A DNA stretch of 32,197 nt from Gammaproteobacteria bacterium (GTDB lineage: Bacteria; Pseudomonadota; Gammaproteobacteria; Pseudomonadales; Azotimanducaceae): the NCBI GenBank assembly GCA_028821125.1, contig JAPPHD010000064.1, positions 1-32,197 on the forward strand. Direction: 5' to 3'. A program made the position numbers and the translations under genes. Shown piece by piece: positions 1 to 32,197 of the stretch (positions are counted from its first letter, which is position 1; each line of letters begins with the position of its first letter). Below the pieces are notes generated by a model that saw only the letters and a program-made list of their open reading frames with translations, did not search any database and was not told where the DNA came from.

Positions 1-10
1 AAACTCACCA

Positions 11-163
11 TCACGACTCGACTGCTTCGTTCACCATCTTCGCGTTTCGTGCACATAGGGCGATATCACAGCCTTCATCGGTCAGTGTTTCGGCGATGGC
101 ACGGCCGATACCGCGCGCACCTCCTGTCACCAGCGCTTTCTTGCCTTTCAGTTGAAGATCCAT
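11..163 (-). pseudogene. N-terminal fragment of a short-chain dehydrogenase (SDR), broken after 50 codons
   Basis: Reading leftward from an ATG at 163 there is a clean SDR start with the dinucleotide-binding motif TGGARGIG at residues 13-20 and a second beta strand ending in LCARN (residues 36-40), typical of a classical NAD(P)-dependent SDR. An AGGGGG ribosome site lies upstream of the ATG, so this was a real gene start. The frame ends in TGA at 11-13, with a second TGA two codons on, whereas SDRs are about 250 residues long. It is therefore truncated or frameshifted. The window edge prevents checking whether the rest continues in another frame. Substrate unknown. Confidence 0.7.
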
Positions 164-182
164 GTTGTTTCCCCCTTGCTTT

Positions 183-371
183 TGCAGTAATCCTTTACAG
201 CAATGCAGTATGTTTTAGCGGCCCCATCTGCGAGACAAGGACAATGCCCGGTCCCGCCGCAATGACATCGGGGATGCGAAGGCTCTTGATGTCCATGTGA
301 CGGCCCTCTTCAGTGAGACGGGCCATCCATTCGGGCTGTGGGGGGCGGGGTCCCGGTTTCAGTGGCAGACA
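183..371 (-). other. short open frame of unknown status, in frame after the SnoaL-like gene
   Basis: After the TGA that ends the SnoaL-like gene (372-374) the same frame stays open for about 62 codons, to a TAA near 183-185. It contains protein-like text such as IKSLRIPDVIAAGPG and IVLVSQMGPLK. I see no ribosome site in front of its internal ATG codons and recognise no family. It may be the remains of a decayed gene or a chance frame. This is the only content I see between the SDR fragment and the SnoaL-like gene. Confidence 0.2.
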
Positions 372-854
372 TCACTCTCCTGCCGTCCGGGGCTTCACGT
401 GCCGGGATAAATCACCATAAAGTGGCCGCTTCACCATTCTTCTTGCAAACCGCCATTTGTCGTCGATCCTTTCAAAGTCGTCACTATACTGGCCAGAAAA
501 AATGACCTGCAAGGGAAAGTCGTCTGTCTGTTGGAGCAGTGTCACATAGCTCCGGCAAGAGGCCACACCTAGGTGTTCATCGACATCAAGATCAATGTTG
601 GTTACCACATGGCGCGTTTTCGGAGTACCGTCCCCATAGATGATGATGTCGTTCCTCAACATCTCCAGCATCTCCTTGCCAGATAGCAGTTTTTGTCCTT
701 CGGAACCCCACTCGCCAAACTCGAACAACGCCGCAAAACCCTGCAAATCTCCCTGGTCGATCAAATACACATAGCTGTTCATCAAATCCAGTATTTCTTC
801 CCGACTATTCACCGACTCTGTACCTCGTTGATTCGCGGCTTCATTTTCATACAT
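372..854 (-). CDS. SnoaL-like / NTF2-fold protein
   Basis: A 160-residue protein with the SnoaL/NTF2-like pattern: an N-terminal helix (REEILDLMNSYVYLIDQGD), then a segment with FAALFEFGEW, a central RHVVTNIDLDVD strand pair, and a C-terminal strand ending DKWRFARRMVKRPLYGD. The fold forms a small cone-shaped pocket and serves as hydratase, isomerase, cyclase or ring-hydroxylating small-subunit-like protein. The RHVVTN and W-x-F-x-x-R elements are typical of the family found beside SDRs and P450s. It is divergently transcribed from the P450 at 1081 and shares a roughly 226 bp upstream region with it. Start chosen at the first ATG; no strong ribosome site is visible. Exact reaction unknown. 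Confidence 0.8.
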   Translation of the reverse strand: MYENEAANQRGTESVNSREEILDLMNSYVYLIDQGDLQGFAALFEFGEWGSEGQKLLSGKEMLEMLRNDIIIYGDGTPKTRHVVTNIDLDVDEHLGVASCRSYVTLLQQTDDFPLQVIFSGQYSDDFERIDDKWRFARRMVKRPLYGDLSRHVKPRTAGE

Positions 855-909
855 CGGCAGATGACCGGCCCAACCACCGTCGACCCTGATCTTCCGGACG
901 GTCAGATAC

Positions 910-951
910 CGTGCGGCGTCGGACAGCGCGGTAAACCGCTTGCCACCGCAG
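910..951 (+). pseudogene. relic of an SDR C-terminus (copy 1)
   Basis: Fourteen plus-strand codons read RAASDSAVNRLPPQ. They align with the last residues of the SDR at 2601-3554 (WAATERLIGRSLPLQ) with one codon gap. The relic lies 37 bp before the first copy of the 31 bp motif described separately, the same order as at the intact SDR end. The similarity is short, so on its own it is weak; the shared context with the other two copies is what supports it. Confidence 0.4.
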
Positions 952-957
952 CCGATC

Positions 958-986
958 TTAATATTAATTGATCGGGCAATTGACTA
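958..986. promoter_or_regulatory. AT-rich dyads in the divergent SnoaL/P450 region
   Basis: In an otherwise GC-rich stretch there is a perfect 10 bp palindrome TTAATATTAA (958-967), followed by an AATTG-N6-CAATT dyad. Palindromes of this kind in a divergent promoter region often bind TetR- or MarR-type repressors, but no regulator gene is present in the window and no clear -35/-10 pair can be assigned. Confidence 0.3.
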
Positions 987-988
987 GC

Positions 989-1020
989 GTAACGGGTTCA
1001 TGGGAGTATTGCAATGTCCC
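989..1020 (+). repeat. ~31 bp motif, copy 1
   Basis: Begins GTAACGGGTTCATGGGAG and ends in a GCAATGTCCC-like tail. It is nearly identical over its first 22 bases to 2467-2488 and similar to 3577-3608 with one inserted T. It lies 60 bp before the P450 start codon at 1081. Confidence 0.7.
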
Positions 1021-1080
1021 GTATTGTCCAAAGAAGATTGGCTGGAAGCTGATTGGACCGACGACAACTGAGGAATGACC

Positions 1081-2322
1081 ATGTCAGAAGCAACCAACGT
1101 ACATGAACTGGACCTCCCCGAGGTTGACGTATTTTCAAAGGGGTATACCGAAGACCCGCACTCCCATCTGGCTGAGGCCCGCAAGCACCACTGGTTGGCG
1201 AAATACTCCCAAGGGTTCATTGTGCTCGATCAACAGGGGGTGGTCGATATCAACCGGGCCGACGATGACATGCGCACCCCGCTTCGCGACGTCGTCAAGC
1301 TGTTTGGCGCCGAAGACACGGCGTGGGGCAAATGGTCGGCCAATCACCTTGTGGCGAAAGACCACTTCGATCCGGATCATCAGCGCATACGCCGCATCAT
1401 TGCGCCGGCGTTTACGCCGAAAGCGGCGGATTCCTACCGCCACGTAATGCAGGCAACCATCAACGAGATCATCGACACGGTCATCGATGCCCATGACATT
1501 GATTTCAGCGAACGCGTGGCAAGCAAGTACCCCATCTCGGTGCTTTGCCGCATCATGGGTTTCCCCGTCGAAGACGTACCCACGATCGAGGAGTGGGTGA
1601 TTCTGCAGAACGAGGGGTACGGCATGGACCCGTCGATCGTGCCGATACTGGAAGCAGGCGTCCTCCAGGAGCAGCCCTATGTCAGAGGCATTATCGAAAC
1701 CCGCATGCAGCCAGGCGATCACCCGGACGACCTGATACAGACCCTCGTCGAACTGGCGAAGGAAGGTGAGCGGATGTCGGTGGACGAGCTGGAAAGCCTG
1801 CTGATGTTGCTGCTCGGCGGCGGCTACGACTCCACCAAACAGACGCTCAACCTGTGCGTTTACATGATGTCCCGGTATCCGGACGAAGCGAAAAAAATGG
1901 CGGATGACCCGGAGCGCTGCAAACGCCTGGTTGAAGAGACGTTACGGCTGATGGGCGTGACTGGCGCCACACACCGAGTCGCGCGGCACGACTTCACCTA
2001 TCGGGACGTGATCTTTCCGAAAGGCACCTTTATCACGCTGCCCCATCTATTCGTAGGTAGAGACCCGGAATTCCATGAAGATCCCGAGACGTTCAATCCA
2101 GACAGAAAAAAATTCACGCATACGCAGTTCGGCAAGGGTGCGCACATATGCCTCGGCATGTTCCTGGCCAAGGCTGAAGCGGAAGAAGCGCTCAAGGCGA
2201 TTGTGGGCAGAATGGAGAACATTCAACTGGCGGGCGAGCCGGAATTCGATGGCGCCTTCGGTTTCTGGGGTTTCAGGAAGCTCCCGATCACCTTTGATCG
2301 AATTGCAGAATCGCGAAGATAG
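1081..2322 (+). CDS. cytochrome P450 (first of three)
   Basis: A 413-residue soluble bacterial class P450. The haem-binding motif is FGKGAHICLG with the thiolate ligand Cys357. The ExxR pair is E286/R289 (EETLRL). The I-helix reads GGGYDST (246-252), keeping the acid but replacing the usual AGxDTT. It would hydroxylate a hydrophobic substrate using electrons from a ferredoxin such as the one at 15811. Start at 1081 is preferred over the ATG at 1075 because GAGGA at 1070-1074 is correctly spaced from it. The last codons (A-E-S-R-R) come from a duplicated SDR tail (see 2305-2497), so the natural C-terminus has been replaced. It is followed by an SDR and a SnoaL-like gene on the same strand, a plausible oxidation module. 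Substrate not predictable. Confidence 0.92.
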   Translation: MSEATNVHELDLPEVDVFSKGYTEDPHSHLAEARKHHWLAKYSQGFIVLDQQGVVDINRADDDMRTPLRDVVKLFGAEDTAWGKWSANHLVAKDHFDPDHQRIRRIIAPAFTPKAADSYRHVMQATINEIIDTVIDAHDIDFSERVASKYPISVLCRIMGFPVEDVPTIEEWVILQNEGYGMDPSIVPILEAGVLQEQPYVRGIIETRMQPGDHPDDLIQTLVELAKEGERMSVDELESLLMLLLGGGYDSTKQTLNLCVYMMSRYPDEAKKMADDPERCKRLVEETLRLMGVTGATHRVARHDFTYRDVIFPKGTFITLPHLFVGRDPEFHEDPETFNPDRKKFTHTQFGKGAHICLGMFLAKAEAEEALKAIVGRMENIQLAGEPEFDGAFGFWGFRKLPITFDRIAESRR

Positions 2323-2464
2323 GCCAGCCGCGCCAGCGTAATGTCGCATGCCCTGGCCCCTGAAAACGCTGCGGCCCGGTTGGCCACCATGGCGCCCCAC
2401 CGGTGTTGCCGAAGTGATTCTTTCGCGGGTTACTGGGTCATCAAAACCTTCACGTGCCATCGCT
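2305..2464 (+). pseudogene. relic of an SDR 3' end (copy 2), fused to the end of the P450 gene
   Basis: From GCAGAATCGCGAA at 2305-2317 the sequence follows the 3' end of the SDR gene (same 13 bases at 3421-3433), with small gaps. It then matches the coding segment for ALAPENAA, here ATGTCGCATGCCCTGGCCCC against ATGTCCTATGCCCTGGCTCC. After that it decays through indels and loses the reading frame, and it leads into copy 2 of the 31 bp motif. The first 18 bases are still coding, since they supply the last residues and the TAG stop of the P450. It is a decayed direct repeat of about 190 bp including the motif. Confidence 0.75.
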
Positions 2465-2466
2465 GT

Positions 2467-2497
2467 GTAACGGGTTCATGGGAGTATTTCAAGACCC
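2467..2497 (+). repeat. ~31 bp motif, copy 2
   Basis: Starts GTAACGGGTTCATGGGAG and continues TATTTCAAGACCC. It stands 103 bp before the GTG start of the SDR at 2601 and directly after the SDR relic. Confidence 0.7.
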
Positions 2498-2600
2498 AGC
2501 CAAACCCGACCGGGGACCGAAGTGAACGAAGTGACCGAAGACAACACTTTGCCTGCGCTCTCGCGGTCCGGACGGTTGAACGAGCGAGCGGAGGGCATCA

Positions 2601-3554
2601 GTGATCGACGTTGACTACAGATTCGGAGCGGAGTCGACGGCCTCTGAGGTTCTGTCCAACGTAGACCTGAGCGGTCGTCTGATAGTACTGACCGGAGCGA
2701 CCGCGGGAATCGGCGTCGCGACGGCCCGGGCTTTGACCGCTGCCGGGGCTGACCTTGTCATCGGCGCCAGGAATCCCGCGAAACTGGAAACGCTTCTGGG
2801 GGAACTGCACGAGACCGGCGCAACGGGATCCCTGCACGGATTTCCGCTCGACCTGATGTCTTTCGACAGCGTCGATGCATTCGCTGACCAGGTGCTTGAC
2901 CTTCACAGGCCAATCGACATTCTGATCAACAACGCCGGCATTATCGGCCAGTTTCGCCGCAACGCCGAAGGCATCGAATCACAGTTGATGACAAACTTCG
3001 TCGGCCATGCCTTGCTGACTTCGCGCCTGGCCGGCGCCCTCAAGCAGGCCGACAATGCGCGGCTGGTTTCACTGACGTCCTTTGGACACCACTACTCCCC
3101 CGTCATCTTCGATGATCTCAACTTCGAGAACCGGCCCTATACGGCCTGGCAGGGCTACGGTCAATCAAAGACCGCCTGTGTGCTGCTTGCGGTGCAGGTC
3201 TCGACCGTGCTGGGCATCGATGCGTTTGCCGTACACCCGGGCGCAATCTGGACCGGCCTGGGCGATGACCTCGTTCCCGGGGACCTCGCCCTTGCCGAGG
3301 CGAGAGGCAGTGTCCCGGCTCCCGAGGAGTTCAAGACACCGGAACAGGGCGCGGCGACTACGGTCTGGGCAGCCACGGAAGCCCAGCTTTCCGGTCTGGG
3401 GCCCCTTTACCTGGAAGACTGCAGAATCGCGAAAACACGCGAGCAACCCGACCATCGTACGGGCGTCATGTCCTATGCCCTGGCTCCTGAAAACGCAGCC
3501 AGGCTGTGGGCCGCCACCGAAAGGCTCATCGGCAGATCGCTTCCACTGCAGTGA
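2601..3554 (+). CDS. SDR family oxidoreductase, retinol-dehydrogenase-like
   Basis: A 317-residue Rossmann-fold oxidoreductase. The cofactor motif is TGATAGIG (31-38), NNAG is at 110-113, the catalytic serine is probably S160 (RLVSLTSFGH), and the YxxxK pair is Y186/K190 (YGQSK). The long gap between Ser and Tyr with a DLNFE segment is characteristic of the WWOX/retinol-dehydrogenase-like branch, which oxidises or reduces alcohols and ketones on bulky hydrophobic substrates. GTG start chosen because GGAGGG lies five bases upstream. It lies between the P450 and the SnoaL-like protein in the same orientation, suggesting that it oxidises a P450 product (inference). Its 3' end is the source, or a sister, of the decayed copies at 2305 and 910. 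Confidence 0.9.
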   Translation: MIDVDYRFGAESTASEVLSNVDLSGRLIVLTGATAGIGVATARALTAAGADLVIGARNPAKLETLLGELHETGATGSLHGFPLDLMSFDSVDAFADQVLDLHRPIDILINNAGIIGQFRRNAEGIESQLMTNFVGHALLTSRLAGALKQADNARLVSLTSFGHHYSPVIFDDLNFENRPYTAWQGYGQSKTACVLLAVQVSTVLGIDAFAVHPGAIWTGLGDDLVPGDLALAEARGSVPAPEEFKTPEQGAATTVWAATEAQLSGLGPLYLEDCRIAKTREQPDHRTGVMSYALAPENAARLWAATERLIGRSLPLQ

Positions 3555-3576
3555 AAGAACCGTGCGCATGATCGAT

Positions 3577-3608
3577 GTGACGGGTTTATTGGGGGTATTT
3601 CAATGCCC
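3577..3608 (+). repeat. ~31 bp motif, copy 3
   Basis: Starts GTGACGGGTTTATTGGGG and continues with a TATTTCAATGCCC tail. It lies directly after the intact SDR gene and 24 bp before the chosen start of the SnoaL-like gene at 3633. Confidence 0.65.
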
Positions 3609-3632
3609 ACTCAAACTCCACTGGAGGCTTAC

Positions 3633-4154
3633 ATGACTGACGAAAATGCTTTGCGAACGCTCGCGGACAAAATGGCGATTACCGAGGTGATCTACACCTA
3701 TGGCGACTGCGTCGACCGCCGCGATTTCGAGGGCGTTATCGGGTGCTTTCATCCGGACGGCCTCTATCAATACCTGGCGGACGGCACACCCATGCCCGTG
3801 CGGGCGTTTTTCGAGTCTCAGGCCGATGCCGGATCGGGCATGATCGAAACCATGCACCACACATCCAACATCCTCATCAGGACAGACGGCGACCGCGCCC
3901 GGGCGCAATGTTACTTGCTGGCCCATCATCTGATGTCGGAAGACTGCCCGCCGTTTCCACCCCTGTTCCCGCATACCGGCAGGCCATATGGCGTATTGAT
4001 CGGCGCCCGTTACCACGACCGGTTCGAACGGCGCGATGGCGAGTGGAAGATCTTCCAGCGCACTCTGCACTTTGAATGGGACGCCCAGATACAGACACCC
4101 TCGGTATCAGGGCCGCTTGCGAACACGAAGGGCGTCGTTCCCGGCATTTTTTGA
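3633..4154 (+). CDS. SnoaL-like / NTF2-fold protein (second copy of the family)
   Basis: A 173-residue single-domain NTF2-fold protein. It opens with LADKMAITEVIYTYGDCVDR (helix 1, with the Tyr-Asp pair common in SnoaL_4 members), then FEGVIGCFHPDG. A central MHHTSNILIR strand and a final segment DRFERRDGEWKIFQRTLHFEW follow. The family includes isomerases, dehydratases and cyclases acting on rings. The ATG at 3633 is preferred to 3603 because GGAGG stands just before it and 3603 lies inside the repeated motif. It belongs with the preceding P450 and SDR. It is only distantly like the SnoaL protein at 372-854, so this is not a recent duplicate. Confidence 0.85.
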   Translation: MTDENALRTLADKMAITEVIYTYGDCVDRRDFEGVIGCFHPDGLYQYLADGTPMPVRAFFESQADAGSGMIETMHHTSNILIRTDGDRARAQCYLLAHHLMSEDCPPFPPLFPHTGRPYGVLIGARYHDRFERRDGEWKIFQRTLHFEWDAQIQTPSVSGPLANTKGVVPGIF

Positions 4155-4173
4155 AGCCGATCGCCATCGTGCA

Positions 4174-4320
4174 CCCACCGGGCTGCACTTTCACATGGTG
4201 CAACGGCGTTGGGGACGGATTGTCAATGCGGGATCCGTTGCAGGCACGGGGAGCAGCGGAGGGAGCGCCTATCCGGTTTCCAAAGCCGACCTGTTCGTGA
4301 ACGAACGTAGCGAGCCAGGA
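4174..4320 (+). pseudogene. relic of the middle part of an SDR gene
   Basis: In one plus-strand frame this stretch reads HMVQRRWGRIVNAGSVAG, then SAYPVSKADL, matching the Ser-Tyr-Lys active-site region of FabG-like SDRs (RWGRIVN-x-x-S and YPVSK). The N-terminal Rossmann part and the C-terminal part are missing and the similarity ends near 4310. It is a different SDR branch from the gene at 2601. The following 100 bases to the lipoprotein gene hold another open frame (RDPNHYGNALFFIEDE) that I cannot assign. Confidence 0.7.
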
Positions 4321-4421
4321 AACACCGGGCTGCCGAAAAGGCGCACGCGATACTGCGTGTGCTGGCAACTCGCGACCCGAATCATTATGGTAACGCGCTG
4401 TTTTTCATCGAGGATGAGCCC

Positions 4422-5489
4422 TTGAGCCTGCGGGTAGCCACCCTGGCGGTAACGGCGTTGCTCGCGGGTTGCGAAGCCCGCACGGAGCCCGCGACGGTCC
4501 AACAGTCGGTTCGGCCCGCAAAGGTATTCGTAGTACGCGCGCCCGGGCAGGTGACCAACCACGAATTCGTCGCCCGGGTGGAAGCCGCCCAGTCCATCGA
4601 CCTGTCCTTCGAAGTAGACGGGGTGCTTGCGCAACTGCCGGTCCGTGAGGGCCAGACGGTCGGGCGCGGGCAGCTCGTCGCGGCCCTCGATCCCACCGAC
4701 TTCCAGCTCGCCGTGCGCGAAGCGGAACTGGAGGTGCGGCTGGCGAGCCAGGACCTGGACCGCAAACGCCGGCTCCTGGCCCAGAACGGCATCGCCGCTT
4801 CCCTGGTGGAGGATGCCCAGTCGATGCTTGAACTGCAGCAGGTGCGCCTGGAGCAGCGCCGCGAATCCCTGGCCAAGAGCCGGCTCGTCGCACCTTTCGA
4901 TGCCCAGGTGGCCAGGCGCTGGCTCGACAACCATGTGCAGATCAGCGCCGCCGATCCCGTGCTGCGCCTGAACGACCTGCACGAACTGCAGGTGGTGGCC
5001 GGCATTCCGGAACAACTGCTGGTCACCGTCAACACAGAGCGCGTCGCCGGCATCGAGGCGGCGTTTCCGTTCGCCCCGGAGCGGCGGTTTCCCCTGTCCT
5101 ACCGCGAGAATCGCGGGGAAGCGGATGCCGTGGCGCAAACCTACGAGGTTTCCTTCTCCATGCAGCGCCCGCCGGATTTCAATGTACTGCCCGGCATGAC
5201 CGCCGCGGTGCGCATCGGTCTGCGACCGCCGGCGGGCGCCCCCGCCCTCCCCCGGCTGCCGGCCGCCGCGCTGCTGAGTGGACCCGACAAGCGTTTCTAC
5301 GTCTGGGTAGTCGACCCGGAGAGCCGGGCCGTACACAGGCAGCCCGTTGAGGTCGGTGCTCCCGATGCCGCCGGCATACCCGTCCTTTCCGGACTCGAGG
5401 AGGGTGTCATGGTTGTGGCGGCCGGCGCCCGGCAACTGCAGGAAGGCATGCGCGTCCGCCCGATCGGCGCCGTCCCGGAAGACGCCTGA
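4422..5489 (+). CDS. RND efflux membrane-fusion protein (lipoprotein, HlyD/AcrA family)
   Basis: A 355-residue periplasmic adaptor. A TTG start at 4422, with GAGGA seven bases upstream, gives a classical lipoprotein signal ending in LLAGC, so Cys17 would be lipidated. Next come a biotinyl-lipoyl half-motif (FEVDGVLAQLPVREGQTVGR, from about residue 63), a helical hairpin with many Leu/Gln/Arg (about 90-150), a second lipoyl half (SRLVAPFDAQVARRW) and a beta-barrel/membrane-proximal domain. It links the inner-membrane pump encoded 34 bp downstream to an outer-membrane channel. No TolC-like gene is present in the window, so the pump probably borrows one. The GTG at 4359 would add 21 residues and hide the signal peptide. 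Confidence 0.9.
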   Translation: MSLRVATLAVTALLAGCEARTEPATVQQSVRPAKVFVVRAPGQVTNHEFVARVEAAQSIDLSFEVDGVLAQLPVREGQTVGRGQLVAALDPTDFQLAVREAELEVRLASQDLDRKRRLLAQNGIAASLVEDAQSMLELQQVRLEQRRESLAKSRLVAPFDAQVARRWLDNHVQISAADPVLRLNDLHELQVVAGIPEQLLVTVNTERVAGIEAAFPFAPERRFPLSYRENRGEADAVAQTYEVSFSMQRPPDFNVLPGMTAAVRIGLRPPAGAPALPRLPAAALLSGPDKRFYVWVVDPESRAVHRQPVEVGAPDAAGIPVLSGLEEGVMVVAAGARQLQEGMRVRPIGAVPEDA

Positions 5490-5523
5490 AGGCCGCTTCG
5501 CCTTCGCGCAATCGCCGCGAGCC

Positions 5524-8500
5524 ATGAGGAACATCGCCAGCCTTGCCATCGAGCGGCCGCTCTACCCGACGCTGCTGATCCTGGCCTGCCTGCTCGGCGG
5601 CGCCTACGGCATCGAGACCGTGGGCCGGCTCGAGGACCCCGCCTATCCCTTCCACTACGTGCTGATCGTTACCGAATACCCGGGCGCCTCCGCCGCGGAA
5701 GTGGAACAGGAAGTCACCGACCTGGTGGAGGCCGCCGTCCGCGAACTGCCCTACATCGAGGAGATCGTTTCCAAGTCGGTGCCGGGTCGTTCCGAGGTGC
5801 AGGTGGAATTCAAGGACGAGTACCACGCGGAAGAGGCCCAGCAGATCTTCGACGAGCTGCGACGCCGGGTCGGCGATGCCAGCGGCGGGCTGCCCCCGGG
5901 TGCCGGCGAGCCCCTGGTCGAAGACGACTTCGGGGATGTCTTCGGCATCCTGTACGCCGTCTCGGCGCCCGGTTACGACACCGCCGAGATCCAGGACATG
6001 GCCCGCGGCATCGTCACCGCGCTGAAATCCGTCGACGGGGTGGCCAAGGTGCAGACCGCCGGCGAGCCGCAGGAGGCGGTGTACGTGGAAGTCGATCACC
6101 TGCGCCTCGGCCGGCTCGGCCTGCCCATGGACATCCTGTTCAGCGGCATCGGCGCCGAGAACGACATCACCCCCGCGGGTTCCGTCCTGTTTGACGGCCG
6201 CCGCCTGCGCATCGCGCCGCAGGCGGCGTTCGACAGCGCCGCCGCGGTGCGGGACATGCGCATCGGCCGCCCCGGTTCGACGGAGATCGTGCGCCTGGCG
6301 GATATCGCCAACCTGGCGCGCGAACCCGTCGAAGAACCGCCGGAGATCATCCGCCACAACGGCGAGCGCGCGTTCACCGTCGGTATCTCGGTCATCGGGG
6401 ACGAAAACGTGGTGGAGGTCGGCAACGCCGTGGATGCGCGCATGAAGGCGATGCTCGCCGAACTGCCGCTCGGGGTCGCCGTCGACACCGTCTACGCCCA
6501 GCACGAGGTGGTCGAGACGTCGATCCGGCAGTTCCTGCGCAACCTGGGCCTGTCCGTCGCCACGGTGGTGCTGGCGCTATGCCTGTTCATGGGATGGCGC
6601 GCCGGAACCGTGGTCGGCGCCGTTCTGTTCCTGACCATACTGGGCACCATCTGCCTGATGTCGATCCTCGGCATCGAACTGCAACGCATGTCGCTCGGCG
6701 GCATGATGATCGCCATGGGCATGCTGGTGGACAATGGCATTGTCATCGCCGAAGGCATGGTGGTCGGGGTGGGCAAGGGCCTGTCGCCGGCCGAGGCGGC
6801 CGCGCAATCGGTCAAGCGCACCCAGTTCACCCTGCTCGGCGCCACGGTGATCGGCATCGCGGCCTTCGCCCCCATCGGCCTGAGCGACGATGTCACCGGC
6901 CAGTTCGTGCACTCCATGTTCCAGGTGGTGGGCATCTCGCTGCTGTTGAGCTGGCTCCTGGCCGTATCCGTGGTTCCCCTGCTCGGCAGCCGGCTGCTCA
7001 AGGCCACCCCCGGCCGCAGCGAAGAGGCGCTCTTCTCCGGTTGGGCGTACGCACCGTACCGGCGCCTGGTCACCTTCGGCCTGCGCCGCGCCTGGCTGAC
7101 CACGGCCTGTATCCTGGGCGTGCTCGCCGCCTGCCTGTGGGGCTTTCAATTCGTCAAGCAGGGATTCTTCCCGACGACCAATTCGCCGTTGTTCTATGTC
7201 GACTACCGGCTGGCGGAAGGCACCGACATCCTCACGACCGCCGGAGACACCCGGGAGCTCGAAGAGGCGCTCAGGGCACAGGATGGCGTCGTTGCAACCA
7301 CCGCCTTCATCGGCAAGGGCGCGCCCCGCTTCACCGCCATCATCAACCAGGAGCAACCCAATCCGGCTTACGCACAACTGGTGGTCCGGGTCGCCGACGT
7401 GCGCGCCATGGACGACATCATGGCCACGAGCCGCGAGGCACTGGCACGGCTCAGGCCCGGCGCCGACATTCAGGTGTCCCGCGCGGAGTTCACGCCGAGC
7501 GGCAACGCCAAGATCGAGGCGCGCTTTTCCGGCCCGGAGGCCGGGGTATTGCGGGCGCTGGCCGGCCAGGCACTCGACATCTTCATGGCGCACGACCTGG
7601 TCGACCGGCACGTCGACTGGCGGCAGCCGGCACTCGAGATCAGGCCCCGCTACGACGAGGCGCGGGCACGGCTGGCGGGCGTCTCGCGAAGGGACGTTTC
7701 CCTCGCCCTGGCCTACGCGACCCTGGGCGTGCCCATCGGCCTGTACCGGGAGCGGGACAAGCTCATTCCCATCGTCGCCCGCGCGCCCAGGGAGGAACGC
7801 GCCGACATCGCCAGCCTTCCCGACCGCCTCGTCTGGAGCCAGTCGCAGCAGCGCTACATACCCATGCGGCAGGTGGTCTCCTCGTTCGACCTCACCGCGG
7901 ACGACGCCATGATCTTTCGCCGCGACCGGGTTCGCAGCATACAGGCCCGCGCCAACCCGCAGCCCGGGTTCAATGCCCGTCGAACCTTCGAATCCGTCCG
8001 CCCGGAGATCGAGGCGATCGAACTGCCGCCGGGCTATGCGCTCGACTGGGGCGGGGAACACGAAGCGGACCAGAGGGCCTACGAAACCCTGCTGCCGAAG
8101 ATCTTCCTGGCGTACCTGTTCATGATCGTGATCACCGTCCTGATGTTCGGGCGTGTCCGGGAAGCCGCCGTCATCTGGCTGTCGGTGCCGATGACGGTCT
8201 GCGGCGTGGTTCTCGGGCTGCTGGTCACCGACCTGTCCTTCACCTTCCCCGCCTTCTTCGGTTTTCTGGGCCTGTCCGGCATGCTGGTCAAGAACTCCAT
8301 CGTGCTGCTCGCCGAGATCGACAAGCGCCTGGACGAAGGCGAGCGATCCGTCAGTACCATGGTGCAGGGCAGCGTCAGCCGCATGCGCCCGGTGCTGCTG
8401 GCCTCGGGCACAACGATCGCCGGAATGTCCCCGCTGCTGGCGGACCCGTTCTTCCTGGAAATGGCGGTCTGCATCATGAGCGGCCTGGCCTTCGCCACGC

Positions 8501-8568
8501 TGCTGACCCTGGTGGCAGTACCCGTTTTCTACCGCATCGCCCTGGGCAAGCGCGTACAGAACGCGTGA
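5524..8568 (+). CDS. RND efflux pump permease (AcrB/MexF-like)
   Basis: A 1014-residue inner-membrane proton antiporter of the HAE-1 type. It begins with the usual N-terminal segment (FLIERPLY-like ASLAIERPLYPTLLILAC) and periplasmic porter domains (RLEDPAYPFHYV, TEYPGASAAEVE). The TM4 motif GMLVDNGIVIAEG has Asp403 followed by Asn404, so only one of the two AcrB aspartates is kept. TM10 has GMLVKNSIVLLAE with Lys923. The protein shows the two-fold repeat with 12 predicted membrane spans. The ATG at 5524 is preferred to upstream in-frame starts because it gives the standard N-terminus; it lies 34 bp after the fusion-protein gene, clearly one operon. It likely exports hydrophobic or toxic intermediates. 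Specificity cannot be inferred. Confidence 0.93.
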   Translation: MRNIASLAIERPLYPTLLILACLLGGAYGIETVGRLEDPAYPFHYVLIVTEYPGASAAEVEQEVTDLVEAAVRELPYIEEIVSKSVPGRSEVQVEFKDEYHAEEAQQIFDELRRRVGDASGGLPPGAGEPLVEDDFGDVFGILYAVSAPGYDTAEIQDMARGIVTALKSVDGVAKVQTAGEPQEAVYVEVDHLRLGRLGLPMDILFSGIGAENDITPAGSVLFDGRRLRIAPQAAFDSAAAVRDMRIGRPGSTEIVRLADIANLAREPVEEPPEIIRHNGERAFTVGISVIGDENVVEVGNAVDARMKAMLAELPLGVAVDTVYAQHEVVETSIRQFLRNLGLSVATVVLALCLFMGWRAGTVVGAVLFLTILGTICLMSILGIELQRMSLGGMMIAMGMLVDNGIVIAEGMVVGVGKGLSPAEAAAQSVKRTQFTLLGATVIGIAAFAPIGLSDDVTGQFVHSMFQVVGISLLLSWLLAVSVVPLLGSRLLKATPGRSEEALFSGWAYAPYRRLVTFGLRRAWLTTACILGVLAACLWGFQFVKQGFFPTTNSPLFYVDYRLAEGTDILTTAGDTRELEEALRAQDGVVATTAFIGKGAPRFTAIINQEQPNPAYAQLVVRVADVRAMDDIMATSREALARLRPGADIQVSRAEFTPSGNAKIEARFSGPEAGVLRALAGQALDIFMAHDLVDRHVDWRQPALEIRPRYDEARARLAGVSRRDVSLALAYATLGVPIGLYRERDKLIPIVARAPREERADIASLPDRLVWSQSQQRYIPMRQVVSSFDLTADDAMIFRRDRVRSIQARANPQPGFNARRTFESVRPEIEAIELPPGYALDWGGEHEADQRAYETLLPKIFLAYLFMIVITVLMFGRVREAAVIWLSVPMTVCGVVLGLLVTDLSFTFPAFFGFLGLSGMLVKNSIVLLAEIDKRLDEGERSVSTMVQGSVSRMRPVLLASGTTIAGMSPLLADPFFLEMAVCIMSGLAFATLLTLVAVPVFYRIALGKRVQNA

Positions 8569-8593
8569 CGGCTTGGTGAACCCTTGCAGGGTC

Positions 8594-8610
8594 TGACCCG
8601 AGCCGGGTCA
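8594..8610 (+). terminator. possible hairpin after the RND operon
   Basis: TGACCCG-AGC-CGGGTCA is a perfect 7 bp stem with a 3-base loop, 25 bp after the pump stop codon. No run of T follows, so a Rho-independent terminator is uncertain. Confidence 0.3.
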
Positions 8611-8725
8611 TACCAGGCGCGAAACAGCGGGTCGTTTCGATCAGGATTCAGCAACTGGCGCGGCTTCGCAGCCGGCTGCGTGCCTCCATGTATCCACAAC
8701 GGGGAATCCGGGAAAGTCCGCGCTT

Positions 8726-9001
8726 TCAGTTGGACCCGCCCAGGATGCTCCTGGCGGCGCGCCTTCCCGCAAATATCGTATCGGCGATGGTCAATCCGCT
8801 GAACGTCGTTGTATGGGATATGCCCACCGCGGCGCGCCCCGCCGCGAAGAGCCCCGGAATGTCGGTGCCATCGGCCCGGACCACGTTGCCGGTCGCCTCG
8901 TTCACGCATAGCCCGCCAAGCGGCATGCCGGCACTTGGGTTGGCCTTGTTTCTCAATGCCATGTTGAGTGCGAAGTACGGAGGACTAATGAATCGGCGCC
9001 G
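8726..9001 (-). pseudogene. C-terminal relic of an FAD-dependent dehydrogenase (fumarate reductase / 3-ketosteroid dehydrogenase-like)
   Basis: The minus-strand frame reads PPYFALNMA, then PLGGLCVNEATGNVV, ADGTDIPGLFAAGRAA and SGLTIADTIFAGRRAAR. This is the conserved FAD-binding C-terminus of the flavocytochrome c/KstD-like family (GGLxVDxxxxVLxxDGxPIPGLYAAGRxAVG). Only about 90 of some 500 residues remain. The frame continues directly, without shift, from the TAG stop of the LLM gene at 9002. There is no start codon or ribosome site of its own at the proper place. It shows that a flavin dehydrogenase once belonged here. The rest of the space between 8569 and 8725 holds nothing I recognise apart from one hairpin. 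Confidence 0.8.
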
Positions 9002-9913
9002 CTAACCCAGCAATCGCTCCGCCAACACATCGAGCGCCGGCCAATCGGCCGTGACATCGGCCTGGTGAAACACATCCCGAGCCTCGCCCTCTCGGGTCTT
9101 GCGCAAGGGCTCCAGTATCACCCGGCTGGCTCCGGCATCGAAGTAGCGCGCAACACGATCGGCGATGGTGCCGGCGTCACCCCAGGCGACCACCGCATCG
9201 ATGAACGCATCGCTGCCGCCTCCGGAAAGGTCGGCATCGGAGAACCCCGCAGCACGCCAGGACCGGCAGTACCACGGCAACTGCAACCAGACCGCCAGGT
9301 ATTCGCGTGCGCACCGGCGCGCCTGATCCGCGTCCGCGTCCAGCATGAAGGGAACCTGGCAGCTAACATCCAGGTCATTGCCAATGCGCGTCCGGGTCAG
9401 TTCGATGTGCTCGGCGGGCATCACCCAGGTGAGGATCCCGTCCGCTTTTTCCAGCGCAAGGCCCTGCAGCTTCGGCCCGTGAGCGGCCACATACACCGGC
9501 GCCATGGTTTCGGGCTCGGCGGACAGGATCTGAAACGAACGCATATCGTCGAGAAAGCTCGACACCTTCCCGGCCGGGGACATCAAGTGTGCCTTGCGCC
9601 CTTCGTTGGCGAACGGGGCGGATACGCCCAGGCCCATCAGGAACCGGCCGGGGAACAGCTCGGACAACGTCTGCCGCGTCTGCCGGGCAGCCAGGGCATC
9701 GCGCCCATACATGGAGGCGATGCCGGTACCGACGCGTATCCTGCCGGTGGCGGACAGCAGGGCACTGGCCAGTACAAACGGTTCCCTACCCATCGTGTCC
9801 GTCAGCCAGACACTTTCGAAACCCAGTTCTTCGATGTGCCGAACGATCGACAGCACCTGTGAACCGGCCAGAAACTCGGTGTGCGTATCCAGCGTAACGC
9901 CGATTTCTCCCAT
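9002..9913 (-). CDS. F420-dependent LLM-class oxidoreductase (luciferase-like)
   Basis: A 303-residue single-domain TIM-barrel of the luciferase-like monooxygenase superfamily, most like the F420-using branch (TIGR03620-type). Visible elements are the N-terminal GEIGVTLDTHTEF strand, IEELGFESVWLTD, the RIRVGTGIASMYGRD segment, LFPGRFLMGLGVSAPF and the cofactor loop PVYVAAHGPKLQGLALEKADG. Such enzymes transfer hydride from F420H2 or FMNH2. An AGGGGA ribosome site lies eight bases before the ATG. It is third in a minus-strand series with the APH-like kinase and SDR (27 bp gap to the SDR), likely one operon. The cofactor choice is inferred from sequence type only. Confidence 0.88.
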   Translation of the reverse strand: MGEIGVTLDTHTEFLAGSQVLSIVRHIEELGFESVWLTDTMGREPFVLASALLSATGRIRVGTGIASMYGRDALAARQTRQTLSELFPGRFLMGLGVSAPFANEGRKAHLMSPAGKVSSFLDDMRSFQILSAEPETMAPVYVAAHGPKLQGLALEKADGILTWVMPAEHIELTRTRIGNDLDVSCQVPFMLDADADQARRCAREYLAVWLQLPWYCRSWRAAGFSDADLSGGGSDAFIDAVVAWGDAGTIADRVARYFDAGASRVILEPLRKTREGEARDVFHQADVTADWPALDVLAERLLG

Positions 9914-9940
9914 TACGGCAATCCCCTTGAATTGAAACCG

Positions 9941-10768
9941 TCAGCCCGCCAGATAGTTTGGCGTCAACCGGATGGACAAGCCGCCATCGACGGTAATGAC
10001 CGAACCGGTCATGTAGCTGCCCGCATCGCTGGCAAGCAGCAGCACCGCACCTTCCATTTCATCGGTCCTGCCCCAGCGGCCGACCGCGTTCATCTGCGAA
10101 AACAGGGCCAGTGCGGCTTCCTTTGCCTGCGGCTCAAGGGCATCGAGATGCGTGGCCGCCATGTCCGTGTAGTAGGTTCCGGCCGCGACCACGTTCACCG
10201 TGATGCCTTCGCCCCCGAGCTCCACCGCCGCGGTACGCGCGAACGCGTGCAGTGCGGCCTTGGTGCCCGAATAGATCGAATGGCCGTCTGCCGCGGATTT
10301 GTACACGGTGGCGGACGAGATATAGATGATCCGCCCCCAGCCCCGTTGTTTCATCCCTCGCGCAAATTCGCGGGTAAGCACAACGGAGGAGATGAAATTC
10401 GTTTCCACTACCGGGTCGATGCTCCCGTCGAGAATGCTCTCCACAGGCTCGTTCCTTTCCACCGCCGCATTGGCGACAAGGATATCGACGCCGCCGAGAA
10501 TCTCTTCCGCCCGGGCAGCCAGGCTCCTGGTGGATTCGCGGTCTGCAAGGTCGACGCGACAGGTTTCGACGCGATTTCCCGAAGCCGCTGCAATTTCTTC
10601 GGCTGCGGATTTCAGATCCTCCACGTTGCGCGCCGCGATCAGCACGCTGGCGCCCGCCTCCGACAGCGCCAGCGCAAGGTTCTTGCCAATGCCCTTGCTG
10701 CCGCCGGTGACCAGCGCACCCCGGCCGGTCAGATCGAATCTCGAGAGTATGTTCCTGCGTTGCGCCAT
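9941..10768 (-). CDS. SDR family oxidoreductase (classical, FabG-like)
   Basis: A 275-residue classical SDR. The dinucleotide motif is TGGSKGIG (21-28), and NAA at 100-102 stands in place of NNAG. The active site is Ser152 (YISSATV), Tyr166 and Lys170 (YSGTK). The C-terminal GSVITVDGG is usual for the FabG/3-oxoacyl or hydroxysteroid dehydrogenase group. It is preceded by a 45 bp run of three palindromic repeats overlapping the end of the upstream kinase gene, and followed by the LLM gene after 27 bp. The likely role is oxidation of an alcohol or hydroxyacyl intermediate. The substrate is not evident. Confidence 0.92.
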   Translation of the reverse strand: MAQRRNILSRFDLTGRGALVTGGSKGIGKNLALALSEAGASVLIAARNVEDLKSAAEEIAAASGNRVETCRVDLADRESTRSLAARAEEILGGVDILVANAAVERNEPVESILDGSIDPVVETNFISSVVLTREFARGMKQRGWGRIIYISSATVYKSAADGHSIYSGTKAALHAFARTAAVELGGEGITVNVVAAGTYYTDMAATHLDALEPQAKEAALALFSQMNAVGRWGRTDEMEGAVLLLASDAGSYMTGSVITVDGGLSIRLTPNYLAG

Positions 10769-10785
10769 CTGGATTACACGTTCTT

Positions 10786-10830
10786 TTTCAATGGGTTGAA
10801 TCTCAATGGGTTGAATTTCAATAGGTCGAA
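10786..10830. repeat. three 15 bp tandem repeats, each a near-palindrome
   Basis: Units TTTCAATGGGTTGAA (10786-10800), TCTCAATGGGTTGAA (10801-10815) and TTTCAATAGGTCGAA (10816-10830). The first unit contains TTCAA-TGGG-TTGAA. The array covers the stop codon of the kinase gene and most of the 49 bp gap before the SDR start. It could serve as operator sites, as an mRNA structure, or be a simple slippage product. Confidence 0.75.
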
Positions 10831-11945
10831 GTCGTCGACTCGAACTCCGAGCGGTAGAACGAAACCGGCGAAAAAGCGGCCTCGGTGACTTCCAGGTCCG
10901 CGGGAAACTGCCCTACACGCTTCTTGATGGCGACCAACTGGCTCAACGTGCATACGATCCAGTAGCCGGCGACCAGCCGGTAGTACTTCAACGTCCTTTC
11001 GTCCACCACGCTCCCGGAAGCACGTTGGTACGCGGCGATGGTCTCGTCGAGTGTCGGCCACCCCGCCAATGCACCATGATTCGCGATATGGATAAAGTGG
11101 TCGTCGCTGTAGGTCCAGTAGGCGAGGTCCTGCAGCGGGTTGCCCAGTGAGGCCAGCTCCCAGTCGACGATACCCACGCAGTTCTGGTCATCGTCAAACA
11201 GCATGTTGCCGATGCGGGCATCGCCCCAGAGCAGTGACGCTTGCTGTTCGTCCGGCTCGTTGCTGCGCAGCCAGGCCATGGCATCGGTCATCAGTTGCAG
11301 CGGCTTGCCATTGCTGCTCTGCATGTAGTGCCGTTCCCAATAGTCCAGCAGGCCGGCCAGTTCGGAACCGGATTGCGCGGCATCCGATACGAAATCAAGA
11401 CCCAGCTCGACGGCATCGAGCCTGTGAATCGCCCCCAGTTGCGAAAGCCCCGAAAACCACAGCTTGCGCCGCGCCTGCTCGGACAATTCGGCCAGCATGC
11501 CAACGTCGTGCGGCGCAGCCGCCGGGGGTGTCGCTCCCTGCAGGTACTTCATGACATAGAACCGTCCGTCGAGTACGGCCGGGTCGTCTTCGTACGCCAG
11601 GATTCCCGGTACCGGCAGGTCCGTTTTCGTGGACAGGATCTCCTGAATGCGGCGCTCCCGGCTGAAACTCCTGCCGGGGAACATCGCAGCCTTGGACTGC
11701 CGCCTGACGACGTAGCGCGCACGACGCGGCCCGTCCCCTTCCGTCCAGGTCAGATCGACAAAATAGTTTTCCGCGGAAAACCCGCTGTCGGCGGGCGGGG
11801 TATCGATATTGGAAATCTGAACGTTCGTCGCTTCCGGCATGAGTGAAGCAAAAAACGCCGTCAGCGGCTGGGCGATTCCATCGACACCCGACTGCACCGC
11901 CTTTTCCGCCAGAAGCTCGCTATTGTCGACCAGTTTTCTTTCCAA
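10818..11945 (-). CDS. APH-fold phosphotransferase family protein (ACAD10/11-like kinase)
   Basis: A 375-residue aminoglycoside-phosphotransferase-fold kinase. The N-lobe is followed by the catalytic loop LLWGDARIGNMLF, in which Trp240 replaces the usual His and Asp242/Asn247 are kept. The metal site is IVDWELASLGNP (Asp261), then LQDLAYW. This variant is typical of the branch related to the N-terminal kinase of ACAD10/ACAD11, which phosphorylates hydroxyacyl substrates in fatty- and sterol-chain breakdown (family knowledge; function here inferred). The start is TTG at 11945, the only plausible start before an in-frame stop at 11979-11981; the ribosome site is weak. It precedes the SDR and LLM genes and probably is co-transcribed with them. 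Confidence 0.88.
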   Translation of the reverse strand: MERKLVDNSELLAEKAVQSGVDGIAQPLTAFFASLMPEATNVQISNIDTPPADSGFSAENYFVDLTWTEGDGPRRARYVVRRQSKAAMFPGRSFSRERRIQEILSTKTDLPVPGILAYEDDPAVLDGRFYVMKYLQGATPPAAAPHDVGMLAELSEQARRKLWFSGLSQLGAIHRLDAVELGLDFVSDAAQSGSELAGLLDYWERHYMQSSNGKPLQLMTDAMAWLRSNEPDEQQASLLWGDARIGNMLFDDDQNCVGIVDWELASLGNPLQDLAYWTYSDDHFIHIANHGALAGWPTLDETIAAYQRASGSVVDERTLKYYRLVAGYWIVCTLSQLVAIKKRVGQFPADLEVTEAAFSPVSFYRSEFESTTSTY

Positions 11946-12048
11946 TTGAGCGCCGCTCAGTCTCTGCAGCGCACGTGGTCACCACGGCCCTGACCGGGCG
12001 GATCGGGTCACGAGAACATTTACTGGCTGCGAACGGCTGCGGGTGTTT

Positions 12049-12064
12049 CCGGTTCCAGAACCGG
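12049..12064. other. hairpin in the gap between the Mo-enzyme and kinase genes
   Basis: CCGGTTC-CA-GAACCGG is a perfect 7 bp inverted repeat within the 246 bp gap 11946-12191. It may be a terminator for the ferredoxin/P450/Mo-enzyme operon, but no T-run follows on the minus strand. I recognise no gene in this gap. Confidence 0.25.
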
Positions 12065-12191
12065 GAACGCACGTCAACTCCTTGTTCGCCCGCCCGCGTC
12101 ACTGGACTGTTTTGCGCGGACAAGATTGCGGATTGAGTCAAGTTACCCCCGGTCACCGTTGTCTTTCCGGGCTGGGAAATCGCCCCGTCGG

Positions 12192-14342
12192 TCATGCGGC
12201 GCTGACCGAAACCTCCACCCCCGAATACCTCGGCATGGCATTGATCGTCTGCAGACCCTCCCGCAGCGAAACCAGCCGCCCCGTATAGCTGCCCAACGGG
12301 GTGTTGGGCGCCTCATCCAATGCCGACCCCCACATGTGGGTCAGCGCAACCACCCCGGGCTTCATGGTCGGGTCTTTCCTGAGCGCCGCCGATACCTTGC
12401 CGAACCTCGATTCGACAATCACCTTCTCGGCGCCTTCGAGGTCATGGGCCTCTATGTCGTCGGGATGCATGAAAAGGGGGTTCACCGCGTACCGCTTGCG
12501 CGTCTTGCCCGCATCCCGGAACGAACCGTTCATGGTTTCCAGCAGCCGGCGCGTGGAAAGCAGCAGCGGAAACTCGCCGCCAGGCCGGTATTCCTCCAGT
12601 TCAGCCGCCAGTTCAGCCGCCACGTCTTCCGGCATCAGGCTGAGGCGGGCGCCGTCGTCCTCTTCCGGTTCACGAATCACCACCGGTTCGATTTCCGGTG
12701 CGTAACCGCTCGGATGCGCCTTCAACTCATCGAAGGAAACCAGCGACTGCCTGCACATTTCCTCGATGAGATGTTCGGGTTCCGGCTTGTTTTCCATGTC
12801 GAGCTTGTACCCGTCCGGCAGGGAACTGAACGATGCACCGAAAATGGCGGGTTTCAGCTCGAGCTGGTAACCGAGCCGCTTGGCGATACCCCAGATCAAT
12901 TCCCAATCGGGCAGCACGCCCGGCGGCGGCGTCAGTGCCGGCGGCGCGTACTGGGCGAAGGGCCGGTGATAGGAAGCGTCATTGATCATGGTGCAGTCGT
13001 GGCGTTCATAGGGCAGCGCCGGCGCCACCACATAGTGGGAAAGCCGGGCCGTGTCGGTCATGCGGGGATCAACCGTGACCAGGAGGTCCAGCGACTCGAA
13101 AGCCGGCACGGTCTTGTCCGGGTCGCCCATCGCCATCACCGGATTGCCGCCGAGCACAAGCAGTGCGCGGATCCGGTCCGGGCTGTTCGACGTGATTTCG
13201 TCCGCCAGTATGCCCGTCGGGAATTCGCCGTACGTCTGGCCGATGGAGGCGTCGGAAACGGCCTTGGGCTCGGCCTCCCAGGTACGGTTTGCCGGAATGA
13301 CGGAAAAGACCGGTGGGATCCCGCCGGACAGCAGGCCGGGGTTCGGCACCTCGTCACCGGGCTTGCGGAAGCCGCCGCAGATGGCGTTGAACGCCTCGAG
13401 CATCTGCACGCTCAGGTTGGAATTGCGGCTCATGTTCGAGCCGGTGCCGCTGCCGCAGGAAGCTTTCTTCGCGGTACCGAACAGGCGCGCCACCTCACGG
13501 AGCCTGGCTTGTTCAAGACCCAGCCTTTTTGCCACCAGTTCCGGCGTGAAAGGCTCAACGGCGCGCTCGAGTTCCTCGAACTGGCAGGTGTAGCGCTCGC
13601 AGAACGCCTTGTCGTACCAGCCGTTGTTGATGCACAGGTGAATCAGCCCGGCAAACAGCATCGCGTCGTCGCCGGGATTGATCTGCAGGTGAATGTCGGC
13701 ATTGCGCGCGGTTTCGGTGATGCGCGGGTCGACCACGATGAGTTTCATGCCGCGCTTTCGCGCCTCGCGAATCGCCCTTCCCGCCGCATTGTTGCGTATG
13801 CCGGTCCAGGGTTTGCCCATGTGGCTGACGATGGGATTGTTGCCCACCACCATCAGCACATCGGCTTCGAGGTCGGAGTATTTCCAGGTCGGCACCAGGC
13901 CCATGCGCCCGTGATTGATCCACTTGGCCGACTGATCGATCGTCATGGTGGAAAACACGTTTGGCGTGCCGATGCTGTGCAGGAGCGACTTGGTGAGCGG
14001 CATGCTCAGCGTGCCGTAGCCATGGGTGCCGTTGAAAAAAGCCACCGAGCGGGGGCCGTGGGCGTCGAGAATTTCCCTGAGCTTCGCCGCCACCTCATCG
14101 ATCAGCGATTCCCCGTCGATATCGACGAAGGAACCGTCGGCCTCCCGCTTCCTGCAGGCGAGCAACCGGTCCTCACCGTTGTGAAAATCCATGCTGGTGA
14201 GGCCTTTCACACAGAAATATCCCTGGGATTCCGGATTCTCCCGGTCGCCGGTCACGGCAATCACCCTGTTCGCCGCCACCTCCAGCTCTATGCCGCAGAC
14301 GGCACCGCAGTTCCTGCAATAGGTTTTCTTCTTGACCGACAT
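12192..14342 (-). CDS. molybdopterin-dependent oxidoreductase (formate dehydrogenase/DMSO reductase superfamily)
   Basis: A 716-residue catalytic subunit. The N-terminal [4Fe-4S] site is C9-x2-C12-x3-C16 and C44 (GYFCVKG). Mo-bis-MGD binding segments follow: LMVVGNNPIVSHMG, IVVDPRITETA, LLVLGGNPVMAMGDP and VTVDPRMTDTARLSHYVV. The C-terminal molydop-binding domain includes the segment PLLLSTRRLLETMNG. At the position of Sec140 of E. coli FdhF the alignment by eye places Asp136 (STMTIDQSA), so the Mo ligand may be Asp. ATG at 14342 with GAGA upstream gives the standard N-terminus. It has no signal peptide, so it is cytoplasmic. It is third in the ferredoxin-P450 operon (50 bp gap). The substrate is unknown; hydroxylation, dehydrogenation or electron supply to the P450 system are all possible. 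Confidence 0.9.
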   Translation of the reverse strand: MSVKKKTYCRNCGAVCGIELEVAANRVIAVTGDRENPESQGYFCVKGLTSMDFHNGEDRLLACRKREADGSFVDIDGESLIDEVAAKLREILDAHGPRSVAFFNGTHGYGTLSMPLTKSLLHSIGTPNVFSTMTIDQSAKWINHGRMGLVPTWKYSDLEADVLMVVGNNPIVSHMGKPWTGIRNNAAGRAIREARKRGMKLIVVDPRITETARNADIHLQINPGDDAMLFAGLIHLCINNGWYDKAFCERYTCQFEELERAVEPFTPELVAKRLGLEQARLREVARLFGTAKKASCGSGTGSNMSRNSNLSVQMLEAFNAICGGFRKPGDEVPNPGLLSGGIPPVFSVIPANRTWEAEPKAVSDASIGQTYGEFPTGILADEITSNSPDRIRALLVLGGNPVMAMGDPDKTVPAFESLDLLVTVDPRMTDTARLSHYVVAPALPYERHDCTMINDASYHRPFAQYAPPALTPPPGVLPDWELIWGIAKRLGYQLELKPAIFGASFSSLPDGYKLDMENKPEPEHLIEEMCRQSLVSFDELKAHPSGYAPEIEPVVIREPEEDDGARLSLMPEDVAAELAAELEEYRPGGEFPLLLSTRRLLETMNGSFRDAGKTRKRYAVNPLFMHPDDIEAHDLEGAEKVIVESRFGKVSAALRKDPTMKPGVVALTHMWGSALDEAPNTPLGSYTGRLVSLREGLQTINAMPRYSGVEVSVSAA

Positions 14343-14392
14343 GTCTATCTCGCTAGTGCTGTTGTTCAATGTACCGAATGGGCAATGGCCGG

Positions 14393-15760
14393 TCACTTCA
14401 GGCACACCGGAATACGCAGGGGTGTGCGAACCTGAAATCCGCGAATCTCGACGCGTTCCGGTTCGATCGCCAGGTGCAGGTTCGGCAGATGCTCGGCGAA
14501 CAGTTGCAGGCAGGTCATCATTTCCAGGCGCGCCAGGTGCTGCCCCGCACAGGAGTGTACGCCGGTGTTGAACGTCCGGTTCGACTTGAACTTGCGATGA
14601 ATATCGAACACATCCGGATTTTCCCAGCGGCGTGGGTCCCGGTTCGTTATCCCCTGCAGGATCGTCAGGTGCCCGCCCTCGGGAATCTCGCACCCGCCGA
14701 CCACCATGTCTTCCGACGCCAGCCGCGGCGTCACGAAGCCCGAGGGCGCATAGCGAAGCCCTTCCTCCACCGCCCGCCGCGCCAGCATCGGGTCCTGACA
14801 GACATCGTCGTACTGCTCGCGATGGGCCAGTATCTGCAGCAGCATCAACGCCAGGCCGCGCCAGGTGGTCTCGATGCCCGCCGGCAGGATGAAGCGCGCG
14901 GTGATGGCGGCTTGCGCATCGTTGAGCATTCTCTCGTCGTCTTTCCTGGCAGTCACGAAATAGGTGAGCGCATCCTTCCCGGGTTCGCGCTTGCGTTTCT
15001 GGACCTCGCTGTAAAAGAAATCGAACAGTGCATCACCAGCTTTCGCGCCCTCTTCCACGTTGACGCCGGCGGAGAAGAGTTTTTCGCCCAACGCCACGAA
15101 TGTCGGCAACTCATCCTGCGGTACGCCGAGCATGGTGCTCATGGCCTTGTAGGTAAGAGGCAGGGCGAGATCACGAACCAGGCAGGCTGCATCGCCGCGC
15201 TTCAGGCGCGCAACCATACGCTCGATCAGCCATTCGCAGATCGGGCCGATCAGCCTGCGCGAGCGGACGGCCATGGTGTTCACGTTCAGGAACGTATCGT
15301 AAAAATCCCTCAGAAAGTCGTGCGGTTGCCCGTCATTGACGGTTGGTATGGTCCCAACCATCTCGCCGTGGGCGACTCCCTGGGCCGTACCCAGGGCACC
15401 GTAGGCATCTTCGTTGCGAAAGCGCCCCGTGTCCTTGACGATGGCATCCTGCTCTTCGACGCCGAGCACGATGAAGTGCGGCGTGCCGGCCAGGTCGATG
15501 CCCCAATTGTTGGAAAGGGGAACGCCTCCGAAAACGCCGTTTTCACCGCGCACCACGTATCCACAACGGTCACGAACGTCTTTCAGCAACGGGTACGGAT
15601 CTGCCGACACGGCCGGGTCCAGCGCCCAGTCGTCGGCAGCCCGGATCAGCGTTTGGGGGATTTCCTGGATTATCCGGTCGAACGAGCCGTCGAGCCCTTC
15701 GACATCCGGGTTGATGAGGCCCGGATCTCCGCCAAAATCGTGAACAGCCGCTTCCTGCAT
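14393..15760 (-). CDS. cytochrome P450 (second)
   Basis: A 455-residue bacterial P450. The haem motif is FNTGVHSCAGQ with Cys404, where Asn replaces the usual Gly after Phe. The ExxR pair is E333/R336 (EEGLRY). The I-helix reads AGIETT (294-299), with Glu297 in place of the common Asp of the acid/alcohol pair. ATG at 15760 is chosen because GAGGAAA precedes it; an upstream in-frame start would overlap the ferredoxin gene. It lies between a [2Fe-2S] ferredoxin (50 bp upstream), its likely redox partner, and a molybdenum enzyme. No ferredoxin reductase is seen in the window. Substrate unknown. Confidence 0.93.
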   Translation of the reverse strand: MQEAAVHDFGGDPGLINPDVEGLDGSFDRIIQEIPQTLIRAADDWALDPAVSADPYPLLKDVRDRCGYVVRGENGVFGGVPLSNNWGIDLAGTPHFIVLGVEEQDAIVKDTGRFRNEDAYGALGTAQGVAHGEMVGTIPTVNDGQPHDFLRDFYDTFLNVNTMAVRSRRLIGPICEWLIERMVARLKRGDAACLVRDLALPLTYKAMSTMLGVPQDELPTFVALGEKLFSAGVNVEEGAKAGDALFDFFYSEVQKRKREPGKDALTYFVTARKDDERMLNDAQAAITARFILPAGIETTWRGLALMLLQILAHREQYDDVCQDPMLARRAVEEGLRYAPSGFVTPRLASEDMVVGGCEIPEGGHLTILQGITNRDPRRWENPDVFDIHRKFKSNRTFNTGVHSCAGQHLARLEMMTCLQLFAEHLPNLHLAIEPERVEIRGFQVRTPLRIPVCLK

Positions 15761-15810
15761 GGTTTCCTCGCGTTCTATGCGCGGCCCGTGGGTATCAGCA
15801 CGCCGATGCC

Positions 15811-16140
15811 TCAAAAGTCCTCGACAACCACGTCGACCTTCAGCCCGTCCATGTCCTCGGTAAGCTCGATCTGACAGCCGAGGCGGCTGCGGTCGCTCTT
15901 GCTCTCGAACATGTAGAGCAAGCCGTCTTCAAGCCCCCCTTCCTCGACTTCGCCCACGATTCCGATCCACTCGGGATCGACGTGCACATGACAGGTGCCG
16001 CAGGCGCAGGTTCCGCCGCACTCGCCGATGAGCCCGGGCACCATGTTGTCAACCGCCAGGTTGCGAAGCGTTTCGCCCGGCTCCGCTTCCAGAACATGCG
16101 ATTCTCCTTCGGGTGTTCTGAACTCGACACTGATGGGCAC
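15811..16140 (-). CDS. [2Fe-2S] ferredoxin, adrenodoxin/putidaredoxin type
   Basis: A 109-residue plant/adrenodoxin-fold ferredoxin. Cluster ligands are Cys41, Cys47, Cys50 (CGGTCACGTCHVHV, the C-x5-C-x2-C pattern) and Cys89 (RLGCQIEL), with an extra Cys45 as in several relatives. It passes single electrons from a reductase to a P450, most likely the one encoded 50 bp downstream. The start is GTG at 16140 with AGGAG and AAGGGA upstream. It is the first gene of the ferredoxin-P450-Mo enzyme group and is separated by 128 bp from the SRPBCC genes that precede it on the same strand. Confidence 0.93.
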   Translation of the reverse strand: MPISVEFRTPEGESHVLEAEPGETLRNLAVDNMVPGLIGECGGTCACGTCHVHVDPEWIGIVGEVEEGGLEDGLLYMFESKSDRSRLGCQIELTEDMDGLKVDVVVEDF

Positions 16141-16171
16141 GGTCCCTTACTCCTGTATTCCTCGTTTGCTC

Positions 16172-16187
16172 ACACCTGATCCGGTGT
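16172..16187. other. small hairpin before the ferredoxin gene
   Basis: ACACC-N6-GGTGT in the 128 bp gap between the SRPBCC and ferredoxin genes. It could act as an attenuator or weak terminator, with no further support. Confidence 0.2.
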
Positions 16188-16268
16188 TTCTCCAATTTTC
16201 CCACATGAGGCAAACCAACTCGGAATCGGTTCATTTCAACTCGATTCGGCTGCGGCCACCATTGTTCA

Positions 16269-16796
16269 CTATGAAAGGGACAATTGCCCTCCCTGGATGG
16301 ACAGCGGAATCGGCTCGGATGGAACGGAGACGTCCAGCAGCGCGCCGCGCCTTTCGCACTCGCATTCCAGATCCTTCATGAATACCCGGAAGTCCGAGAG
16401 CAGCAGGTCGTAGAAGTCCGGCGTTCCCTCGAGAATCTCATCGGTCCCCATCAGGCGCATGTCGTACACCCACTCGGTTTCGCGCTCGCCACAGGGGAAG
16501 AACCGGACGATGCCCTGGTGGTGCGTGACCGGCGCCCCCGCCGTGACGTGATAGCCGAACAGCCGGTTCGGATGCCAGAAGTTCACCACCTCCTCGACCT
16601 CCGGCATCCCGCGCTCGGCCACACCGACCACGCGCACGCAACCCAGGCCGTTGCGTTCCGGCGTGCCGTCCTTGACGATGCGGCACGGCGATCCCGTGTA
16701 CTCGCCCATGCGCTCGTGGTCGGTGAAGACGTCCCAGGCAACCTCGACCGGCACGTTGACGCGCGCGCGGTGAAAAAAACGCTGCGGAAATTTCAT
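16269..16796 (-). CDS. SRPBCC (START/polyketide-cyclase-like) protein, copy B
   Basis: A 175-residue helix-grip protein. It opens with RFFHRARVNVPVEVAWDVFTDHERMGEYTG in separate recognisable pieces: the beta strand, then the VAWDVFTDHERM helix found in polyketide cyclases and START-like proteins. Next come RNGLGCVRVV, a W-x-P-x-RLFGYHVTAG strand, HQGIVRFFPCG and a long C-terminal helix ending in ECERRG. Such proteins bind hydrophobic ligands and some catalyse cyclisation or dehydration. AAGGAG stands six bases before the ATG. It is a clear tandem duplicate of the next gene at 16830 (33 bp gap). It precedes the ferredoxin-P450-Mo genes and may bind their substrate. Confidence 0.85.
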   Translation of the reverse strand: MKFPQRFFHRARVNVPVEVAWDVFTDHERMGEYTGSPCRIVKDGTPERNGLGCVRVVGVAERGMPEVEEVVNFWHPNRLFGYHVTAGAPVTHHQGIVRFFPCGERETEWVYDMRLMGTDEILEGTPDFYDLLLSDFRVFMKDLECECERRGALLDVSVPSEPIPLSIQGGQLSLS

Positions 16797-16829
16797 GTCG
16801 CACTCCTTGTCCGTACCGTAATCGACCGG

Positions 16830-17318
16830 CTATCCAACCGGAATCGGGAACGCCGGCACTTCGATGTCACAAGCCCGCCGCTCGCACTCCGCCTCGATGT
16901 CATGCATGAAATAGCCGAATTCCTTGAGGAGCCGTTCATAGACGTCGGGCACCGCTTCCAGCAGCGCTTGCTGCGGCCGGATCTGCATGTCGTAGACCCA
17001 TTCGGAGGTGTCCGGGCCCTTCGGCCAGAAACGCACGATGCCCTGATGCGCATCCACCGGCACGCCGGAGGTTATGTGATAGCCGTAGAGCACATGCGGC
17101 ACCCAGTAGTTGACGATCTCCTCGACAGGCCAGGGCGCAGCGCCCTGCCCCTCATTGAACCGCACGCACCCCAGTCCGTTCCGTTCCGGCGCCCCCGGGG
17201 TCGTGATCTTCCAGTCCGCATTGGTCCAGTCCGCGTATCGTTCGTGTTCCGTAAACACGTTCCAGGCCACTTCCACCGGTGCGTTCACACGGGCGCGGTG
17301 AAAAAAACGACAGTGCAT
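16830..17318 (-). CDS. SRPBCC (START/polyketide-cyclase-like) protein, copy A
   Basis: A 162-residue paralogue of the gene at 16269. Shared blocks in order are RFFHRARVN-PVEVAW-VFT-HER, PERNGLGCVR, YGYHITSGVPV (FGYHVTAGAPV in copy B), HQGIVRF, EWVYDM and a last helix with ECERR. Copy A lacks the extra C-terminal tail of copy B. A strong GGAGGAGG site precedes the ATG. It likely binds or transforms a hydrophobic intermediate of the neighbouring P450 pathway. It is preceded by a possible 24-codon leader frame (17334-17408). Confidence 0.85.
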   Translation of the reverse strand: MHCRFFHRARVNAPVEVAWNVFTEHERYADWTNADWKITTPGAPERNGLGCVRFNEGQGAAPWPVEEIVNYWVPHVLYGYHITSGVPVDAHQGIVRFWPKGPDTSEWVYDMQIRPQQALLEAVPDVYERLLKEFGYFMHDIEAECERRACDIEVPAFPIPVG

Positions 17319-17333
17319 CAGCCTCCTCCTGCA

Positions 17334-17408
17334 TCAGTCCGGGTCACGGAAGCCGGTCTTGCCCTGCAACAGACTCGTTGCGCCCCAAAAGGGTCCCCGA
17401 ATCGACAT
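17334..17408 (-). CDS. possible 24-residue leader peptide
   Basis: ATG at 17408 has an AGGAGG ribosome site seven bases upstream. The frame reads MSIRGPFWGATSLLQGKTGF and four more residues and ends in TGA 15 bp before the SRPBCC start. I recognise no family. The strong translation signal is the main argument. It may be a leader for the SRPBCC-ferredoxin-P450 group or an accidental frame. Confidence 0.35.
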   Translation of the reverse strand: MSIRGPFWGATSLLQGKTGFRDPD

Positions 17409-17433
17409 TGCCAGCCTCCTGACGGAAAGCTAT

Positions 17434-17460
17434 CATTATCTAATTAATTAATCAATATAT
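17434..17460. promoter_or_regulatory. AT-rich block between the SRPBCC and P450 transcription units
   Basis: The stretch contains TAATTAATTA and TCAATATAT in GC-rich surroundings, about 40 bp upstream of the minus-strand leader frame. It is the best candidate for the promoter/operator of the minus-strand operon. No clear -35/-10 pair is assigned. Confidence 0.35.
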
Positions 17461-17484
17461 GGTGTACTCGATCGGCAATCCGCT

Positions 17485-17666
17485 TAGCCCGCATCCGTCA
17501 CCAACTTTCGTCGCGAGGGCGTCGAGGCGCCGTCCTGCCTGGTCGCGCGGACCGGAAGCCGGTGCAGGCATACTCGACAGTATGTCAAGCCGGCTGGAGG
17601 GAGCACGGCCAGGCAGGGCGAGTGCATCGGCGTCCGCAGCAGGAAGTTGGTGACGGATGCGGGTTA
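17485..17666. mobile_element. 182 bp imperfect palindrome, MITE-like element
   Basis: The outer 21-23 bp of each arm match with one mismatch. The left arm starts GCCCGCATCCGTCACC at 17487 and the right arm ends with its complement at 17664. Inner segments also pair (CCTGCCTGG at 17534-17542 with CCAGGCAGG at 17609-17617; AGCCGG with CCGGCT). The centre is CATACT-CGAC-AGTATG (17569-17584). TA flanks both ends (17485-17486 and 17665-17666), the target duplication expected of IS630/Tc1-mariner or some IS5-group elements. There is no room for a transposase. It lies 73 bp upstream of the P450 start. Apart from this and the AT-rich block I see nothing in the 331 bp without a firm gene. Confidence 0.7.
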
Positions 17667-17739
17667 GAATGAACCTCGCCCACGCGACCGATTCAGCGGA
17701 CCGGCAAGCCGGCCACCAAGCACCGGGGAGGCGACCATC

Positions 17740-19020
17740 ATGACGGCCGAAACGCAGACGGAAGAATTGACCTTCTACAGCGGCATGACCGAACCGGTCG
17801 ACGATTCCTCCGCCATCGACTGCCTCGACGATCCCTTGAGGGAAATCTCCGAGAAGCTCTACCGGATGGGCGAGGTGATCAAGGGGCACGGTTCCGGCAA
17901 CGGCGCCTATGTGAATTTCGGCGGCTTCCGGTTTCCCAACATGCTCGCACCTGCAAAGGCCTGCACAGGCGAAGTGTACGGCGTTGTCAGTTGGGAGGCG
18001 CACCGGCAACTGTACACGAACCCGGCAACGAGCAGTTCACTCTTCAAGGGCACCGTCGAACCGTTCTTCGGCCCCACCCTGAGCCCGAGGGACCCGCCTG
18101 AACACACGAAATACCGGGCCGTCATGCAACTCGGGTTCATGCCGAAACAGATCGAGAGCTACAAGGACACCATAGCCCGCCCCGTCCTGTCCCGGCGTTT
18201 CTCCACACTGAGGAAAAAAGGACGCGCCGACCTGGTCAGGGAAATCAACGTTTTCTATCCGTACGAGGTCGTCGGCAGGATCGTCGGCTACGACTTCGCG
18301 GACGTCGAGTTCGTCGCCGCCTGCATGGATGGAATCTGGCAGGGAAATCACGATGTCGACACCGCCGTGAAGGCCGGAAAGGACTTGAGGGAGTACGCCG
18401 CGAAACTCATCGCCAAACGGCGCGACGATCCGAAGGACGACTACGTATCGGCCCTGTTCGATGCCGAAGTCGACGGTGAGAAAATCACCGAGAAGAACCT
18501 GGTCGGCCTGGTCAACCACTTTCTTTCCGGCGGCATCGAAACCACGTACCGGCAAACGAGCCTTCTGGTGTACGACCTGCTCACGCACCCGGAACAGCTC
18601 GAGTTGCTCAGGGGCGACCGGGAACTCGTTCCCCGCGCCGTGGAGGAAACCCTGCGCTACGACGGCATCGGCGGCTCCACCTGCCGCACGCTCACGGAAG
18701 ACGCGGAAATCTGCGGCACCCGCATCCCGAAAGGCTCGGTGGTGTTCACCTTCCACCTGTGCGCAAACCGGGACCCGTCCCGCTGGGAAAACCCGCACGA
18801 CTACGACATAGCCCGGCCGCAGCAGCGGCATCTGTCCTTCGCGATGGGTCCTCACATGTGTATCGGGCAACACCTCGCCCGCTTTCTGCTCGGCGAATAC
18901 CTCGCCCACTTCCTGGACGACTTTCCCAACGTGCGCTGGGATCCCGAGGCGCAGATCCCCAGGCCAAGGGGGTGGAACCAGCGTGCCTGCAGCTCATTGC
19001 CGGTGGTCTGGGAAACGTAA
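17740..19020 (+). CDS. cytochrome P450 (third)
   Basis: A 426-residue bacterial P450. The haem motif is FAMGPHMCIGQ with Cys374. The ExxR pair is E303/R306 (EETLRY). The I-helix is SGGIETT (263-269), with Glu267 instead of Asp, the same variation as in the P450 at 14393, so these two are closer to each other than to the first P450. GGGGAGG lies eight bases before the ATG. It is divergent from the SRPBCC-ferredoxin-P450-Mo genes and could share their ferredoxin. A palindromic element sits in its upstream region. Substrate unknown. Confidence 0.93.
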   Translation: MTAETQTEELTFYSGMTEPVDDSSAIDCLDDPLREISEKLYRMGEVIKGHGSGNGAYVNFGGFRFPNMLAPAKACTGEVYGVVSWEAHRQLYTNPATSSSLFKGTVEPFFGPTLSPRDPPEHTKYRAVMQLGFMPKQIESYKDTIARPVLSRRFSTLRKKGRADLVREINVFYPYEVVGRIVGYDFADVEFVAACMDGIWQGNHDVDTAVKAGKDLREYAAKLIAKRRDDPKDDYVSALFDAEVDGEKITEKNLVGLVNHFLSGGIETTYRQTSLLVYDLLTHPEQLELLRGDRELVPRAVEETLRYDGIGGSTCRTLTEDAEICGTRIPKGSVVFTFHLCANRDPSRWENPHDYDIARPQQRHLSFAMGPHMCIGQHLARFLLGEYLAHFLDDFPNVRWDPEAQIPRPRGWNQRACSSLPVVWET

Positions 19021-19031
19021 GATAACTGGGG

Positions 19032-19178
19032 TCACTTTCCCGGCAGACTGCGTTCACCGGATACCTGCTCGAGCATCAGTTCCCCGATCTGCCAGCCGAC
19101 GGCGGCGGCTCCCGCACCGGCAATGAGGCCGCGGCGGGAAAAGCGCGGGGGCGATGTCTCTGGTTTGTCGTCATGCAT
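19032..19178 (-). CDS. 48-residue protein with twin-arginine (Tat) signal
   Basis: The frame from ATG 19178 reads as a short polar start, then FSRRGLIAGAGAAAVGW and an amphipathic tail ending in SLPGK. FSRRGLIAG with the following Ala/Gly-rich stretch is a Tat signal. The stop lies 11 bp from the end of the convergent P450. Short Tat proteins are known next to formate-dehydrogenase-type molybdoenzymes, and one of those is encoded nearby, but they are not adjacent here. It may also be the remaining start of a truncated gene. The ribosome site is weak. Confidence 0.5.
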   Translation of the reverse strand: MHDDKPETSPPRFSRRGLIAGAGAAAVGWQIGELMLEQVSGERSLPGK

Positions 19179-19294
19179 GCTCGTTCGCTCAGGGGGCCAG
19201 AGCCAATTTGCGGTGCAATAGCCCCAAAATGGGGGTCAATCTCCAGGCACCAGGTCTCTTAAACTCTACCGCACGCATCGGCAAGGGCATTGCA

Positions 19295-22200
19295 ATGCGG
19301 AAGTCTGACCAGTGCAATTCGATTCAATACGGCGCCCGTCCACCAAGTCATTCCCGGGGGGGCCTGACGCACGTCCTGGTGCGCTACTTGCCGAATGCGA
19401 CGAAGCGCCGATCAGGAGTACGGGTCGATACCGCTGCGGCGAAAAAGGCGCGATGGAATCGCCCGGCAGTTGCGTCCTGGAGAAACATCGCCAACGGCAG
19501 CCTGCTCGCCGCGTCGCTGGCGGCGGCCGCGACGGCGAGCCCGGATGTTTCTCACGTGGCCCGGGTGCCCCTGTTTCCCGCTGCGTCCAACGATCTGCGC
19601 GAAGGATTCGTGCGGGTCGTCAATCGCTCCACCCAAGCAGGCGACATCAGCATCGCCGCGATCGACGATGCTGGAATGCGCGTCGAGGGCCCGGCACTCG
19701 GCATGGGCGCCGGCGAAACCCGGCACTTCAATTCCGCTGACCTTGAAGACGGCAATCCCGCCAAGGGCCTGACCGGCGGCACCGGACCCGGTACGGGCGA
19801 CTGGCGCCTGCAACTGAGCAGCGAACTCGGCTTTGAAGTGCTGGCCTATGTGCGCACAGCCGACGGCTTTCTCACCGCCATGCACGACGTGGTAGAGCGG
19901 GGGCTGCACGGCCATCGCGTGGCGACCTTCAACCCCGGCAGAAACAGTCGGCAGCGCAGCCTGTTGCGGCTGGTCAATCCCGGGGAAACGGAAACCGAGG
20001 TGACGATTTCGGCCATGGACGATGCGGGGATGGCCGCCGCCGGCACGGTGACCCTGACCTTGCCGGCTGGGGGCGCCCGCACGCTGTCCTCGGCGGAACT
20101 GGAATCCGCGGAAACTCGGACCGGTACGGCGGGGGAGACAGGCCTCGTCGGTGAACTCGGAACGGGCAGCGGCAAGTGGCAACTGCTGGTCGCCTCGCAA
20201 CACCCCGTCGTGGTGATGAGCCTGCTGATCAGCCCTTTGGGACACCTGACGAACCTGTCCACGGCACCCAACGGGCGTGCTGCCGGTGCGGGCGTGATCC
20301 GGCAGATGGCGGAGGATACCCAGGCCGGCGCGGCCATTGGCGCCCCCGTAACGGCCAACCTGGGCGATCCCGCAGGTCGTGCCCATGACCTGGAAGGCGC
20401 CGATGCGTCGTCTTTCGATATCGAAACCGCCACCGGCCAATTGCTGGCCGGGAAGGAGGCGCGCTATGACTTCGAGACGCGAACCGCCTACGCGTTGATT
20501 GTGAGGGTGAGCGATGCATCCGGAAGTGTCCTGCGCATTCCAGTCACCGTCGAGGTGACCGATGTCGACGAACCGCCGGGCAGGCCGGAGCCGCCGGAGG
20601 TGGAGGGGGTGTCGTCCCGGTCCGTCCGGGTAACCTGGGCGGAGCCTTCGAACACGGGTCCTCCGATCGTCGACTACGATGTCGAGTACCGCCGGCCCGG
20701 GGCGGCGGAGTACACCGATGCGGAACATGAGGGCGCCGCACGGGAGATCGAGATCTCGCACCTGCGAGAGCGTGCGGACTACGAGTTTCGGGTGCGGGCG
20801 AGCAACGATGAGGGTAGCGGCGAGTGGTCCGAGCCCACCCTCGGCCGTGCGCGAACCGGCGGCGGAGGGGGCGGTGGCACCGTGACCCCGCCACCCGTGT
20901 CCGACAACGACCCGCCCCTGTTTGTCGAGGGCGCCGACGCGAGCCGCGAGCTTGCGGAAAACAGCGTCGGCAATCTGGATGTCGGCTTGCCCGTTGAGGC
21001 GACCGACGCCGATGACGATCCAGTGACCTACGGTCTCGAAGGTGCCGATGCCGCCAGTTTCACCGTGGTGGCCGACACCGGGCAACTCCGTACCAGGAAC
21101 GATGTGGATTACAACTTCGAAGCAAAGGACCGTTACTCCATTCGTGTGGTCGCAGACGACGGCAAGGGCGGCAGGGCGTCGATCGACGTGACTGTCGAAT
21201 TGACCGACGAAGATGGCGAAGCGCCGGGCAAACCGGCCGAACCCCTGTTGACCGGAGCCACCACGACAAGCCTGACCGTCACCTGGACGCCGCCGGACAA
21301 CAGCGGCCCCGCAATCGTCGACTACGACCTTGGCTACCGTGTTCTGAATACCGGGAGCTTTGCCGACTGGCCTCACCACGGCACCGCTACGAGCGCCACG
21401 ATCGAAAACCTCGATCACTCGACGATCTATCAGGTGGTGGTCAAGGCGCGCAACGACGAAGGGACGGGCCTGAATTCGGCGCGCCTGCTCGCAACCACGC
21501 GGGCGCCCCGTTCCACGGAGCCGGTGTGGGTACGCGACAGTTCCCGAGAGGAGGAACAAGGTAGTGCGGACGGCATTCCGGTAACCCTGATCGATAGAGG
21601 ATTCGGCCCCGACAGCCATGGGGGAAGGGTCACGGCGACCTACATGAACAGCATTGCGGATGCCGACAAGGTCCTCTACACACAGACGGACGGAGGACGC
21701 ACCTACCGCCTCGAGGGCCTGCTTTTCTCGTGGTACAGCGACTTCCTGGTTTCCGGCTACGTCCGCCACGCACTCCGCTACGGAGACGGAATCGTCTGGA
21801 CGGCGTCCGACCAGACCACCCACTACCGGCCGGGCGATTTCGACTGGTTCGTGGAGAACGGCAGGCCGTTCAAGAAGACCGCCAAGGCATTCGCCGACTG
21901 GATGAAGGATCGCAACGTGCTGTTCGTGTCCTCAATGGAGAACATCACCGCACGCCACGTGGGCGACATACTCGAGGCGGTGTACTGCGACGACTACCAC
22001 GCCGGCGGCTTCGACGGGCGCGGCTGGATTCCGCTTTGCGGGGAAATCGACGACTACATCGCCCACTCCGGCGTGGGGCAAGAGATCACGGTGTTTGCCG
22101 GCAGTATCGACCGCGGGGCGGCCATCGGAGCGATTCGCGGCGACGGCGTGTTTGCCGCCAACAGCATCTATGTCGAGTCGCCTCGGGGATCGACATCCCA

Positions 22201-22756
22201 TGCCACTGCCGTCCTCGCGGCCTACGCCTCGGCATTGAAGGCGGCGAACCCCACCTGGACCGCATCGAAGCTGCGCCGGGAATTGATGCGTATCGCCCGG
22301 GAGCAGGAATACGATTACATCACCGGCACGACGAACGCATCGAACTCGCTGGTTACCGAGCGGCGGACGATCCGGCTCATTCTTCCGGCGTTCGCGCCGG
22401 GGACCGGCAACCACTTTCCCGAATTCTCCAGTTCCGCATCCTTTTCGGCCGCCGAAAACCAGACGACGGCCGGCACCGTGGAGGCGACGGACACCGACAC
22501 GGGCGACACCGTTACCGGTTACGAGGTTGTCGGTGGCGCCGACTCCGCGCAATTCGAGGTATCCGGTTCCGGCGCGCTCCGGTTCAAGACGGCCCCGGAC
22601 TTCGAGAACCCGGCCGACGTGGACGGCGACGACCCGGACAGCAAGGCGGAAGACAACGACTACATCGTGGTGGTTCAGGCGTCCAGCGGGTCCGGGAACC
22701 GGCTGCTGACCGCGCAGCAGCGGATCACCGTCAGCGTCACCGACGAAACCGAGTGA
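19295..22756 (+). CDS. large secreted multidomain protein: paired beta modules, cadherin-like and Fn3 domains, subtilase-like domain
   Basis: About 1153 residues. After a basic N-terminus and a hydrophobic segment (SLLAASLAAAATASP, a possible long signal) come two related beta modules (about 88-320; DISIAAIDDAGM and VTISAMDDAGM mark each). Then follow a cadherin-like domain (330-420), Fn3 (426-520), a GGGGGGG linker, cadherin-like (538-640) and Fn3 (641-738). A subtilase-like region (745-1035) follows with candidate triad Asp767 (LIDRG), His775 (SHGGRV) and Ser968 (GSTSHATAV). A last cadherin-like domain ends the protein. Asp and His are unusually close, so activity is uncertain. Start at 19295 is chosen for its AAGGG site; 19154 would overlap the Tat gene. 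Likely an exported adhesin or protease. Confidence 0.85.
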   Translation: MRKSDQCNSIQYGARPPSHSRGGLTHVLVRYLPNATKRRSGVRVDTAAAKKARWNRPAVASWRNIANGSLLAASLAAAATASPDVSHVARVPLFPAASNDLREGFVRVVNRSTQAGDISIAAIDDAGMRVEGPALGMGAGETRHFNSADLEDGNPAKGLTGGTGPGTGDWRLQLSSELGFEVLAYVRTADGFLTAMHDVVERGLHGHRVATFNPGRNSRQRSLLRLVNPGETETEVTISAMDDAGMAAAGTVTLTLPAGGARTLSSAELESAETRTGTAGETGLVGELGTGSGKWQLLVASQHPVVVMSLLISPLGHLTNLSTAPNGRAAGAGVIRQMAEDTQAGAAIGAPVTANLGDPAGRAHDLEGADASSFDIETATGQLLAGKEARYDFETRTAYALIVRVSDASGSVLRIPVTVEVTDVDEPPGRPEPPEVEGVSSRSVRVTWAEPSNTGPPIVDYDVEYRRPGAAEYTDAEHEGAAREIEISHLRERADYEFRVRASNDEGSGEWSEPTLGRARTGGGGGGGTVTPPPVSDNDPPLFVEGADASRELAENSVGNLDVGLPVEATDADDDPVTYGLEGADAASFTVVADTGQLRTRNDVDYNFEAKDRYSIRVVADDGKGGRASIDVTVELTDEDGEAPGKPAEPLLTGATTTSLTVTWTPPDNSGPAIVDYDLGYRVLNTGSFADWPHHGTATSATIENLDHSTIYQVVVKARNDEGTGLNSARLLATTRAPRSTEPVWVRDSSREEEQGSADGIPVTLIDRGFGPDSHGGRVTATYMNSIADADKVLYTQTDGGRTYRLEGLLFSWYSDFLVSGYVRHALRYGDGIVWTASDQTTHYRPGDFDWFVENGRPFKKTAKAFADWMKDRNVLFVSSMENITARHVGDILEAVYCDDYHAGGFDGRGWIPLCGEIDDYIAHSGVGQEITVFAGSIDRGAAIGAIRGDGVFAANSIYVESPRGSTSHATAVLAAYASALKAANPTWTASKLRRELMRIAREQEYDYITGTTNASNSLVTERRTIRLILPAFAPGTGNHFPEFSSSASFSAAENQTTAGTVEATDTDTGDTVTGYEVVGGADSAQFEVSGSGALRFKTAPDFENPADVDGDDPDSKAEDNDYIVVVQASSGSGNRLLTAQQRITVSVTDETE

Positions 22757-22770
22757 GCCGGGGCTTTAGG

Positions 22771-22798
22771 CTGCAGGCCGCAAGCGAAGCGGCAGCAG
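22771..22798. terminator. hairpin between convergent genes
   Basis: CTGC-agg-CCGC-aagcgaa-GCGG-ca-GCAG lies between the stop codons of the secreted protein (22756) and the GST (22805). Its location fits a two-way terminator, but it lacks T-runs. Confidence 0.35.
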
Positions 22799-22804
22799 TC
22801 AAAT

Positions 22805-23836
22805 TCAGGGTTTCAACGGTTCGCGGGGCCGGCGCCTTGGAGCCAGGCTTGCTCGGGCGTCAAAACAATCATCCAGGCCAGCGCGCTGGAGCCAGGCTTT
22901 GACCGTACTCCGTTCCGCAGTGGACAGCATATCGATTCTCGCCAGGATCATGCGCCGGGACTGCTCGGGATAGGGACGCGACAGGTAACTGACGTCTTCG
23001 CCGTAGACGTTGGCGTGAAAGGCCTTGGCCCCGGCAGCCTGGGCGTCGCGATTACCGAGCACGTACGGCCGGTAGGTGGAAACCATCTCTTTGAGGATCG
23101 TGCGCGCGAACGGGGTCGAATCCGGAAAACCCGCCAACTCGCCACGGCCATCCCATTGGTCGGCCCTGTTTTCCGCCCACTCCACCACCTGGGGATAACC
23201 CGCAACCACCTTTTTCGGATCCGGGTCCATGTTGGTGTGACCGCGAAGGCTGCCCAGCACGACGGCATCCACCGCGGTGGGCCTGTCGCCGAGCAGGAAA
23301 GCCGTCTCCTTGAGTTGCCGTTCCGCCGCTACCAGTATTCGGCCGTACTCCTCCTCGCAAGCCTGCCGTTGCCGCCCGGACTCCGTACCCGTGGCACGAC
23401 AGGCGCGCGGCCCCCAATCGCGAACCCGCTCCGCGATCCCGGGAACGCCCCTGGCCATTTTCAACGACGCAAACTGCGCGCTCTCGGGATAGTGCCAGCG
23501 GTAATGCACCATGGTGCGGGCGATCCATTCATCGAAGAACTCTTCGACTACCTGCACCAGGATTCCCAGCGGCCCTTCGGGAAACATCCGCCGGTAGGGG
23601 AAACGGTCGTCCAGCAGGCGCATCAGGGGGGTGGTGTCGCCGATCATCCAGTTCTCGGGCGTCTGCAAGACAGGCACCTGGTGCGTTCCGGACCTGGCCT
23701 CGATCCGCTGCGGGTCGTGCTCGTTCTTGTCGAGCATCTCGAACGGCGCGCCATAGAAAATCATCGCCGCCTCCAGCTTGCGGGTGAAGTAGCTCAATTC
23801 ACCGCCGTAGATCCTGTAGGTGGATTCGATTGCCAT
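22805..23836 (-). CDS. glutathione S-transferase family protein
   Basis: A 343-residue protein with an N-terminal thioredoxin-fold GST domain (residues 5-85: YRIYGGELSYFTRKLEAAM, then HQVPVLQTPENWMIGDTTPL with the cis-Pro VPVL and the acidic/Thr turn that binds the glutathione gamma-glutamyl group). A helical C-terminal domain follows (LLGDRPTAVDAVVLGSL, the N-capping/DxxL-type segment). It is longer than a usual GST (about 210-240), with a C-terminal extension of about 100 residues rich in Arg. It probably conjugates or isomerises an electrophile made by the oxygenases nearby. It converges with the secreted-protein gene and stands alone. Confidence 0.85.
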   Translation of the reverse strand: MAIESTYRIYGGELSYFTRKLEAAMIFYGAPFEMLDKNEHDPQRIEARSGTHQVPVLQTPENWMIGDTTPLMRLLDDRFPYRRMFPEGPLGILVQVVEEFFDEWIARTMVHYRWHYPESAQFASLKMARGVPGIAERVRDWGPRACRATGTESGRQRQACEEEYGRILVAAERQLKETAFLLGDRPTAVDAVVLGSLRGHTNMDPDPKKVVAGYPQVVEWAENRADQWDGRGELAGFPDSTPFARTILKEMVSTYRPYVLGNRDAQAAGAKAFHANVYGEDVSYLSRPYPEQSRRMILARIDMLSTAERSTVKAWLQRAGLDDCFDARASLAPRRRPREPLKP

Positions 23837-24023
23837 GTTCCTGCGTCGCCCTGCCCGGCCCTGGAGTGTGCGGCACTTTACCCCGGCCCCGACTTCGCGG
23901 CTAACCCGCCTCGGGTACGCAACCGATCCCGGGATTGGCAGGGGCGAAATTTCAGAGATGTCTCACATGCCATCAGGGCGATAGCTCATGGCGTACGGTT
24001 CGTGTGCGTCGTAGGATTGCGGC

Positions 24024-24377
24024 ATGTCTGACGAGCAAGCGATAAGCACCCGCAAGTTCAGCACCGAGTTCTGGACGATCGTCGGCGCATTGGTCGCCAT
24101 GGGCGCATTGATTATTGCCATGGGCGCGCTGATCCTGACCGTGACCGGGTGGCTGAGGGAAGACATTCGAAACCTGGGCGCCGGCCTGAATGCCCTGCAG
24201 GGCGAAGTGAACGCGTTGGCAGTTGGATTGAAAGCGCTGGAGGTCAAGGTCGATACGATCGACAAGCGGGTCGACAGGATCGACAGGCGGGTCGATAGTA
24301 TCGACAAGCGCCTCGCCGTGGTCGAACGCCACGTGCTCGGCGTCGCGTCAGCAGACCGGAAAGACGAGGGCGCCTGA
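24024..24377 (+). CDS. small membrane-anchored coiled-coil protein
   Basis: A 117-residue protein with one transmembrane segment (about residues 17-42: FWTIVGALVAMGALIIAMGA and on), followed by a heptad-repeat coiled coil. Three 21 bp tandem repeats (24249-24311) encode VDTIDKR-VDRIDRR-VDSIDKR. It resembles many short hypothetical membrane proteins with a cytoplasmic or periplasmic coil; no enzyme motif is present. It converges with the membrane protein at 24388 (10 bp gap). Function unknown. Confidence 0.65.
   Translation: MSDEQAISTRKFSTEFWTIVGALVAMGALIIAMGALILTVTGWLREDIRNLGAGLNALQGEVNALAVGLKALEVKVDTIDKRVDRIDRRVDSIDKRLAVVERHVLGVASADRKDEGA
24249..24311 (+). repeat. three 21 bp tandem repeats within the coiled-coil gene
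   Basis: Units of the type GTCGAYANNATCGACARGCG at 24249-24269, 24270-24290 and 24291-24311. Each unit is one heptad, so the copy number sets the coil length. Confidence 0.8.
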
Positions 24378-24387
24378 ACGCTCAGCA

Positions 24388-24840
24388 CTAGCGCGCAAAG
24401 CGCCCCTTTGACCGCCACAGCGCAATCGCGGGCACTGCCATGACCGCCGTCGACACCACACCCGTCCAGAGCCCACCGCGAGGGTCGAGTAGGCTCCATA
24501 CACCCATGCCTACGGAGACTTGAGCAACATAGAGAGCAGCCCAGGGCCACATCCAGGATCGCATCTTCCAGAACCCGTAGGCCCCGGCGGCATAAATGGC
24601 CCAGTGCAGCGGCGCGGTGAGCTTCGCCGCCCATCCCGTGAGCATGAAGCCGAACCACACTTCCTGGTCGACCGCGACGGGCTTGATGAAGAGATCGAAG
24701 GGCAGATAGATGAAGGTCATGTAGAGGCAGAAGAGCCAGATGAGGTTCATCCACCAGGGTCGGCGCCGCCATTCAGCGCCGACCCGGTCCGCAACGCCCC
24801 CGTCACCTGAGCGATCGGGCAGATTCAGGTTTGCCGCCAT
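24388..24840 (-). CDS. small integral membrane protein of unknown function
   Basis: A 150-residue protein with about four hydrophobic segments: WWMNLIWLFCLYMTFIYLPF, FGFMLTGWAAKLTAPLHWAI, SWMWPWAALYVAQVSVGMGV and WTGVVSTAVMAVPAIALW. It is rich in Trp. ATG at 24840 is preferred because TGGAG stands just upstream; an ATG at 24861 would add seven residues. I recognise no family. It is divergent from the selenoprotein-like gene at 25051. Confidence 0.65.
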   Translation of the reverse strand: MAANLNLPDRSGDGGVADRVGAEWRRRPWWMNLIWLFCLYMTFIYLPFDLFIKPVAVDQEVWFGFMLTGWAAKLTAPLHWAIYAAGAYGFWKMRSWMWPWAALYVAQVSVGMGVWSLLDPRGGLWTGVVSTAVMAVPAIALWRSKGRFAR

Positions 24841-24986
24841 GCGGTCTCCAGTCAGGGCCATCGAAGTGCCAAGCTATGATGCCAAGCAAAACATCGCAAG
24901 GCACCAAGCCCGGCGCTACGATGGACTTCCACCGCATGCATGCGACTGCGTTCGACGGCTGGATGGGGAGCGGGCAGAACGGTTCG

Positions 24987-25015
24987 TTGTTGGTCAAACT
25001 GCGCTCACGTATGAT
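24987..25015 (+). promoter_or_regulatory. candidate sigma-70 promoter for the selenoprotein-like gene
   Basis: TTGTTG (24987-24992), a 17-base spacer and TATGAT (25010-25015, five of six consensus bases). The start point would be near 25022, leaving a leader of about 29 bases with GAGGGAAAG before the ATG at 25051. Confidence 0.45.
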
Positions 25016-25050
25016 CGCGTTGCCCGCCGGACCGAGGGAAAGCCGAAGGC

Positions 25051-25899
25051 ATGCAGGCCGAACCCGTACCATACATGGAACGAACGCGCCGCTATTACGA
25101 GGCGCAGGGCTTCGAGGCGCCCTACTTGTGGGCCCACAATCAAAGCACTCCGTTTGTGGCGCCGGCCGGACCCATCTCGGAATCGGTGCTGACACTGATC
25201 ACCACGGCCGCACTTCACGAGCGCGAAAAGTCCGATCGGCGGGACCTGATGTCCGGGCCCCTGTCCCCTCCGCCGTCCCGACTGTTCGCCAATGACCTGG
25301 CCTGGGACCGCAACGCCACCCATCTGGAGGATCTCAATTCCTACTTTCCCATCGACCGCTTGACGGAACTGGTGGCGGCCGGCCGAATCGGCAGGTTGGC
25401 AGCGCGCTTCCACTGCGTGCCGACGGAGTACAGTCAGCGCCGCACGACGGAGCTGGACGCGCCGGAGATCTTGCGGCGATGCAGGGAGGACGGAGTGGAT
25501 GCCGTTCTTCTCGTACCCCTGTGACCCGTCTGTCACCAGACCGTGTGTCTGGTCGCCCGCCACCTCGAAGCTGCCGGCATTGCGACCGTGATCCTGGGTT
25601 CCGCCATCGATATCGTCGAGCACTGCGGGGCGCCGCGATTCCTGTTCACGGATTTCCCCCTCGGCAATCCCTGCGGCCGGCCCTACGATGCCGCCATGCA
25701 GCGGTCGATCGTCGAAGCTGCCATCGACCTGCTCGACAGTGCGTCCGGGCCAAGAACGGTCGTTCGCACCCCGTACCGCTGGAGCGACGACGAGAGTTGG
25801 CGGGAGCGATACATGGAAGTGCGGCCCGAGAACAGGGCCGAACTCGCCGCCAGGGGCGAGGCGCGCCGGTTACAGCGCGCGCAGGTTCAAAGGGGATGA
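25051..25899 (+). CDS. selenoprotein B family reductase (GrdB/PrdB-like) with in-frame UGA, probable selenocysteine at residue 158
   Basis: A 282-residue protein if UGA 25522-25524 is decoded. Before it, the frame encodes RTRRYYEAQGFEAPYLWAH, TLITTAALH, the FPIDRLTELVAAGRIG segment and DGVDAVLLVPL. After it, PVCHQTVCLVARHLEAAGIA, TVILGSAIDIVEHCG and FTDFPLGNPCGRP follow without frame change. This is the single-domain fold of the glycine/sarcosine/betaine/D-proline reductase selenoprotein B family (PF07355-type), about the size of PrdB (~240). UGA stands at the first position of the redox motif (U158-P-V-C161), where the family has Cys or Sec. A hairpin fitting a bacterial SECIS follows at once. 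The alternative is a point-mutated Cys codon (TGC or TGT to TGA). No Sec genes are in the window. A truncated enoyl-CoA hydratase follows 33 bp later. Confidence 0.8.
25522..25556 (+). promoter_or_regulatory. candidate bacterial SECIS element
   Basis: Seventeen bases after the UGA begins a loop CGTGT (25542-25546), closed by a perfect 6 bp stem CCAGAC/GTCTGG (25536-25541 with 25547-25552). One more A-T pair extends the stem (25535/25553), and after a C/C mismatch come a T-G wobble and a G-C pair. Published rules for bacterial SECIS ask for a loop roughly 16-37 bases after UGA with a G in its first two positions; both hold. SelB would bind it. Confidence 0.6.
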
Positions 25900-25932
25900 C
25901 AACGGCCGATTCGACGGTTGATGGAGATATTG

Positions 25933-26163
25933 ATGGATTTCGAAACGATCACCTACGAGCGGCGGGGCCCCGTCGCCTATGTGACCCTCAATCGTCCCGA
26001 GAAACTGAACGCGATGAACGCCACGCTGCACAGCGAACTCGGCGAGGCCTGGGCGGCGTTCCGGGACGACGAGTCGCTGCTGGTCGCAATCCTCTCGGGC
26101 AACGGCCGCTGCTTCAGCGCGGGGGCCGACCTGAAAGCTTCAGCAGAGTTCCGGGAACTTTCC
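25933..26163 (+). pseudogene. enoyl-CoA hydratase/isomerase, N-terminal fragment
   Basis: ATG at 25933, with GGAG six bases before it, starts a normal crotonase: ITYERRGPVAYVTLNRPEKL, NAMNATLHSELGEAW and the first oxyanion-hole segment GRCFSAGADL (residues 58-67). Similarity stops after residue 77. The frame then runs on through Arg-rich, repeat-derived text to a TGA near 26418, antisense to the LLM gene. Crotonases are about 260 residues and their second oxyanion loop and catalytic acid are absent here, so the product cannot be active. It was presumably co-transcribed with the selenoprotein-like gene. Confidence 0.8.
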
Positions 26164-26196
26164 CACAACCGCACATGCGCGGTGTGGTGTCGAGCT

Positions 26197-26250
26197 GCCA
26201 GGCAGCGAACCGGCAGGTCTGCTAGGCAGCGAACTGGTATGTCTGCCAGG
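26197..26250. repeat. two 24 bp tandem repeats plus a partial third
   Basis: Units at 26197-26220 and 26221-26244 (GCYAGGCAGCGAAC followed by YGGYAKGTCT), then GCCAGG. The second unit covers the last codons and stop of the LLM gene on the minus strand, and the first lies just beyond. The array marks the junction with the broken hydratase gene. Confidence 0.7.
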
Positions 26251-27304
26251 ACCTCAACTCGGGCAATACCTCCTCTGCGAACAGCCGCAGGCTCTTCTCG
26301 GACTGCTCCGTGGTCAAGCCGCCGTAGCTGGCTGAAATGCACAGGTCGTAGTCGCCGAGCACCCGGAAGCGGGCTTCCAGCTTTTCGAGCATCTGTCGAG
26401 GCGTTCCCCAGGCGTTGATGTCGACAAACCCGTTCGCCGCATCTTCCATGTTTGAATCGCGCAGCAGTTCGGCATTGTCCGCATAGTCGCCGTAACCCTT
26501 CATTTCGCGGAAATGCTCGTTCGCCAACTCGTAGTGTTCCATGACGGAAATGAAGTAATTGGAAATGTGCCTGCGCGCCATCGACTCGGCGAATTCGGCA
26601 CTCTCGTCGCAGAACAGGAAATCAACGCAGACTGGAGAGGGGGGCTGGGTGTTGTGATATTCGCGGTACAGGTCGCGATAGCGGTTGAAGTGGGGCAGCG
26701 TCTCTTCCCAGGGCTTGGTGCCGAAAGTCATCATCTTGGCGCCGAGGCGGGCGACCACGGGCACCGAGTCGGATGACATGCCGACGGCGTAGAAGCGGTC
26801 CTTGAAGCTGGCATAGGGCCGCGGCCGCACTTCGGTGCGCTTCTGCGGGTAGAAAGGCCCGTCGCCTTCGACCACGCCCGTCTCCAGGCCCCGGATGATC
26901 ATCTCGGCTGCCTCGTCGAAGCGCTCGCGGGATTCGCTCATGTCCACGCCGAAGGGTGCGTATTCCCGCCGCGACAGGCCCCGGCCGATGCCGAACAGCG
27001 CTCTGCCCCTGCTCAGGTGATCGAGGGTGATCATCTTCTCGACGACCCGCAGCGGATCGTTCCAGGGCAGGATGACCGCGCCGGTCAACAGGCCGATCCG
27101 TTCCGTCCTGGCGGCCATGTAGCTCAGGTACTCGAGGTTGTCCGGGCACATGGCGTAGTTGAAGAAGTGATGCTCCACCGAACTCAGGTAATCGAAGCTC
27201 AAGGGCTCCGCGAGGCCGCCGATGTGAATGTCGCGTTCCCAGGCGCCCTGATCGGTATCTCCATCCTCGAAATTCTGGAATACCATCAACATGCCGACCT
27301 GCAT
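26222..27304 (-). CDS. LLM-class flavin-dependent oxidoreductase (luciferase-like), copy 1
   Basis: A 360-residue TIM-barrel of the bacterial-luciferase superfamily. Motifs are the N-terminal strand QVGMLMVFQNFED, SVEHHFFNYAMCPD (the EHHF motif with active-site His), LPWNDPLRVVEKM, LDHLSRGRALFGIGRGLSR, MSESRERFDEAAEMI and VARLGAKMMTF. These enzymes bind FMN or F420 and act as monooxygenases or reductases. The GGGGGGAG site before ATG 27304 fixes the start; earlier codons would not fit the family N-terminus. It is a paralogue of the next gene at 27522. Its 3' end lies in a 24 bp tandem repeat, and the C-terminal residues QTYQFAA reappear as QTCRFAA after the stop. Confidence 0.9.
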   Translation of the reverse strand: MQVGMLMVFQNFEDGDTDQGAWERDIHIGGLAEPLSFDYLSSVEHHFFNYAMCPDNLEYLSYMAARTERIGLLTGAVILPWNDPLRVVEKMITLDHLSRGRALFGIGRGLSRREYAPFGVDMSESRERFDEAAEMIIRGLETGVVEGDGPFYPQKRTEVRPRPYASFKDRFYAVGMSSDSVPVVARLGAKMMTFGTKPWEETLPHFNRYRDLYREYHNTQPPSPVCVDFLFCDESAEFAESMARRHISNYFISVMEHYELANEHFREMKGYGDYADNAELLRDSNMEDAANGFVDINAWGTPRQMLEKLEARFRVLGDYDLCISASYGGLTTEQSEKSLRLFAEEVLPELRSWQTYQFAA

Positions 27305-27329
27305 GATCTCCCCCCTGATGGCTGAAAAA

Positions 27330-27369
27330 GCCGAATCGGCACTATAACTGAACGCGAAAACCCAGTCAC
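27330..27369 (-). promoter_or_regulatory. promoter and operator-like dyad for LLM copy 1
   Basis: On the minus strand GTGACT (27369-27364), a 17-base spacer and TATAGT (27346-27341) make a good sigma-70 promoter. Just downstream, at the predicted start point, is the perfect dyad GCCGAATCGGC (27330-27340), well placed for a repressor. Confidence 0.5.
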
Positions 27370-27521
27370 CGACTGATGCACTTGGCGCCTTGCAGTGTCT
27401 TCGACCCCGGCAGCCGCATGAGCCCGGCGGCGCCATCGCTTTTTCGGGCTAGTTGCTGACCGGCGAAGAAGACGATTTCCGCGAAAGGGCGTACGGCGCT
27501 CAAACTGCGTGAGTCAGACCG

Positions 27522-28625
27522 TCAGGCAGCCTCGACCAGCAATTCCCCCCGCTGATCCCCCAGCCGCTGCAGTTCCGGCAAAACCCGGTCCACAAACAGC
27601 CTCATGTTCCGGTTCGCCTCGTCATACGGCATGCCGCCATAGGCGAAATGGGCCATCATGCCGCGCGCCCCGATGGTCTCATGGATGAATTCCGCCTTCT
27701 CGATCACCTGCTCTGGCGTGCCGAACGGCATCAGGCGCACGAAGTCGGCGGCGGCGCCGTCCGGAGAGCGCTTGGCGATGTGATGGTGCAGCCTCGCGTA
27801 GAACTCGTAGCCCTTCTTCTCGCCGAGATGGCCCGCCTGCATCTCGTAGTGCTCCATCACGGAGTGGTAGTAGTTGCCGATGTAGGTGTATGCCATCTCC
27901 TCGGCCCGGTCGGCGCTCTCGTCCACGAAAAAGAAGCCGCCGCACAACGGCGCCGGCGGTGTGCTGCCGGCGCCATGGGTGTCCGCCCAGACCTTGTGGT
28001 AAACCTCGAAGTCGTCCCGTACGGAATCCCAGGGTTTCTGTGGAATGACCAGCAGCCCCACGCCCAGCTTCGCCATGACGGGCATGGAATCCGGTGAAAC
28101 GGCGGCGGCGAAGGTGCGCCCCTTGAACGTCTTGAACGGCGCGGGCCGGATATCCCGGCGGGGTTGCCGGACGTAGCTGCCGTCGAACTCGCAGTAGCCG
28201 CGCTCGAGCCCCGTCAGGATCATCTGCGCCGACTCGATGAATCGCTCCCGCGACTCGCCCATTGGCACCCGGAACCCGTCGAACTCGACACGTCCGAGCC
28301 CTCGGCCCACACCCAGGATCATGCGGCCGCCGGACAGGGCATCGAGCATCGCCACCTGCTCGGCGACGCGGATCGGGTCGTGCCAGGGCAGCACCACCAC
28401 CATCGACCCGAGTTGCACACGCCTGGTGTGGCCCGCCATGTAGCTCAGGAACTGGACGACATCCGGCACCATGGTGTAGTCCGTGAAATGGTGTTCCACC
28501 GACCATACCGAGTCGAACCCCATCTCTTCAGCCCTAACCGCCATATCGAGTTCGCGGGCGTACACCTCGTGATCGGGCACAGGCCGGCCGAGATTCTGAA
28601 AAAGCGGGCCGAATCCTACGTGCAT
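27522..28625 (-). CDS. LLM-class flavin-dependent oxidoreductase (luciferase-like), copy 2
   Basis: A 367-residue paralogue of the gene at 26222, with the same block order: VGFGPLFQNLGRPVPD, SVWSVEHHFTDYTMVPD, VVVLPWHDPIRVAEQV, LDALSGGRMILGVGRGLGR, MGESRERFIESAQMI and PVMAKLGVGLLVIPQKPWDS. GGAGGA stands six bases before the ATG. A 217 bp gap with its own promoter separates it from copy 1, so the two can be expressed independently. It likely oxidises a different substrate in the same pathway. Cofactor (FMN or F420) cannot be told. Confidence 0.9.
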   Translation of the reverse strand: MHVGFGPLFQNLGRPVPDHEVYARELDMAVRAEEMGFDSVWSVEHHFTDYTMVPDVVQFLSYMAGHTRRVQLGSMVVVLPWHDPIRVAEQVAMLDALSGGRMILGVGRGLGRVEFDGFRVPMGESRERFIESAQMILTGLERGYCEFDGSYVRQPRRDIRPAPFKTFKGRTFAAAVSPDSMPVMAKLGVGLLVIPQKPWDSVRDDFEVYHKVWADTHGAGSTPPAPLCGGFFFVDESADRAEEMAYTYIGNYYHSVMEHYEMQAGHLGEKKGYEFYARLHHHIAKRSPDGAAADFVRLMPFGTPEQVIEKAEFIHETIGARGMMAHFAYGGMPYDEANRNMRLFVDRVLPELQRLGDQRGELLVEAA

Positions 28626-28658
28626 GCGCGTCCTCCACTGCTGTCCGGTTCAGCATAG

Positions 28659-28850
28659 CAGGAGAGCGAAAGGAGAAAAGACCCGGCCGCGGCAAGGGAC
28701 TGCTACGCGGAAGGTGAACGGGAGCTGGGCATCGCCGGCGTCGGAACATTCCGCAACCCGGACGAAATGGTTGAGGTGTTTTCGAATCTGGCCTGCCACC
28801 CACACATTGCGGAGATGCACCATGCGCAGTTTCGACTCCCGCCAGGCTAA
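28659..28850 (+). pseudogene. possible C-terminal relic of an unidentified gene
   Basis: This plus-strand frame of 63 codons, between TAG at 28656-28658 and TAA at 28848-28850, reads protein-like: GERELGIAGVGTFRNPDEMV, then EVFSNLACHPHIAEMHHAQF. It has no start codon or ribosome site in a sensible place. I cannot name the family. It is all I see in the 262 bp between the LLM and HisD-like genes. Confidence 0.4.
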
Positions 28851-28887
28851 ACGAATTCTCCTGTCGCTACGGAACGCCGGTGCCGGG

Positions 28888-30186
28888 CTACCCCTGTCCC
28901 GCGCGCTCGGCAACGCCCTTGTAGCGCGCCACCCGAAGGTCCGCCTGGGCCTGGTGGCCGGCGAATCCCTCCAGAGCGCACAGTCGCGAACAATATTCGC
29001 CGAGCATGGCAGACGATTCCGGCGTCACTTTCTGCCAGGTACAAGTCTTGATGAACTTGCCTACCCAGAGCCCGCCCGTGTAGCGGGCGGCCAAACGCGT
29101 CGGGAGGGTGTGATTGGTGCCGATCACCTTGTCGCCGTAAGCGACATTGGTTTCCTGGCCCAGGAAGAGCGCGCCGTAGTTGGTCATGTTCTCCAGAAAG
29201 TAGTCCGGGTTGCGGGTCATCACCTGAACGTGCTCGCTGGCGATGCGGTCGGCTTCCGCGGCCATTTCCTTATCGGTGTCGCAGAGAATGATGCGGCCGT
29301 AATCCCGCCAGGCCGCACCGGCCACCTCGGCGGTTTCCAGTATCTGCAATTGCCGCTCGATCTCCCGCTCGGTGTCTTCAACGAGCTGCCGGGACGTCGT
29401 GAGCAGCACCGCGGGCGAATTCGGCCCATGCTCCGCCTGGCCGAGCAGGTCGGTCGCCGCCATTTCTCCGTCACAACTTTCATCAGCGATGATCAGCGTT
29501 TCCGTGGGACCGGCCAGGAGGTCGATGCCGACCCGCCCGAACAACTGCCGCTTGGCTTCTGCGACGTACGCGTTGCCCGGCCCTACCAGCATGTCCACCG
29601 GCGCGATGCTCTCGCAACCCAGCGCCATGGCGCCCACCGCCTGCACGCCGCCCAGGCAATAGATCTCGTCGGCGCCGCCGAGGTGCATGGCGGCCACTAC
29701 CGGGTCGGGTGGCGCTCCGTTGAATGGCGGCGCGCTGGCGATTATCCGCTTGACGCCGGCGACCTTGGCGGTGACCACTCCCATGTGGGCCGACGCCACC
29801 ATGGGATACCGCCCGCCCGGCACGTAGCAGCCGACGCTGTTGACCGGAATGTTCCGGTGCCCGAGCACAACCCCCGGCAGCGTCTCTTCCTCGACATCCT
29901 TGAGCGCCGCCTTCTGGATTTCGGCAAACCGCCGTATCTGGGCCTGGGCGAACTCGATGTCCTCGATGTCTCCTGCGGGCACCCGACCGATGCAATCTTC
30001 GATCTCATCGTCCGAGAGCCGGAAACTCGCCGGCGACCAGTCGTCGTATTTCGCGGACAACTCCCGCACGGCGGCATCGCCCCTGGACTCGATGTCGGCG
30101 AGAATTCCCTCAACTGCCGCTTTTACCTGCGCATCCTGCTCCGCGGCGGCTTCGGCATCGATGCCACTTTTGACGATTTCGATCAC
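28888..30186 (-). CDS. histidinol dehydrogenase family protein (HisD-like, possibly sulfopropanediol dehydrogenase HpsN-like)
   Basis: A 432-residue NAD- and zinc-dependent dehydrogenase. Matching HisD positions by eye: zinc ligands Gln250 and His253 (LLGQAEHG), Asp352 (YGDKVIG) and His411 (AGHQAQ); catalytic Glu318/His319 (SEHVQVM) and His359 (GTNHTLPT). Other markers are [16 protein letters not shown] and [20 protein letters not shown]. All catalytic residues are present. The [11 protein letters not shown] segment and the absence of other his genes suggest a catabolic paralogue such as the HpsN branch that oxidises an amino- or sulfo-alcohol to an acid, instead of histidine synthesis. The start is GTG at 30186; the ribosome site is modest. 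Confidence 0.9.
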
Positions 30187-30430
30187 TGTCTCTTACCTTG
30201 ATTCCCGTCCCCCGGAATTCTTGCTATTCGGAACTGGTCAAGCACGAATCAGCAAGGCGCGGCCAATATCGAGCAAATCGGTACGGGTTGCAATGCGCCC
30301 GGTTCGAGTGCGCGCAAGCTCGGATGCAGGATTCACGCCTCAAGGACGACGGCAGGCCAGCGTCGACCCCACTGTACTTTTCGATCAACGCTGCCGACGA
30401 CCATGGCGGAACGCCGGTAGCCGGCCAAGT
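30187..30430. other. gap of about 244 bp without recognisable gene
   Basis: Between the HisD-like and HyuB genes (same strand) I find no convincing frame, hairpin or promoter. Confidence 0.5.
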
Positions 30431-32080
30431 TCAATGCGGAGGCCGGCTAGTGCCAGAAGTGACGAGCCCGGCCTCGAGGTCCGCCGCGACCGCCCGGGTA
30501 TCCCGGGTTGCAGGGTCGCCCATACCGCCGCCGCCCGGGGTCTCGAACACCAGGGTCGCCCCCGCCGGCACAAGGTCTTTGCCCTTGCCCGGGAGGTCGG
30601 CCCCGTCTTTCAGATAGACCCTGCCGGGACTGCCGTCGCCGCCGCCCGCACGGCCCCGCGCCGGGAACCGGACCCGGTCGAACATCTTGGAAACCTGGAA
30701 AGGAGCGCCGCGGCGGTGGCCGATCTCGATGACCTGCCCTAGCCCGCCCCGGTTGCGGCCCGCCCCGCCCGAATCCCGGCGGTATTCCTTTCGCCAGATC
30801 ACCAGCGGCGAGGTCACTTCGTTGATCTCCGTGGGGGTGGTGCGCACGCCGCTCGGAAAGGCGGTTGTGGACAGGCCGTCCTTGCCCGGCCTGGCGCCAG
30901 TGCCGCCGTTGAATATGGGGTTGATGACAAAATCTTCGCCGGGGAAGTTGTCCGCCGCGGCCGCACCGAGAAACACCGGGTTCCAGATGCAGGAGGCGCC
31001 TTCCGCCGGCGCCCGGCCGGGCAGCGCCTGCTCCAGGCAGCCGAGCACCACGTCCGGCAGCATCTGGCCGATGGCGTGCCGCGCCGACACGGCGCACGGC
31101 GGCAGCGCATTGAGAATGCAACCCGGCGGCGCGGTCACCGTCACGCAGCGCAGGGATCCGGCATTATTGGGTATGGCGTTGCCCACCAGGCACCGGACGC
31201 CGAAGGTGGCGTAAGCCTCGGTGTAGGGCAGGGGCACGTTGATGCCGAATCCGGACGTCGGCGACGAGCCGGCGAAATCCACCGACAACGCATCGCCGTC
31301 GATCTCCAGAACGGCCTTCAGGTCCACCGGCCTGTCGTAGCCGTCCACGCGCATGGCGTATTCGAAACGGCCGTCGGGCAGCGCGCCGATCTCGCGGCGC
31401 ATCGCCGTCTCGGAGGTTTCCAGTATCGTCTGCCCCACCTCGTCGATACCGTCGAGGCCGAAGTCGTCCAGGGTCTCGAGCAGCCGGCGGCCGCCGCTGT
31501 CGTTGCAGGCCGCCAGCGAATACAGGTCGCCCTCCGCCACCACGGGATCGCGGACGTTCGCAGCCAGTATGGAAAGCAGGGTCTCGTTGCGCCCGCCCGC
31601 CCGGAACAGGTGGCCGATGGGGATGTTCAGGCCCTCCTCGTAGACCTTCTCGGCATCCGCGCCGAACCCCCGGCCGCCCACGTCGGCGATGTGGCTGGTG
31701 CAGGCGAAGAGGGCGATGCAGGCGCCGTCCCGGAACACGGGCGTCACCACGGTGAAGTCGTTGAGATGGCCGGTGCCGTCCCAGGGGTCGTTGGTGAGCA
31801 GCACATCCCCCGGGGCCAGTTCGGCGAGCGGGTATTTCTTCAGGAACTTGCCCACCGACGCCGCCATGGCGTTGACGTGCCCGGGCGTGCCGGTGACCGC
31901 CTGGGCGAGCATCGCTCCGCTCGTGTCGAAGACGCCCGCCGAGAGGTCGCCGGCCTCCCGCACCACCGTGGAGAAGGCGGTGCGCATCAGCGTCTGCGCC
32001 TGTTCCTCCACGATGGCCAGCAACCGGTTCCAGACCAGTTGTATGCGGACAGGATCAAGCCGAGTACCGTCAACTTTCAT
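30431..32080 (-). CDS. hydantoinase B / oxoprolinase family protein (HyuB-type)
   Basis: A 549-residue protein, complete for the family. Typical segments are DPVRIQLVWNRLLAIVEEQ, RTAFSTVVREAGDLSAGVFD, GTPGHVNAMA, GDVLLTNDPWDGTGHLNDFT, CTSHIADVGGRGFG and, near the C-terminus, EYRRDSGGAGRNRGGLGQV followed by ETPGGGGMGDP. HyuB acts with HyuA as an ATP-dependent amidohydrolase or carboxylase on hydantoins, 5-oxoproline, N-methylhydantoin or ketones. No HyuA is visible; it would be expected adjacent, but 32081-32197 looks like a promoter region, so it must lie elsewhere or be absent. ATG at 32080 is the standard start. Confidence 0.9.
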   Translation of the reverse strand: MKVDGTRLDPVRIQLVWNRLLAIVEEQAQTLMRTAFSTVVREAGDLSAGVFDTSGAMLAQAVTGTPGHVNAMAASVGKFLKKYPLAELAPGDVLLTNDPWDGTGHLNDFTVVTPVFRDGACIALFACTSHIADVGGRGFGADAEKVYEEGLNIPIGHLFRAGGRNETLLSILAANVRDPVVAEGDLYSLAACNDSGGRRLLETLDDFGLDGIDEVGQTILETSETAMRREIGALPDGRFEYAMRVDGYDRPVDLKAVLEIDGDALSVDFAGSSPTSGFGINVPLPYTEAYATFGVRCLVGNAIPNNAGSLRCVTVTAPPGCILNALPPCAVSARHAIGQMLPDVVLGCLEQALPGRAPAEGASCIWNPVFLGAAAADNFPGEDFVINPIFNGGTGARPGKDGLSTTAFPSGVRTTPTEINEVTSPLVIWRKEYRRDSGGAGRNRGGLGQVIEIGHRRGAPFQVSKMFDRVRFPARGRAGGGDGSPGRVYLKDGADLPGKGKDLVPAGATLVFETPGGGGMGDPATRDTRAVAADLEAGLVTSGTSRPPH

Positions 32081-32106
32081 GGAAAAATTTTCAACTCATT
32101 GATTTC

Positions 32107-32138
32107 AATAGATAATCTATTTGACACAATATCGTCAA
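32107..32138 (-). promoter_or_regulatory. dyads and likely promoter of the hyuB-type gene
   Basis: A perfect 15 bp palindrome AATAGAT-A-ATCTATT (32107-32121) is directly followed by TTGAC-N8-GTCAA (32121-32138). On the minus strand TTGACG (32138-32133) could be a -35 box, with TTATCT 17 bases further as a poor -10. The AT-rich stretch contrasts with its surroundings and starts 27 bp before the ATG. Confidence 0.45.
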
Positions 32139-32197
32139 TCTTAACAGCGAGTTCGCATGCGGCGCTTCCCTTTCGGCGCACGGCCACATCATCCTGC

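Follow-up and report, generated by a model that had tools for sequence, protein, structure and literature searches.

A selenocysteine codon at the redox motif of a PrdB/GrdB-related gene points to a selenoprotein that is probably stand-alone and distinct from D-proline reductase

The locus discussed here raises the question of whether an in-frame TGA in a gammaproteobacterial genome (assembly GCA_028821125.1, contig JAPPHD010000064.1; the analysed stretch of 32,197 nucleotides is referred to as the window) separates two genes or encodes selenocysteine (Sec) in the active site of one protein, and, in the latter case, which chemistry such a protein would perform. Automatic ORF listing cuts the region into two frames, 25051-25524 and 25543-25899, which the original prediction had joined into a single selenoprotein gene related to GrdB and PrdB. 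The features concerned are given below in window positions, the alignment A3 being described further on:

25051 to 25899, forward strand: putative PrdB/GrdB-related selenoprotein gene, 282 residues with UGA read as Sec, frame running from ATG 25051 to TGA 25897-25899
25522 to 25524, forward strand: in-frame UGA, predicted Sec residue 158, position 1 of U-P-V-C
25531 to 25533, forward strand: codon of Cys161, which likely acts as resolving thiol within the UxxC pair and does not vary across the 62 rows of A3
25535 to 25553, forward strand: predicted bacterial SECIS hairpin, 7-bp stem (25535-25541 with 25547-25553), loop CGUGU (25542-25546)
25532 to 25556, forward strand: the hairpin with its two lower pairs (25532-25533 with 25555-25556), predicted fold only
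25897 to 25899, forward strand: terminating codon of the selenoprotein gene, also TGA

The two frames do form one gene interrupted by a single TGA, with coordinates exactly as predicted: the reading frame is the same on both sides and holds no other internal TGA, the best curated match, TIGR04483 (PrdB; E 2e-27), covers residues 42-245 in one stretch across the TGA, and GC3 is equal before and after it (0.78 and 0.79). The residues that follow are P159, V160 and C161, which confirms that the TGA takes the first position of a U/C-x-x-C redox motif. If the UGA were a plain stop and the two halves separate proteins, the automatic listing, which splits the gene, would be correct; however, residues of the catalytic motif lie on both sides of the codon, the match lacks an internal stop in 46 of the 47 relatives with cysteine at this position (L115 has one), the two Cys relatives whose ends were read are 285 and 295 amino acids long, a length like that of the window protein, and the hairpin behind the UGA covaries as a SECIS (see below). 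This reading was therefore rejected as very improbable.

Among the 293 genomes of the window's order, 18 contain a match, and an in-frame TGA is present in 27 of the 28 matched places, the remaining one (in G167) lying on a contig that ends before residue 158. One match (L026, G279:C2:27066-27842) holds a TAA as well as the UGA and may be a damaged copy or a fault of the assembly. Wider relatives come from a collection of one genome per species (84,980 species), in which 188 stretches matched the search pattern; 157 of these encode a relative, and the best 80 of the 157 were kept. Codon 158 is TGA in 58, TGC in 39 and TGT in 8 of 105 loci, a set that includes the window and these best 80 of 157 relatives, while three tblastn matches without residue 158 (L036, L037 and L043) stand outside it. 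The alignment of this residue, which the original prediction had called for, hence pairs 58 UGA with 47 Cys codons. All 105 protein sequences are different; 48 of them carry the motif as U-P-V-C-H-Q and 47 as C-P-V-C-H-Q, the other ten being variant or unread. The U/CxxC pair is found in 104 of the 105, the last locus having an unread base. No relative turned up when viral contigs were scanned with a pattern.

A sequencing error behind the TGA, or decay of the gene to a pseudogene, could be suspected from the assembly of the source genome (5.28 Mb in 193 contigs, 97.3% completeness) and from the truncated hydratase gene next door (see below). A read error is nevertheless very unlikely because UGA recurs in 57 other loci with differing proteins, and the occurrence of the same codon in 58 loci, together with compensatory selection on the hairpin, makes error and pseudogene alike so extremely improbable that both were rejected.

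In a quick tree of 110 rows, which has several long branches, Sec and Cys forms interleave with at least six Sec/Cys changes, three of which are forced by strongly supported branches. One protein labelled Chloroflexota (L069) is nearly identical to a gammaproteobacterial one (L067; branch length 0.0047), so that its label is probably a binning error, or else the gene was recently transferred. For selA, 50 of those 80 genomes (from the best 80 of 157 relatives) were searched, and the gene was found in all 22 tested genomes with a UGA gene, in 21 of them over the cut-off and in the genome of L058 in two pieces below it. Of the 28 tested genomes with a Cys gene, 8 also have it over the cut-off and a ninth gives a weak match; the Cys form is therefore not forced by the loss of Sec.

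A hairpin with G in the second loop position had been predicted at the right distance behind the TGA, and this is borne out. The letters ACCAGAC and GTCTGGT form a perfect 7-bp stem around the 5-nt loop CGTGT, in which the second base is G, followed by U; the hairpin begins at the 11th base past the UGA, with a spacing of 17 nt from the UGA to the loop, and the 45-nt region has a predicted folding energy of -11.5 kcal/mol. These values lie within the limits for bacterial SECIS elements given in the available text of a 2026 review, namely a loop of 3-9 nt, an upper stem of 4-16 bp, G in the first two loop positions, a spacing of 16-37 nt and a minimum free energy of at most -7.5 (PMC13188914). 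The energy falls short of significance (z -0.97, with 32 of 200 shuffles folding equally well) and is ordinary for the composition, hence it proves nothing by itself, and an Rfam search over 2 kb returned three sub-threshold matches only.

The evidence for the element comes from its relatives. In 50 of the 58 UGA loci (identical rows and one row with an N were removed), the hairpin cells are paired in 93.7% against a shuffled mean of 79.3, two-sided changes occur at five of the seven pairs, and there are 55 double-change cells against a shuffled mean of 12.5, a number reached by none of 500 shuffles; shifting the partner by 1 to 3 columns lowers pairing to 18-34%. In contrast, the same columns in 42 of the 47 Cys loci (identical rows removed) are paired in 73.5% against 73.3 after shuffling and show no covariation (3 double-change cells against 2.6), and 37 of the 42 fail to form the A-U pair of columns 19/27. 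Where residue 166 is an AGY serine, the third base of its codon determines the pair with A25540, and counted by loci, which are not independent events, the codon reads AGT in 33 and AGC in 1 of the UGA genes but AGC in 36 and AGT in 4 of the Cys genes. In 17 of the 50 UGA genes the outermost A-U pair does not form, which leaves six pairs as the conserved core. As the hairpin is conserved and covarying in UGA relatives and lost in Cys relatives, which also answers the concern that it might not be conserved, it is more than a chance structure and, judged from these alignments, a SECIS shaped by compensatory selection, of which the Cys relatives show no sign.

The original prediction further depended on selB and tRNA-Sec being present in the same genome. 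Both are found above cut-off (selB, 385.5 bits; tRNA-Sec, 75.8 bits, with the anticodon tca according to ARAGORN), as are selA (518.5 bits) and selD (277 bits, contig C33), so that the full set sought is present; selA, selB and tRNA-Sec adjoin one another on contig C142. The selD match (L016, G000:C33:24023-24925) lies within an open frame of 754 residues and may be part of a fusion, since the frame far exceeds the 311 positions of the model. Across the order, selB is above cut-off in 39 of 293 genomes, including all 17 with the UGA gene (Fisher p 3e-17), the match in G226 spanning half of the model only. The source genome also harbors a second PrdB-like gene (L020, G000:C35:27525-28343), whose product shares 39% identity with the window protein and has an additional CPTC in its C-terminal part; the gene has its TGA at the homologous position and, as neighbors, a ChaC-like gene and a gene for a PLP enzyme of Cys/Met metabolism. 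Three matches to the UGSC family (L136, L137 and G000:C28:34931-35350) each have one internal TGA, one of them being above the family cut-off, and L136 reads U-G-S-C at the TGA. By sequence, at least five genes of this genome thus look like selenoprotein genes. The prediction of a GrdB/PrdB-related selenoprotein gene with UGA at its redox motif and a bacterial SECIS is supported, and the window gene almost certainly uses UGA 158 to insert Sec in the active site.

Which enzyme this would be is a separate matter. A true subunit of D-proline reductase (or of glycine, betaine or sarcosine reductase) working with a pyruvoyl subunit is suggested by PrdB being the best curated match, by the marine papers that file UxxC homologues as PrdB, at least in their available text (PMC1088965; PMC2398784), and by the second copy of the source genome, which at 171.5 bits on the PrdB model is somewhat closer to PrdB, though below the cut-off of 300, and passes the cut-off of Pfam GRDB. 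Like D-proline reductase PrdB, the window protein matches TIGR04483 across the Sec, which has the same position before xxC-H. However, it scores 96.2 bits against the cut-off of 300, whereas four Bacillota PrdB proteins reach 424.7, 310.2, 406.7 and 453.4 bits; its motif is U-P-V-C-H-Q instead of the U/C-G-T-C-H-R found in all four; it is 282 amino acids long, compared to 237-241 in the PrdB references; and prdA, which adjoins the PrdB gene in three of the four Bacillota loci, is absent beside the window gene. Moreover, the pyruvoyl partner family PF09338 has no match in the source genome and none in 16 of the 17 carriers overall, with a model that in a control recognizes PrdA (80 and 93 bits) and a GrdE-type subunit. 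This makes a D-proline or glycine reductase that depends on a pyruvoyl subunit quite improbable, and membership in PrdB was rejected on the model score, the U-P-V-C motif and the unmatched PF09338 of the source genome.

The only PF09338-positive carrier, G226 (L127, L128, L036, L043), belongs to the window's order and has two UGA genes of GrdB type with two PF09338 genes close by. The GrdB-type products score 602 and 600 bits on TIGR01918 (cut-off 65.45) and read U-G-T-C-T-R-C; this is likely, from its sequence, a system of the true glycine/betaine-reductase type. The models of GrdB, GrdF and GrdH (PF07355) are matched by the window protein in their C-terminal part, around the Sec, but the first ~280 of 431-435 model positions are unmatched, and it stays below every curated cut-off (17.8 bits against 22 on Pfam GRDB; 40.4 against 65.45 on TIGR01917/TIGR01918). 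With the GrdE-type partner of glycine, sarcosine and betaine reductase likewise unmatched (PF09338) in the source genome, membership in GrdB was rejected too. The UGSC family (NF041046) is also a UxxC selenoprotein family and is weakly related to PrdB by profile, but its model is shorter (147 positions) and no UGSC match is listed for the window protein. Two metagenome-assembled genomes with ALOHA in their titles, which we take to be the ocean station, contain the U-P-V-C form (L055 and L061).

UxxC proteins of this kind were reported from the Sargasso Sea in 2005 as 'PrdB', with 42 Sec genes the third most abundant known selenoprotein family there, and with D-proline reduction given as their role (PMC1088965); the Global Ocean Sampling data of 2008 added 235 Sec and 110 Cys forms (PMC2398784). 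In the available text of these surveys, 'PrdB' is among the commonest selenoproteins (PMC1088965; PMC2398784), and that of two reviews from 2022 and 2026 counts D-proline reductase among the selenoproteins (PMC9312934; PMC13188914). As described there, the marine set shares with the window gene the relation to PrdB, a UxxC motif with Sec, a bacterial SECIS and Cys homologues, although it is called proline reductase in those papers (PMC1088965; PMC2398784). It is likely the same U-P-V-C group, matched here by published description only, and a function other than proline reductase was not found for this group in the accessible text of the open-access literature searched. The claim of a new selenoprotein was thus too strong: going by the accessible text, such Sec proteins have been in print since 2005 and 2008, so that a selenoprotein of this sort was known before (PMC1088965; PMC2398784), and two plasmid-borne Cys homologues are already annotated as 'glycine/sarcosine/betaine reductase selenoprotein B family protein'. 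Added here, at the level of sequence comparison, are the separation of the U-P-V-C group from D-proline reductase by motif, model score and missing pyruvoyl partner, and the compensatory selection on its SECIS.

The most likely candidate function, given these comparisons, is that of a stand-alone selenol/thiol reductase. An AlphaFold2 model of the window protein (pLDDT 94.2, pTM 0.92) has a helix, residues 159-174, directly after residue 158; a helix that starts right behind the redox residue, as in other thiol-redox enzymes, favors a reactive selenolate. Conservation was read from alignment A3, which consists of the window protein and 61 of the 77 listed references (16 more distant rows were left out), the 77 being drawn from 105 references by omission of L019 (the window gene itself), L026, L071, L104, L115 and 23 further Cys loci. 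Sec/Cys158, C161, H162, Q163, D94, D136, D187 and R196 are invariant in all 62 rows.

In the proposed mechanism, SelB bound to the hairpin just past the codon would direct Sec-tRNA(UCA) to UGA 158, and Sec158, which sits at the N-terminal end of helix 159-174, would attack a small electrophilic substrate through its selenolate; Cys161 would then resolve the adduct, giving the reduced product and an internal selenosulfide, which could be reduced by a dithiol such as thioredoxin, or by glutathione. Near the C-terminus, a CxxC is present in six of nine sister-clade rows, including the second copy of the source genome, and fits a built-in dithiol that would reduce the active-site selenosulfide. 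This tail is absent from the other three rows and from the window protein, for which an outside reductant would consequently be needed.

Alternatively, Sec158 could have a non-redox role, either in binding a metal or selenium species or as the nucleophile of a transferase or lyase. Invariant D94, D136, H162, Q163, D187 and R196 and a P-L-G-N segment suggest a shaped pocket, and both the varying gene neighbors and the lack of a solved fold relative by Foldseek would agree with such a role; yet the U/CxxC pair is retained throughout A3 (62 rows) and in 104 of 105 loci, and six of nine sister-clade rows have the extra C-terminal CxxC, two features that thiol redox relays typically show and that make a non-redox role unlikely. 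A solved relative was not found by Foldseek at E <= 0.001, hence the catalytic geometry cannot be modelled by analogy, and in a sequence search of solved structures the window protein had no match at E <= 1 and the profile two at chance level. Biochemistry for the window clade was not found in the literature searched, and we know of no assay for the U-P-V-C group. The sequence-level support lies in the pairing of UGA with Cys codons, the covarying SECIS, the Sec machinery and PF09338 being unmatched in 16 of 17 carriers; from these we infer that Sec is made, that the chemistry is that of a reductase and that a dithiol recycles the enzyme. We put the probability at roughly 0.85 that the window gene encodes a selenoprotein, as a stand-alone member of the GrdB/PrdB superfamily other than D-proline or glycine reductase, with the UxxC selenol/thiol mechanism proposed above.

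The original prediction had also suggested a different use in an aerobic setting, and this part is plausible, though borne out only in part. In its favor, PF09338 is unmatched in 16 of 17 carriers, haem-copper oxidase subunit I (PF00115) is found in 16 of 17, and the window itself contains two cytochrome P450 genes and three luciferase-like monooxygenase genes; against it, the source genome is the sole exception among the 17 carriers, having no PF00115 match, which may reflect an assembly gap or another oxidase. Immediately 3' of the selenoprotein gene lies an enoyl-CoA hydratase gene (25933-26415, forward strand) that is apparently truncated: it covers profile positions 3-64 of 251 only, after which its frame continues over an antisense luciferase-like gene, and it shares the reading frame of the selenoprotein gene beyond the TGA stop of the latter.

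Gene neighbors were clustered with GC3 weighting, the UGA set comprising 35 loci (the window gene, the second copy and 33 UGA loci from the best 80 of 157 relatives). No constant partner was found, and neighbors vary among lineages. An AMP-binding acyl-CoA ligase cluster (three tested members) occurs near 17 of these 35 UGA loci, and a CoA-transferase III cluster (one tested member) near 8 of the 35; a CoA-transferase III cluster, likewise with one tested member, occurs near 8 of the 47 Cys loci of the best 80 of 157 relatives, but the UGA-side and Cys-side enzymes are 25-30% identical and hence not evidently the same gene. Recurrent neighbors further include genes for enoyl-CoA hydratase, acyl-CoA dehydrogenase, FAD-linked oxidase and Fe-S proteins, the latter two presumably resembling glycolate oxidase, as well as transporters. 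By plain counts only, acyl-CoA chemistry recurs among the neighbors. In Bradyrhizobium (L107, L124, L125 and others), genes for an aldoxime dehydratase, a nitrilase-like protein and an AraC protein lie as a shared block within ~6 kb downstream of the Cys form. Since neighbors are not conserved, the pathway is a guess, namely a role in the catabolism of small organic acids or xenobiotics. The wider proposal of a widespread selenoenzyme family of oxygen-respiring Proteobacteria, in which a pyruvoyl-independent, dithiol-recycled reductase would cleave or reduce a small electrophile in acyl-CoA or xenobiotic catabolism, is put forward tentatively, the odds being somewhat against it.

Should the pyruvoyl subunit indeed be missing from the carriers, as it seems to be in 16 of 17, calling this group proline reductase is wrong, and selenium would then have a common use for which no reaction is known. 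Were the aerobic-reductase reading true, an oxygen-sensitive selenol would be kept for a reductive step inside aerobic metabolism, in a family filed for twenty years as 'proline reductase'. The 50 UGA and 42 Cys genes of the SECIS comparison amount to a natural experiment on the requirements of the bacterial SECIS. Because the two forms are interleaved in the tree, and the Cys form also occurs in cultured Bradyrhizobium, the question of what this selenoenzyme does can be tested in tractable strains.
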